Shown piece after piece: positions 1 to 55,528 of a stretch of 55,528 bases of DNA. The stretch lies in the NCBI GenBank assembly GCA_903869365.1, contig CAIPYV010000073.1:1-55528 (forward strand), read 5' to 3'. The DNA is from an uncultured Chlorobiaceae bacterium. GTDB lineage: Bacteria > Bacteroidota > Chlorobiia > Chlorobiales > Chlorobiaceae. The notes beneath the pieces are model-generated. The model worked only from the letters and a program-made list of their open reading frames with translations. It was not told the origin of the DNA and made no database searches. Numbering within the stretch: the first letter of the stretch is position 1; every line of letters starts with the position of its first letter. Position numbers and translations under genes: made by a program.

Positions 1-2
1 AC

Positions 3-65
3 GACGACAATTTCAGTGGTGGAGGTGGAAGTTTCGGCGGAGGCGGATCATCAGGCGACTGGTAG
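3..65 (+). CDS. C-terminal tail of a TPM-domain (YgcG-like) protein, partial
   Basis: Only the last 20 codons and the stop (TAG at 63-65) are inside the window. The visible residues are DDNFSGGGGSFGGGGSSGDW. A Gly/Ser-rich tail of this form, with repeated GGGGSF and a final GxW, is the usual C-terminus of membrane-anchored TPM-domain proteins, in which the folded domain is followed by a transmembrane segment and a glycine-rich tail. The folded domain lies upstream of the window, so the family call rests on the tail alone. The gene converges on the liv operon, with about 180 bases and a large inverted repeat between them. Confidence 0.6.
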   Translation, partial: DDNFSGGGGSFGGGGSSGDW

Positions 66-116
66 AATCAAGATCATTGCTCAGATCAACTCCCATTGAA
101 GCTTTTGCTGCAAGGC

Positions 117-209
117 TTAGCTTTACATAATATCTATTATATGAAGCGCATTTTTACACAAACCTGCTTTGTTATAGTTTGTTGTATAATAGATATTATG
201 TAAAGCTAA
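117..209. repeat. 25-bp perfect inverted repeat between convergent genes
   Basis: Positions 117-141 and 185-209 are exact reverse complements over 25 bases and enclose 43 bases. The arms are AT-rich (TTAGCTTTACATAATATC starts the left arm). The element sits between the 3' ends of the TPM gene and livF, where a bidirectional terminator would be expected. A 25-bp perfect stem with so large a loop, without GC-rich core or T-tract, also fits a small non-autonomous mobile element (MITE-like). No clear target duplication flanks it. Confidence 0.7.
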
Positions 210-245
210 ACTTAACGTAACGAATATTACTTTCCAGTATCGATG

Positions 246-941
246 CTACATCCCAAGAAAAGCCTTCTTGACATCCTGATTATTCAGCAGCTCCTCCCCA
301 GTACCTGTCAGCACAATGCTTCCGATTTCGATAACATATCCTCGATTGCTGATTTTCAGCGACTGATAAACATTCTGTTCCACAAGAAGCACCGTAACAC
401 CGCTCGCGTTAATGGTTTGAATTGCGTCGAAAACCACCTCGGTGAACAACGGCGACAATCCCAGACTCGGTTCATCAAGAAGAAGAAGTTTCGGATTCCC
501 CATTAATCCTCTCCCAATGGCAAGCATCTGCTGTTCGCCACCCGACATGGTGCCTCCAAGCTGATTGCGGCGGTCAGCAAGTTTCGGAAACAAGGTGAAA
601 ACCCGCTCCATGTTCTGTTTGCGATCTTTTGGATGGAGATAACCTCCCATAATAAGATTTTCAACAACACTCATTTCAGGAAAGATTTTCCGGCCTTCCG
701 GAACATGAACAATCCCCCGTTGCACTATGGTATGCGCCGGAAGAGCATGAAGCGATTCATTATTGTAAGTGATACTTCCTTTTGACTTTATGAGTCCTGA
801 AATCGCTTTGAGCAGTGTTGATTTGCCCGCACCGTTGCTCCCTACGACAGAAACAATCTCACCCTGGGAGATAACAAGGTTGATATCCTTCAAGACAGGC
901 ATTTCGCCATATCCGGCATTGAGATTCTTGATGTTAAGCAT
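246..941 (-). CDS. livF: LivF-like ABC transporter ATPase, branched-chain amino acid type
   Basis: Second ATPase of a five-gene amino-acid-type ABC importer. It binds and hydrolyses ATP at the cytoplasmic face of the LivHM permease. From the chosen ATG the protein has 231 residues, a normal LivF length, with Walker A GSNGAGKS at about 34-41, the signature MSGGEQQ and Walker B LLLLDEPSLGL. The start at 941 is preferred because GGAGGT lies seven bases upstream; an upstream in-frame TTG at 956 has no such site. The gene overlaps the end of livG by eight bases (AATGCTTAA), implying coupled translation. It is the last gene of the operon. Confidence 0.9.
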   Translation of the reverse strand: MLNIKNLNAGYGEMPVLKDINLVISQGEIVSVVGSNGAGKSTLLKAISGLIKSKGSITYNNESLHALPAHTIVQRGIVHVPEGRKIFPEMSVVENLIMGGYLHPKDRKQNMERVFTLFPKLADRRNQLGGTMSGGEQQMLAIGRGLMGNPKLLLLDEPSLGLSPLFTEVVFDAIQTINASGVTVLLVEQNVYQSLKISNRGYVIEIGSIVLTGTGEELLNNQDVKKAFLGM

Positions 942-1662
942 TATAACCACCTCCAAGATAAGCTGCTATGACTTCAGGATTTCTGGTAATCTCCTCCGGC
1001 CGGCCTTCCGCAAGTTTTTCGCCGGAATTCAGAACGACTATCCAGTCACAAATAGCCGTCACTGCTTTCATGTCATGTTCAATAAAAACAATGGTAGCCC
1101 CTTTATTGCGAACATCACGGATGATACCAAGAATGGTCTCAGTTTCAGTATGGTTCAAGCCCCCGCAAATTTCATCCAGAAGCAGCATTTTCGGTCGGGT
1201 AGCCAGCACCCTTGCAAGTTCAAGCTTTTTTTTCAGACCGATAGAGAGAGAACCGGCAGCTTTTTGGGCATAATCAATCAGTCCTACTGATCCCAGTTGT
1301 TCAATGGCAATCTCCTCAGCCTCTCTGGTCGCATTCGTAATAGCAAACGCTCCGACCATCACATTCTCAAGAACGGTCAAGCTGCCCAGAGGTTTTACCC
1401 TCTGCCAGGTACGAGCCATGCCAAGATGGCAAACCTCATCGGGCCTCAGGCTGTTAATCGCTTTATTATCAAAAATGATATCTCCTGAGGTAACAGGATA
1501 AAAACCTGAAATGCAGTTAAACAAGGTTGTTTTACCCGCCCCATTAGGACCGATCAGCCCGAAGATCTGCTTTTCATCAACAGAAAAACTTATGTCCGAA
1601 ACAGCGACATTACCGCCGAAGTGTTTGGAAACATGGTTGATATGAAGAATATGCTGTATCAT
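934..1662 (-). CDS. livG: LivG-like ABC transporter ATPase, branched-chain amino acid type
   Basis: First ATPase of the importer, partner of LivF. It has Walker A GPNGAGKT near residues 37-44. The signature region reads LSIGLKKKLELAR instead of the canonical LSxGQ form, and Walker B LLLDEICGGLN lacks the usual Pro after DE; LivG proteins vary here, so activity is still likely. The ATG at 1662 is chosen: it shares ATGA with the livM stop and has GGAGGG four bases upstream. A longer reading from 1713 would add 17 residues overlapping livM. The conserved NHTE/NPTE stretch after Walker B is LivG-like and helps separate it from LivF. Confidence 0.88.
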   Translation of the reverse strand: MIQHILHINHVSKHFGGNVAVSDISFSVDEKQIFGLIGPNGAGKTTLFNCISGFYPVTSGDIIFDNKAINSLRPDEVCHLGMARTWQRVKPLGSLTVLENVMVGAFAITNATREAEEIAIEQLGSVGLIDYAQKAAGSLSIGLKKKLELARVLATRPKMLLLDEICGGLNHTETETILGIIRDVRNKGATIVFIEHDMKAVTAICDWIVVLNSGEKLAEGRPEEITRNPEVIAAYLGGGYNA

Positions 1663-2654
1663 TTGACCCTCCGGAAAAGCCCAAGAATACCTTTGGGGAG
1701 ATAAAGAATGCAAACGACCGTTATGATTCCGTAAACAAGAACATGTGCATGAGCCAGATTCTCTTTGAGAAAGATACCGAGGCCAGATGTTTCTGATACA
1801 AGGCCCTGTTTCACCAGAGCATCACCAATCACGTTTGAGCGCAGCACTTCAGCCAGAGGCACCAGCAATACCGCACCAAGAACCGGCCCCCATAACGTCC
1901 CGACACCCCCGATAATTGCCGTCAGAATTATTTCAATCGAAAGGCGAAGGTCAAGCACTGCGGAAGTATCAATAAAACGGATATAGACAGCATAAAGACT
2001 TCCAAGAAGAGAGGTTAAAGATGCAGAGATCAGCAAGGCCTTGTTTTTGTAGAACGAAAGATTAATTCCCAGCGAGGCAGCGGCATCCTGATCCTCACGA
2101 ATAGCCTGCAGATAAAAACCGGTTTTCGATGTTCGCAGATAAAGGGTTATACCAAGGGTGACGACAAGCACCAGCAGCATCCCGTAATAAAAAGGATTTT
2201 TACTGTTCAGGTCAAGCCCCCACAAGGAAACCTCAGAGAGCAGAATCCCCTGTGCCCCACCGGTAAACTCAAAATTCAGCGCAGAAAGGCGGACAATTTC
2301 CGCTACAGCAATTGAAGCAAGACCAAAGTAATGACCCCGCAGCCTGAACACAATGCTTCCGGTAATCAGTGCAATAAGACAGGCAATGATAATCCCGGCT
2401 GCCATACTCAGAAGTGGATTCAGATTGAATTGAGTGATCAGGATCATGGTCGTGTAGGCCCCGGCCCCGAAGTACGCCGCGTGTCCAAAGCTGTATTGCC
2501 CCGCATAACCGCCCAGAATATTCCATGCCGAAGAGAGCGCCGCCATCATCAGCACCGAAATCATAACACCGGTAAAATAGGGACTCTCCCCTGTCACAAG
2601 CGGCAATACAGCAGCTATCCCTGCGATAATCGCAATAAGTATGATCTGTTTCAT
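1659..2654 (-). CDS. livM: LivM-like ABC transporter permease
   Basis: Inner-membrane permease of the branched-chain-amino-acid/amide family (BPD_transp_2). The 331-residue protein is strongly hydrophobic throughout, with an N-terminal segment MKQIILIAIIAGIAAVLP and the family motif GGYAGQYSFGHAAYFGAGAY near residues 48-67. With LivH it forms the translocation path powered by LivG and LivF. The ATG at 2654 directly abuts the livH stop codon at 2655-2657, and GGGGAG lies six bases upstream. It ends in the ATGA shared with livG, so livHMGF is one tightly packed transcription unit. Confidence 0.9.
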   Translation of the reverse strand: MKQIILIAIIAGIAAVLPLVTGESPYFTGVMISVLMMAALSSAWNILGGYAGQYSFGHAAYFGAGAYTTMILITQFNLNPLLSMAAGIIIACLIALITGSIVFRLRGHYFGLASIAVAEIVRLSALNFEFTGGAQGILLSEVSLWGLDLNSKNPFYYGMLLVLVVTLGITLYLRTSKTGFYLQAIREDQDAAASLGINLSFYKNKALLISASLTSLLGSLYAVYIRFIDTSAVLDLRLSIEIILTAIIGGVGTLWGPVLGAVLLVPLAEVLRSNVIGDALVKQGLVSETSGLGIFLKENLAHAHVLVYGIITVVCILYLPKGILGLFRRVK

Positions 2655-3524
2655 TTACTGCTCCCCTTTTTTACCAAACAGTCCTTGAGGACGAAGCAGC
2701 AGAACCGCCAGGAAAATGATGAAAACCACAACATCTTTCCAGTCACTTGAGAGGTAGGTTGACGACATTGATTCAACAACCCCGATAACAACACCTCCGA
2801 CTCCTGCTCCGACAACCGAGCCAAGACCGCCAAGCACACAGATGGTAAAGGCTTTCAGCAAAAAGGTATGCCCCACCATCGGATGAATGTAATAGGTTGG
2901 AGCTATGAGCGCTCCTGCCGTTGCAGCCAGAGAAGTACCGAGTCCAAAGGCAATGGCACTCATTTTCGCGACGTTGATCCCCATCAGTTGAGCCGCCTCC
3001 CTGTTTTGGCTTGTCGCCCACAACGCCAGACCAGTAGTTGTTTTTGAAAGAAAAATGAACAGGATTCCAATAATTCCGCAGGTAATGACAAAAGACAATA
3101 ACAAAGGAACCGATAATGAAATACCTCCCAGAATATGGACAGCACTGCTTGAATAGGATGTTGTCAGAATCTTCGGATCACTGGTAAACGCCAGAAGTGC
3201 GGTATTGCTCATAATCAGACCAAGACCTATGGTCAGCAGAATCTGATTTTGATGAAGATGATTGATAATCCGGTGGATAAATACTTTTTCAAGAATAAAC
3301 CCGAACAGAAAGGCTGTTGGAATAATCAGCAGAAGCGAGAGATAGGGGTCAATATGAAGCAGGGTAAAGGCAAAATATGCCAGATACATCCCTAACATCA
3401 TTAAATCACCATGCGCGAAATTACTGATATTCATGACACCGAAAACAAGCGACATACCTATGCCTGCCAAAGCGTAGACCCCGCCCGTAAGGATTCCGGA
3501 AAGTAAGGATTGCAGAAAAAACAT
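2655..3524 (-). CDS. livH: LivH-like ABC transporter permease
   Basis: Second permease subunit, 289 residues, with the family pattern GILTGGVYALAGIGMSLVFG followed by NISNFAHGDLMMLGMY. That last stretch is the most recognisable LivH signature. Several transmembrane helices follow, including the glycine-rich segment GGLGSVVGAGVGGVVIG near the C-terminus. It pairs with LivM. A GGAG ribosome site precedes the ATG. The 89-base gap to livK holds a perfect hairpin that probably separates high livK output from lower livHMGF output. The substrate cannot be read from the permeases; related systems carry branched-chain amino acids, amides or urea. Confidence 0.9.
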   Translation of the reverse strand: MFFLQSLLSGILTGGVYALAGIGMSLVFGVMNISNFAHGDLMMLGMYLAYFAFTLLHIDPYLSLLLIIPTAFLFGFILEKVFIHRIINHLHQNQILLTIGLGLIMSNTALLAFTSDPKILTTSYSSSAVHILGGISLSVPLLLSFVITCGIIGILFIFLSKTTTGLALWATSQNREAAQLMGINVAKMSAIAFGLGTSLAATAGALIAPTYYIHPMVGHTFLLKAFTICVLGGLGSVVGAGVGGVVIGVVESMSSTYLSSDWKDVVVFIIFLAVLLLRPQGLFGKKGEQ

Positions 3525-3564
3525 TATGGTTCTCCAGGTGAAATGAACTGTGAACGTAATGAGA

Positions 3565-3597
3565 GGTCAGCTTACCTGTATAGAAGGTAAGCTGACC
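3565..3597 (-). promoter_or_regulatory. Perfect hairpin in the livK-livH gap
   Basis: GGTCAGCTTACCT (3565-3577) and AGGTAAGCTGACC (3585-3597) are exact reverse complements, giving a 13-bp stem with a 7-base loop. It lies just downstream of the livK stop on the minus-strand transcript and is not followed by a T-run. A partial terminator or RNA-stabilising stem raising binding-protein levels over permease levels is the likely role (inference). Confidence 0.7.
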
Positions 3598-3613
3598 ATA
3601 ATGCAGTCAGGAG

Positions 3614-4759
3614 TTATCGTGTGAAAGGATAGACCAGTTTCTTTTTGCTGAATTGAGCAGGAAACACCGTTTCATACTTGCCGCTTATAATTTGCTGGAC
3701 CAGCATTGGATGATTGTTCTGGTTGGTAAATCCGTTGTAATCAGCAAATTTTACCGGACCCATAATACCGTTCCAGCTTCCCGCTTTCAGCCCTGCACGA
3801 AGTTTAGCTGCACTATTGGATTTGGAAGCAGTTTCAATCATAATGATCATCGCTTCATAAGCGCAGGCCGCGTGATATGAAGGTTCTTTGGAATATTTTG
3901 CCTTGTAGCGTCGTGCAAAGTCAGCAGCACCAGGCCAGTTGACATCATCAGTCCATTGCGTGGCAGAAATCACAAGGTTGGAGATTTCTGTCTGCTGGGC
4001 AAACTGAGCCGTTGTATACCCAGCGCCAGCACCAAGAAATGCCTTGGGAGTAAGCCCGATCTCCTTGGCCTGACGCATCAGCAGTATAGCATCAGCATCA
4101 TAAGAAACAAGAAAGACAAGATCAGGATTTGCAGCTTTGACTTTGGCAAGAGATGGTCGATAGTCAGGCTGTCCCTGCTGGTACTTCTCGTTCGCAACCT
4201 CTTTTAAACCCATCTTTGCAGCATTCTCCTGGGCAGTTTTGACCGTTGAAACGCCAAAATCAGTTGCAGCATAAACATAAGCAATGGTTTTCGGCTTGTA
4301 TGAAGCGACAGCCGTCATCAGCACACTTGAATAGACATTGGCAGGAGCATTCAGACGGAAAACGTTTTTATACCCCTTCATGGTGATATCTTCCTTCGCG
4401 GCAGCAGGTACAAGAAGTGGCACCTGATACTGGTCAGACCTCGAAGCAACCACGTTTGCGGAACTGGACGTATAAGGGCCGACCACACCAATGACACCAT
4501 CACGGGTTACAAGCTTTTCATAAGCAGCCAGAGCATTTTTCGGATCACCACCATCATCCTCCTTGATCAGCTCAACCTGAATCCCTTTAGCTTTCATCTC
4601 CTCAAGCGCCATTGCCGCACCATTGGTCAGGTTTTCCCCGATTTGCGCCTCTTTACCGGTAATTGAGTTGATAAAACCAATCTTGATTGGAGCTGCATGA
4701 GCCAGTAACGGCAGCGCTACCAAGGCTGCTGCAACTATTGATACAAACTTGTTCTTCAT
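3614..4759 (-). CDS. livK: LivK-like periplasmic substrate-binding protein of the ABC importer
   Basis: Captures the substrate in the periplasm and delivers it to LivHM. The 381-residue protein starts with a signal peptide (MKNKFVSIVAAALVALPLLA, cleavage expected after HAA/AHA near residue 22). It continues IKIGFINSITGKEAQIGENL, the first strand and ligand loop of type I periplasmic-binding proteins (Peripla_BP_6). The motif GVIGVVGPYTSSSA near residues 90-105 is the usual ligand-contacting serine/threonine loop. It is first in the operon, separated from livH by 89 bases with a hairpin. Leucine-type amino acids are the default substrate; amides or urea cannot be excluded. Confidence 0.88.
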   Translation of the reverse strand: MKNKFVSIVAAALVALPLLAHAAPIKIGFINSITGKEAQIGENLTNGAAMALEEMKAKGIQVELIKEDDGGDPKNALAAYEKLVTRDGVIGVVGPYTSSSANVVASRSDQYQVPLLVPAAAKEDITMKGYKNVFRLNAPANVYSSVLMTAVASYKPKTIAYVYAATDFGVSTVKTAQENAAKMGLKEVANEKYQQGQPDYRPSLAKVKAANPDLVFLVSYDADAILLMRQAKEIGLTPKAFLGAGAGYTTAQFAQQTEISNLVISATQWTDDVNWPGAADFARRYKAKYSKEPSYHAACAYEAMIIMIETASKSNSAAKLRAGLKAGSWNGIMGPVKFADYNGFTNQNNHPMLVQQIISGKYETVFPAQFSKKKLVYPFTR

Positions 4760-4832
4760 CTGCTGATGCTCCTGTTGTTTAAGTTATTGACACTAAACTG
4801 AGAGAGTATACTGGTAACGTTTTTGAAGATGT

Positions 4833-4860
4833 ATTAAAGAGCAAGAAGCATAATTTACAA
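4833..4860 (-). promoter_or_regulatory. Possible sigma70-type promoter for the liv operon
   Basis: On the minus strand, TTGTAA (4860-4855) and TTTAAT (4838-4833) are separated by 16 bases, about 75 bases upstream of the livK start. The match to TTGACA/TATAAT is partial and was found by eye only. Confidence 0.25.
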
Positions 4861-4881
4861 TAATATTGGATAATTTCCCTC

Positions 4882-4906
4882 CTCAGCACTCACCTCTCAG
4901 CACTCA
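4882..4906. repeat. Two copies of the AGCACTC heptamer motif
   Basis: CTCAGCACTCA occurs twice, separated by a few bases, in the divergent gap between livK and the small winged-helix gene. It is one member of the dispersed heptamer family seen throughout the window. Confidence 0.6.
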
Positions 4907-4985
4907 TTACTTTCTTTCCTCATAAATATGTACATTAATCCAACTGCGGTAAAAAATTCAACGTGTTAAACCAGAAGGAGAATAC

Positions 4986-5165
4986 ATGAGCGCAAAAATT
5001 ACCATTCTTGAGGTGATGACAAAAGAGGGAACGCCACTCAACGCCGGCGGGATTGCGGAACTCAGCGGATTGGATCGTAAAGAGGTAGATAAAGCTCTGA
5101 AAGCATTGAAAGATGAAGGGTTAATTACCTCTCCAAAGCGTTGTTACTGGGAACCGAAGAAATAA
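4986..5165 (+). CDS. 59-residue winged-helix (MarR-like) DNA-binding protein
   Basis: This short gene reads [20 protein letters not shown] and continues with [20 protein letters not shown], ending in CYWEPKK. The pattern of a short helix, [20 protein letters not shown] as the recognition helix pair and [12 protein letters not shown] as the wing is that of a minimal winged helix-turn-helix. It starts with ATG five bases after AAGGAG, so translation is well supported. It is divergent from the liv operon and 42 bases upstream of the cytochrome gene, so either could be its target (inference). It has no ligand domain, and a dimer is likely. Small stand-alone proteins of this kind occur in Chlorobi and archaea. 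Confidence 0.8.
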
Positions 5166-5207
5166 AGTCCCATGTTATTTACATACACTCAAGTCTGATT
5201 CACGACA

Positions 5208-5594
5208 ATGACAGTGAAATCAATTGTACCCTCTTTTTTAATCATCATCCTTTTTTCTATCGCTGCCTGCAGTCCTGAAAAACTTCCACTTTCAGATGAG
5301 GTTTTAGAATCACAAGCCGAAGCTTTAGCTGAACAGAAAATTGAAGAAGGGAAAAAAATCTACGAATCAAATTGTGCAGGTTGTCATGATTCGGGTGTAG
5401 CAGGTGCCCCGAAACCCGGCGACAAGGAGGCATGGCTTGAGCGTCTTGCACCAGGTTTAGTCGTGGTGAAAAAAAGATCCATAGAAGGCTACGAAGGTAA
5501 AACCGGAGTTATGCCTCCAAAAGGCGGCAATTCCACGCTGACCGACGACGAGGTCAAGAATGCCGTTGATTTTATGATGGTCAAATTGAAATAA
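5208..5594 (+). CDS. Cytochrome c5-like monohaem lipoprotein
   Basis: A 128-residue exported c-type cytochrome. The N-terminus has a hydrophobic segment ending in a lipobox (FSIAAC, Cys21), so it is probably lipid-anchored. A short charged linker leads to the haem site CAGCH (56-60). Met102 in GVMPPKGG is the likely sixth ligand, and the C-terminal TDDEVKNAVDFMM is the closing helix of class I cytochromes. The spacing and MPPKGG motif resemble cytochrome c5/c555-type electron carriers. In a green sulfur bacterium it could serve periplasmic electron transfer to the reaction centre or in sulfur oxidation. The redox partner is not visible in the neighbourhood. Confidence 0.85.
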   Translation: MTVKSIVPSFLIIILFSIAACSPEKLPLSDEVLESQAEALAEQKIEEGKKIYESNCAGCHDSGVAGAPKPGDKEAWLERLAPGLVVVKKRSIEGYEGKTGVMPPKGGNSTLTDDEVKNAVDFMMVKLK

Positions 5595-5786
5595 AGGGCT
5601 CCCCCACTTTCAGGAACCAGAAAAATATCCCTCTATCCTCACAAAATGTTTCGGATTAGCCAGAGCAAGAGACGAAGTGTTTATGGTCTCAGTTGCATCA
5701 AATCACGTAAGCACAATGAAATATATGTAGAGTGCTGCGGTATTTATACTTATTTTTTTAAGTTATATAAACCATAGTGCAGCGCC

Positions 5787-7346
5787 ATGAAAAAGGACAA
5801 TTCCAATCCACCGGCCCCCCAGGAGTTACGGCTGCGTGCTGAGGAACGACTGAACAAAGGCGGGCTCACTCCTGATCCAACAACCTCTGCAGCAGAGTTG
5901 CAGCGATTACTGCATGAACTCTCTGTTCACCAGATTGAGCTTGAAATGCAGAATGAGCAGCTTCAGAATGCTTATGATGAAATCCAGCAGAAAAATAAGC
6001 GCTACAGCGATCTCTACGATTTTGCGCCGGCCGGCTATCTGACGCTCGCTCCGGACGGCACGATACTGGAAGCAAATCTTACCATGGCAAAGATGCTCTC
6101 TTGTGAGCGATCGCATCTCAAGGGATCCCGCTTTGGTCTCTTTATTGCCCAGCGAGATCTCGCGGGGTTTAACAGTATGGTACACAGAGTCTTCCAGAGC
6201 AGGACACTGGAACACTGTGAGATTATGATTGGGAGCATTTCCTTTCGCCTTGACGCCATTATCAGCGACAATCTGCAGGAGTGCCGCCTCACGCTCACTG
6301 ATATCAGCGATATCCTAAGAGCAGTAGACGCTCTGAAAAATAATGAAGCACAATACAGGTGTTTGTTTGAAGCCGCACAGGAAGGGATTTTGATACTCGA
6401 CTACAAAAGCGGCAAAATCGTTGATGCCAATCCCTATATAACTCATCTGATGGGCTTCTCTCTTGATGAAATCCTGGGGAAAAAGCTATGGGAGATCGGT
6501 TTTATTCTGGATAATGAGCTTGCTCAACAGGCATATCTGGAACTGCAAACAAAAAATTATATCCGTTATTCCGATTTACCTTTGCAACACAAAACCGGCA
6601 AGATCATTGAAGTTGAGTTTCTCAGCTACGTCTATAATGTCGGCGATAAAAAAGCGATACAGAGCAACATTCGCGATATTACTGATCAGAAAAAACTGGA
6701 AAAGACCATTTCGACCAGTCATCAGGAGACGATTCATTCACTGGCATCCATGGTTGAGATTCGGGATTCCTACACAGCAGGCCATCAGAAGCGCGTTGCT
6801 GAACTTTCGGTGGCTATTGCCCAAGAACTTCAACTCTCTGCAATCCAGATAGAGGGTTTGCAGCTCTGCTCGATTCTCCATGATATCGGAAAGTTTAACA
6901 TACCCGCAGACCTCTTGGTCAAGTCAACCCCATTGACAGAACTTGAAAAGGAGATATTACGCAATCACGCGCAGACGGGCTATGATGTCCTCAAGGGGAT
7001 TCACTTCCCGTGGCCGATAGCTCAAACGGTGTTGCAGCACCATGAACGCCTTGATGGAAGCGGTTACCCCAGCAGGCTCACAGGCGACAGCATCAGTGAT
7101 GAGGCAAAAATCATCGGAGTAGCCGATACCGTTGAGGCTATGACCGGCGCAAGACCTTACAGACCCGCGGTTGGTATCGATAAGGCACTCAGATATATTA
7201 TATTAGAAAGAGGCAGACTGTTTGACCCAGTTATTGTTGACACCTGCGTCAAGCTCTTTCATGAAAAGAATTTCAGCTTTTCGAGCAGAGAAGCTCCGGA
7301 AACCCTTATTACACATAAGGGTGGTGGGTATGGCGAAACGTTATAA
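5787..7346 (+). CDS. PAS-PAS-HD-GYP protein, probable c-di-GMP phosphodiesterase
   Basis: A 519-residue cytoplasmic signalling protein. Residues 1-75 carry the local family signature (LRAEERL, then HELSVHQIELEMQNEQLQ, a coiled helix). A PAS fold follows (YDFAPAGYLTLAPDG, about 77-175), then a second PAS (about 190-305) with LWEIGF. The C-terminal half is HD-GYP: HD at 365-366 in LHDIGK, then HHE at 418-420 and DGSGYP. All residues expected to bind the metal centre appear present, so breakdown of c-di-GMP is likely. It is the first gene of a plus-strand series of four signalling-related genes. No membrane segment is seen, and the PAS ligands are unknown. The ribosome site is weak. Confidence 0.88.
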   Translation: MKKDNSNPPAPQELRLRAEERLNKGGLTPDPTTSAAELQRLLHELSVHQIELEMQNEQLQNAYDEIQQKNKRYSDLYDFAPAGYLTLAPDGTILEANLTMAKMLSCERSHLKGSRFGLFIAQRDLAGFNSMVHRVFQSRTLEHCEIMIGSISFRLDAIISDNLQECRLTLTDISDILRAVDALKNNEAQYRCLFEAAQEGILILDYKSGKIVDANPYITHLMGFSLDEILGKKLWEIGFILDNELAQQAYLELQTKNYIRYSDLPLQHKTGKIIEVEFLSYVYNVGDKKAIQSNIRDITDQKKLEKTISTSHQETIHSLASMVEIRDSYTAGHQKRVAELSVAIAQELQLSAIQIEGLQLCSILHDIGKFNIPADLLVKSTPLTELEKEILRNHAQTGYDVLKGIHFPWPIAQTVLQHHERLDGSGYPSRLTGDSISDEAKIIGVADTVEAMTGARPYRPAVGIDKALRYIILERGRLFDPVIVDTCVKLFHEKNFSFSSREAPETLITHKGGGYGETL

Positions 7347-7378
7347 CTCCCTGTCAAACTCATGCCATACTGCAGAAT

Positions 7379-9295
7379 ATGTCAGAACATGAGAACGTAA
7401 CAATAAAGCACAGCTCAGATGACTCAAGCGATTTGCGGCAGCTTGTCAAAGATCTGTCAGATCTCAAGTTTGAGCTTGAAACACAGAAAGAGGAGCTTAT
7501 TCGATCGCGTGCGGAAACAAAGGAGAGCCTTGAACTCTATGAAAATCTTTACGACTATGCACCTGTAGGTTATCTGACACTGGCAAAGAAGAAGAATAAG
7601 ATACTCAGGGCAAACCTTACCGCGGCAAAAATCTTTGGTGTGGACCGCACGAACATTCTGGGCGATTTTTTTGATCGATTTATAGGAGTAGAATATCTGT
7701 CTGTTTTTTATGCTATGCTCGAAAGAGCTTTCACGAACCGAAAGACCGAGTACAGCGATTGTATACTCCTGAATGATAACCAAACGGAATGCTGGTTTCA
7801 TCTTGTAGCTCTTGTCAGTGATGAAGATGAGTGCCGCCTTACTCTGACCGATATCAACGAACACATTCAGGCATTAGCGAAACTGAAGGCAAACGAACTG
7901 CGCTACAGAAGCATGTTCGTAAATCATGCCGCTATTATGCTGATCTTCGACCCGGTTACAGGCAGCATTCTTGAAGCAAACCATTCCGCCATAGAGTTTT
8001 ATGGATGGTCGGCTGAAGAATTATACACTATGAAAACCTCGCAGATCAATACCCATTCTTTTGAAGAGATTAATAAAGCAACCTATCAATGTGTATCGGG
8101 AGAGAAAAACCACTTTATCACCCACCACCGCAGGGCGGACGGCTCAATCAGGGTTGTCGAGTCTTATACCAGCACAATTGAACTGATTGGTAAACCTCTT
8201 TTGTTCTCGATCATTCATGATATCACTGAGCGCATGGGCTACGAAATCGGCAATGCATTTCATCTCTCCATCCTCCAGATGCTTGATACCACATCCATAC
8301 AAGAGGTGCTGAAAAAGACCCTTGATGAAGCCGAAAAACTAACAGAAAGCTCCTTTGGGATATTTTATTTTTTGGATGAGGATGAGACATCACTCTCATT
8401 TCAGGCATGCTCCACCAATACCGAAAAAATTATAGATCGCTCGATTGAAAAAACAAAGGATTGCACTCTTGATGAAGCAGGCGTATGGGCCGATGCCGTT
8501 AGAGAACGCAAACAGCTCATTCTCAATGACGATGCCGATTTTAAAAGCCGTAAAAGGATATCCGAAGGCTATGGCGAAGTCCAGCGTGAAATAATTATTC
8601 CGATTATTGAGAATGAAAAAGTTATTGGCCTTATGGGAGTCGGCAATAAACCCTCCCTGTATAACCAGCTTGATCTTCACTGGTTAGAAGTTCTGGCCGG
8701 TTATATCCGGGATATTATTGCAAAAAAGGTAGGAAAGGGGATACAGGATATGCTCAAGAAACAGAACCTGATCATCGAACAACTTGCCCTGCACGACTCA
8801 CTGACCGGCCTGCCGAACCGCCGTCTCCTCTCTGAGCGGATATCCCTCTCACTCGCCCAGTGTAGACGGAACAAGAGTATGGCAGCGTTGATGATTTTTG
8901 ATCTGGACAAATTCAAGCCGGTCAACGACACCCTCGGTCATGCAATCGGCGATATACTGCTTCAGCAGGTGGCAGTTCGCACCCGCGAAACTCTGCTTCG
9001 AAGCAGTGATTCAATCGCCCGTCTCGGCGGTGATGAGTTTGTCGTCCTGCTGCCGCAGATTGCTGCAATATCGAATGCGGTAGCCATAGCAGAAAAGATC
9101 CAAAAAAAAATAAAAGAACCCTACACCATCGAAGGTCATACCATCGATATATCATGCAGTATCGGTATCGCAGTTTTCCCTGATCACGGCGAAAACGAAC
9201 TAACGCTGATGAAACATGCCGACGATGCCATGTACCATGCAAAACATCAAGGGAGGGACAAGGTAAAAGTATTTCAACCCTGCTATTGCGTGTAA
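7379..9295 (+). CDS. PAS-PAS-GAF-GGDEF diguanylate cyclase
   Basis: A 638-residue soluble c-di-GMP synthase candidate. It opens with the coiled signature LKFELETQKEELIRSR, followed by PAS1 (YDYAPVGYLTL, about 60-165), PAS2 (AIMLIFDPVTGSI with FYGW, about 180-290) and a GAF region (about 300-450) with GVWADAVR and MGVGNK. The GGDEF domain starts at HDSLTGLPNRR and has DLDKFKPVNDTLGH (metal and guanine contacts), intact GGDEF at 550-554 and the inhibitory-site RSSD at 541-544, five residues before it. The protein should be active and product-inhibited. It lies 32 bases after the HD-GYP gene, so synthesis and breakdown enzymes may be co-transcribed. Confidence 0.9.
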   Translation: MSEHENVTIKHSSDDSSDLRQLVKDLSDLKFELETQKEELIRSRAETKESLELYENLYDYAPVGYLTLAKKKNKILRANLTAAKIFGVDRTNILGDFFDRFIGVEYLSVFYAMLERAFTNRKTEYSDCILLNDNQTECWFHLVALVSDEDECRLTLTDINEHIQALAKLKANELRYRSMFVNHAAIMLIFDPVTGSILEANHSAIEFYGWSAEELYTMKTSQINTHSFEEINKATYQCVSGEKNHFITHHRRADGSIRVVESYTSTIELIGKPLLFSIIHDITERMGYEIGNAFHLSILQMLDTTSIQEVLKKTLDEAEKLTESSFGIFYFLDEDETSLSFQACSTNTEKIIDRSIEKTKDCTLDEAGVWADAVRERKQLILNDDADFKSRKRISEGYGEVQREIIIPIIENEKVIGLMGVGNKPSLYNQLDLHWLEVLAGYIRDIIAKKVGKGIQDMLKKQNLIIEQLALHDSLTGLPNRRLLSERISLSLAQCRRNKSMAALMIFDLDKFKPVNDTLGHAIGDILLQQVAVRTRETLLRSSDSIARLGGDEFVVLLPQIAAISNAVAIAEKIQKKIKEPYTIEGHTIDISCSIGIAVFPDHGENELTLMKHADDAMYHAKHQGRDKVKVFQPCYCV

Positions 9296-9374
9296 TAATA
9301 GTTAGATGTATTATAGATGTTTTTCTGGAAAAACTGATTCTACATGAAAATGGATATAAATCTGGAACCTAACC

Positions 9375-10703
9375 ATGAATCGCCATCTTTCAAAAATAGC
9401 GTTCGCATTGGCCGTCGTCATCATTCTGGGGACTGGAACCTTTATTTTTTTCAGTTTGCGCACACTCATCGAGAGTAACCGGAAAGTCAGCCATACGCTC
9501 AAAACGCTCAACAGCCTTGAACATCTCCTTGTGCACCTTACAGAGCTTGAAATAAGCGAGCGCGGATACGTCATTACAGGTGATGAACACTATCTCGAGC
9601 CCTATTTTTCCGATCTTTCACCTGATGGCATACAGCAGCAACTCATCGATCTTCGTCAATTGAGCGCAGACGATCCGGTACTGCAAAGCTCCCTCGAATC
9701 CCTTGTCCCGCTTGTTACAAAAAAAATCCTCTTTATGCAGCAAATCATTAATTTGAGAGTTGCCAGAGGGTTTGAGGCCGCCAAGGCATCGATAACGAGC
9801 AATATCGGTAATGAAATGACAAAAGCGAGCCTTAGTCTGATTGAAACGATAAAACAGCGGGAGACACGGATTCTTCAGCAAGCCTCCACTGACGCTTCAG
9901 CAAGCCTGCAATACTCGATATTCTCAATAGCCGCAGGCGGAGGAGTGGGCAGCCTTCTGCTCTTGCTTTCATTAATCCTGCTCAATCGTGAATTCGCTGC
10001 CCGGAGGCGGGCTGCCGAGGCCTTGCAGCAGCTCAACTGCGAACTCGATCAGCGCGTTGAAGAGCGCACGTCAGCTTTGCGCGATTACACCGAAAAACTA
10101 AGATTGAGTGAAGAGCATTTCCGTCTTCTGTTGGATGCTACAAAAGAATACGCCATGTTCATGCTCAACCCGCAGGGTGAGGTGCTCACCTGGAACAAAG
10201 ATGAGGAACAGTTGAAAGGCCTGGCAAATCGCCGTCTTCTCTCAGAGCGGATAAACATGATCATTGGCCTGTGTCGACGGAGCAAAACGATGGCCGCATT
10301 GATCATATTTGATCTGGATAAAACAAAACCAGATATCGATGCACTCGGCCATGGAATTGGTGATTTGCTGCTCCAGCAGGTATCCATCCGTACTCTCGGA
10401 ATTCTGCAGAGAAGCAGTGATACACTTGCCCGTCTTGGGGGTGATCAGTTTGTTGTGCTGGTTTCGCAGATTGGTGAAAAAGCAAATGCAGTCAGAATTG
10501 CTGAGAAAATCCTGAAAGCCTTACAAGAGCCTTTTGAGATTGAGGGTCATGCTCTCAGTATTACCTGTAGTATCGGTATAGCTGTTTTTCCGGATCATGG
10601 TGAAAATGAGCTGACTCTTATGAAAAATGCTGATGATGCCATGAATGCATCGAAGAGTCAAGGGGAAAATATCATTACGGTTTATGCGACTCCTGTTGTT
10701 TAA
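9375..10703 (+). CDS. CHASE3 membrane protein with degenerate GGDEF (GGDQF)
   Basis: A 442-residue membrane sensor. An N-terminal helix (about 7-30) and a second helix (about 180-203) flank a periplasmic CHASE3 domain with ERGYVITGDEHYLEPYF. After a coiled linker comes the start of a PAS domain that breaks off at EEQLKG and continues directly as LANRRLLSER of a GGDEF domain, so about 80 residues of PAS and the GGDEF opening (HDSLTG) are missing. The domain is changed at key places: KPVND has become KPDID, and GGDEF is GGDQF (355-359). RSSD (346-349) of the inhibitory site is intact. It is probably not a cyclase but could bind c-di-GMP. The remaining GGDEF closely matches the protein at 14423-17479. 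Confidence 0.85.
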   Translation: MNRHLSKIAFALAVVIILGTGTFIFFSLRTLIESNRKVSHTLKTLNSLEHLLVHLTELEISERGYVITGDEHYLEPYFSDLSPDGIQQQLIDLRQLSADDPVLQSSLESLVPLVTKKILFMQQIINLRVARGFEAAKASITSNIGNEMTKASLSLIETIKQRETRILQQASTDASASLQYSIFSIAAGGGVGSLLLLLSLILLNREFAARRRAAEALQQLNCELDQRVEERTSALRDYTEKLRLSEEHFRLLLDATKEYAMFMLNPQGEVLTWNKDEEQLKGLANRRLLSERINMIIGLCRRSKTMAALIIFDLDKTKPDIDALGHGIGDLLLQQVSIRTLGILQRSSDTLARLGGDQFVVLVSQIGEKANAVRIAEKILKALQEPFEIEGHALSITCSIGIAVFPDHGENELTLMKNADDAMNASKSQGENIITVYATPVV

Positions 10704-10784
10704 CGATAATTCCCTGTAATGAACAACAATAAAATAGGTTACATATTATTTTGAGTGTAATCGATTTGAAAATGCCTCTTATTC

Positions 10785-12779
10785 ATGAAAAAGCTCCTGT
10801 TATCCGTTACTTCAGTTTTTCTCCTCTGCACATCGCTAAGGGCTGAGATTTCAACCACTCCCTTTGAGAACCTTCATCTAACAGCAGAGCAGGGCATAGT
10901 TCAGGCTCAATACAATTACGGGGTGATCAGGAGTGACAATTTTTCGGAAAGAAATAACGATATCGAATCGATAAAAACTTTTCGGCTGATGGCGGCGGCA
11001 GGAATTGCACTGGGTCAGAACAATCTTGGAGAAGCTTATGCTAATGGCAAGGGTGTTCCCAAAAACAATCAGGAGGCTGTTAAATGGTACCGTCTGGCCG
11101 CTCAGCATGGATTCGCAAAGGCTCAATACAATCTTGGGAGAATGTACGAGCGTGGTCAGGGAGTCCCGCAAAATTTTGATATAGCAGTACAATGGTACAG
11201 GCTTGCAGCAGCGCAGACGGATATTGCAATTCGCCCGAATTATGCGATCATTTCCAACACCCGTGATGGCATCACCCTGAGTACCGGTGATATCCTGAAA
11301 GACTATCAGCGGGCTGCATCAAAGGGTATTGCAGTTGCTCAGAACAACCTCGGAGCCCTCTATGAAATGGGAGAGGGAGTTAGCAAAAACTATACGGAGG
11401 CCGTTCGCTGGTATCGTCTGGCTGCTGCTCAGCAAATGGCACAGGCTCAGTATAACCTTGGCTCGATGTACGAACGTGGCCTTGGTGTCACCCAGAATGA
11501 TACGTTAGCTGTTCAATGGTACCGAGTTGCAGCAGCACAGAATCTTCCAATTGCTCAGTACAGCCTCGGATGGATGTACTCCATGGGTCAGGGCATCCCG
11601 CAAAGCGATGCTCAAGCTCTAAAATGGTACAGTAAAGCTGCTCAGCAGGGTTTTGGAAGAGCCCAGTTCAATTTAGGCGTATTATATCAGGATGGCCGAG
11701 GGGTTCAACGTAACGTTGTCACCGCCGCACAATGGTATCGTCTGGCCGCTGAACAGGGACGTATGAAGCCTTTCTATGATTTCAATGCCGGATACTACAA
11801 CATGCCAGCACTGGCTTATGATCAAAACGATAAAGAGGTGTTAAAGTGGTATTATGATGCCACAGTGAAAGGTATTCCACAAGCTCAATTCAGCATTGCT
11901 GAAAGATTATATCAGGGCCTTAACATGAAACAGGACTATGTTATGGCTGCCAGGTACTATCGTAAGGCTGCTGAAGGTGGGTATTCACTGGCCCAGTCCA
12001 ATCTTGGATTGATGTATTACCAGGGCGAAGGAGCTAAACAAAATTATACAGAGGCTCTGAAATGGTTTCGTCTGGCGGCAGCTCAAGGATTAGCCGTTGG
12101 TCATTACAATCTCGGATGGATGTACTATCAAGGCCAGGGTGTTGCCCAAAGTTATACAGAAGCCGTAAAGCACTATCAGATAGCTGCAGAAAAGGGCCTC
12201 TCACAGGCTCAGTTTAATCTCGCCAACGCCTGTTATAACGGAGAAGGAGTTCCAAAAAACTATACAGAAGCAGCGAAATGGTACCGGATTGCGGCTCAAA
12301 GTGGCCTTGCAATGAGTCAGTTCAACTACGGGGCCATGCTCTACCAGGGACAGGGAGTCACAAAAAACAGTGCTGAAGCGGTGAAATGGTACCGGTCTGC
12401 AGCCTTACTGAAGTTTGCAGCCGCAGAATACAACCTTGGATGGATGTACGCCAACGGACAGGGAGTGCCGAAAAACAATACAGAAGCACTGAAATGGTAC
12501 CGACTCGCAGCTGATCAGGGTAATGCGCATGCCCAGTGCCATCTCGGATGGATGTACGCCAATGGTCTTGGTATCCAGAAAAACAGTGCCGAAGCCGTGA
12601 AATGGTATCGCTTTTCAGCACTGCAAGGCAACCCGAACGCACAGTATTACTTGGCCGGGATGACTGAAAAAGGAGAAGGAGTCATATCGAACAAAACAGA
12701 AGCCAGGCAATGGTATCAATTAGCCGCCGAACAGGGTCTCCCCAAAGCCGGAGAAGCACTGAAGCGTCTGAAACCATGA
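10785..12779 (+). CDS. Exported Sel1-like repeat protein
   Basis: A 664-residue protein with a signal peptide (MKKLLLSVTSVFLLCTSLRA). About fourteen clear 36-residue Sel1-like repeats follow, of the pattern AQYNLGxMYxxGxGVxxNxxEAxKWYRxAA, with two degenerate units near residues 145-180 and 325-360. Such alpha-solenoids act as scaffolds for protein complexes; there is no catalytic domain. It is the last gene of the plus-strand series after two sensors and a cyclase, and it converges with the next HD-GYP gene with only two bases between them. A periplasmic scaffold working with the CHASE3 sensor is possible but is inference. Repeats are similar in DNA as well, so repeat number may vary between strains. 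Confidence 0.88.
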   Translation: MKKLLLSVTSVFLLCTSLRAEISTTPFENLHLTAEQGIVQAQYNYGVIRSDNFSERNNDIESIKTFRLMAAAGIALGQNNLGEAYANGKGVPKNNQEAVKWYRLAAQHGFAKAQYNLGRMYERGQGVPQNFDIAVQWYRLAAAQTDIAIRPNYAIISNTRDGITLSTGDILKDYQRAASKGIAVAQNNLGALYEMGEGVSKNYTEAVRWYRLAAAQQMAQAQYNLGSMYERGLGVTQNDTLAVQWYRVAAAQNLPIAQYSLGWMYSMGQGIPQSDAQALKWYSKAAQQGFGRAQFNLGVLYQDGRGVQRNVVTAAQWYRLAAEQGRMKPFYDFNAGYYNMPALAYDQNDKEVLKWYYDATVKGIPQAQFSIAERLYQGLNMKQDYVMAARYYRKAAEGGYSLAQSNLGLMYYQGEGAKQNYTEALKWFRLAAAQGLAVGHYNLGWMYYQGQGVAQSYTEAVKHYQIAAEKGLSQAQFNLANACYNGEGVPKNYTEAAKWYRIAAQSGLAMSQFNYGAMLYQGQGVTKNSAEAVKWYRSAALLKFAAAEYNLGWMYANGQGVPKNNTEALKWYRLAADQGNAHAQCHLGWMYANGLGIQKNSAEAVKWYRFSALQGNPNAQYYLAGMTEKGEGVISNKTEARQWYQLAAEQGLPKAGEALKRLKP

Positions 12780-12781
12780 GA

Positions 12782-14377
12782 TCAGACCGGGATCTGATAA
12801 CCCTTTTCCCGAAACAGGCGGAGCATGGCATCAACGACTTCCGGGTCAAATTGCTGCACCCGATGTCTCTCAATTTCATGAAGGGCTTCTTCGATGCCTA
12901 ATGAGGGGCGGTAAGGGCGATGTGAGGCCATGGATTCGAGCACATCAGCCACGGCAAGTATGCGGGCTTCAAGAAGTGTTGCCTCCCCTTTCAGGCCCTG
13001 CGGATAGCCGCTGCCATCCATACGCTCGTGGTGTTCCCGAATGATTCGTGCAATCGGCAGAGGGAACTCGACATCCTGGAGGATTTCATAGCCGTGTTCA
13101 GCATGAGTCTTGACGAGCTCAAACTCGATAGCCGATAATAAGCCCGGTTTGGAAAGTATCTCGGCAGGAATGCTGATTTTGCCAATATCGTGCACTAATC
13201 CGATGAGCTGCAGAGTATTGCACTTCTCTTCGCTCCACCCCATTTCCCGAGCTATAGCCGCCGAGATCATGCCAACGCGCCGCTCATGACCTGCGGTGTA
13301 GGGATCATGTGCTTCCACGACATTTGCTACGGCCTGCAGGGTGCTGCGCATTGCGTTTTCCAACTGTGTCACATACCCCTTTATCTTTTGTTCTGCAGCT
13401 TTACGTTCGCTGATGTCTCGACCGGTGACGACAGAACCCACAATAAGACCATTGTTGTTGCGTATAGGTGCATAGTTATAACTTCCAAACCATGTTTGAC
13501 CGGTATCCTTTCGGAGCAGTCTGAATTCGACCCCTTTAGCGGTTTCACCTCGCAGCGCCCTCGGAACAGCCCAATCTTCCAAAGGAACAAGCTCTCCCGT
13601 AATCAGATATACTTCAAGAAACTTTGGATATTCATCAAGCGTCTTTGGGCACTCATCTTTGTTCCTGAACTTGTGAAAGGTTGCGAAAGCGTCATTATAG
13701 TGGATGAAGTCTCCCGTGGTATCAGAGATAAAGACGGCATCGCCCATACTGGTGAGAGCTGCTTCCAGTTTCACTCTCCCTTCTACAAGAAGTTGTTCTG
13801 CCTGTTTTCGTTCGGTAATATCAAAAAGAATAATCCGGCATACATCAAAGGGATCACTTATGGCGGCATCAATACGGACGATACGAAGAGAGTGATCAGA
13901 GTGATCCGTGGCTGGCTGGGAAACAGAAGCCAAAAGCCTCACTTCGCAGTTCCCTGGCACTTTTTTAGAGAACACTGTTTCGAGCAGGGCATCAACTATC
14001 CGATAGTCCTCGGGAAGAACAAATTGTTTAAAGTGCATGCAAAGTAAACGGGATCGATCAACTCCAAGCAGTTTAGTAGCCGTAAGGTTTGCTTGCCGGA
14101 TTTTACTCTCCCTGCCCAAAGTCAAATACCCAACGGGCGCAAAGTCATAGAGCTGAGTGTATTTGCCGAGACTTTCTTCCAGCCCGATTCTGCTGCAAAC
14201 CAATTCGTCCTGCTGCATTTCAAGTTCAATCTGGTGAACCGATAGCTCATGCACTACGCGCTGAAACTCTGCTGGTGAAATTGGAACATCAGGAACAACT
14301 CCGCTTTTTTTGAGGCACTCTTCAGCCCGCCGTCGCAGCTCTGATCGCTCCTCCGCAAATCCCCTGTCATTATTCAT
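12782..14377 (-). CDS. PAS-PAS-HD-GYP protein, probable c-di-GMP phosphodiesterase
   Basis: A 531-residue soluble protein: family signature LRRRAEECLKKSG with HELSVHQIELEMQQDELV (about 15-65), PAS1 (YDFAPVGYLTLGRES, about 75-190), PAS2 (about 200-320, with GSVVTGRDISERK) and HD-GYP. The catalytic pair is HD at 396-397 in VHDIGK, with HHE starting at 449 and DGSGYP after it. All metal-site residues are seen. Its HD-GYP domain is nearly the same as that of the kinase-receiver-HD-GYP protein at 37594-40725 (shared VANVVEAHDPYTAGHERR), showing recent domain exchange or duplication. It is the distal gene of the minus-strand signalling set, and its end almost touches that of the Sel1 gene. Confidence 0.88.
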   Translation of the reverse strand: MNNDRGFAEERSELRRRAEECLKKSGVVPDVPISPAEFQRVVHELSVHQIELEMQQDELVCSRIGLEESLGKYTQLYDFAPVGYLTLGRESKIRQANLTATKLLGVDRSRLLCMHFKQFVLPEDYRIVDALLETVFSKKVPGNCEVRLLASVSQPATDHSDHSLRIVRIDAAISDPFDVCRIILFDITERKQAEQLLVEGRVKLEAALTSMGDAVFISDTTGDFIHYNDAFATFHKFRNKDECPKTLDEYPKFLEVYLITGELVPLEDWAVPRALRGETAKGVEFRLLRKDTGQTWFGSYNYAPIRNNNGLIVGSVVTGRDISERKAAEQKIKGYVTQLENAMRSTLQAVANVVEAHDPYTAGHERRVGMISAAIAREMGWSEEKCNTLQLIGLVHDIGKISIPAEILSKPGLLSAIEFELVKTHAEHGYEILQDVEFPLPIARIIREHHERMDGSGYPQGLKGEATLLEARILAVADVLESMASHRPYRPSLGIEEALHEIERHRVQQFDPEVVDAMLRLFREKGYQIPV

Positions 14378-14422
14378 AAAACCCGGCTCCCGTTTTTAAG
14401 GAAACAACAAACTCATCACTCG

Positions 14423-17400
14423 CTACTCAGCACCATGTTTCGATACAGTAATCCGGTTTCGCCCCTGACTTTTCGACAGATACATCGCATCATCAGCATT
14501 TTTCATAAGAGTCAGTTCACTCATCCCGTGATCAGGAAAAACAGCGATACCGATACTGCACGAAATATTGATAGCATGGCCCTCAATCTCGAACGGCATT
14601 TCGATGGCTTTCAGGATTTTCTCAGCAATGGCAACCGCATTTGCTGCCGCATCAATCTGAGGCAGCAGCACAACAAACTCATCTCCACCAAGACGAGCCA
14701 GAGTATCGCTGCTTCTCTTCAGAATTCCGAGAGTACGGCTTGCCACCTGTTGGAGGAGCAGATCACCAATGCCATGACCGAGCGTATCGTTGACAGGTTT
14801 GAATTTATCCAGATCAAATATCATCAGTGCGGCCATTGTTCCGCTCCGTTGACACAGAGCAAAGGTCAATTTTATCTTCTCTGAGAGAAGCCTGCGATTT
14901 GCCAGGCCAGTCAAAGAGTCATGCATTGCCAGATGTTCAATGGCATATTTCTGGGCCTGAAGGAGTTTGCGTTCCTCCTCACCCATCTTTTTAGCAACAA
15001 TATCCCAGGCAATATCCGCCACCATACTCACCCATTTTATATCATACTCATCATACACCGTTCGTTTGCTCCCGACACCGAGAATCGCAACCACCTTATC
15101 ACCGCGCAATACAGGGACAGCCATGTAACGCACCACAGCATCCTCACCCTCCGGCATCCCATTGCTATCATTAACGGCAGAATAACCATTATGAATTACA
15201 GCTCTCCGATCCCTTGCTGCATCAGACCATACTGCTGCACTGTCCAACGCATAGTGACCACCCTTTCCCATAGCCGTGCACATAATCTTCTTGGTGTTGG
15301 TCGACCACGCCTGAAGCGAGAGGGTCATCTGATCTTCAGCCATGAAATGAAAGAAGCCGATCACACTTTCGGTCAGCTCTTCGGCTTTATCGATGGTCAA
15401 CTGCAGCAGCTCCTCTATCGAATGACTCTCTACCATCTCAAGAAGAGCGATGTGCAGGTCATTGGTAATTTCGTAGTGCTTTCGTTCCGTGACATCATGA
15501 ACAATGGTATAAAGTGTCGATCTGCCCTCCGTCACAATCGTCCGGCTATAGACCTCAACATCACGGATGCTTCCGTCCGCTCTGCGATGGCGGAATAAAA
15601 AGAACGTATTTCCTCCCGTTTTGGTTTGCTCAATAGCACGCTCTACCTCTTCAGGAGTCAAGGTATTGATATCCTGAATACGCTTCTTGCGGATTTCATC
15701 GATCGTCCACCCATAAAACTCAAGAGCAGACTTATTGGCCTCAAGAATAAAACCTGTATCAGGATCAATAATCAGCATAATGGCTGAATGCCCTGTAAAC
15801 ATATCCTTGAAATGCTTTTCGCTCTGTATAAGCGATGCTTCGGTTTGCTTTTGCAGCTCTGCCAGATACAGTGTATCCAAGGCAAACGACACATCAACAC
15901 CGATTTCTTGAAGAAGCCTGATCTCCTCTTCATCGCTAAACATATTGATATCGTCAGAATAGAGATTGAGCAATGCTACAATAACTCCGTCTTGTCGAAT
16001 AGGCACCGAAGCTGCTGAATAAAAACCATCGGTGAGAGCCATAGCACGCCACTGCTGCATCGCCGGGTCTGTCTGAATGTTGTTGCAGGTAACGACCTTT
16101 CCTGTTGCCACAGCCGAACCGATAATGTCATTGGTAAAAGGAGCTTCTTTGATATCGATCGATGTAAAGGGAAGGGAGGCCTCTACCTCACCGTACTCAA
16201 CTGCCGGTGTAACGATACCGCTGACAGGGTCAATAACACCGATCCAGGCCAGCCCGAATTTGCCGGACTCCACTGCAACACGGCAAATGCTCGGAAACAA
16301 TTGCTTTTTCTCTTTAACGCGCACAAGAGTTTCATTAATCTGCGAAAGCGTTGCATACAATCTGTTGAGGTGCTCAATTCTCAACTCGTTTTGTTTCCGG
16401 ACGGTGATATCGCGTGTGACCTTGGCAAAGCCTGTCAATTGGCGATCACCATCGTATATGGAGGTCATCACAACATCCGCAAAAAAACGCGTACCATCCT
16501 TGCGCACCCGCCAGCCCTCAGATTCAGCTTGTCCTGTCTCAATCGTCGTTTTCAGAAGAAGAGATGGCTTGCCGGCAGCAATATCCTCCTTCGTAAAGAA
16601 CCGGGAAAAGTGTTGACCGATAATCTCTTCAGCCTTGTAGCCTTTCAAGAGTTCGGCGCCTTTGTTCCAGCTTATGATGGTCCCGTTCCTGTCGAGCATA
16701 AAGATGGCGTAGTCCTTAACGCTGTCCACCATCAGACGAAAACCCTCTTCGCTCCTGCGCAGCTCTTTAACGCGCTCTTCAATAAGCTCATTCAGCTCAT
16801 TATTGAGTTGCTGCAGTGCTTTCTCGGCCACCTTCCGTATGCCGGTTTCCCTGTTGACCACAAAAAGAGAAAACAACAAGAGAGAAATACCCGAACCGAA
16901 CCCCATGATAATGGCAAAAATCGTATCCTGCAAATTTGCAGATGCATCATCGTAACGTTGCTGAAGAAGCATCTCCTCGTTGTTGTGCATCTCCAGCAGT
17001 TCACGACGGACTTGAACCATCATCTCCCGGCCGATATCGGTTGCTATCAACCTCTTCGCAGCTTCAAACCCCGCACTGCTTCTTGTCTCAATGACTTTTT
17101 TCATAAAGTCGAGTTTCTCCCTGACAAGAGGCTCTAATCGATCGAGTTGTTGTTGTTGCCGAGGATTGTCCAAAGTTAATCGACGCAGATCCTTAAGATG
17201 CGGAACAATGCCGTTTGTTGATGATATGGCGGCAAAATAAGGTTCAAGAAACACCTCCCGGCCCATAATGACATAACCACGAGGGCCAGTTTCGGCATCA
17301 GTAACTAAAGAGAGCGTTTCGTCAAGTTTGTGCTCTGTTTTAAGCGAGCGCTGAATCTGGCGTGTACTTTCACTGAAGGCCTGCAGATGGATGCCCGTAT

Positions 17401-17479
17401 AGATGCTGGAGCCGAAAATCAAGGCTGTCGCTAACACAAATGCAAGGAAAGCAATGTTCTTTATCTTGGTTATAGGCAT
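14423..17479 (-). CDS. CHASE3-PAS-GAF-PAS-GAF-GGDEF diguanylate cyclase
   Basis: A 1018-residue membrane-bound cyclase. N-terminal helix (about 7-28), periplasmic CHASE3 with PRGYVIMGREVFLEPYF, second helix (about 188-210), coiled linker, PAS (FMLDRNGTIISWNKGAELLKG), GAF (about 380-540), PAS with AIMLIIDPDTGFI and FYGW, GAF with AAVWSDAARDRR, then GGDEF. The cyclase has HDSLTGLANRR, DLDKFKPVNDTLGH, intact GGDEF at 931-935 and RSSD at 922-925, so it should be active with product inhibition. It is the likely full-length relative from which the degenerate protein at 9375-10703 differs by internal loss. The gene ends in HGAE-stop within a heptamer-like stretch (GGTGCTGAGTAG). Confidence 0.9.
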   Translation of the reverse strand: MPITKIKNIAFLAFVLATALIFGSSIYTGIHLQAFSESTRQIQRSLKTEHKLDETLSLVTDAETGPRGYVIMGREVFLEPYFAAISSTNGIVPHLKDLRRLTLDNPRQQQQLDRLEPLVREKLDFMKKVIETRSSAGFEAAKRLIATDIGREMMVQVRRELLEMHNNEEMLLQQRYDDASANLQDTIFAIIMGFGSGISLLLFSLFVVNRETGIRKVAEKALQQLNNELNELIEERVKELRRSEEGFRLMVDSVKDYAIFMLDRNGTIISWNKGAELLKGYKAEEIIGQHFSRFFTKEDIAAGKPSLLLKTTIETGQAESEGWRVRKDGTRFFADVVMTSIYDGDRQLTGFAKVTRDITVRKQNELRIEHLNRLYATLSQINETLVRVKEKKQLFPSICRVAVESGKFGLAWIGVIDPVSGIVTPAVEYGEVEASLPFTSIDIKEAPFTNDIIGSAVATGKVVTCNNIQTDPAMQQWRAMALTDGFYSAASVPIRQDGVIVALLNLYSDDINMFSDEEEIRLLQEIGVDVSFALDTLYLAELQKQTEASLIQSEKHFKDMFTGHSAIMLIIDPDTGFILEANKSALEFYGWTIDEIRKKRIQDINTLTPEEVERAIEQTKTGGNTFFLFRHRRADGSIRDVEVYSRTIVTEGRSTLYTIVHDVTERKHYEITNDLHIALLEMVESHSIEELLQLTIDKAEELTESVIGFFHFMAEDQMTLSLQAWSTNTKKIMCTAMGKGGHYALDSAAVWSDAARDRRAVIHNGYSAVNDSNGMPEGEDAVVRYMAVPVLRGDKVVAILGVGSKRTVYDEYDIKWVSMVADIAWDIVAKKMGEEERKLLQAQKYAIEHLAMHDSLTGLANRRLLSEKIKLTFALCQRSGTMAALMIFDLDKFKPVNDTLGHGIGDLLLQQVASRTLGILKRSSDTLARLGGDEFVVLLPQIDAAANAVAIAEKILKAIEMPFEIEGHAINISCSIGIAVFPDHGMSELTLMKNADDAMYLSKSQGRNRITVSKHGAE

Positions 17480-17524
17480 AACATTGTGACCAGTTACTAC
17501 TGTTTTTTTCTCTCGACACCTTGT

Positions 17525-18955
17525 TTAAAGGGATTCCCTGACATTTTCAACAGTATAGGTTTTCTCACCTTTCTGGTCAGAAAACTTGAATTTCTTTTCC
17601 CTGAAAAGCCTCAGGCAGACGGCAACAATGTTTGGGTCAAATAACCGATCACTCCCCTCGATGATATTTGCCAAGGCAATATCCAGGCCTACCGCCGGAC
17701 GGTAAGGTCTCGAGCTGGTAAGAGCTTCAACCGTATCGGCTACCGAGATGATTCTTGCCTCATCACAGATACTGTCCCCTTTCAGTCCGTTAGGATAGCC
17801 GCTGCCATCAAGCCGCTCATGATGCTGCAATACCGTCTGAGCCACTGGCCAGGGAAAATGAATGAGTTTGAGAATTTTGAAACTCTCATGAGCGTGGGTG
17901 CGTAACATCTCTCGTTCAAGAGAACTCAACGTCGTGGGTTTGGTCAAAATCTCGGCAGGAATGGAATACTTGCCGATATCGTGCAGCATGGAGCTCATGC
18001 GTAACCCGTTTAAATTAATTTGCTGGTAATTCAGCTCTCTGGCAATAGCGATCGAGAGCTCTGAAACCCGCTCCTGGTGGCCGGCAGTATAGGGATCTCT
18101 TGTCTCCACCATAGCGACCAACGCGTTGACAAGATCATCCATGCTTAATGCAAGAACATTTCGGTATTGCGCGATCTCTCTTTTGCTTGAAATATCACGA
18201 ATGTCACATTGAATGACTTTTTCGCCACTCACCTCATAGACATTACTGATAAATTCGACATCGATAGGCTGACCGTATTTTTTTCGCAGAGGGAGATTTT
18301 CATAGCGGATAAAATTTTTCACTTTCACTTCTTGATAAGCCTGAAGGGCAACCTCCTTGTCAAGCGTGAAACCGATTTCCCAAAGCTCCTTGCCGATAAG
18401 CTCTTGAGCTGAAAACCCAAGCAGATTAATGATAAAAGGATTGACGTCGACGATTTTACCGCTCTTGAAGTCAAGAAAAATGATCCCGTTCTGCGCATTC
18501 TCAAAAAGCTTCTGGTAGCGAAACTCAGATTGTTTGAGCGTTTGAGCCAGATCTACTCTCTGGGAGATATCACGAATGTTGCACTGAATGACTTTATCAG
18601 CTCCCACGTCATAAACATTGCTGATAAACTCAACGGAAATGATGTGGTTGTTTTTATGTTGGAGTGGCAAATTTTCATAACGGATATAGCTTTTTGACTG
18701 TAGTTCCATATAAGCATTTTTCGCCAACTCCTTGTCAACAATAAATCCAATCTCCCAAAGCTCTTTGCCACTAACTTCATTGAGTCCAAAACCAAGAAGA
18801 TTGAGGATATAGGGATTGGCATCAAGGATTTTGCCGCTCTTGAAGTCAAGAATCAGGATACCATCCTGCGCACTCTCAAAAAGCCTGCGGTACCGTAACT
18901 CGGATAATTTGATGGTCGCATCAGCTGATGGCTTCCACTCATCTTTTAAACTCAT
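17525..18955 (-). CDS. Tandem-PAS HD-GYP protein, probable c-di-GMP phosphodiesterase
   Basis: A 476-residue soluble protein. Two PAS domains (about 20-135 and 140-260) are near copies of each other: each has the LFExAQxGIxxLDFKSGKI pattern, KELWEIGF and RYENLPL, followed by a VIQCNIRDIS/VIQCDIRDIS end. The HD-GYP half follows, with HD at 325-326 in LHDIGK, then HHERLDGSGYP. The metal-site residues are present. The PAS type (LWEIGF) matches PAS2 of the protein at 5787-7346, and the HD-GYP parts of these two are also closer to each other than to the other HD-GYP proteins. It lacks the N-terminal HELSVHQ signature. It lies 45 bases upstream of the CHASE3 cyclase on the same strand and is probably co-transcribed with it. 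Confidence 0.87.
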   Translation of the reverse strand: MSLKDEWKPSADATIKLSELRYRRLFESAQDGILILDFKSGKILDANPYILNLLGFGLNEVSGKELWEIGFIVDKELAKNAYMELQSKSYIRYENLPLQHKNNHIISVEFISNVYDVGADKVIQCNIRDISQRVDLAQTLKQSEFRYQKLFENAQNGIIFLDFKSGKIVDVNPFIINLLGFSAQELIGKELWEIGFTLDKEVALQAYQEVKVKNFIRYENLPLRKKYGQPIDVEFISNVYEVSGEKVIQCDIRDISSKREIAQYRNVLALSMDDLVNALVAMVETRDPYTAGHQERVSELSIAIARELNYQQINLNGLRMSSMLHDIGKYSIPAEILTKPTTLSSLEREMLRTHAHESFKILKLIHFPWPVAQTVLQHHERLDGSGYPNGLKGDSICDEARIISVADTVEALTSSRPYRPAVGLDIALANIIEGSDRLFDPNIVAVCLRLFREKKFKFSDQKGEKTYTVENVRESL

Positions 18956-19044
18956 AAAACTCTCTTCTCTTGGATTGAAGTCAGCTTTTATTGAAGAAAT
19001 ATATAAAATTTATATAAACTCTTTATCGAACATTATAGTTACCC

Positions 19045-20763
19045 CTACGCCATAAGTGCATCTCTCAAGCCCGAACGCCGTTCTATCTTTTTCCTTACCG
19101 CCCTGCACAACACACCCTCACTCGCCCAGATTTCAACGCTCTCTTTTGCCCTTGTTATACCGGTATAAATCAGTTCCCGCGTCAGGATATCGCTCTCAAC
19201 AGGAGGTAGAAGCAGAAGCACCCGATCAAACTCTGAACCCTGGCTTTTGTGAATGGTCATGGCAAAAGCCGTCTCATGCAGCGGCAATCGCTCCGGAGAG
19301 ACACTCCGTACCCTACCATCCAGATCAGGGAAAAATGCCCTCACTGCTCCCCCGCTTTCAGGATCCGGAAACAGTATCCCGGTATCCCCATTAAAAAGCC
19401 GCATCGCATAGTCATTGACCGTGACAAGTATTGGACGGCCGCGATATACCCGGCTCTCCGGCTTGATAACTCCTTCCCTGCCAAGAATACTTTCAACATA
19501 GCTGTTAAGACCGCTCACCCCGTAAGGACCATCACGCAATGCACAGAGAATACGGAACCTGTCGAAACGCTCCAGAGCCTCTGACGCTGATTCCGCTTCA
19601 AGATAATATCGATATCCTTCAAGCACTTTTTTAGCCAGCGACCTTCGCAGATCCTCCCTTGAGGGCAGCTCCCGCCAGGCAATACCATGGAGTGTTGTGC
19701 ATTTCAGGAGCGCCAATGCCTCCCCATCCGACCCGGCATTAACCGCCCGACTGATCTCAGCAATCCCGCTTCCAGCCTGAAAGCGATAGTTTTTTTCAAG
19801 CGTAACCAGGTTTCCCCCCTCTCCTGTGCTGCAGATATCACCAAGAACAGCCCCCGCTTCAACCGAAGCAAGCTGATTCCTGTCACCCAGGAGAACCAGA
19901 CGCGCAGTGGGCTTCAGTGCAGCCACAAGAGCGGTCATCAGCGGCAATGCAATCATCGACGCCTCGTCAACAATAACAGTATCAAAAGGAAGCGGGTTCC
20001 GTGCGGAATGCCGGAAACGGGAAGACCCAGAAACAGCACCAAGCAGACGCTGAAGCGTGACAACATCGTCTGGTATGGCCAATTTGATCTCATCCGAACA
20101 ATCAAGGGTTTGCCGGATATTGTTTACTGAAGCTTTCAATCGTACTGCCGCCTTTCCTGTCGGGGTAGTCATGGCAATCTTGTGCTTGCCGCCATCCTTC
20201 TGCTCAAGCAGCAACGCAAGAATCCGAACAATAGTCGACGTTTTACCGGTACCGGGACCACCCGAAATAACGCAGAACTGCTTATGCAGAGCAGCAGAAG
20301 CCGCCTCCTTCTGGCGATCAATGCTGTCGCCGTCACCGTCGGGAAACAGGCGGGCAAGACCTTTCTGAAGTAACGCTTCATCGATACTGCCGGCAGTTGC
20401 TGATGCTTTTTGAAAAAGTCTCACGGCAAGCTCATGCTCATACCGCCAGTACCGATAGAGATAGAGGCGACCCGATCTGTCAAGCACCAGCGGACGATGC
20501 TGATCAGGCAACCCGACCGTCTCCATGCCTCTCAGCAGCTCCTGAAGAGCATGTACATCCGGCAGAACAATCTCTTTGCCATCCACCGATACCGTTTTCC
20601 CCGCACAATCACCAAGATCGAGGCAGATGTTGCCCAACCCGACTGCACTGCTTAACAGGGAAACAAGCAGACGGAAAATATCACTCCCCCCTCCAGCGCT
20701 CTGCCGGCAGAGAAATGATGCAAACTGCCGGTCAATGGCACGTTCCTGAAACATGATCGCCAT
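19045..20763 (-). CDS. recD: RecD, exonuclease V alpha subunit (5'-3' helicase)
   Basis: Helicase subunit of RecBCD, which processes DNA ends for recombination. The 572-residue length is close to that of E. coli RecD. Walker A is SGGPGTGKTS (about 167-176); VDEASMIALP is the Walker B region; LLGDRNQLASVEAG and, near the C-terminus, FAMTIHKSQGSEFDRVLLLLP are superfamily 1B helicase motifs III and V/VI-like. The ATG at 20763 follows GAGGGG by seven bases, and only one base separates it from the recB stop, so it is translationally coupled. It is the last gene of recC-recB-recD. Confidence 0.93.
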   Translation of the reverse strand: MAIMFQERAIDRQFASFLCRQSAGGGSDIFRLLVSLLSSAVGLGNICLDLGDCAGKTVSVDGKEIVLPDVHALQELLRGMETVGLPDQHRPLVLDRSGRLYLYRYWRYEHELAVRLFQKASATAGSIDEALLQKGLARLFPDGDGDSIDRQKEAASAALHKQFCVISGGPGTGKTSTIVRILALLLEQKDGGKHKIAMTTPTGKAAVRLKASVNNIRQTLDCSDEIKLAIPDDVVTLQRLLGAVSGSSRFRHSARNPLPFDTVIVDEASMIALPLMTALVAALKPTARLVLLGDRNQLASVEAGAVLGDICSTGEGGNLVTLEKNYRFQAGSGIAEISRAVNAGSDGEALALLKCTTLHGIAWRELPSREDLRRSLAKKVLEGYRYYLEAESASEALERFDRFRILCALRDGPYGVSGLNSYVESILGREGVIKPESRVYRGRPILVTVNDYAMRLFNGDTGILFPDPESGGAVRAFFPDLDGRVRSVSPERLPLHETAFAMTIHKSQGSEFDRVLLLLPPVESDILTRELIYTGITRAKESVEIWASEGVLCRAVRKKIERRSGLRDALMA

Positions 20764-20764
20764 C

Positions 20765-23700
20765 TTATTTCCCCTCTTCTATCAACAGTTGAGTCAACTC
20801 CTCAATAAGTGCTTCGGGCGGAAGCACGCGGTAAAAACCCGTTTTCTCACCCTCCGTCCCGCTCACGCCACGAAGAAAAACATAGATCACCCCGCCGAAA
20901 TGTTCCGTGTAGCTATAGTTGTTAACCCTCAACGAAAGATATCGGTTGATAGCTACCGAATAGAGAAGATACTGCAGAGAGTAAAGATGTTTTGCCATAG
21001 CCTCTTTCATGGCCTCTTGTCCGTAATCCTGCACTCCGTAGCCAAGATGGTTCGATTTCCAGTCAAGCAGGTAGTATCGGCCATCAACTTCGAACACCAT
21101 ATCGATAAATCCCATAAGCATACCCCTGACCGGTCTGAATTGCAGCGCCTCTGCCTGTGCAGCAAGATCACTTCGGCCAAGGACAACTCCATGCCGTGCA
21201 AGAGATGCTGCAAGGTGAGGCGAGGTGATACTTCTCAGCGGAAAGAAAAACTCCAGCTCCGAGATCCAGCATCCCTTACGAAGGTTGCCCAAGGTAAAGG
21301 TACCGCCAGGGGAGGCAAGAGATGTTGTCAGAGTATCCTGAACCATAGCGGTAATGCAGGGTATCCACTCCCTCGAATAACTGTAACGCTCAACACCTTT
21401 TTCCACAAGTTCAGAGATCTTCTCTATGGTGGAAGCGGCAAAATCAAGCTTTTCAAAAATCCAGTGCATGAAGATGCCCGCCTGTGCACCACGGGGAAAA
21501 GAAAAAATGCTCTTTTCACCGCCAGCAACTGACAGCTCTCTATCTCTTTCCTGGTTCTCGTCGCGGTCAGGAAGTTCAATATACTTCTGTTCATGACGGC
21601 TGAAAGAAGTGAAACTTGAGACCCGCCAGCTGGTATCAACATTGCCGCTGAAGAAATGCTGAACAAGAGACCCCTTCTTCACCCTTGTCGGTCGTTGAGA
21701 GTCTCCTTCAGCCTCTTCTGCACCATCAGCACCTATCATCCTGAACCCGATTGACGCTTCCGAACTCTCCGCCAACACTTGCAGTTGCCTGGCCATCGTC
21801 ACCGCAGTCAAAGCCTTGGACTCTCCAGCAAGAGCCTCCGCCTGATTTTCAGCCCGCCTTGTTTCATCGGAGGAATGAAGCAGGTAATTAAGCGGCGATA
21901 GTTCAGCACGGGTTTTTCCTCCGAACACATAGCAGCGATGCTTTGCTCTGGTGAGTGCCACGTAGAGCAGCCTCAAGCTTTCAGCAAGCACCTCTTTCAG
22001 CGCGGTCAACTGGTGCACAGCATACTCCCCTGAACCGAAATCCTTGACCAGCTGACCATGCTCATCATGAAACATGAGCACATTTCCCTTGTTGTTCACC
22101 TTGCCCCACAGAAAGGGACAGAACACTATCGGGTACTCCAATCCTTTACTGACATGGATGGTGACAATTTTAACGGCCGACTCATCCGTTTCAAGACGAA
22201 TTTGATACTCCTCACCCTCATCGGCAGCGCCAAGCCGTTCGCAGAACCAGGCCGTAAGCCCCTCCATACCAAGTCCCCCCTCATGCTCCCGTGCGTGCAG
22301 CAGTTCAAAACAGTGCAGCAGGTTCGTCAGCTTTCGTTCCCCCGACAAATCCGCCGCACCAAGCAGACGCCCGCGAACCCCCTCTTTAGCCATCAGCTCC
22401 CGAATCATCACCATAAATCCCCCATCAGCCCACCGATGATGATAAGAATGGAAATCCTTCAGGTATTGCGTCCAAGCCTCTTCATCATCCATCAGAGACG
22501 CAATGTCGTTCCCCGATCTGCCGAGAATATCAGTCACCAATGCAGACCGAACCTTCGCCTCGTTTCCCGGATCACACAAGGCCGAAAGCAAAATGCTCAC
22601 CTCTTCCGCCTCTCTGGCAGCAAAAATGCTCATATCACTTCGCATCACCCCGGCAATACCCCTTCTCCTGAGAGCACGCAATACCAATCCCGCCTGCCGA
22701 TGCGTGCGCACAATGACCGCAATATCACCGGCTGCAACCTCCTTCGCCTCCATCAAAAGACGTTCAATCTCATTGGCCACGGTAGACGACGCCAAAGCTC
22801 CGGCATCATCAACCGTCAACATGCCGCTTTTTTCTCCCTGCGAATCCATGAACCAGAGTTGCAGCGGAGCCATGCCAGCCTCTTCAGCAGGTATGCCCTG
22901 TTGAGCACCTCCAGCTTTCAGGGGATGATACACGATCTCCTCATAGAGAAACGGGTTTCTCACTTGATCAAACAGGATGTTGAAGGCCTTGAGCAGCCTC
23001 GGAGTCGAACGCCAGTTTTCAGTGATGGTAAAACGCCTCTCCTGCTCTGCCTCCCGAGCCGCCTTCATATAGGCAAAAATATCAGCACCCCGGAAACTGT
23101 AGATCGCCTGCTTGGGATCACCTATAAGAAAAAGCGGGGCATCCGATCCGGCATAGATCCTTCTGAAAATTTCATACTGTACCGGATCGGTATCCTGAAA
23201 CTCATCAATCAGTGCCGCACCATACTTTTTCCGAAGCAGGGCAGCAAACATCTCTCCCCCGCTCTCAGCCGCAAGCGCACGATAAAGATCTTCAAGAAGG
23301 TCATCAAAAAAGCGTACATTTTCCGCCTGCTTGCGAAGCGGCAGGTTCTCCCGGTAAAAGTCAGCCAGTTCAGCCTGCAAGGCAAGAAAACGCTGCTCTA
23401 TTCCGCGAAGCAGCACTTCACAGTGGTCAAAAAAAGGGAGATCAGGAGGCAGGCTTTTTAGCTTCGTCCCTTTGGCAATCCCTGATCTGGTGAACTTGAC
23501 AAACCCGTCGAAAAGATCAAAAGGATTACCCCTGGCAACAAAAGCATCCATGCTGGCAAAAAGCGGCTCAAGAACGTCAAGCCGGTAAGCATCCGCCGCC
23601 CTGCTCAGGACTTTATCACGTTTCATCAGCTCCTCTATGGCCACTTTTTTTTCTCGCCATACCCGACCGATCTCTTTACCTGCCTCATGGCATGTCATTT

Positions 23701-24328
23701 CAAGCGCGGCAATATCCTCCGCACTGAATTCAGGAATAACCTTAACCCCCGAACCCCCATGAAGCCCTTTCAACAGTCTCTTGAACACCTCAGCAGCGTT
23801 ATGCTGAAGCGCGTAACTGAGCATGAGCGCCGATTCACCGAAAAAGTGCATCCGCCAGAAATCATCCAGAAGCTCCTGAAGCAGTTCCGTCTGATCAGTA
23901 ATCAGTTGGGTATCATACAGAGAGCCACTCTCAAAAATATTATCCTGCAACGCCCGAAGACAAAAACCATGAATCGTATAAATCGAAGCTGTATCAAAAT
24001 CACAAAGTGCCCTTTCAAGAATCTCTTTAACCCTGCACAAACCAGTGATGCATGAACTCTCAAAAAACACCCGAAGAAAAGCATCGTCACTATCCATGCC
24101 TTCGATGACATCCAGAGCCTCCCTGATACGGCCACGAATTCGTCCCCGAAGCTCCTTTGTAGCAGCCTCCGTATAAGTCACCACAAGAATCTCTTCCGGC
24201 CGCAACTCCTTCTCCACCAGCAACCGCAAATAAAGCGAAGCTATCGCATAGGTCTTCCCAGTCCCAGCACTCGCCTCAATCAAGTTCATCCCCGACAACT
24301 CAACCGCAGCATGCTCCAATCTCCTCAT
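20765..24328 (-). CDS. recB: RecB, exonuclease V beta subunit (helicase-nuclease)
   Basis: 3'-5' helicase and sole nuclease of RecBCD. From the ATG at 24328 it has 1187 residues. Walker A EASAGTGKT lies near the start, LIDEFQDTDPVQ is motif II, TIHVSKGLEYPIVF is motif V and LLYVALTRAKHR motif VI. The C-terminal nuclease shows GFIDMVFEVDGRYYLLDWKSN, with the two Asp and the Lys that bind metal in E. coli RecB. The start at 24328 is preferred to 24373: a purine-rich GGGGGGA precedes it, whereas the longer form would overlap recC and be translated through a heptamer-like stretch. The gap to recC is then 16 bases. Confidence 0.92.
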   Translation of the reverse strand: MRRLEHAAVELSGMNLIEASAGTGKTYAIASLYLRLLVEKELRPEEILVVTYTEAATKELRGRIRGRIREALDVIEGMDSDDAFLRVFFESSCITGLCRVKEILERALCDFDTASIYTIHGFCLRALQDNIFESGSLYDTQLITDQTELLQELLDDFWRMHFFGESALMLSYALQHNAAEVFKRLLKGLHGGSGVKVIPEFSAEDIAALEMTCHEAGKEIGRVWREKKVAIEELMKRDKVLSRAADAYRLDVLEPLFASMDAFVARGNPFDLFDGFVKFTRSGIAKGTKLKSLPPDLPFFDHCEVLLRGIEQRFLALQAELADFYRENLPLRKQAENVRFFDDLLEDLYRALAAESGGEMFAALLRKKYGAALIDEFQDTDPVQYEIFRRIYAGSDAPLFLIGDPKQAIYSFRGADIFAYMKAAREAEQERRFTITENWRSTPRLLKAFNILFDQVRNPFLYEEIVYHPLKAGGAQQGIPAEEAGMAPLQLWFMDSQGEKSGMLTVDDAGALASSTVANEIERLLMEAKEVAAGDIAVIVRTHRQAGLVLRALRRRGIAGVMRSDMSIFAAREAEEVSILLSALCDPGNEAKVRSALVTDILGRSGNDIASLMDDEEAWTQYLKDFHSYHHRWADGGFMVMIRELMAKEGVRGRLLGAADLSGERKLTNLLHCFELLHAREHEGGLGMEGLTAWFCERLGAADEGEEYQIRLETDESAVKIVTIHVSKGLEYPIVFCPFLWGKVNNKGNVLMFHDEHGQLVKDFGSGEYAVHQLTALKEVLAESLRLLYVALTRAKHRCYVFGGKTRAELSPLNYLLHSSDETRRAENQAEALAGESKALTAVTMARQLQVLAESSEASIGFRMIGADGAEEAEGDSQRPTRVKKGSLVQHFFSGNVDTSWRVSSFTSFSRHEQKYIELPDRDENQERDRELSVAGGEKSIFSFPRGAQAGIFMHWIFEKLDFAASTIEKISELVEKGVERYSYSREWIPCITAMVQDTLTTSLASPGGTFTLGNLRKGCWISELEFFFPLRSITSPHLAASLARHGVVLGRSDLAAQAEALQFRPVRGMLMGFIDMVFEVDGRYYLLDWKSNHLGYGVQDYGQEAMKEAMAKHLYSLQYLLYSVAINRYLSLRVNNYSYTEHFGGVIYVFLRGVSGTEGEKTGFYRVLPPEALIEELTQLLIEEGK

Positions 24329-24344
24329 AATCCCCCCAAAATGT

Positions 24345-27300
24345 TCACTCAGTACTATCTTTCTCAGCACCATTGTTGATCATTGGTCCGAGAAGTTCAA
24401 CCGCAACCGAACAGAACTCCTCATCAAAAGGCTCTTCCGACCCAAAACAACGCCCTATGGCAGGATCCGAACCCTCTCCTGGATAGTTGTTATACGTGTC
24501 ATCCCTCCACACCTTGCTGGCCGCATCAAGTGACCCTTTCAAAGCATATGCATAAGATGACCGGGGGAAAAAATGCAGAGGTCTGGAAAGTCCCCTCCAA
24601 TAAAAGTTCAGAAGCATCTCCAGATGGGTTGCCGCATCGGACAACGCTGTAAAGTTCTTCACCTCATTCGACATAACAAGAACGGTCTCAACGGGATACC
24701 CTGGCTCCGCTGCAGTGTTCAGCACCAGATGTTCAATCCAGCTCCTCATCTGATCCTTCACTTTCAGTTTGGCGCACCGATAGCGAAGCAGACGATGAGG
24801 CCGCAGGTGCTCCACTCTTCCAGTCAGGCGGAATGCACCAAGTTGAAGATCAACCTCAAGCGGTGCCAGCAAAGTCTGACTTCCACTCATTTCCCGCACA
24901 ATTCCCGCAAAATCCCGAACCTCATCAAGCACTTTTCTGAAAATCTCTTCACCATGCCTTGCCGGTGGAAGCATCCCCCTGCTCCTGAAAAGCGGCAGCA
25001 TCTCTTCCGTGTTTCCTTCGCCAAGTTCGACCTCAAGAAGCTCCTGCTTCAGGCTGTAGAGCTCAACTCCCTCAAGCCCGAAATGCTCTCGATCTTCAAG
25101 CGGCAGCGCCGTTGCCTCCAACAGGATACCAAGCCGATGTTCAAGAAAAAATGCCGACGGGTTATCGTAAAAACGCAAAAGCTTCCAGAGCGGCACAACC
25201 TTCCACTCATCAGACGGTTCCTTAAGCGCTTCACCTATAAAAGGTCGAGCCACCACTCCACTCTCTTTTTCAAGCAGTGCCTGGTAGTTTTCAGCCGAAT
25301 AGCTGAAGAGAGGAGAGCCTGCGGTAAAATAATCCGCATTGAATGCCTGCAGTCGGTGACGCACCACAAGATGCTTTTCAACAGCACCTTCATCCGGCAG
25401 AGAAAAACCTCTTCGAACCGCATCAAGCAGCTCACTGACTAATACCGAGGGAGGAGTTTCGCTGTTGTCCTTGATACTTTGTCCGACATAGCTGATATAG
25501 AGCCTGTCGCGAGCTGAAAGAATGGATTCAAGAAAAAGATAACGATCCTCATTACGCAGTGACCGGTCTCCCCTGCAGGGGCTTTTTGCCACCAGATCAA
25601 ATCCCGGCGCTCTGCTCTGACGGGGAAAAGCAGCGTCATTCATGCCGATAAGAGCGACAACCCTGAAAGGAATACTCCGCATGGGAAGCATGGCGCAAAA
25701 GGTAACTCCTCCGGTCATGAAGCCGATTCCCTGCTCCTGCTGTTCAAGTCGGGATCTGAACCAGGAAATGATTATAGCAGGCCCCGCATCCCCGGTAAAC
25801 TCCGCCAGCGCAGCACATTCCGCAATCTGCTCAGCCAGGGTTGTAATTGCCGTATACTCCCGTTCAGAACTTTCGTCAGGGGTAATAAAGCTGCTCAGGA
25901 GTGTCAGAAACTGCAGACGCCATTCGCCAATGGAACGCGGTCGTTCAAGGCTTTTAACCACACGTTCAACCGCATAAACAAACTCCGCAAACTTGCCGAG
26001 CGTCTCCGCAGTCGAACCGGTAAGATCGTCAAACGGAAGCATCTCATTGAAAAGAATACCTTCATCCGGCATGGCATAACCAAGCAGCAGGCGGTCAAGT
26101 CCAGCCATCCAGGAGTTTTCCCGATAAGCAGGTAACCCCCTGCTGGTTCGATCGCCTTCATCCATTCCCCAGCGGATTCCGCACGCTTCAATCCAGCCCC
26201 TTATGATTTCAAGCTCTTCATCACACAATGAAAAACAGCGGCTCACCGGCGGCGAAGCCAGCAGGTCAAAGAGATCAGATGCACGAAACCGACTGCCATA
26301 GAGCGCAAGCAGCTTCAGAACCGCGCGGGCAATTTCGCCCTCATTCATCATCCGACGATCCGCAATCGAATAGTGAATTCCGGAAGCACCATCCCCACCG
26401 GCCCCGAAAACACTTGAAATATAAGGCGAATAGCTCTCAATATCCGGAGTCATCACCACAATATCCCTCGGAGCAAGACCGTTCACGTTGTCAAGCATAA
26501 AGAGGATGTTATCATGGAGTACCTCAATTTCACGCAACGGACTGTGGCATGAGTGGATCCAGATTGACCGGTCATCAGGCTCAAGACTCATTCTGATACC
26601 CTCTTCCCCAGTACCCGAAAGGTTCAGAATATTGGACTGCAGGGCATGCAGCAAGCTTGAATCTCCCGGATCGATATACCTCTCCTGCTCGGTTAAAGCC
26701 TCTTCACTCAGGTCGATAATCATATCAGAAAAATCCCTGCCAATCGTCCCGAGCGAAGCAAGAAGCGGGTTACCCTCAGTACGCAACGCACGCTCCGGAG
26801 CCGAAAGCCTTGCAAGTACTTTTTTTGAAATAATATCTCCCCAGTACTCTCTGGTCGGGCTCAACACAAAAAGGTTGACCTCTGTCACCCTTGAAACAGC
26901 CGAAAATATGTCAAGATGAAATTTCGGCAGGTAGGAAATTCCGAAAAGAGCAATCCTTTCCGGAAAATGCCTCACTCCTTTTGCAGCACTGCTCACTTTC
27001 TCGCAGAACATCTCCTTCAGTTCTCCCCGATGCTTCCCCTGATTTCCAACACTCAGCTCCCGCCACAGAATCGGCTGCCACCCCTCTTCCGAACGCACCG
27101 GCACTCCCCTTTCCCAGTCACGAAGCATCTCCGGACGATAAAGAGTATACTGGTCAAAAGTATCAGCAATTTTTTCAGACAGCTGAAACCGCTTCACACC
27201 ATCATGGTCATCCTTAAGATAGTGAAGCAACGAACCGAACGGCGGGGTATCGACAAGCTCCGGCAAAATCCGCATGATTTTCCACGTCATCACCTCCGGC

Positions 27301-27560
27301 GAAAACAACGAAGAGTCAGGAGCCGGAGCAAAGAACCTCTCAAAAAGCTCATGCACCATAGCATTCGGAAACGGATAATGCCCGTTAGCCCACACCCCGA
27401 AACGAGAAGCCAGCTCCATCGAAAGCCACCGCTGCATACCCTTGCTCTGAACAACAATCACCTCCCTGGTAAAAGCCGAAGCAGGAGGCACCCGCAACAA
27501 CGAACCAAGAGCATCAACCAGAACTTCCATCCGGTTGCTGGTAAAAAGATTAAGCCCCAT
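24345..27560 (-). CDS. recC: RecC, exonuclease V gamma subunit
   Basis: Subunit that scans for Chi and splits the DNA duplex in RecBCD. The 1071-residue length is typical. The N-terminus has the RecC pattern VVQSKGMQRWLSMELASRFGV, then NGHYPFPNAMV. Other conserved stretches are FGISYLPKFHLDIF and, in mid-protein, the dead-helicase-like ALIGMNDAAFPRQSR. The order recC-recB-recD on one strand argues for one transcript. The last residues, STE, and the TGA stop lie in a heptamer-like sequence (AGTACTGAGTGA), so the C-terminal end may be repeat-derived. The ribosome site at 27560 is weak. Confidence 0.92.
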   Translation of the reverse strand: MGLNLFTSNRMEVLVDALGSLLRVPPASAFTREVIVVQSKGMQRWLSMELASRFGVWANGHYPFPNAMVHELFERFFAPAPDSSLFSPEVMTWKIMRILPELVDTPPFGSLLHYLKDDHDGVKRFQLSEKIADTFDQYTLYRPEMLRDWERGVPVRSEEGWQPILWRELSVGNQGKHRGELKEMFCEKVSSAAKGVRHFPERIALFGISYLPKFHLDIFSAVSRVTEVNLFVLSPTREYWGDIISKKVLARLSAPERALRTEGNPLLASLGTIGRDFSDMIIDLSEEALTEQERYIDPGDSSLLHALQSNILNLSGTGEEGIRMSLEPDDRSIWIHSCHSPLREIEVLHDNILFMLDNVNGLAPRDIVVMTPDIESYSPYISSVFGAGGDGASGIHYSIADRRMMNEGEIARAVLKLLALYGSRFRASDLFDLLASPPVSRCFSLCDEELEIIRGWIEACGIRWGMDEGDRTSRGLPAYRENSWMAGLDRLLLGYAMPDEGILFNEMLPFDDLTGSTAETLGKFAEFVYAVERVVKSLERPRSIGEWRLQFLTLLSSFITPDESSEREYTAITTLAEQIAECAALAEFTGDAGPAIIISWFRSRLEQQEQGIGFMTGGVTFCAMLPMRSIPFRVVALIGMNDAAFPRQSRAPGFDLVAKSPCRGDRSLRNEDRYLFLESILSARDRLYISYVGQSIKDNSETPPSVLVSELLDAVRRGFSLPDEGAVEKHLVVRHRLQAFNADYFTAGSPLFSYSAENYQALLEKESGVVARPFIGEALKEPSDEWKVVPLWKLLRFYDNPSAFFLEHRLGILLEATALPLEDREHFGLEGVELYSLKQELLEVELGEGNTEEMLPLFRSRGMLPPARHGEEIFRKVLDEVRDFAGIVREMSGSQTLLAPLEVDLQLGAFRLTGRVEHLRPHRLLRYRCAKLKVKDQMRSWIEHLVLNTAAEPGYPVETVLVMSNEVKNFTALSDAATHLEMLLNFYWRGLSRPLHFFPRSSYAYALKGSLDAASKVWRDDTYNNYPGEGSDPAIGRCFGSEEPFDEEFCSVAVELLGPMINNGAEKDSTE

Positions 27561-27958
27561 CCATCACCATAACCACTTTAAAAATTCATTAAAGAGCAAT
27601 CTTTCATGTTCAATGTAAAGAATTTTCCCCATGCATACATCCCGTCACCAACACTCCCCCCGTGGTACCCCTTTGTTTCATGCCAAGCGCCTCATTTCAA
27701 TCGGAGTATTTTCTAATATTCTTCCTTATTTCAGTTCAGGCTCCCACCAGACCCGTGCACTCTCCTAACCGATTGATTTGCAACTCAATGCGATATTGTA
27801 GGTATGGAAGTGTATTTATTCTAAAATTCAAAAAAAGAAGTCTAAATTAACTACTGTGCGGTATTGGTGATAGATAGACAGTGAGCACTCCTCTTTTTTA
27901 ACTGACAGAGGATTAATTTTTTACGAAGTCATTCATAACAGTAAAACTCTCGACGGCC
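27561..27958. other. Divergent intergenic region between recC and the HU-family gene
   Basis: About 400 bases without a convincing gene. It must hold the promoters for recCBD and the HU-like gene. A segment at roughly 27645-27770 has C-rich runs (CTCCCCCC, GGCTCCCACCAGACCC) unlike the AT-rich flanks and may be a relic of an older insertion, but it was not identified. A 62-codon open frame at 27662-27850 has no ribosome site and no protein-like composition. One GAGCACTC heptamer occurs at 27883-27890. Confidence 0.4.
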
Positions 27959-28267
27959 ATGGGAACAACGACAACAACAAAAGCTGACCTGGTTAATACT
28001 ATTGCCCACAAAACAGGTCTCACAAAATATGAAACAGAATCAGTGGTTGAAGCTTTTTTTGAAAGTGTCATTGATTCCCTGAAAACCGGCAAGCGCATTG
28101 AAATCAGAGGGTTCGGATCATTCAATATCCGGCACAAAAATTTTCGCGACGCACGAAACCCAAGATCAGGAGAAAAGGTAACAGTAGAACCTAAAGATGT
28201 GCCGGTATTTAAAATTTCCAAGGAATTCAAGCTCGCCGTGAGTGAAAGCCTGAAAAGCAGCACATAA
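27959..28267 (+). CDS. HU/IHF-family DNA-binding protein
   Basis: A 102-residue nucleoid-associated protein that bends DNA as a dimer. After a Thr-rich start (MGTTTTTKADLV) it follows the HU/IHF fold: helices to about residue 45, then GKRIEIRGFGSFNIRHK and the DNA-binding arm with ARNPRSGEKVTVEPKDVPVFK. RNPRSGE carries the Pro that intercalates in DNA. The ten-residue C-terminal extension beyond normal HU and the EIRGFGSF stretch are closer to IHF. It differs clearly from the second HU gene at 49729-50004. It stands alone, divergent from recC. The start lacks an obvious ribosome site, but it is the only ATG available. Confidence 0.9.
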   Translation: MGTTTTTKADLVNTIAHKTGLTKYETESVVEAFFESVIDSLKTGKRIEIRGFGSFNIRHKNFRDARNPRSGEKVTVEPKDVPVFKISKEFKLAVSESLKSST

Positions 28268-28429
28268 TTCCCCCGCTTAAATATTAATTAAAAAGTTCTG
28301 GCGGTATTTTTAACCAAAATTTAATCTTTCATTAAGAATTCCTTAAGATTTCATTGATTAAAATACTCTCTGTGTCTATTACCGTTGTTGAGAGCAATTT
28401 TTTAACCAATACATTTCAAGGAGACTGAT

Positions 28430-29038
28430 ATGGTTAATACCGCCCCTTGGTTCATCAAAGCCGCTCTGTTACTGACAAGTTTCGGGCTTATCACCTCGAA
28501 TGCCTATTGCAACGGAACAATCACCGGCTCCGTTGAGAGTAATTTGACGAAATACAAAGGCGATACCGTCGTTTATCTGGAAGGCGTCAATGGACCGGTC
28601 ACTCCACAGCACAAATCTGTTGATCAGCAATGTCTTACCTTTATTCCGAAAGTAACGACAATACCAGTCGGCTCAACGGTAGATTTTAAGAACAACGACA
28701 AAATCTATCATAACGTCAATGGAACCGGCGATAGCAGCACATTCAACATCGACTCCGATCCGGGCATCCCTAACCCGATTACCTTTAATAAGCCAGGTGT
28801 GGTTCACCTGCTCTGCAAAGTCCACCCTGAAATGTCCGCCTGGGTTGTCGTTACTGAAAATCAATATGCCGCAGTAACTGAACATGACGGCAAGTTCACT
28901 ATTCCCGATGTTCCTGCAGGCACCTACCAGATCACTACCTGGAACGAAAAACTTAAACTCAAAGGCAAGACAACAGTAACCGTCGCTGATGGAACAACGG
29001 TACCCTTAGTTATCAAACTCTCTGACACCACATCATGA
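28430..29038 (+). CDS. Exported cupredoxin-like protein with C-terminal beta-sandwich
   Basis: A 202-residue periplasmic protein. A signal peptide runs to about residue 28 (ending ITSNAYC). A cupredoxin-like domain follows, with His in KIYHNV and Cys, His and Met in LLCKVHPEM, the ligand set of a type 1 copper site. The last 60 residues (DGKFTIPDVPAGTYQITTWNEKL) match the small beta-sandwich of carboxypeptidase-regulatory-like domains. Copper binding is inferred from ligands only. Translation is well supported: AAGGAG lies six bases before the ATG. It stands apart from its neighbours and is probably monocistronic. Proteins of this layout are often labelled plastocyanin- or MauL-like; electron transfer or metal handling are both possible. 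Confidence 0.8.
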   Translation: MVNTAPWFIKAALLLTSFGLITSNAYCNGTITGSVESNLTKYKGDTVVYLEGVNGPVTPQHKSVDQQCLTFIPKVTTIPVGSTVDFKNNDKIYHNVNGTGDSSTFNIDSDPGIPNPITFNKPGVVHLLCKVHPEMSAWVVVTENQYAAVTEHDGKFTIPDVPAGTYQITTWNEKLKLKGKTTVTVADGTTVPLVIKLSDTTS

Positions 29039-29123
29039 ATAAACCCATCACTCCCCCATACTGAAAAAACAGGAACATAGTTCGGTTATATCAGGATAGA
29101 CCATCAAACTTATCGAATATTTA

Positions 29124-29141
29124 TATATACTTGAGTATATA
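29124..29141. promoter_or_regulatory. Short palindrome upstream of the secreted hypothetical gene
   Basis: TATATACTTGAGTATATA is a perfect 7-bp inverted repeat with a 4-base centre, about 100 bases before the gene at 29245. Just downstream, ATCACCAT and ATGGTGAT form another inverted pair. Operator or stem-loop in the leader is possible; no regulator is assigned. Confidence 0.4.
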
Positions 29142-29244
29142 AAAAATCACCATTGGGTAGTGGTTTAGCCTTTTTGAGATACGTGAAACTATCATAGTGA
29201 TGGTGATTGGTCTTTGAGAACAACCAGAGTAACAGGAGTGTGCA

Positions 29245-29829
29245 ATGATGAAAAAAAATATTTTCTTAGTGGCAGGAATAACCGGAATACTTCTCGGCCT
29301 CCCTCCTTCTGAGGCCAAGGCTGCACTCGACATAAGAGTCAGCACAGGCAGCGGCCCCTCCTTTATGATCAACTCTCCACCAAGTTTTATTTACCTGAGA
29401 ACTCAAGGCTTTTCAGTATCCGTAGGCAGTCCTTATGATATCGTTTACTATGGAAACAGATATTACATCTTCCATAATGGTCACTGGTACCGCTCGTATT
29501 ATTACCGCGGACCGTGGGTTCTTATCCAGAATAACGGACTGCCCTATCAGATAAGAAGGTATAAATGGGACGACATAAGAAGGTATCGTGATATCGAGTA
29601 CCGTAGGCCTGATAGCCGGAATAACCAGTACCAGCGTAATGACGATAACAACAGGCGAATGCTTGATCAGCGCAGCGATGCCAGCAACAGGAAGATTCAG
29701 GGTCATCAAAACCAGCAACACAACGCCCCTGAGCAACGACAGATTCAGGAACAACCAAACAAGGGAGATGAAAACAGAAAAGGCCCGGATCAGTCCAATA
29801 AAGATGAAAGGGGTAAAAGAACTGAATAA
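29245..29829 (+). CDS. Secreted hypothetical protein, Tyr/Trp-rich then Gln/Asn-rich
   Basis: A 194-residue protein of unknown function with a signal peptide (MMKKNIFLVAGITGILLGLP, cleavage near AKAA). Residues about 60-115 are rich in Tyr and Trp, with the repeated idea YYGNRYYIFHNGHWYRSYYYRGPW, here read as two overlapping Y-x-W/G-x-W units. Similar exported proteins occur in Chlorobi and Geobacter. The last 80 residues are low-complexity and polar (Asn, Gln, Arg, Asp), ending in DERGKRTE. The start follows an AACAGGAG-like site. A two-part inverted repeat lies upstream and a strong hairpin downstream, so it looks monocistronic. An envelope or surface role is only a guess. Confidence 0.7.
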   Translation: MMKKNIFLVAGITGILLGLPPSEAKAALDIRVSTGSGPSFMINSPPSFIYLRTQGFSVSVGSPYDIVYYGNRYYIFHNGHWYRSYYYRGPWVLIQNNGLPYQIRRYKWDDIRRYRDIEYRRPDSRNNQYQRNDDNNRRMLDQRSDASNRKIQGHQNQQHNAPEQRQIQEQPNKGDENRKGPDQSNKDERGKRTE

Positions 29830-29847
29830 AATTGTGATGTAACGACT

Positions 29848-29899
29848 TCCGCTGATCTATTTCATGCCTTGATACATAAAAATGATCAGGATCAGCGGA
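29848..29899 (+). terminator. Hairpin terminator after the secreted hypothetical gene
   Basis: TCCGCTGATC (29848-29857) and GATCAGCGGA (29890-29899) pair perfectly over ten bases and are followed by TTTTATTT. The loop is long (32 bases) but the stem and T-rich tail fit a terminator ending transcription before the Nramp gene. Confidence 0.6.
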
Positions 29900-29936
29900 T
29901 TTTATTTCCCCCTTCCTAATAACCCGTCTAACGATC

Positions 29937-29942
29937 TATAAT
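29937..29942 (+). promoter_or_regulatory. Possible -10 element (TATAAT) upstream of the Nramp gene
   Basis: A perfect TATAAT lies about 90 bases before the ATG at 30031 and just after the preceding terminator. No good -35 hexamer is seen at the right distance. Confidence 0.25.
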
Positions 29943-30030
29943 GCTACACAACCAATTCTTTTGCGTAATTTAAACAACACAGGCACTGCAACTCACCCCT
30001 TGATAGTATCAGTAGACGAAAATATGCGCC

Positions 30031-31272
30031 ATGGTGCAGCAAGCCAAATCCTTTTCACTCAAAACCCTCTTCAGTTTTCTTGGCCCGGGCTTTCTTGTTA
30101 CTGTAGGGTTTATTGATCCCGGCAACTGGGCAACAAATATAGAAGGAGGATCCACATTCGGCTACGAACTGCTCTGGGTAGTCACCCTCGGCGCCGTTAT
30201 GCTTCTCCTCATCCAGCACATGGCCGCAAAGCTCGGTATCGCTACCGGAAAATCGTTGGCCGTCAATATTTGCGAATTTTTCCCTAAACCGGTAGCAGCA
30301 TTTCTTGGTTTCAGTGTTGTCCTTGCCTGCATCGCAACTGATGTCGCTGAACTCCTGGGCGGAGGCATAGGATTTTCTCTGCTGTTTGGTTTTCCACTCT
30401 GGCTCGGTGTTCTCCTGACACTTGTGCTTGAAGTATTTCTGCTCGTCAGCCAGCGCTACCATCGAATCGAAAAAATCATTGTCGGCTTTCTGGGAGTCAT
30501 CACACTCTGCTATATTATTGAACTGCTGATCGTCCATCCCGACTGGAGTGTTATAGCACCAAAGCTCTTTGTTCCAACGCTCGGGAAAAAAAGCATTTAT
30601 ATAGCCCTTGCCATTCTCGGCGCATTAGTGATGCCACACAACATCTTCCTGCATTCAAATATTATTCACAGCAGAGAGTTGGGCAATTCAGAAGCAGAAA
30701 AGAGGGAACAGCTCCGATATGAAAAAATAGATACCCTCTTCGCCATGATTCTCGGATGGGTTGTGAACTCAGCCATGATCATCGTTGCGGCATCACTCTT
30801 TTTTCGCAATCATATTCCGGTAACCACCATTGAACAGGCATCAGTAACCCTGAAACCCCTTGCCGGTCAGTTTGCCGGTCTGCTTTTTGCCATTGCCCTT
30901 GTTTTTTCAGGTATCAGCTCCTCCATTACGGTCTCAATGGCGGAAGCAAATATTATAACAGGCTTTCTTGGCAAACCTGAAGATCCCCGAAGCACACTCT
31001 ACAGAATGGCGGTTTTTGTTACAGCCATTCCGGCACTTCTGATCATTCTGGTCAGTGTCGACACCTTCCATGTTCTCATTCTAAGCCAGGTAATACTGAG
31101 CATCCAACTGCCCTTTACCCTTATCCCCCTCCTTATCCTTTGTCGCAATCCTCAGGTTATGGGCACTTTCAGAAGTCGCAACATCGAGTTTGCCGCCGTA
31201 ACAATAATTTCCGCCCTTGTTATAAGCCTCAACATCTATTTTTTTTATACGACAATGACCGGAGGAAACTGA
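30031..31272 (+). CDS. mntH: Nramp-family divalent metal transporter (MntH-like)
   Basis: Proton-coupled importer of Mn2+ or Fe2+ in the inner membrane. The 413-residue protein has about eleven hydrophobic helices. The metal-site motifs of the family are present: DPGN at 29-32 in helix 1, and Met201-Pro-His in GALVMPHNIFLHSN of helix 6. These supply the Asp, Asn and Met ligands that define transition-metal Nramps rather than magnesium or amino-acid relatives. Immediately downstream, one base apart, lies uspA, whose ribosome site is inside the end of this gene, so the two are co-translated. No Fur or MntR gene is visible here. Confidence 0.9.
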   Translation: MVQQAKSFSLKTLFSFLGPGFLVTVGFIDPGNWATNIEGGSTFGYELLWVVTLGAVMLLLIQHMAAKLGIATGKSLAVNICEFFPKPVAAFLGFSVVLACIATDVAELLGGGIGFSLLFGFPLWLGVLLTLVLEVFLLVSQRYHRIEKIIVGFLGVITLCYIIELLIVHPDWSVIAPKLFVPTLGKKSIYIALAILGALVMPHNIFLHSNIIHSRELGNSEAEKREQLRYEKIDTLFAMILGWVVNSAMIIVAASLFFRNHIPVTTIEQASVTLKPLAGQFAGLLFAIALVFSGISSSITVSMAEANIITGFLGKPEDPRSTLYRMAVFVTAIPALLIILVSVDTFHVLILSQVILSIQLPFTLIPLLILCRNPQVMGTFRSRNIEFAAVTIISALVISLNIYFFYTTMTGGN

Positions 31273-31273
31273 T

Positions 31274-31684
31274 ATGCCCGTCTATAAGGAAATTCTCGTT
31301 GCCATCGACTGCTCAGAGGTCGATAATATCATTCTCAACCACGTCTCAGCCCTTGCTTGTAAGCTTGATGCCACCCTGCATCTCCTCCATGTTGTTCACT
31401 CCCACACCCTCGATCAGGAGCGTTACCTTCACCAGAAAGCTCTCTCCACACTGGAAGGTTATCGCGGCAAACTGCAGACAGAGGGTATTGCAGCCCATAT
31501 TGTCATCAGAAGCGGAGAACCTGAGACGGAAATACTCAATGAAATTGCGAAACGTCCCTATGATCTTCTCGCAATGGCAACCCATGGCCATCACTTGCCA
31601 GGCAGAATCATGTTCGGCAGCGTATCACGGACACTTCGCGAAAAAATACCCATCCCCCTGCTTCTCGTCAAACCCGATCCTTGA
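31274..31684 (+). CDS. Universal stress protein, UspA family
   Basis: A 136-residue single-domain Usp. It starts with the first strand YKEILVAIDCSE and ends with the nucleotide-binding region ATHGHHLPGRIMFGSVSRTL, close to the ATP-binding consensus G-2x-G-9x-G(S/T), followed by the last strand IPLLLVKPDP. The match suggests an ATP-binding, UspF/MJ0577-like protein, although the first part of the motif is imperfect. GGAGG at 31261-31265, inside the end of the transporter gene, is its ribosome site. Coupling to an Nramp gene suggests that it modulates or responds to metal uptake (inference). Confidence 0.9.
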   Translation: MPVYKEILVAIDCSEVDNIILNHVSALACKLDATLHLLHVVHSHTLDQERYLHQKALSTLEGYRGKLQTEGIAAHIVIRSGEPETEILNEIAKRPYDLLAMATHGHHLPGRIMFGSVSRTLREKIPIPLLLVKPDP

Positions 31685-31727
31685 TCATCCCCCAAGAAGC
31701 GTGTGTTTAATGCTCACTCGACACTTT

Positions 31728-34721
31728 TCAGCACTGTGTACTTTCTTTCAGGAGGGTTATGGTGAAGATGGTACCTCCATCTGCTGGGCAGTCTACGGAT
31801 ATGCTTCCCTTGTGTTTATTGACGATGATATCGTAACTGATGCTGAGGCCGAGACCTGTACCTTTGCCTTGCTCTTTGGTGGTAAAGAAGGGTTCGAAAA
31901 TGCGGTTTCTGACTTCTTCTGGCATGCCTGGCCCGTTGTCGCTTACGGAGCAGTGAACGCTTTGGGCAGTTTCCCATGTTGTGATGGTGATGGTGCCCGG
32001 AGTGTTTCTGTTGTGTGACTTGATGGCATGGGCGCTGTTGACGATCAGGTTCAGGATGACCTGGCTGATCTGGGATGGGTCGCAGCGTACAGGCGTAAGT
32101 GCTTCGAGATGCAGGTCTATCGTGGCAATATCGCGGTATTCGCTTTTTGCTATGAGAAGGGATTCATTGACGATCTTGTTGATGTCTGAAGGGATGAAAC
32201 CGCCTTTTTCGTTTTTAAAGGAGTAGTTGCGCATGCTTCGGGTGATGGCGGTGATGCGTTCGACTCCATGCTTGTTCATTTCAAGGCTTTTGGGGATGTC
32301 GCTGAGCAGGTAATCAATATCGAGTTCCTTCTCTTTTTTACGGAGCTGCATAACTTTTTCTGTGTCTGCCGGTAATAAGGTGTCGATGATTTCGCGGTAT
32401 TCACTCACCAGTTCCTGCAGATCTTCGAAATCGTTCAACTGGTTGTGGGTATTGATGGCGATAAAGTTGAGGGGATTGTTTATTTCATGGACGATTCCTG
32501 CGGTAAGCTGACCGATCATCTCCATTTTTGTTGCGTACTGAAGATGGGAGGCAAGTTTTTTGTTTTCTTCTTCAGCCAACTTTTTGGCAACAATATCCCA
32601 GACGTGATTAGCGAGGTTCTCTAACCATTCGATATCTTTATCACCATACTCCACCGGTTTGTTGCCGACTCCCATGATCGCCACTATTTTTCCGTCACGG
32701 TTAACGGGAATAACCAGTTCGCGCTTGATTTCTGCGTGGCCCTCCGGCAATCCTTTGCGCTGCAGGAGGGATGGGTAATCGTTATGGATGATTGGCTTTT
32801 TCTCCCTTACGGCATCAGCCCAAACTCCGGCCTTGTCGAGCGGGTAGTGCTGGCCCTTTCCTTCGGCTTTGCACATGTTCTGCAGGGTGTTGGTTGATAC
32901 GGTCTGGAGCTGCAGGGTGTTCTGGTCTTCAGCAACAAAAAAGACAAACCCGATGGTACTGTCCGTTATCTTTTCTGCTTCATCAAGGGTTTCTGTCAGC
33001 AGTTCCTCAATCGAATGACTCTCTGCCATCTGGAGTATACGCAGCCGGAATGCATTAACCTGCTCATACCGCTTTTGATCGGTAACGTCATAAATAATGG
33101 CATTGATGATATCTTTCTGGCCATCATTAATTTTTGTACAGAACACCTCTACGTCACAGAGCGTGCCGTCTTTCTTTATATCACGAAACGAAAACTTTGC
33201 ATGCCCTGCTGAAAGGACTGTTGCAATCATGCTTTTGATGGCTTCAGGTGATGTTATAGAGTTGAGTTGCGCTATGTTCATCTGCCTGAACTCTTCAATG
33301 GTCCACCCGTAAAAGTCTGCTGCCGACTGGTTCGCATCGACAATATTGCCGCTCTGTGGATCAAGAAGTATCTTAATGACCGCATTGCGTTCAAAGAGAA
33401 GTCGGAACCGTTCCTCACTTTGTGCCAGCGCCTTGCGGCTTCGGAGCATCTTGATGCCAAACGCCAGGTTGTCCGCCAATGAAACCAGCAGCTCAATCTC
33501 CCTGGTATTGGCGGTTGATGGGGTTTCGGAGTATAAGGTTAAAGCGCCAAACACCTTATTGTCCGTTATGAGGGGTAAGCTGTGAACTGAGACATACCCT
33601 CTCGTTATGGCCTCAAGACGCCTTGGCTCAAACTGCGGGTCTTCGTGTACATTATGTATTGAACATGGTTGAGCGCTGCGAATCGTTTTTGCGGCTGGGC
33701 ATTGGCCGTACTGGTCATCCGCCCAGGATATCCGGCGTGTTTCAAGGTAGCCTTTCTCAAAACCTGCATGAGCGACCGGTTGTATCCTTTTTGCCTTGTC
33801 CTGCCCCGCATAACCGATCCAGGCCATCATATAACCACCAGTCTCTACGATGATGTTGCAAATTTGCTGCAGCAGCTCAGCCTCATCTTGCGCATGAATA
33901 AGCGCCTGATTGCATTTGGTGGTCGCCAGAAGTGCCCGATGCAGCCGCAGCAGCTCCTTTTCAGCCAGCTTGCGCTCGGTGATGTCAATACCCACACCGA
34001 TAACACACGCTGAACCATCAATCATGATCCTTTTGCCGGTCATGAGGCGCCACTCAATACCATGGTTTCCTCGAAAAACAAACCGGTACTCGCCGGTCAC
34101 TTCCGTGCCATTATTGATGATATCCTGCATGGTCTCAAGAGCACGGCCTCGATCTTCCGGATGGAAGGCTTCAAACCCGTCAGTCTCTGCCATCTCTTCG
34201 TCTGATACCCCGAAGTTATTCTCTCTGATCTGATTGTTCCAGGCAAGGAACTTCCCGTTTGCATCAACGATATAAAAAGTGCCGGGGATAGCATTGATGA
34301 TCTCCTTATTGAAAAGCTGCTCCTTTATCAATAACTGTTCGAGATCAGTGATATCCTGCGCAATAATAAGAAGCCGGTCAACAGTGCCTTCCGGAGATTT
34401 ATAGGGATAGATGGTGCTACGCAGCTGTTGCCCGTTCTGTATATCGTCAAAGACAAGCGGTCGAGCGCTGGACACACACTTTTGCACCATTTTCAATCGT
34501 TCCGTTCCAATCTCTGGTGGCAGAAAATCGAAAACATTGGCACCAAGGCACTCTTCAATGTTTTTATGGTGCCGTAGAGCAAAAGCCTCATTGGCATCGA
34601 TGATAACGCCCTGTGGGGTAATAACCAAGACGACATCCGGAAAGGAATGAAACAAAGAAAGGAGTGAAGAGTCGCCTGGTGTTCCGGCGGTTACAAGAGG
34701 TGTTCTCTTCTTGAGAGGCAT
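31728..34721 (-). CDS. PAS-PAS-GAF-PAS-GAF sensor histidine kinase
   Basis: A 997-residue soluble kinase without receiver. PAS1 ([20 protein letters not shown]), PAS2 (about 140-260), GAF (about 265-425, [16 protein letters not shown]), PAS3 with FYGW (about 430-555), GAF (about 560-725, [14 protein letters not shown]) and then the kinase core. The phosphoacceptor is His745 in [12 protein letters not shown], an atypical H-box of the NtrB/HPK4 type. N-box [13 protein letters not shown] and G-boxes DNGPGMP and GKGTGLGLS follow. It is a close paralogue of the kinase at 45251-48145. No partner response regulator is adjacent. The gene ends STQC-stop in a heptamer-like CAGTGCTGA. Confidence 0.9.
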
Positions 34722-35007
34722 GGATACCTCGATGGTAGCGATAATTACAAAAAACTACAGGAAACACGAAGAAATGAGAGGAAAAACCATTCCGACTGAA
34801 CGCACTCTGTCACACCTGTACGACACTCCATTATTGAAGTAATGAAGGTCTATGTTATTGAAACGTAACCATGATTACAAATAAAAAAAAATTTCGAACC
34901 AACCGAACAGGGTCTGCGGTATCCTAATCTGCTATAAAAAACAGCTCGTACGCTTGTCTCGTCCTTTATTGTTATATTCTTGTTGAATATTTATTCTTGT
35001 TCCTTCG

Positions 35008-35758
35008 TACTATGACTATGCACCAATCGGGTATTTGACTCTTGGTCGTGACAGCACCATCCTGCAAGCGAACCTGACCGCCACAAAAATCCTGGGCGTA
35101 GAGCGCTCGCGATGTCATGTTTGAGAAGCATTCCGCCATAATGCTGATAATCGACCCCGATTCAGGCAATATCATCAACGCCAATCAGGCAGCAGCTGAC
35201 TTTTATGGATGGCCAGTTGATGAACTCCGCACAATGCACATACAGACCATCACCACTTCCACTCCCGAAGCGGTAATGGATGAAATGAAAAAAGCAAGAT
35301 TATCCAGAAAAAACCACTTTTTATTTCAACATCACAAGGCTGACGGTTCCATACACGATGTGGAAGTTTTCAGCACTACCATTGATATCGAAGGGAAAGA
35401 CCGTCTCTATTCAATCATTCACGACATCACCCAGCGCAAGCAAGTCGAACAGGCATTGCAAATCAGCGAAAGAAAATTTCGCTCCATTACCGAGCAAATG
35501 ACTGAAATGGTATTTGTTACCAACTCAATCGGATCATTAACCTATCTATCTCCAGCCGCTGAAAACCTTTTCGGCTATCTCCCCCAAGAGATGACTGGCC
35601 ATTCATTCACCGAATACATGATTGAAGAGGAGATTTCGCCAGCCCTTGCACTTTTCCACGAAACCCTCTTGCAGCAGTTGAATACCCGGAAAGTGGAAGT
35701 AACCTTTCACAGAAAGAATGACACTTCCTTTATCGGTGAAGTTCATCTTCATCGATAA
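35008..35758 (+). pseudogene. Decayed 5' part of a PAS hybrid-kinase gene
   Basis: Two PAS remnants in different frames. From 35008 one frame reads [20 protein letters not shown] and on to GVERSR, clearly the first PAS of the local family, but it stops at 35107-35109 region and lacks its N-terminal signature and second half. From 35117 another frame reads [17 protein letters not shown], a PAS with FYGW, then part of another PAS ending GEVHLHR-stop at 35758. The following gene picks up in a third frame in the middle of a PAS fold. At least two deletions or frameshifts separate these pieces, so the original long sensor is broken. The segment 35117-35758 (213 codons) could still be translated. 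Confidence 0.75.
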
Positions 35759-37055
35759 CTTAGAGCACTGTGTTCAGGAAGGCAAAACAATACAGTATGA
35801 AGAGTTAATACCATTCCATGGCAAGCAACTCTGGTGGGAAACGACCCTTAACCCGGTTTACAATGAGGTCGGCCATATTTACAGAATAATCGGCACCAGC
35901 AAAAACATCACCGAGCAGAAAGAAATACTGGCAGAACTCACCGCAGCAAAAGAACATGCAATAGAGAGCGACCGTCTGAAATCAGCATTCTTAGCCAACA
36001 TCAGCCACGAAATACGCACCCCCATGAACGGCATTCTCGGCTTTTCAGCTCTCCTCAAAGAGGCTGATTTATCGGGAGAAGAACAGACAGAATATGTCGG
36101 CCTTATTGAGCAAAGCGGCCAGCGCATGCTCAATCTCATCAATGACCTCATCGATATTTCGCGTATAGAAGCCGGCGAAACAAAGCTTCAGATCGAACCA
36201 ACGCCAGTCAACAAAGTACTGCGCGATCTCCATGCCTTCTTCATGCCTGCAATCAGCAAAAAAAAGCTCCAGTTACACTGCACCCTCGGACTTCCGGACA
36301 CCGAAAGCATCATTGAGACCGACAGCGGAAAGCTGACCCAGATACTGACCAACCTTATCCAAAACGCCCTGAAATTTACCAGAACAGGAGGCATCGATTT
36401 CGGTTATACCCGGCAGGATACCACACTCGAATTTTATGTCACCGATTCCGGTATTGGCATTCCCGACGAAATGCTGCAGAAAATATTCGACCGTTTCCGC
36501 CAGGTCGACAACACCCTCACCCGCAATCACGAAGGATCAGGACTCGGACTCAGCATCACCAAAGCTTACGTCGCAATGCTCGGCGGCAAACTCAGCGTCC
36601 AATCACGAGAGGGAACAGGAAGCACCTTCACCTTCACCCTCCCCTACAACCCACAGAACTCAGCACTGACTACTCAGCACTCAGAAGATTGTATTCTTAT
36701 CGTTGATGATGATGACGTAAGCACCCTTTTGCTCAACAAAACCTTTAAAGGCGAAAACATCACGCTTCTCAGTGCTGAAAACGGCATGGAAGCCGTAGAG
36801 CTTGTACAGCATCACCCGGAAATCAATCTGGTGCTTATGGACCTTCAAATGCCCATCATGAATGGCTATGAAGCAACAAAGCTCATCAAACAGCAGCACC
36901 CAGACCTCCCCATTATCGCCCAATCAGCGTATTCCTCAAAAGAAGAGAAAGAAAAAGCCCGGGAAGCAGGCTGCAACAGCTTCATCACAAAGCCCATCAA
37001 CAAAACCGAACTGCTCAACCTCATAACCCAACTCCAGCCCCCATTAACTCCGTGA
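35718..37055 (+). CDS. Histidine kinase-receiver remnant with truncated PAS
   Basis: A 445-codon frame that begins inside the previous open frame. Residues 1-70 are the second half of a PAS domain (LWWETTLNPVYNEVGHIYRI). The kinase core is complete: His97 in ISHEIRTPMNG, N-box LIQNALKF, DSGIGIP and GSGLGLS. A linker follows with AGCACTC heptamer sequence (SALTTQHS), then a receiver with DDDD, Asp375 in LVLMDLQMP and the TKP lysine. It may survive as a sensor-less hybrid kinase or be part of a larger pseudogene with 35008-35758. It is closely related to the kinase-receiver part of 37594-40725 but lacks HD-GYP. Confidence 0.65.
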   Translation: MTLPLSVKFIFIDNLEHCVQEGKTIQYEELIPFHGKQLWWETTLNPVYNEVGHIYRIIGTSKNITEQKEILAELTAAKEHAIESDRLKSAFLANISHEIRTPMNGILGFSALLKEADLSGEEQTEYVGLIEQSGQRMLNLINDLIDISRIEAGETKLQIEPTPVNKVLRDLHAFFMPAISKKKLQLHCTLGLPDTESIIETDSGKLTQILTNLIQNALKFTRTGGIDFGYTRQDTTLEFYVTDSGIGIPDEMLQKIFDRFRQVDNTLTRNHEGSGLGLSITKAYVAMLGGKLSVQSREGTGSTFTFTLPYNPQNSALTTQHSEDCILIVDDDDVSTLLLNKTFKGENITLLSAENGMEAVELVQHHPEINLVLMDLQMPIMNGYEATKLIKQQHPDLPIIAQSAYSSKEEKEKAREAGCNSFITKPINKTELLNLITQLQPPLTP

Positions 37056-37075
37056 ACGCCGAACCCCAGCTCAGC
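37049..37075. repeat. Dispersed repeat copy overlapping a stop codon
   Basis: The segment after the receiver, reading GAACGCCGAACCCCAGCTC, overlaps the TGA at 37053-37055 and matches a second copy at 54530-54556 in all but a few bases. The core can form a short stem (GCCGA with its complement), weaker here than in the other copy. Confidence 0.55.
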
Positions 37076-37204
37076 ATGAAAAAAATATGCTGACGACAAG
37101 CTGTAGATCACTATAATTGTATATATAATTCAGCTATATTTTTTATTTTATATACCTTTTCCATAAGATCAAGTGCTGGGTATAACAAAAAAAAGAGGTG
37201 TACT

Positions 37205-37420
37205 ATGGCTGGAGAACAAGCAAAAAAATTTGTTCATCAACTGAAATCTGATCATGAGTTACGGTATCGTTTAGAAGCATTTATTGCTAAAGAAGGTTAT
37301 TCATTCAAGTTGCATGAAATTGTCATTGCGGAATGTGAAGATCGAAAAGAGCGCTGTACAAATTCCGGTTATAAACGGCGACACCCTGATCTCTGCGGTT
37401 ATGAGCATTGGGCTGGTTGA
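37205..37420 (+). CDS. Nif11-like small protein, probably frameshifted
   Basis: The 71-codon frame begins MAGEQAKKFVHQLKSDHELR and continues with EAFIAKEGYSF, the pattern of Nif11 domains (also used as leader peptides of ribosomally made modified peptides). GAGGTG lies four bases before the ATG. After residue about 47 the frame turns unlike a Nif11 protein (CTNSGYKRRHPDLCGYEHWAG). Removing one A from the run at 37345-37348 would join it to the other frame, IPVINGDTLISAVMSIGLVD, ending at 37499, and give a 97-residue protein. No modification enzyme for such peptides is seen nearby, so the role is unknown. Confidence 0.65.
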   Translation: MAGEQAKKFVHQLKSDHELRYRLEAFIAKEGYSFKLHEIVIAECEDRKERCTNSGYKRRHPDLCGYEHWAG

Positions 37421-37499
37421 TCCGGAAGAAAACCTCAGCACTCAGCGCTTTATGAGTAAAAAAGAGCTGAGTGCGATAGTTTCAGCACCAAACCAATGA
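37349..37499 (+). pseudogene. Out-of-frame 3' part of the Nif11-like gene
   Basis: This stretch reads KSAVQIPVINGD, then SIGLVDPEENLSTQRFMSKK and ends SAPNQ-stop. It looks protein-like and is in the +1 frame relative to the Nif11 start. It contains a heptamer sequence (CTCAGCACTCAGC) coding for LSTQ. Confidence 0.5.
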
Positions 37500-37593
37500 A
37501 CAAGAGCAAGCTGCTCGATATGCTGTATTGGTAAAAAGGTTAACCTGAATTAATTTATGAAAAAAGGTATGTGAGCACTACATTGTAACAATA

Positions 37594-40500
37594 ATGCTTT
37601 GTAGCGGATTTATTTTTTTACTGCACATCAATCCAGATTACTACAGATGTAACGTGCCGAAAAAAAAATGCCACACCACCTTAATCAGTTTATCAGATTT
37701 GAGGGCTCTCGCTGAAAAGCGTCACCAAGTCCTGCAACTGAAAAGACCGGATTCTTCCTCTTCACCTGAGGATATTCTACGGATTATCCATGAACTGGAG
37801 GTTCACCAGATCGAACTTGAACTTCAGCAGGAAGAACTGATTCGGTCGAGAGAAGAGCTTTCAAACTCGAAAGCAGAGCAGGAGGATAGCCTGAAGCGCG
37901 TTACCGAGCTTTATGATTTTGCCCCGTTGGGCTATCTAACGCTTACACGGAACAGTAAGATCGTTGAGGCAAACCTGACAGCAACCAGAATACTTGGCAT
38001 TAATCGCTCGGAGTTGCGTGGTAATTATTTAACAAACCTCTTTATCCCTGAAGACCGTCAGGTAATCCATGGATTGCTTGAAAAAGTGTTTACCAAAAAA
38101 CAGCATGGATACGGTGAAGCCACTCTTATCCCTCACGAAACGCCTCTTTCCGGTACCCAGCAATCTGTTGCAGCCCAAACCTTTCGGCTCGATGCTTTAC
38201 ACAGTGACTCTCCTCATGAATGCAGGGTTATCATAACGGATATCACTGATCAAAAACTCTCTGAAAATGCTCTCAAACAGAGCCAGTACAAGTTCAGGAT
38301 GCTTTTTGAAGGCCACTCCTCCATCATGCTGGTCATTGATGAAACAGGCAACATCATTGATGCCAACCCTGCTGCAGCTGCTTTTTACGGGTGGCCGATT
38401 GAAAAACTCTGTACGATGCATCTTGATACCATCACAACGAGATCACATGAAAGGGTACTGAGTGATCTTGTAAAATTCAGAACAACGAACCAAAACAAAT
38501 TCTCAACGCTTCATCGTAAAGCGGATGGTTCATTACGTGATGTCGAGGTCATAAAAAATACGATTACGATAGGAAGCAATGTCGTTTTCTATTGCATCAT
38601 CAACGATATCACCGAACGCAAAAAGGCTGAGTCTCAACTTAAAAAGCTGAGTGTGGCTCTCCAGCAAAGCCCCACGGTTGTTTTCATAACCGACCCCGAT
38701 GGCAATATTGAATACGTCAATCCAGCGTTTACAGCGCACACCGGGTATGCAGCTGAAGAGGTTTTAGGGAAAAATCCCCGCATACTTAAGTCCGGCCTGA
38801 TGCCGAAAGCGTTCTATGAAGATCTCTGGCAAACAATTCTTTCGGGCAGGATTTGGCGTGGTGAAATGCACAACAAAAAGAAAAACGGTGAACTCTTCTG
38901 GGAACGAGCCGTTATTTCAGCCATGCTGAATAATGAAGGTGTGGTAACCAATTTTGTGGCGGTAAAAGAAGACATTACAGCAGAAAAAAAACTCTGGAAT
39001 GAGTTGACAGCAGCCAAAGATCATGCGGAAGAGAGTGACCGCCTGAAATCAGCATTTCTGGCCAACATCAGCCATGAAATACGCACCCCGATGAATGGCA
39101 TTCTCGGCTTTTCAGAACTCCTGAAAGAACCTCATCTTTCCGGCGAGGAGCAGGCAGAGTTTATCGGCCTTATTCAGCAAAGCGGCAACAGGATGCTCAA
39201 TCTCATCAATAAACTGATCGATATTTCCCGTTATGACGCCGGCGAAACAACATTCGAGATTACCAAAACCCCCGTAAACACCCTCTTGCATGAACTCTAT
39301 GCTTTTTTCAAGCCTGAAATCCAGAAGAAAGAACTCTGTTTGAACTGTACCTGTGAACTTCCCGATGAAGACAGCATCATAGAAACAGACAGTGAAAAGC
39401 TGACCAAGATATTGACAACCCTTCTCCATAATGCCCTGACATTCACCAGAAAGGGAACCATTGATTTCGGGTATACCAGAGTTGGTTCAACCCTTGAGTT
39501 TTATGTTCTTGATACGGGCATTGGTGTTCCTGCTGCTATGCAACAGAAAATTTTCGAGCGCTTCCGGCAGGCTGATAACTCATTATCCCGCAACCATGAG
39601 GGTTCAGGCCTCGGATTAACGATTGCAAAGGCCTATGTCGAAATGCTTGGCGGTGCGTTACGGGTTGAGTCCGAAGAAGGAAAAGGGAGCAAATTCATTT
39701 TTACCCTCCCTTACGGGCAGGCCCCCGTGACAGCGCTTCTCAACGCATCGAAGGATCAATCCCATACCGAGCACTCACTACTCCGCACTCCGCACCCAGC
39801 ACTCACTATTCTTATAGCAGAAGATGACGAAATGTGCCGATTGTTGCTTCAAAAAAACCTGAAAGGCGAAAACATTGCAATTCTCTATGCTGTTAATGGA
39901 CAGGAAGCCGTAGAACAGGTAAAATGCCACCCTGAGATCACCCTCGTCCTCATGGACATCAAGATGCCGGTAATGAACGGATATGAAGCAACACGACTCA
40001 TCAAACAGCTGCGGCCCGATCTGCCTGTTATCGCCCAGTCAGCCTTTATTTCAAAAGAAGACCAAGAAAAAGCAAGAGAGGCAGGGTGCGACAGCTTCCT
40101 CACCAAACCCATCTACAAAAGCGAGTTGCTCGAAGTAATACAGTTGGAAGCCGCTATGCAAAGCACGATCCAGGCGGTAGCCAACGTCGTGGAAGCACAT
40201 GATCCCTATACTGCAGGTCATGAACGACGCGTTGGCATCATCGCGGCAGATATAGCACGGGAAATGGGGTGGAGCGAAGAGAAGTGCCGCATTCAGCAGC
40301 TCATCGGATTAGTGCACGACATCGGCAAAATAAGCATACCTGCCGAGATACTTTCCAAACCGGGCCGATTGTCAGCAATAGAGTTTGAACTGATCAAGAC
40401 CCACGCAGAACAAGGCTATCAAATCCTCAAGGATGTCGATTTCCCTCTCCCGATTGCAGAAATCATCCGAGAACACCACGAGCGTATGGACGGCAGCGGT

Positions 40501-40725
40501 TATCCGCGGGGCCTGAAAAGAGTGGAAACACTTCTTGAATCCCGCTTACTTGCCGTAGCCGATGTGCTTGAAGCCATGGCTTCACATCGCCCTTACCGAG
40601 CCGCATTCGGCATCGAAGAAACCCTTCATGAAATTGAGAGCCATCGGGCGCAGCACTTCGACCCGGAAGTGGTTGATGCCATGCTCCGACTGTTTCGCGA
40701 AAAAGGCTATCAGCTCCCGGCCTGA
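37594..40725 (+). CDS. PAS-rich histidine kinase-receiver-HD-GYP fusion
   Basis: A protein of up to 1043 residues that joins a full phosphorelay to a c-di-GMP phosphodiesterase. N-terminal signature HELEVHQIELELQQEELIRS, PAS1 (YDFAPLGYLTL), PAS2 with FYGW, PAS3 (VVFITDPDGNIEYVN), kinase core with His494 in ISHEIRTPMNG and GSGLGLT, a linker containing heptamer sequence, receiver with Asp788 in LVLMDIKMP and TKP, then HD-GYP with HD at 908-909 (VHDIGK) and HHERMDGSGYP. All catalytic residues are visible. It resembles an RpfC-RpfG pair in one chain. The start is uncertain: ATG 37594 and GTG 37654 both lack clear ribosome sites. Confidence 0.9.
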   Translation: MLCSGFIFLLHINPDYYRCNVPKKKCHTTLISLSDLRALAEKRHQVLQLKRPDSSSSPEDILRIIHELEVHQIELELQQEELIRSREELSNSKAEQEDSLKRVTELYDFAPLGYLTLTRNSKIVEANLTATRILGINRSELRGNYLTNLFIPEDRQVIHGLLEKVFTKKQHGYGEATLIPHETPLSGTQQSVAAQTFRLDALHSDSPHECRVIITDITDQKLSENALKQSQYKFRMLFEGHSSIMLVIDETGNIIDANPAAAAFYGWPIEKLCTMHLDTITTRSHERVLSDLVKFRTTNQNKFSTLHRKADGSLRDVEVIKNTITIGSNVVFYCIINDITERKKAESQLKKLSVALQQSPTVVFITDPDGNIEYVNPAFTAHTGYAAEEVLGKNPRILKSGLMPKAFYEDLWQTILSGRIWRGEMHNKKKNGELFWERAVISAMLNNEGVVTNFVAVKEDITAEKKLWNELTAAKDHAEESDRLKSAFLANISHEIRTPMNGILGFSELLKEPHLSGEEQAEFIGLIQQSGNRMLNLINKLIDISRYDAGETTFEITKTPVNTLLHELYAFFKPEIQKKELCLNCTCELPDEDSIIETDSEKLTKILTTLLHNALTFTRKGTIDFGYTRVGSTLEFYVLDTGIGVPAAMQQKIFERFRQADNSLSRNHEGSGLGLTIAKAYVEMLGGALRVESEEGKGSKFIFTLPYGQAPVTALLNASKDQSHTEHSLLRTPHPALTILIAEDDEMCRLLLQKNLKGENIAILYAVNGQEAVEQVKCHPEITLVLMDIKMPVMNGYEATRLIKQLRPDLPVIAQSAFISKEDQEKAREAGCDSFLTKPIYKSELLEVIQLEAAMQSTIQAVANVVEAHDPYTAGHERRVGIIAADIAREMGWSEEKCRIQQLIGLVHDIGKISIPAEILSKPGRLSAIEFELIKTHAEQGYQILKDVDFPLPIAEIIREHHERMDGSGYPRGLKRVETLLESRLLAVADVLEAMASHRPYRAAFGIEETLHEIESHRAQHFDPEVVDAMLRLFREKGYQLPA
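39770..39807 (+). repeat. Heptamer-related repeat in the ATPase-receiver linker
   Basis: Degenerate copies of AGCACTC (GCACTCACTACTCCGCACTC, then CGCACCCAGCACTCACTATT) encode the linker HSLLRTPHPALTI between kinase and receiver domains of the fusion protein. The paralogue at 35718-37055 has the same kind of repeat at the same place (36658-36684). Confidence 0.6.
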
Positions 40726-40746
40726 TATCCAGCAAAAGGAGCTGAG

Positions 40747-43191
40747 TCATCTGCCAATCAGGAGTGTCTGATCGGTGATTTCAGTGAACGTAACATCATG
40801 ACTTATCAGAAAAAGTTGATCGTACCAGTGCTCAGCCACCTCTTCACGTCCCACATCAATCGCCCGAAACGCATTGGCCAGATTTTCACGGCGCGAAGCA
40901 TCAAGGTTTGATGTCGGTTCATCAAAAAACGCTATCCTCGCCCCGATCGTCTGCAGAAGCGCCAGACGCAGCGCAACGACGGCACTCATGGTCTGCCCGC
41001 CCGAAAGCTGGTCATCACTCCGTTCCCTGATGGCTCCATCAGCCATATCCCGCAAAATAATCTGATAATTATCTCCCCAGCGAAGTTCTTCATCAGACTC
41101 GGCGATAACGCGGTAAATCCGGTCTGCCCTCAGGCTTATCTCCTCTCTGAAACGTTCAGAAAGTTCTGCTGAAACATTCTTGAAAACCTGGTTTCGCAAA
41201 AACTTGACTAACCGCTCCTTCTCTTCCAGCAAAACAATCGCCTCCTTTTTTTTGGCCGCCTTGAGTTTAATCCGGTTGAGTTCTTCTATCTCCTTTCCAA
41301 GCCTCTCAATGGTGTTGCCCATCTCCACAATCTGCTGACGCCTGCGTGCCACATCAGAAAGAACAGCATCCCGCTCCTTCCGCACTTCATCATGCAATGG
41401 CTGCTGATAGTGCTCAAGGCAGCTCTGCCGTTTGGCGTCTATCTCGAGCAGATCCTTTTGCAACCCTGCAAGACCATTGGTCCAGTGGACCAGTGTCTCT
41501 CGGCGATGCTCAAGATCATCTGCCACCTGCAGATTCGCCGCATAAGCGTCACGTGAAGCCTGAAAACTCTTTTTATCAGCCTCAGCCTTGCTGACATCCG
41601 CGTCCAGACTTGCATAGACACTGAGTTCAGCCTTCCGGCTGTTCACCTGCGCCACAGCATCAGACACCTCCCTTTTTTGCTGCTCAAGAGTTTCGTTTCG
41701 CCGGCTGTTTGTTTGACGCCGTCCATCAAGGCCAATAATCAGCTTGTCAAGTTCCTGCATGCGGACCTTCTCGGCATGCAACCTCCTCTCCGCATCCTCA
41801 GCCCTCTTAACCTCACTTGCAGCTTCTCCTATACGCTTGTCCAGCAGCCCTATTATCCCCTCCAGCTCACCTCTTCTGGTTGAAAAATGATCTCTTGGTG
41901 CTCTGCTGCCGGCAATATTCTGACATTGCTCCTGAAAAAAAGGACAAATCCCTTCGGCAAGTTTAAGCTGGCCTTCCGCAAGAGCCGCCAATCTGCCGGC
42001 CAGACTGGAACGCTCCGCTTTGATATGATCCGAATTGAGCCTAAGCTCCTGAAGCGATGAGCTGTTTTTTTCAGGCTTGCACCTCTCAACCAGCTCCAGA
42101 CGAGTTATTCGGTATCCTGCCTCTTCATCATGCAGATCCTTCTCAACCTTGAGGATATCGGCCCGATCATGTTCAAGATTCTGGGAGAGGCACTGGGCGG
42201 TCTTTTCCAGGCTGACCATCTCCTGATCAAGTGTTCGTCGTGCTTTTTCTTTTTGCCGAAGATCAATCAGCTTCAGTTCAGCCATCTCGAACGCCTCTTT
42301 CCCTCCCCTGGTTGCATGAACGATACGGTTCGCTTTTTCAGCCGCTTCCACCAGGAGTTTCTGACTGGCAATCTTTTCGCCACCGTCCTTGATTCTGCTT
42401 TCAAGCTTTTCAAAGGCCGTGGAAAGAGCATCAAGCGCGATTTTCTGCTTGTCAAACCCCTCCATCGTTTCCTGTAACGTCTTGAAATGAAACTCTTTAT
42501 TCTTCAACTCCTGTTGCCTGTCACTCAATTCTTTCCTGGCAGCCGTACACTCCCCTTCCTTCACGGGCAGCTTGGTCAGTTGCAGTTCAAGCAAATCAGC
42601 CTCAGCCTTCACAAGTTTGATGTTTGCCTGCACCGCCGAAGATAACGCCGCTGTCCCTTTGAAGGTCTTGCGCCAGGTATCAATGCCGAGAATCTCGTCA
42701 AAAGCCTCTTGCCGCCTTGCCGCCTGCCGGATGATAAATGGCCCCAGAAATTCGTTCTGAAACGGACCGATCACCAGTTTAAACTGCTCCGACAGTGGTC
42801 GGCCATTACCGAGACCAAGCAGTCCGGCAATCCTTGCCGCAGTCTCCTCTATCCGCGCATGCTCCTCAACCTCAAAATCCTCCCCGCTTTTTTTCGCCAG
42901 CAGCCATTTTGAGGCGGCACCGACCGTTCGGGTAACCTTCCAGATATCCCCGTCATCACTCTGAAAAACGACCGCAACCTTGCCCGACTTTGCCCCGATA
43001 GAGATAAAACGGGCCGCATTGGAAACAAAGTCCTGAGCATCAACGCCAAACAAGGCATAACCGATAGCCTCAAACACCGTACTTTTGCCTGCTCCGTTTG
43101 CCCCGCAAAGCACATTGATTCCCGGTGAAAAGATAAGTTCGGTATCACGGTGCGACTTGATATTGTTCAATTGAATCGAAAGGATCTGCAT
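40747..43191 (-). CDS. sbcC: SbcC, Rad50-like ATPase of the SbcCD nuclease
   Basis: ATPase subunit of SbcCD, which opens hairpins and blocked DNA ends. The 814-residue protein is shorter than E. coli SbcC. N-terminal Walker A is GANGAGKST; a long coiled coil follows. The hook region has CPFFQEQC, a C-x6-C, in place of the usual CxxC zinc hook. The C-terminal lobe has LSGGQTMSAVVALRLALLQ and Walker B IAFFDEPTSNLD. The ATG at 43191 is chosen since GGAGG in the sbcD end lies nine bases upstream; a GTG at 43197 overlapping the sbcD stop is also possible. It converges with the kinase-HD-GYP gene, 21 bases away. Confidence 0.9.
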   Translation of the reverse strand: MQILSIQLNNIKSHRDTELIFSPGINVLCGANGAGKSTVFEAIGYALFGVDAQDFVSNAARFISIGAKSGKVAVVFQSDDGDIWKVTRTVGAASKWLLAKKSGEDFEVEEHARIEETAARIAGLLGLGNGRPLSEQFKLVIGPFQNEFLGPFIIRQAARRQEAFDEILGIDTWRKTFKGTAALSSAVQANIKLVKAEADLLELQLTKLPVKEGECTAARKELSDRQQELKNKEFHFKTLQETMEGFDKQKIALDALSTAFEKLESRIKDGGEKIASQKLLVEAAEKANRIVHATRGGKEAFEMAELKLIDLRQKEKARRTLDQEMVSLEKTAQCLSQNLEHDRADILKVEKDLHDEEAGYRITRLELVERCKPEKNSSSLQELRLNSDHIKAERSSLAGRLAALAEGQLKLAEGICPFFQEQCQNIAGSRAPRDHFSTRRGELEGIIGLLDKRIGEAASEVKRAEDAERRLHAEKVRMQELDKLIIGLDGRRQTNSRRNETLEQQKREVSDAVAQVNSRKAELSVYASLDADVSKAEADKKSFQASRDAYAANLQVADDLEHRRETLVHWTNGLAGLQKDLLEIDAKRQSCLEHYQQPLHDEVRKERDAVLSDVARRRQQIVEMGNTIERLGKEIEELNRIKLKAAKKKEAIVLLEEKERLVKFLRNQVFKNVSAELSERFREEISLRADRIYRVIAESDEELRWGDNYQIILRDMADGAIRERSDDQLSGGQTMSAVVALRLALLQTIGARIAFFDEPTSNLDASRRENLANAFRAIDVGREEVAEHWYDQLFLISHDVTFTEITDQTLLIGR

Positions 43192-43193
43192 CT

Positions 43194-44441
43194 TCACTCT
43201 CCTCCAAGGATACCAAGCAGTTCATCTCCGTCACAATCACCTTTCATGACATGATCCCGAAGAGCAATGGAAAGTTTGACGAGCTCATCCTCCCTCCCTT
43301 TATAGTCGCTTCGCAGAGAGATTAATCCCCGCAGGACATCCTCCTCAATGTCCGCAAGACTCCTCATCTCTTTTTCACTGCCGGACTGATTGGTCGTAAG
43401 GGAAAGATGGTTTTTTATCTCGATATGCAGGGGGTTGCAGATTCTTGAAAGCGTTTGGCGCAAGCGTTCACGCCCCAGTTCAAAAGGATGAAAATCTACC
43501 CTGCCGGTAAGCTTAACCTCAAGCAACGGCTCTCTTGTATCGGTCAGTCCCGCAACTTTTTCCCGGACTAATTCTTCCAGCCTTTCCAGCGCTGCTTCCG
43601 AACTTTCCGAACCATCAAGATTGATGCTCATCACCAGCATTGGTCTCGGCGACGTCTGACAGAACTCATGCCGGTAACCGCAACCATCATAACTGACTCT
43701 ATAATAACCCTTGCTGAACCTCTCCTCACCAAAATTGACACACTCCGCAGAGCCCGGATTATAAGCATAGCTCCGGCCATCAGCTCTCTCAATGGTATAA
43801 GGCTTGTGGCCATGTCCTAAGGCAACATAATCAAACACCTCTCCAAGCGGCAGCGCTTCCTCCGGTTTCATATTGCCGATTTCCACCGGTGAATAGCTCC
43901 AGATACCCACATGAAAAAGCAGAATATTGTTTGTTGTGCTTATCGCCTCAACAATACGGGCCACATGGTTTCCTGCCTGGGAACCGATATAGCCGACCCC
44001 ATAGATATTGATACCCTTGATGGTAATATGCCCGCCGGATCCCTGCTCTTCATCAAACGGTTCAAAGCGGTAAGCCCCATCCTCATCCCGCGCAGGCCGC
44101 AGCAGACAGATATAACCCATCTGCGAGAGAGCCTCCATCCATGAAATGCTTCCCTGGCGATGGATCCAGTCATGATTGCCCTCCACGGCGATGCACGGAA
44201 TACCCGCATCTTTAAGTGGCTGAAGCGTCTCGATGGTACGAGCAAAAGTACGGGGCAGAATCTGGGCAGTATGGAACATATCCCCGGCTATCAGGACAAA
44301 ATCCACTTGTTCAGCAACAGCCCTTGCAACAATTCCTCCGAACATCCCGAAAAAATCCTCATACCGCACCACATCAAGAGCAGAGGAACGATAGGTTTTA
44401 CCAAGATGAATATCCGCAGTATGCAGAAAACACAACGTCAT
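43194..44441 (-). CDS. sbcD: SbcD, Mre11-like nuclease of the SbcCD complex
   Basis: Metal-dependent nuclease partner of SbcC. The 415-residue protein shows the Mre11 phosphoesterase motifs in order: ADIHLGK (residues about 9-15), AGDMFH, GNHDWIH, FHVGIW and GHGHKPY. These supply the Asp, His and Asn ligands for two Mn2+ ions. The C-terminal 140 residues, including a DTREPLLEVKLTGRVDFHPF stretch, form the capping and SbcC-binding part. The gene is first of the sbcD-sbcC pair and ends in a GGAGGAGAGTGA that also holds the sbcC ribosome site. The H-NS-like gene lies 102 bases upstream on the same strand and could share its promoter. Confidence 0.92.
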   Translation of the reverse strand: MTLCFLHTADIHLGKTYRSSALDVVRYEDFFGMFGGIVARAVAEQVDFVLIAGDMFHTAQILPRTFARTIETLQPLKDAGIPCIAVEGNHDWIHRQGSISWMEALSQMGYICLLRPARDEDGAYRFEPFDEEQGSGGHITIKGINIYGVGYIGSQAGNHVARIVEAISTTNNILLFHVGIWSYSPVEIGNMKPEEALPLGEVFDYVALGHGHKPYTIERADGRSYAYNPGSAECVNFGEERFSKGYYRVSYDGCGYRHEFCQTSPRPMLVMSINLDGSESSEAALERLEELVREKVAGLTDTREPLLEVKLTGRVDFHPFELGRERLRQTLSRICNPLHIEIKNHLSLTTNQSGSEKEMRSLADIEEDVLRGLISLRSDYKGREDELVKLSIALRDHVMKGDCDGDELLGILGGE

Positions 44442-44543
44442 GAACCTGCCTTTATTTCGCCGTTATTACGTACAAACAGAACAACTATAACGGTACGCTC
44501 CAATTCGCAACACCTGAAGAATCGAAAAGTCCATGATGTCACC

Positions 44544-44849
44544 TTACACTGGAACCCTGTATTGCTCGATGCTCTCACCGTTCTTCTCAACATCCTTCAC
44601 CCAACCCGGCTTCGGACCTCTTCCAACCCAATACTGATGTTCATTTTTTCTGTATTTAATAACAGAAGAACTTTTTGAAGAAGAAGGTTTTGTCTTTTGC
44701 TGAAGTTCTTCTATACTGATATTAAAGTCTTCGAGTTTTGCCTTTATCTCTTTGATGACCGCAATTCTTTCATTCCTGATAATATCGTCAGCTGTTTTTT
44801 GAAGTTCAGCAATCTGTGATTTAATGTCCGAAAGTTTTGTCGATGACAT
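44544..44849 (-). CDS. H-NS-like histone family protein
   Basis: A 101-residue putative nucleoid protein with the two-part H-NS layout. Residues 1-50 are a charged coiled coil for oligomerisation (IKSQIAELQKTADDIIRNER, EIKAKLEDFNISIEEL). A Ser-rich linker leads to the DNA-binding domain, with KYRKNEHQYWVGRGPKPGW. That pattern, Y-R then W-x-GRG-P-P-W, is the H-NS C-terminal motif with its AT-hook-like GRGP loop that inserts in the minor groove of AT-rich DNA. Such proteins silence foreign AT-rich genes (family knowledge). It is 102 bases upstream of sbcD on the same strand. Confidence 0.85.
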   Translation of the reverse strand: MSSTKLSDIKSQIAELQKTADDIIRNERIAVIKEIKAKLEDFNISIEELQQKTKPSSSKSSSVIKYRKNEHQYWVGRGPKPGWVKDVEKNGESIEQYRVPV

Positions 44850-45250
44850 AATTGATACGATTTTTTTATTGAATAAATAACTTCATCCTTTTTGGCATCA
44901 ATCGAAATTTAATAAAAAAATTAGATTTAATTATAAGAAACACGAAAATATAACGCAGCCTTCCGATAAGTATTTTCCGAAATATTGAAAAAGCACAGGA
45001 GTAAAAAAGCATGTAAACCATCACATGTTGAGCCATACTTTTGCCATGTTGCAAATTAAAAGCGGTTGTGACATATTGGGTTACTGGAACAGTGAGATAA
45101 TAAGATTGAATCGGTCGCTCGAATGATTAGAGATTTGAATAATCAACAGTTAAGACACCGGCACATACCGAAACTTATGTCTCGAATAAAGAAAAAGATT
45201 AATGCATTATCAATCAATCAAGATCACGAAGTTGAAAAGGATGTTGCGTA
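44850..45250. other. Divergent intergenic region, AT-rich
   Basis: About 400 bases between the H-NS-like gene (minus) and the following kinase (plus). It is strongly AT-rich with several A and T runs, as expected for the promoter region of an H-NS-like gene and as a possible binding site for its product. No gene, hairpin or PAS remnant continuing the truncated N-terminus of the next kinase was recognised. Confidence 0.4.
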
Positions 45251-48145
45251 ATGGATATTGTTAGGATATTGTGTATTGCTCACGGACACTGTAAGACGGA
45301 AAGCGAGATGACTGCAACTTTCGGGATAGACTTCATACAGCCGGACGATCAGGCTCGTATCATTGAAGCAATCCAGGATATTATGAATAATGGCTCGAAG
45401 GTCATTTGCGAATACCAGGTTGAGCTTTGCGGGGAATGTGGCATCAGGTGGCACCTCATGACCGGCAGAAGGATCATGATTGATGGCTCTCCCTTTCTTG
45501 TCGGTGTCGTTATCGATATCACTGACCAAAAACTTGCCGAAGAGGCATTACTGAAAAGCGAGGAGCGGTTCAAGACGCTTTTCAACAGCCAGTCTGCCAT
45601 ACAGGTTCTTCTTGACCCGTATACCGGCAAGGTGCTTGATGTCAACCAGAAAGCTGTAGAGTGGTATGGGTGGTCAGCTGAAACACTCAGGAAGATGTAT
45701 ACCAGGGACATCAATACTCTTTCGCAGGAGGAGATTATCAAAAGCCTGCAGACCGTAGAAGCCGGACAACACAATAAATTCATCGGACGCCACCGGCGGG
45801 CCGACGGCTCTATCCGGGATGTAGAGATCTATCGCAACAAGATAGAGCTGGATGGGAAACCCGTTATTCATGTCATTACTCATGACATCACCGAACGAAA
45901 ACATGCTGAAGCTGAACTTCAGAGGCTGACTCGTGCACTTATTGTCAGCGACCATTGCAACAAAGCGCTGATTCATGCGCAAGATGAACAGGAACTGCTG
46001 CAGACCATCTGCCGCATCATCGTCGAAACCGGCGGTTACTGGATGGCCTGGGTTGGATACAAAGTAAATGATGAGGCTAAAAGTCTGCACCCTGCCGCCT
46101 ATGCCGGCAGTGCCGGAGATTATTTTAACTCAATTACCATATCCTGGGCCGATAACAAGTATGGACAGGGACCAGCCGGAACCGCTGTCCGCACCGCTCA
46201 ACCCGTTGTGGTAAATAATATTATCACTGATCAAAGCTTCGAATTATGGCGAACTGAAGCCATAAAGCACAATTATGCTGCCGTTCTCGGTTTACCGCTC
46301 CTTATAGACAATACCGTCGTTGGAGTATTGTCAGTATATTCTGAAGTACCGGAGGCCTTTAATGGCGCAGAAAGGAAACAGCTTATATCACTGTCCAACA
46401 ATCTGGCTTATGGCATCAAGATGCTGCGAAGTCGTGAAGCACTGAAACAAAGCGAAGAACGGTTCAGAAATCTCTTTGAACGCAATGCGGCAATCAAGCT
46501 GCTTCTTGATCCCGTCACCGGTAATATTGTTGATGCCAATCAATCTGCCGCAGACTTTTATGGATGGACAATTGAAGAACTCAGGCAGATGAATATAGCA
46601 CAGATGAACTCGATAACTCCACCTGATATCATAAAAAGCAATCTTGAAGAAGTCAGATCAGCAGGGCATGCAAAGTTTTCATTACGTCATATAAGAAAAG
46701 ACGGATCTCTTCGTGATGTCGAAATATTCGGTACACAAATTAATGACGGCAAAAAAGATTTGGTCAATACCATAATTAATGACGTTACCGATCGAAAACG
46801 CTATGAACAGCTCAATGCATTCCGGCTGCGCATTCTCCAGATGGCAGACGCTCATACCATAGATGAACTGCTGAGAGCAACGCTTGATGAAGCAGAAAGG
46901 TTAACGGGAAGCTCAATCGGTTTTATCTTTTTTGTTGATGAAGATCAAAATACCCTGATACTCCAGTCAGTCTCAACCAATACCTTTCAGTATATGAGCA
47001 AGGCTGAAGAACAATCCCAGCACTATCCGCTGAACAAGGCCGGTGTATGGGCTGATGCGGTACGAGTAAAACAGGCAGTGATCCATAATGATTATATCTC
47101 ACTGAAACATCGCATTGGAAGACCTGTAGGCCATGCTGAAATCAAGCGTGAACTGGTTATTCCGGTCAATCGTGACGGTAAAACAGTGGCAATCATGGGG
47201 GTCTGCAACAAGCAGACTGACTATGGTGACAAGGATATCCAATGGTTGGAGATAATAGCCAATCATGTCTGGGATATCATTGCCAAAAAGATTGCTGAAG
47301 AAGAAAAAAACAAACTTGCCGTCCAGCTTCAGCACGCATCAAAAATGGAGATGATCGGGCAGCTTGCCGCAGGCATCGCCCATGAGATTAACAATCCTCT
47401 CAATTTTATATCAATCAATGAACATAACCAGGAGAACGATTTTAAAGATTTTCAGGAACTTGTCGGCGAGTACCGCAGCCTCATTCAAAAAGTAGGTGTC
47501 ATACCGGATGTGGCCGAAGAGGTGATGCGACTTCGAGAAAGAGAGAGAGAGCTTGATATCGATTATCTGCTCAGCAACATTCCCAAAACTTTTGAAATGA
47601 CAAAAAACGGAGTGGAACGCATAACGGCTATTACCCGAAGCATGAGAAACTACTCATTCAAAAACGAGAAGGGTAATGTATTGCTTTTTGATATCAATAA
47701 TGCAATACAAGAGTCGCTGGTCATTGCAAAGGCCGAGTACCGTGATGTCGCCGCCATCGTCCTGCATGTTGAAGCATTAACGCCGGTTATAGGCGATCCG
47801 TCAATGATAACTCAAGTGCTGCTGAACCTGATCATCAACAGCGTCCATGCCATTAAGTCACAAAACAGAAGCTCTCCGGGCACTATAGAGATTAAAACAT
47901 GGGACACCAGTGAAAGCATCTTCTGTTCCGTTCGTGATGACGGTACGGGAATTCCTGAAGAGATTAAAGGACGAGTATTTGAACCTTTCTTTACAACCAA
48001 GGAACAAGGCAAGGGAACAGGGCTTGGGTTAAGCATTACGTACGACATCATTGTCAATAAACACCATGGAAACATTTCGGCTGAATCTCTCCCAGAGGGA
48101 GGTTCGGTGTTTACGTTTTCACTCCCTTTAAACCGTATAAAATAA
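45251..48145 (+). CDS. PAS-PAS-GAF-PAS-GAF sensor histidine kinase, N-terminally short
   Basis: A 964-residue kinase, close paralogue of that at 31728-34721. It starts in the second half of a PAS domain (FGIDFIQPDDQARIIEAIQD, then IRWHLMTGRRIMIDG), so the first PAS half and any upstream domain are missing. PAS2 with WYGW (about 105-220), GAF (QALIHAQDE-like, about 225-390), PAS with FYGW (about 400-515), GAF with [11 protein letters not shown] and the kinase core follow. The phosphoacceptor is His711 in [13 protein letters not shown]-box VLLNLIINSVHAI, DDGTGIP and GKGTGLGLS are present. It has no receiver and no partner gene nearby. The start has no good ribosome site. Confidence 0.87.
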   Translation: MDIVRILCIAHGHCKTESEMTATFGIDFIQPDDQARIIEAIQDIMNNGSKVICEYQVELCGECGIRWHLMTGRRIMIDGSPFLVGVVIDITDQKLAEEALLKSEERFKTLFNSQSAIQVLLDPYTGKVLDVNQKAVEWYGWSAETLRKMYTRDINTLSQEEIIKSLQTVEAGQHNKFIGRHRRADGSIRDVEIYRNKIELDGKPVIHVITHDITERKHAEAELQRLTRALIVSDHCNKALIHAQDEQELLQTICRIIVETGGYWMAWVGYKVNDEAKSLHPAAYAGSAGDYFNSITISWADNKYGQGPAGTAVRTAQPVVVNNIITDQSFELWRTEAIKHNYAAVLGLPLLIDNTVVGVLSVYSEVPEAFNGAERKQLISLSNNLAYGIKMLRSREALKQSEERFRNLFERNAAIKLLLDPVTGNIVDANQSAADFYGWTIEELRQMNIAQMNSITPPDIIKSNLEEVRSAGHAKFSLRHIRKDGSLRDVEIFGTQINDGKKDLVNTIINDVTDRKRYEQLNAFRLRILQMADAHTIDELLRATLDEAERLTGSSIGFIFFVDEDQNTLILQSVSTNTFQYMSKAEEQSQHYPLNKAGVWADAVRVKQAVIHNDYISLKHRIGRPVGHAEIKRELVIPVNRDGKTVAIMGVCNKQTDYGDKDIQWLEIIANHVWDIIAKKIAEEEKNKLAVQLQHASKMEMIGQLAAGIAHEINNPLNFISINEHNQENDFKDFQELVGEYRSLIQKVGVIPDVAEEVMRLRERERELDIDYLLSNIPKTFEMTKNGVERITAITRSMRNYSFKNEKGNVLLFDINNAIQESLVIAKAEYRDVAAIVLHVEALTPVIGDPSMITQVLLNLIINSVHAIKSQNRSSPGTIEIKTWDTSESIFCSVRDDGTGIPEEIKGRVFEPFFTTKEQGKGTGLGLSITYDIIVNKHHGNISAESLPEGGSVFTFSLPLNRIK

Positions 48146-48232
48146 CCACTTCCTTTTCCTGAGTTCATGAAAACCTGTATATTGACTGCTTTCTTGCACT
48201 CTTCCGTTGAATGAACGAATTTCCCGTTGTAT

Positions 48233-49057
48233 ATGACTACTGAAATCGAAAAACATATCACTGGCTGCCGGACATGGCCTCATCCTGAGGTTGTTGAAGA
48301 TCTTGCCAGATTACGCCAGATCGCTCCTCTAACCCATTGCATTACCAACAGTGTTGTTACGAATTTTACGGCCAATGTCCTCCTTGCTGCCGGAGCCTCA
48401 CCGGCAATGGTGGTAACCATGGAGGAGGTTGCCGATTTCGTCCGCATTGCCCACGCACTCTTAATCAACGTCGGCACCATAACAACTACAGATGCAGAGG
48501 TCATGCTCAAAGCCGCAGCAACGGCTCAACAGACAAATACCCCCTGGGTTCTTGATCCTGTTGCCGTTGGAGCACTCAAGTTTCGAACGGATATCGTTGA
48601 TCAACTGATTCGCTTTCAGCCGACGGTCATACGGGGCAATGCTTCTGAAATTCTAGCTCTCGGAGGATTTGCAGGCAACGCAAAAGGGGTGGATTCCACG
48701 GTATCATCTCTTGCAGCACTTCCGGCAGCCTTTCAACTGGCTGAACAAACAGGAACAGTCGTTGCTCTCAGCGGCGAGATCGATTACGTTACTGACGGCA
48801 AGGAGATCATCACCATCCCGGGCGGTCATGAAATGATGACTAAGGTCACAGGCACAGGATGTTCTCTTGGAGCCTTGATTGCAGCTTTTTTACCAGTAAC
48901 CGGCACAGCAGTCAGAGCCGCTTCAGCAGCCTCAGCCCTCTTCGCTGAGGCAGGAGAACGTGCCGTCAGGGAAGCTCGTGGTACAGGCAGTTTTGGGGTA
49001 GGATTTTTGGATCAGCTTTCAACGATAGGTATGGAAACACGTAAAATATATATATAA
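48233..49057 (+). CDS. thiM: Hydroxyethylthiazole kinase ThiM
   Basis: Phosphorylates 4-methyl-5-(2-hydroxyethyl)thiazole, a salvage step in thiamine synthesis. From the ATG at 48233 the protein has 274 residues, the normal length. Family motifs are PLTHCITNSVVTNFTANVLL near the N-terminus, GASPAM, WVLDPVAVGA, VIRGNASEI and the catalytic-cysteine stretch KVTGTGCSLGALIAAF. A TTG at 48227 would add two residues and is less likely. No thiD or thiE is adjacent and no thiamine riboswitch was recognised in the 87 bases upstream, so it appears to be an isolated salvage gene. A perfect hairpin overlaps its stop codon. Confidence 0.93.
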   Translation: MTTEIEKHITGCRTWPHPEVVEDLARLRQIAPLTHCITNSVVTNFTANVLLAAGASPAMVVTMEEVADFVRIAHALLINVGTITTTDAEVMLKAAATAQQTNTPWVLDPVAVGALKFRTDIVDQLIRFQPTVIRGNASEILALGGFAGNAKGVDSTVSSLAALPAAFQLAEQTGTVVALSGEIDYVTDGKEIITIPGGHEMMTKVTGTGCSLGALIAAFLPVTGTAVRAASAASALFAEAGERAVREARGTGSFGVGFLDQLSTIGMETRKIYI

Positions 49058-49102
49058 CGCAAAAGGAAGCTTGAACATTATTTCAGCACCCTTTTGCGTT
49101 AT
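49054..49102. terminator. Hairpin overlapping the thiM stop codon
   Basis: ATAACGCAAAAGG (49054-49066) and CCTTTTGCGTTAT (49090-49102) pair perfectly over 13 bases with a 23-base loop; the left arm includes the thiM stop. It lies between convergent genes and could end transcription from both sides. Confidence 0.65.
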
Positions 49103-49129
49103 CATACACTACGATGCTTTTAAATCATC

Positions 49130-49270
49130 TTACCTGCGATGTCCATGATGGTGGTGACGTACATAATGACGATGATGCCGGCGAGATGCCAGGGCATCAA
49201 CATTGAGCGTACTGATAATAACGGCCACAATTCCAATAATGCCTGCAAACTGCACAAATGTTTTTTTCAA
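49130..49270 (-). CDS. Tiny exported His/Arg-rich protein
   Basis: A 46-residue candidate starting at a TTG: KKTFVQFAGIIGIVAVIIS is a signal peptide or membrane helix, followed by NVDALA and a tail of mostly His and Arg (SRRHHRHYVRHHHHGHRR). GGAG lies seven bases before the TTG, which is why this start is chosen over a longer reading from 49327. The tail could bind metal or acidic polymers. No family is recognised. It converges with thiM across the hairpin at 49054-49102. Confidence 0.45.
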   Translation of the reverse strand: MKKTFVQFAGIIGIVAVIISTLNVDALASRRHHRHYVRHHHHGHRR

Positions 49271-49327
49271 GATGATTCTCCGGTTAGCTGTTGAAAGGGT
49301 CAGAAAGACATTTTTTTCGCCACGCAT

Positions 49328-49728
49328 CCCATTATAGTAAGGATGACGTCAACGGTCATTATTTAATTATTTTTTATTTTATAAACAAATATAACAGCGG
49401 CCCTTGTGTGAATTTTTATCGCTCTTCACATGGGTGGCATATTTCAGGGGGAAAAACTTGGAAATCCTGAAAATATTGTGTTTTACAAAAAAAATAATAC
49501 CTTCAGAGAACAAGGTTGCATGACAGCATTGCTCCTGTTGCCCTTTTTTCGCTGCAGAGGCAATTTTTACGCTATTAATTCGCTTTAAACGATACGACAG
49601 CAACGTGAAGTTGACCCATAGGGGCAACTCTTCCTTCAGTTGAATCTGGAATACCGTGAACCTTAGTGCAATTTTAGTAACATCAGCAACATAAGAGAGT
49701 TCATCAACATTATTAAATACAAAGCAAC
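49328..49728. other. Intergenic region upstream of HU
   Basis: About 400 bases between the His/Arg-rich gene (minus) and HU (plus). It probably carries the HU promoter and leader. A 118-codon minus-strand open frame spans it but shows no ribosome site, no recognisable domain and an unlikely composition, so no gene is called. A long AT-rich run is at 49360-49390. Confidence 0.35.
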
Positions 49729-50004
49729 ATGTCAAAAGCCGAATTAGTAGAGAAAATCGCCGAACAGGCCAACCTGACCAAAGCAGACGCCGATCGTGCT
49801 TTGAAGGCCTTCATCAATGTTGTATCATCTTCTTTGAAAAATGGTGAAGATGTCGCTCTTGTTGGATTTGGAACATTCACTACGGTTGACAGGGCGGAAA
49901 GAATAGGACGCAATCCGATAACTGGTAATGAAATCACCATTGCGGCAAAAAAAGTTGTAAAGTTCAAACCAGGAAAAACCCTAAAAGATCATGTCTGTGC
50001 ATGA
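49729..50004 (+). CDS. DNA-binding protein HU
   Basis: A 91-residue HU protein, exactly the family length. [20 protein letters not shown] is the N-terminal helix pair, [17 protein letters not shown] the core strands, and [20 protein letters not shown] the DNA-clasping arm with the intercalating Pro in RNPITG. It lies downstream of a 400-base AT-rich gap and stands alone, followed by a hairpin-forming repeat. Compared with the HU/IHF-like protein at 27959-28267 it is the more canonical HU, probably the main housekeeping copy. Confidence 0.93.
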
Positions 50005-50050
50005 TCATTGACGTTGCTGACTCTTCTCGTTTGCCATCCGGACACCTCGA

Positions 50051-50112
50051 GTCATACTGAGTACATCGAACGATCCATAACGTCTGGATTCCTCGATACA
50101 TTTCAGTATGAC
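50051..50112. repeat. Inverted repeat between HU and bciA
   Basis: GTCATACTGA (50051-50060) and TCAGTATGAC (50103-50112) are perfect complements, and the flanking bases (ACATCGA / TCGATAC) extend the match loosely. It separates convergent genes and may end both transcripts. Its wording resembles widely scattered repeats of the GTCATnCTGAG type found in many bacterial genomes. Confidence 0.55.
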
Positions 50113-50122
50113 AGGAGATGTT

Positions 50123-51151
50123 TCAGAACATCGAATGGGCACCAAGCTCCTGACCAGCAAGCCCCCCTTTCAAGACACGCGCATAGAAATCCCGCAAGGT
50201 ATCCTTGCCATAAGATGGTGTTGCATCGGCATCGTATTGACCCGTTGCGGTATTAAGCACCAGCATGGATTCCGAAGTATAGTAGCGACCGATCCGGGCG
50301 AACTCAGCCTTATCCTTCAGTACAGGAAAAAGCTTCGAAAAAACCGTCAACACCGGTATAATAACATCAAACATCAAGATCGGAACTTTTTTGAACTTCG
50401 GTTCACGGCCCAGCAGTTCAAACAGAAGCTCCCCCTGCTCCTTAGCTGAAATTGCCTTGCCAGGCCCCCCGATAGGAAGAATTTTATTCCGTTTCGAAGG
50501 ATCTTCAAGGCAGTCAGCCATAAAACGCGCCAGATCCGCCTCACTGATCGGCTTGCAGGAAGTCAACTCACCATTGCCGAACATAATATAAGGCTTCCCC
50601 TTTTTTACAGACCCCACCTGCCCCGCAAGCGATTTAAAAAAAGCCGTTGGACGCACAATTGAATAACTCAAACCAGATTCAATCAGCTCCTTTTCAAATT
50701 GAAGCTTGGCTCTCTGAAATTCAAGCAGCGGCTTCTGGACACAGATAGCCGAAAGCAGCACAAACTGACTTGCACCCGCACTCTTGCCCGCTTCAAGCGC
50801 ATAATGAGTTGCCTGATAATCAATCATCCAGGCATCCTTGATCCCCCCTGTTCGCGAGGTCAGACAGGAAACAACCGCATCAAACCGCTCTCCGCGGATA
50901 CCATCCTTCAACAGAGAGTTCATGTCACAAACATCCCCAAAACGAACCTCTGAACCCTGTAGTTGCTGCCTTGTCAGTTCAGCAGTAGTCGAAGCATCCA
51001 CTCCTGAACGCTCACGCGCAAAGCTTACAACCTTATACCCTCTGCCCACCAGTTCACGAACAACAAATTTACCGATATAGCCTGTGGCACCCACCACAAA
51101 CACACGCTTAGGCAAAGGTGAATCGCTGTGATTTGAAGAAAATAAACTCAA
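50123..51151 (-). CDS. bciA: 8-vinyl reductase of (bacterio)chlorophyll synthesis, BciA type
   Basis: NADPH-dependent reduction of the C8 vinyl group of divinyl (proto)chlorophyllide. The 342-residue protein opens with a Rossmann motif VVGATGYIGKFVVREL. The middle has VVSCLTSRTGGIKDAWMIDY and SAICVQKPLLEFQRAKLQFE, then YSIVRPTAFFKSLAGQV and KPISEADLARFMADCL. These stretches are close to plant DVR and to BciA of Chlorobaculum tepidum. The end, GRYYTSESMLVLN with GKDTLRDFYARVL, is also typical. No ATG is present; TTG at 51151 is the apparent start, with no good ribosome site, so the N-terminus is uncertain. The gene strongly supports a phototrophic green sulfur bacterium. Confidence 0.93.
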   Translation of the reverse strand: MSLFSSNHSDSPLPKRVFVVGATGYIGKFVVRELVGRGYKVVSFARERSGVDASTTAELTRQQLQGSEVRFGDVCDMNSLLKDGIRGERFDAVVSCLTSRTGGIKDAWMIDYQATHYALEAGKSAGASQFVLLSAICVQKPLLEFQRAKLQFEKELIESGLSYSIVRPTAFFKSLAGQVGSVKKGKPYIMFGNGELTSCKPISEADLARFMADCLEDPSKRNKILPIGGPGKAISAKEQGELLFELLGREPKFKKVPILMFDVIIPVLTVFSKLFPVLKDKAEFARIGRYYTSESMLVLNTATGQYDADATPSYGKDTLRDFYARVLKGGLAGQELGAHSMF

Positions 51152-51220
51152 GTCAAAATCAATGTTATACGTTTAGACGCCAGTCAACTACAACACAAAT
51201 AAAAGAGTAACAAACAATAG

Positions 51221-51248
51221 GCACTCAGCACTCAGCACTCAGCACTCC
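51221..51248. repeat. Four-unit tandem heptamer array at the CoA-transferase 3' end
   Basis: GCACTCA is repeated three times and followed by GCACTCC. On the minus strand the array encodes the last residues GVLSAEC and the TGA stop of the CoA-transferase. Change in unit number would alter the C-terminus but still meet a stop. Confidence 0.85.
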
Positions 51249-52766
51249 TTGAGCTTCCATCTCTCCCTCTTTCAGGTAACGCTGATGCCAGCTTAAAGCT
51301 TCGTCGAGCAGATGAGGAGTGTGTTTGCCATTGGAATGTGCTAATGCACGCTTCAGATAGTCTTGCAGTGCAGGCTTGAAATGCGGATGGGCACAGTTTT
51401 CGATGATCACCTTCGCGCGCTGCGTTGGAGAGAGGCCACGCAGATCAGCAAGCCCCTGCTCCGTCACCAGAATCTGAACATCATGCTCCGTATGATCGAC
51501 ATGAGACACCATGGGAACAATACAGGAAATTTTACCATCCTTAGCCTGAGAAGGAGTCATGAATATGGATATATAGGCATTGCGGGCAAAATCGCCAGAA
51601 CCGCCGATGCCGTTCATGATAGCACTTCCCATAACGTGCGTCGAATTGACATTACCATAGATGTCAGCCTCAATCATGCCATTCATGGATAAGACGCCAA
51701 GACGACGGATAACTTCCGGATGATTGCTGATCTCCTGAGGGCGCAGAATAATCTTGTCCCTGTATTCATCGAGATGGGAATAGAGGGTTGCGAGTGCCGC
51801 GTTACTCAAAGAAAAAGCAGTCGCAGAAGCTGAGATTAACTTGCCGGAATGGATAAGATCAAGCATACCATCCTGCAGCACTTCGGTATAAGCGGTCAGG
51901 TTCTCGAATGGCCCATGGTTCAATCCAGCCATCACGGCATTAGCTATATTGCCGACGCCGGACTGCAATGGCAGCAGGTTCTTGGGAAGCCGCCCCCGCT
52001 TCACTTCATGTTCAAAAAATTCAAGAATATGGCCCGCGATCAGACGGGAACTTTCATCAGGTTCAGAAAACTCTGAATTTCGGTCCGGACTATGGGTTTC
52101 CACAATTGCGATAATTTTATCTGGATCACAATGCAGATATTGATCGCCAATCCGGTCATGAGGATGCACAAGAGGGATCGGTAGACGATTCGGAGGCAGA
52201 CTGGTACCGTAATAGATGTCATGCATACCTTCAAGACGCGCGTCCTGCCATGAGTTAACTTCAAGAATGACTTTGTCCGCCTGATCAAGCCAGGTCTTGT
52301 TGTTGCCAATCGATGTTGACGGAATCAAACGCCCGTCCTCAAGAATCCCGGTAACTTCAACCACAGCAATATTCAACTTTCCAAGAAATCCGAACCAGAC
52401 AAACTGAGCGACATGGGAGAGATGGATGTCGATATATTCCATCTCACCGGCATTGATACGCTGACGGCAAACAGGATCAGACTGATAAGGAAGACGCATT
52501 TCCACTCCATCCACCTTAGCCAGTGCTCCATCCAGTTCCGGTGCAGTTGAAGCGCCAGTCCAGACACCTATCCTGAATTTCTGACCCTCACTGTTGGCAT
52601 CCTCAATCCGTTTGGCCAGCGCCGCAGGCACCGCCTTAGGATAGCCTGAGCCGGTAAATCCGCTCATCCCGACATTATCACCAGAAGAAATAAGGGCCGC
52701 GGCCTGTTCCGCCGTCATGATTTTACCCTGTAAGGCCTTGCAAAAAATGCGGGATGCACTGTTCAT
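51225..52766 (-). CDS. Acetyl-CoA hydrolase/transferase family, probable succinate:acetate CoA-transferase
   Basis: Moves CoA between acetate, succinate or related acids. The 513-residue protein has the class I CoA-transferase features: GMSGFTGSGYPKAVPAALAK at the start, and in the C-terminal half MSNGMIEADIYGNVNSTHV-like (read here as LGVLSMNGMIEADIYGNVNS), where Glu in MIEADIYG is the probable catalytic glutamate, followed by GSAIMNGIGGSGDFARNAY and VTEQGLADLRG. Green sulfur bacteria assimilate acetate alongside a reductive TCA cycle, so a CoA-transferase fits. The last residues are encoded by a tandem heptamer array. The start at 52766 is an ATG. It is divergent from lipA. Confidence 0.87.
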   Translation of the reverse strand: MNSASRIFCKALQGKIMTAEQAAALISSGDNVGMSGFTGSGYPKAVPAALAKRIEDANSEGQKFRIGVWTGASTAPELDGALAKVDGVEMRLPYQSDPVCRQRINAGEMEYIDIHLSHVAQFVWFGFLGKLNIAVVEVTGILEDGRLIPSTSIGNNKTWLDQADKVILEVNSWQDARLEGMHDIYYGTSLPPNRLPIPLVHPHDRIGDQYLHCDPDKIIAIVETHSPDRNSEFSEPDESSRLIAGHILEFFEHEVKRGRLPKNLLPLQSGVGNIANAVMAGLNHGPFENLTAYTEVLQDGMLDLIHSGKLISASATAFSLSNAALATLYSHLDEYRDKIILRPQEISNHPEVIRRLGVLSMNGMIEADIYGNVNSTHVMGSAIMNGIGGSGDFARNAYISIFMTPSQAKDGKISCIVPMVSHVDHTEHDVQILVTEQGLADLRGLSPTQRAKVIIENCAHPHFKPALQDYLKRALAHSNGKHTPHLLDEALSWHQRYLKEGEMEAQGVLSAEC

Positions 52767-52933
52767 GTTCTGATACTATTCAAGATTGACGAACGACAAC
52801 GCCGAAACTCCACCCTGAAACCCAATGAACTCCTCCCCGTTCAGAGCCAAAAACCACAGCATTGTCAGATTTAAATTAAACTCTGTGAACATACAATTTT
52901 ATTCTGTCCAATAAAAAAACCTTCCCCGCACAC

Positions 52934-52952
52934 CTCAGCACTGAGTGCTGAG
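52934..52952. repeat. Head-to-head heptamer palindrome upstream of lipA
   Basis: CTCAGCACTGAGTGCTGAG is a perfect palindrome apart from its central base, made of heptamers in opposite orientation. It is followed by one more GTGCT unit and lies about 70 bases before the lipA start in a divergent promoter region. Confidence 0.65.
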
Positions 52953-53023
52953 TGCTTAGGAGTAATTCATTCGAATAGCTATATTCCCCTCATTCAAATC
53001 ATTAATTGACCCGCTGTACCCTT

Positions 53024-53899
53024 ATGGAGCATAGTCCCGGAAAAAAACCGGAATGGCTGAAAATCAAGTTAACCGCCGGTGCATCCTATGCTTCGACCCG
53101 ACAACTGCTGAACCGCCAGAGCCTGAATACCGTTTGCCGCTCCGCATTATGTCCGAACCTTCATGAGTGCTGGTCGCGCGGCACAGCCACATTCCTGCTG
53201 CTCGGCAATGTCTGTACACGCACCTGCAGATTCTGCGCCGTAGGAAAAGCAGCAAAACCACCCGCACCTGATCCCCAGGAGCCGGAAAACATCGCACTTG
53301 CTATTCAATCCATGCAGTTGAAGCATGCCGTCCTCACCAGTGTCACCCGTGATGACCTCCAGGATGGAGGTGCAGAACATTGGGTAGAGACCATACGAGC
53401 CATCCGCTCACGTAACCCTCAGGCAACCATAGAGTGCCTTATTCCAGATTTTCAAGGCAGCGAAAGTGCCCTTGACCGGGTAATGGCGGAATCACCTGAC
53501 ATACTCAACCATAACATTGAAACGGTACCCTCACTGTATCATAACGTACGACCACAGGCCAACTACCAGGCATCACTGCAGCTTTTGAAGCGCGCTAAAC
53601 AACAGCATGGACTCTCTACAAAATCAGGCATCATGGTTGGTATGGGAGAGACCCTGGAAGAGATTACAACGTCGCTCAACGACCTTACACGCCACGGCTG
53701 CGATATGGTGACCATCGGTCAATATCTGCAGCCATCCCCTGAACATATACCGGTTGAACGCTATGTCACGCCAGAAGAGTTTGAGCACCTCAAAGTCATC
53801 GCAGAAGCTGCCGGCTTCCGGCATGTTCAGTCAGCCCCATTTGTTCGAAGCTCCTACCATGCAGAAGCTTTTACCGGTGATACAGAAACACTTTCATAA
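53024..53899 (+). CDS. lipA: Lipoyl synthase LipA (radical SAM)
   Basis: Inserts two sulfur atoms into protein-bound octanoyl groups to make lipoyl cofactors for 2-oxoacid dehydrogenases and glycine cleavage. From ATG 53024 the protein has 291 residues, normal for LipA. The auxiliary cluster cysteines are C38, C43 and C49 ([14 protein letters not shown]), and the radical SAM cysteines C64, C68 and C71 (CTRTCRFC). The C-terminal RSSY supplies the serine ligand of the auxiliary cluster. A TTG at 53006 would add six residues and is less likely. The gene is 19 bases upstream of the next membrane-protein gene, which may be co-transcribed. Confidence 0.95.
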
Positions 53900-53918
53900 C
53901 CAATAACCACACCTGATA

Positions 53919-54497
53919 ATGGAACTATCGGTACCTGTGATGATTTATGCCTACTGGGCGTTTGCATTTCTTGTTGGCATTCTCTTTTTCAAAAAAGATA
54001 TTCTCACCTTCAACACTGAATTCGACACCCGAAGAATCACGCTGCTGGCAGCCTCTCTCCTTATTGTTGCGATCAATGCCTGGGTCTATTCACATTCAAC
54101 AACCGACGGAGGCCGCAAGCTCGACATCCTGACAGTTCTCGTCTTCACCATAGGCAACGGCATTGCCGAAACCTTCATGTTCTACGCCGTTTTTCGCATC
54201 GGAACCACGCTTGCCGGCAAATTCACACAAAACGCATGGGCGCTCTTCATCACCGGTTTTATCTGTTTCATGGTCTACAGCGGCCTGATCCACGGACTCT
54301 TCTGGATCAATATACTACCCACACATGTAGTCCAGACCAGCGCCTACAAGCCATTTTTCATGCCCGTCCAGATGCTCATCGCCTGCAGCTGGGCCTTAAC
54401 CTTCTTCTGGTACCGCGACATCAGAACCGTAATCCTCCTCCACTCCATGATCGATCTAACCATGGCCCTGAACGTAAAATTCACCCTCTTCCACTAA
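53919..54497 (+). CDS. CPBP-like intramembrane protein
   Basis: A 192-residue membrane protein with about six hydrophobic segments. Three weak motifs match CPBP (CAAX protease and bacteriocin-processing) intramembrane proteins: Glu84 in GIAETFMFYAVFR, His125 in YSGLIHGLFW and His175 with Asp179 in LLHSMIDL. The double Glu and Arg of a canonical EExxxR are partly missing, so protease activity is doubtful. The gene lies just after lipA and may share its transcript. A role in processing or membrane scaffolding cannot be stated. The call is based on motif order and hydrophobicity only. Confidence 0.5.
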   Translation: MELSVPVMIYAYWAFAFLVGILFFKKDILTFNTEFDTRRITLLAASLLIVAINAWVYSHSTTDGGRKLDILTVLVFTIGNGIAETFMFYAVFRIGTTLAGKFTQNAWALFITGFICFMVYSGLIHGLFWINILPTHVVQTSAYKPFFMPVQMLIACSWALTFFWYRDIRTVILLHSMIDLTMALNVKFTLFH

Positions 54498-54529
54498 ACA
54501 CAATATCCACCACGCAGCACTGATAGACA

Positions 54530-54556
54530 TCCGGGAACGCCGAGCCCCAGCTCGGC
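54530..54556. repeat. Dispersed repeat copy with hairpin core
   Basis: GCCGAGCCCCAGCTCGGC lies at its end; GCCGAG and CTCGGC pair over six bases with a six-base loop. The whole segment matches 37049-37075 apart from a few bases. It follows the CPBP-like gene, so it may also help to end transcription. Confidence 0.6.
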
Positions 54557-54623
54557 CACTCCCCAAAAACCAGTGTAAAATACATCAAGCATAAGCATCC
54601 CAACAAAAACCTCACATCAAACC

Positions 54624-55325
54624 ATGAAATCATTCAATGGCACAGTACTCGTTGTCGGGGCAACCGGCAGAACCGGAGCCTGGGTCGTCAAACGCTTGCA
54701 GCACCACAACATCGACTTCCATCTTTTTGTTCGATCCGGCAAAAAAGCCCTGGAGCTTTTCGGCCCGGAAGTAATTGATAAACTGACCATAGGCTCCATT
54801 GAACACCCCGAAGAGATTAACGCCGCCATCGGCAATGCAGAAGCCGTGATATGCGCCGTCGGCGGCAATGTCACCGACCCGAACGCCCCTCCACCCTCAG
54901 CTATCGACCGAGATGGTATAAAAAGATTAGCCTTGATTGCCAGAGAGAGCGGAGTCAAACATTTTATCCTCATAAGCTCCCTCTCTGTCACCAAACCAGA
55001 ACACCCCCTGAACAAATACCGACAAGTGCTCACCATGAAACTGGAAGGTGAAAATGAAGTACGCAGACTCTTTTCCGAGCCTGGGTATGCATACACCATT
55101 CTTCGTCCCGGCGGTTTGATCGACGGACCGCCTCTGAACCATGCTCTGCTTTTTGATACCGGCGACCGGATATCAACCGGTGTTATTGATCGCAGTGATG
55201 TGGCGGAAGTAGCCGTTATCTCACTCTTCACACCCCAAGCCAATAACCTGACCTTTGAGCTCATTCAGTCTGAAGAAGCTCATCAATCCTCTCTAAAAAA
55301 TTACTTTAACTTCATAAAAAACTGA
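54624..55325 (+). CDS. NAD(P)-binding protein, atypical SDR (NmrA-like)
   Basis: A 233-residue Rossmann protein. Its first 30 residues have VLVVGATGRTGAWVVKRL, the nucleotide-binding loop of atypical short-chain dehydrogenases; FILISSLSVTKPEH and YTILRPGGLIDGP match their central region. There is no YxxxK active site, so oxidoreductase activity is unsure. Close relatives include plant and cyanobacterial proteins of the Ycf39/Tic62/At2g34460 type, some linked to chlorophyll or photosystem work. It is near bciA, another protein of the same superfamily, but on the opposite strand and not in the same operon. Function remains open. Confidence 0.8.
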   Translation: MKSFNGTVLVVGATGRTGAWVVKRLQHHNIDFHLFVRSGKKALELFGPEVIDKLTIGSIEHPEEINAAIGNAEAVICAVGGNVTDPNAPPPSAIDRDGIKRLALIARESGVKHFILISSLSVTKPEHPLNKYRQVLTMKLEGENEVRRLFSEPGYAYTILRPGGLIDGPPLNHALLFDTGDRISTGVIDRSDVAEVAVISLFTPQANNLTFELIQSEEAHQSSLKNYFNFIKN

Positions 55326-55371
55326 TCAGAATAGTAATTTTTTTTGAGGAATACAATCAAGAACATAATCA

Positions 55372-55409
55372 ATAAAGTATCATCTATACTGCTATGGATG
55401 ATGCTTTAT
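55372..55409 (+). terminator. Possible terminator hairpin after the SDR gene
   Basis: ATAAAGTATCATC (55372-55384) pairs with GATGATGCTTTAT (55397-55409) in a 13-bp stem with one G-U pair and a 12-base loop. No T-run follows, so termination is possible but unproven. Confidence 0.5.
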
Positions 55410-55528
55410 TCAAGCACAACTATCATACATGTTATAGTCATAACTCTTTATAAAAATAATAGTTACGTTATTATAAATACTTTCATAATAATAATATGAA
55501 TAAAATTAAATGAATAAAAAACAAAATA
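55410..55528. other. AT-rich end of the window
   Basis: More than 100 bases of A/T-rich sequence with overlapping imperfect palindromes (ACTATCATACATGTTATAGT; ATAATAGTTACGTTATTAT). No gene is seen. It may be the promoter region of a gene beyond the window or an AT-rich binding site. Confidence 0.35.

Follow-up and report, generated by a model that had tools for sequence, protein, structure and literature searches.

A long open reading frame in a Chlorobium genome raises the question of whether a single polypeptide could hold the whole path from a sensed cue to the breakdown of c-di-GMP. The window (the whole stretch of DNA analyzed, 55,528 nt) corresponds to contig 73 of a genome of the genus Chlorobium, 2.93 Mb in size. 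On its + strand, 1043 codons run uninterrupted from 37594 to 40725, and the original prediction, made from the letters alone, had placed a kinase, a receiver and an HD-GYP domain behind three PAS domains in one chain. The Pfam search agrees with this, and every match far exceeds its curated cut-off: PAS_9 in three stretches (E 1e-35), HisKA at residues 485-550 (E 1.2e-21), HATPase_c at 599-707 (E 4.9e-23), Response_reg at 739-849 (E 5e-23) and HD_5 at 861-1026 (E 1.4e-38). The predicted length of 1043 residues holds for the open reading frame but probably not for its product. Orthologous chains begin with MPKK..VSLSDLR, which aligns with VPKKK..ISLSDLR at GTG 37654 in our sequence, so that this GTG is probably the true start and the protein 1023 aa long. 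Residue numbers are those of the 1043-residue frame throughout. The features are as follows:

12785-14377, - strand: unfused PAS-PAS-HD-GYP gene with the same cassette, its HD-GYP domain 84% identical to that of the fusion; used for the splice-point comparison
35102 to about 37055, + strand: paralogous hybrid kinase (PAS-HK-REC) just upstream, frame broken near 35703-35755
37594-40725, + strand: fused open reading frame, PASx3-HisKA-HATPase-REC-HD-GYP, likely start GTG 37654
37684-37893, + strand: N-terminal helical segment SDLRALAEKR..HELEVHQIELE, common to many PAS proteins of the genus
37894-38268, + strand: PAS 1 (about residues 101-225), the sensor domain under least constraint
38278-38628, + strand: PAS 2 (about residues 229-345)
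38644-38997, + strand: PAS 3 (about residues 351-468), whose sequence resembles PAS domains of PDB 3ewk and 2gj3 (nitrogen fixation regulatory protein)
39046-39243, + strand: HisKA/DHp with phospho-acceptor H494
39388-39714, + strand: HATPase_c (CA lobe), from Pfam
39400-39456, + strand: N-box with unusual T609 and T616, metal-site Asn N613 retained
39808-40140, + strand: receiver domain with E743, D744, D788, S816, F835 and K838
40117-40200, + strand: spliced helix, receiver alpha5 plus first HD-GYP helix (residues 842-869, junction 'QLE'), from AlphaFold2
40174-40671, + strand: HD-GYP (HD_5) with D870, H876, H908, D909, K912, H937, H961, H962, D990 and R999; Y872

H494, D788, H908-D909 and HHERMDGSGYP (from 961) all lie where the original prediction had put them. 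With HisKA carrying H494, HATPase_c and a C-terminal receiver carrying D788 (plus K838), the chain has the defining features of a hybrid histidine kinase.

We then compared the chain across a family sample of 86 genomes. Counting the present one, six fused copies were found in four genomes of the genus Chlorobium: G061 and G075 each encode a fused copy of 1041 aa and a second copy that is split by contig ends (G061) or cut by a contig end (G075), and G033 has one fused copy, which is frameshifted within HD-GYP. In the latter (L028 4247-7697), about 130 extra residues appear between PAS 2 and PAS 3. At the fusion point the sequence is ...KSELLEVI-QLEAAMQSTLQAVANVVEAHD, give or take one or two substitutions, and wherever the junction is readable it is the same. 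The original prediction had named a misassembly of two genes as the event that would undo it; because full-length orthologues in independent assemblies share this junction, misassembly and chance are ruled out. The same HD-GYP cassette is also found behind PAS/GAF domains, where the junction reads ...GYVK-QLE.AMQSTLQAVANVVEAHD, and a single splice point is located at 'QLE'. In a tree of 11 rows, the HK-REC parts of the fused proteins are monophyletic (support 100/99). The tree of HD-GYP domains alone is star-like and unresolved, with fused and unfused rows intermixed, and therefore does not date the fusion; a later exchange of the cassette would be neither supported nor excluded by it. A single fusion event would be the simplest reading. 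Outside the genus, the betaproteobacterium Sheuella amnicola (L053 2481-5588) encodes an HD-GYP domain 61% identical to the Chlorobium cassette, possibly a case of gene transfer.

Purifying selection acts on all parts of the fused protein, as estimated by dN/dS (Nei-Gojobori) from comparisons of this gene with each of the other fused copies. Constraint is strongest on the receiver (about 0.07-0.10), followed by PAS 2 and PAS 3 (0.13-0.18) and HD-GYP (0.16-0.21), with higher values for the N-terminus including PAS 1 (0.3-0.5).

A search for the same domain order in other genomes had been proposed as a check, and the order was found in the three other genomes of the genus Chlorobium but, among the matches listed, in none of about 800 further genomes sampled. 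Among the matches listed for the 86 family genomes, no HK+REC+HD-GYP chain occurs elsewhere. A REC-HD-GYP profile run against 296 Bacteroidota genomes (many of the family included) listed no HK-REC-HD-GYP chain outside Chlorobium; the matches listed there have frames of up to 621 aa only, and the three longest (621, 585 and 514 aa) contain no kinase domain in the same frame. From the phylum of G317, a Sideroxydans MAG, 398 genomes were searched with an HK-REC-HD-GYP profile (best 3 candidates scored per genome), and from those of G318 and G321 90 genomes apiece (15 candidates per genome); no single-chain match was listed. These searches scored 3-16 candidates per genome and took the best rows, so distant fused chains could escape them. 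A spanning match in G436 crosses a stop codon and represents two genes. Five plasmid matches over nearly the whole query likewise proved to be two adjacent or overlapping genes each. The expectation that other organisms usually divide these functions is borne out by neighboring HK-REC and REC-HD-GYP genes on plasmids of Pseudoalteromonas, Photobacterium, Aquabacterium and Agrobacterium, and in G436. In the open-access literature searched, an HK-REC-HD-GYP chain is undescribed. Judged by these comparisons, the gene fusion is real, conserved and rare.

RpfC/RpfG, the familiar split arrangement, pairs a hybrid kinase containing both receiver and HPt with a REC-HD-GYP regulator as a second protein. 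The same chemical steps are expected in the fusion as in RpfC/RpfG and in other pairs of a kinase with a REC-HD-GYP protein, but in those pairs the HD-GYP protein carries an additional receiver of its own, whereas the fusion has a single receiver descended from a hybrid kinase. Because of this one receiver and its origin, and because the Pfam scan gave no HPt, we rejected the idea that the chain is RpfC joined to RpfG. Its PAS-HisKA-HATPase-REC core is shared with the unfused hybrid histidine kinases of the genus (60-70% identity with many), from which it differs by running linker-free into HD-GYP and, in most fused copies, by an altered N-box. Bacteroides, which belongs to the same GTDB phylum as the host of the fusion, offers another comparison. 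Its HTCS regulators combine sensor kinase, receiver and DNA-binding output in one polypeptide (PMC11253607); they too are one chain, but with a DNA-binding output and a sensor in the membrane. In SgmT of Myxococcus (GAF-HK-REC-GGDEF), the GGDEF domain is a receptor for c-di-GMP and sequesters the kinase (PMC3509222); GSU3350 of Geobacter (HK-GGDEF) was noted in 2005 (PMC1183210). Both join a kinase chain to a c-di-GMP-related domain as the fusion does, but this domain is GGDEF, not HD-GYP, and that of SgmT is catalytically degenerate (A-site), whereas the HD-GYP site of the fusion is intact by sequence. Given these precedents a single chain is no new idea; HD-GYP as the output at this place is, as far as we searched, a new combination.

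The output domain has the features of an HD-GYP phosphodiesterase: the HD_5 match, H876, H908, D909, H937, H961, H962, D990, K912 and DGSGYP. The residues to which the original prediction had assigned c-di-GMP hydrolysis (HD 908-909, HHE, DGSGYP) are thus present, and hydrolysis itself is predicted from them. PmGH (4mcw) aligns with the domain nearly end to end (E 4.6e-38), and the metal ligands are kept. Taking the PmGH ligand list from PMC4159591, with the numbering offset derived from the DPETQNH motif, we aligned H189, H221, D222 and H250 to H876, H908, D909 and H937; H276, H277 and D305 to H961, H962 and D990; and K225, D183 and R314 to K912, D870 and R999. Seven of the eight metal ligands are present in addition to the equivalents of D183, K225 and R314. 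The position of E185 is taken by Y872 (in DPYTAGH), and the E/D-T-G trinuclear signature of the PmGH subgroup is absent. Y872 at this position assigns the domain to the Y/F subfamily, for which a binuclear site is expected (PMC4159591). The best PDB match, 3'3'-cGAMP phosphodiesterase 3 (5z7c; nearly end to end, E 1.4e-39), also has Tyr where PmGH has Glu, so Tyr is compatible with activity. The predicted substrate may be either c-di-GMP or cGAMP.

Whether the receiver can drive this domain is a real question, given that the receiver of the hybrid kinase CckA undergoes no allosteric change on activation (PMC9981736). The fused receiver groups with those of hybrid kinases (the intermediary class) and not with those of stand-alone REC-HD-GYP regulators. 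E743, D744, D788, S816, F835 and K838 are retained in every aligned fused copy. S816 and F835 match the coupling switch described for output receivers, S/T plus an aromatic beta5 residue (PMC9981736), but most unfused hybrid receivers also have S/T and F/Y at these places, so the pair does not discriminate an output-type receiver. In an AlphaFold2 model of residues 472-1043 built from 52 sequences (mean pLDDT 88, pTM 0.51), the 'QLE' splice leads to receiver alpha5 and the first HD-GYP helix being modeled as a single helix (model residues 371-398, i.e. 842-869). The continuous helix is predicted with moderate to good confidence, and the relative placement of the domains is uncertain in view of the pTM and of block pLDDT values of 72-86 across the junction.

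On balance we favor, with somewhat better than even confidence, the reading that a hybrid kinase with its own receiver was spliced onto HD-GYP to give a one-chain, phosphorylation-controlled c-di-GMP phosphodiesterase. The PAS domains would respond to a cue in the cytoplasm, perhaps a redox signal given the likeness of PAS 3 to PAS domains of the NifL type. The kinase would set phosphorylation of D788 via H494, the switch S816/F835 would alter the geometry of the continuous helix that leads from alpha5 into the HD-GYP dimer, and the altered geometry would change c-di-GMP hydrolysis. Of this, the domains, residues, conserved architecture, single splice point and purifying selection on all domains come from computation, and we infer kinase activity, phosphotransfer, dimerization, phosphodiesterase activity and the sign of control. 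In favor of the reading are also the modeled helix, the HTCS regulators as single chains with another output, and a genome with GGDEF enzymes in which HD-GYP is the one recognizable c-di-GMP hydrolase family. The N-box changes, the somewhat weaker constraint on the CA lobe, the intermediary class of the receiver, the low pTM and a genome in which no PilZ effector was found count against it.

The N-box bears on a different reading, in which the kinase lobe is weak or dead, one or more sibling kinases phosphorylate D788 in trans, and the chain acts as a hub whose own DHp would work as a docking site or as a phosphatase. Of 82 unfused homologues, 81 have Lys at the position of T616 and 74 have Asn at that of T609. 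The original prediction therefore goes too far in counting every catalytic position for autophosphorylation as present, although the chain retains H494, E495, N613, the Asp of G1 and the Gly of G2. At the two positions Thr and Ser also occur in three other copies, the two of G075 and the second of G061, so that Lys and Asn are replaced in four of six fused copies; the first G061 copy and G033 keep both. The basic residue just past the N-box usually forms a salt bridge with the nucleotide phosphates. In VanS kinases, where it is missing, ATP binding is weak and a basic residue one turn upstream may make up for the loss (PMC10017428); the fused protein has H612 at that place. Constraint, strongest on the receiver, also appears somewhat relaxed on the CA lobe: the median dN/dS of this lobe is 0.28 in fused pairs (n = 10) versus 0.19 in unfused pairs (n = 48), a difference that is only a hint because the pairs share sequences and are not independent, and that leaves the CA lobe far below 1. 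From the N-box changes and this somewhat weaker constraint, the kinase may be weak.

The sibling kinases are the other half of this argument. Compared with 15 sibling hybrid kinases that the genome encodes, the DHp of the fused protein shows 65-87% identity (62-69% over whole HK-REC), so near-identical that no private kinase-side interface is visible; in receiver alpha1 only two residues are characteristic of the fused clade (C-R for S-T). The suggestion that a self-contained path would be insulated from cross-talk is thus not supported; tethering may favor the own receiver, and from the sequences cross-talk seems as plausible as insulation. With H494, E495, N613 and the G1 and G2 residues retained, two copies keeping N and K, a CA lobe still constrained, and compensation of the VanS kind conceivable, we regard the hub reading as rather unlikely. 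Distinctly unlikely in our view is that HD-GYP serves mainly as a sensor, with c-di-GMP binding or turnover feeding back on the kinase or localizing it and the phosphoryl group leaving to an HPt or regulator; SgmT, whose C-terminal GGDEF sequesters its kinase (PMC3509222), and the hybrid-kinase lineage of the receiver speak for it, but HD-GYP, unlike the SgmT GGDEF with its degenerate A-site, has an intact active site and evolves under purifying selection. That HD-GYP is an ordinary constitutive phosphodiesterase with a passenger or decaying upstream part would fit the cassettes of about 80-89% identity that carry quite different N-termini in many relatives, as well as the frameshift in the G033 copy; we consider it highly improbable, as PAS 2, PAS 3 and the receiver are constrained as much as HD-GYP or more. 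A broader scenario, which we hold unlikely, is that in one lineage of Chlorobium a single splice turned an intermediary receiver into an output receiver and the kinase lobe drifted, so that siblings would write on the receiver and many inputs would converge on c-di-GMP breakdown.

The locus lends itself as a compact, naturally occurring test case for two questions: whether fusion to an enzyme lets the receiver of a hybrid kinase, regarded as a passive relay in at least one studied case (CckA), control that enzyme, and how a chain surrounded by many near-identical sibling kinases escapes cross-talk or exploits it. A further use is as an entry into c-di-GMP signaling in green sulfur bacteria, on which the open-access literature searched, including a 2005 census, is sparse. 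No EAL domain was found in the genome, which leaves HD-GYP as its sole recognizable family of c-di-GMP hydrolases, and no PilZ effector was found either. GGDEF enzymes, the makers of c-di-GMP, are present. This 55.5 kb contig carries all four complete HD-GYP domains of the genome (within 5787-18955 and at 37594-40725) and three of its five GGDEF domains.

The upstream paralogue is 69% identical to the fusion over HK-REC and consists of two overlapping frames, owing to either a frameshift mutation or a sequencing error. Between the two kinase genes lies an open reading frame of 71 codons with a Nif11 domain (37205-37420, E 3.7e-5). Elsewhere on the contig, a CHASE3-GGDEF protein (9375-10703) has GGDQF in place of GGDEF and may be catalytically altered, and the protein at 10785-12779 contains many 36-residue (108-nt) repeats of Sel1-like appearance. 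In the HD-GYP protein at 17525-18955, a PAS segment is tandemly duplicated (18275-18912; 375-nt spacing, 71% identity). A further contig of the genome (G000:C120, 3817-3948) carries an HD-GYP C-terminus fragment covering 44 profile positions in an open frame of 66 codons, perhaps a remnant.
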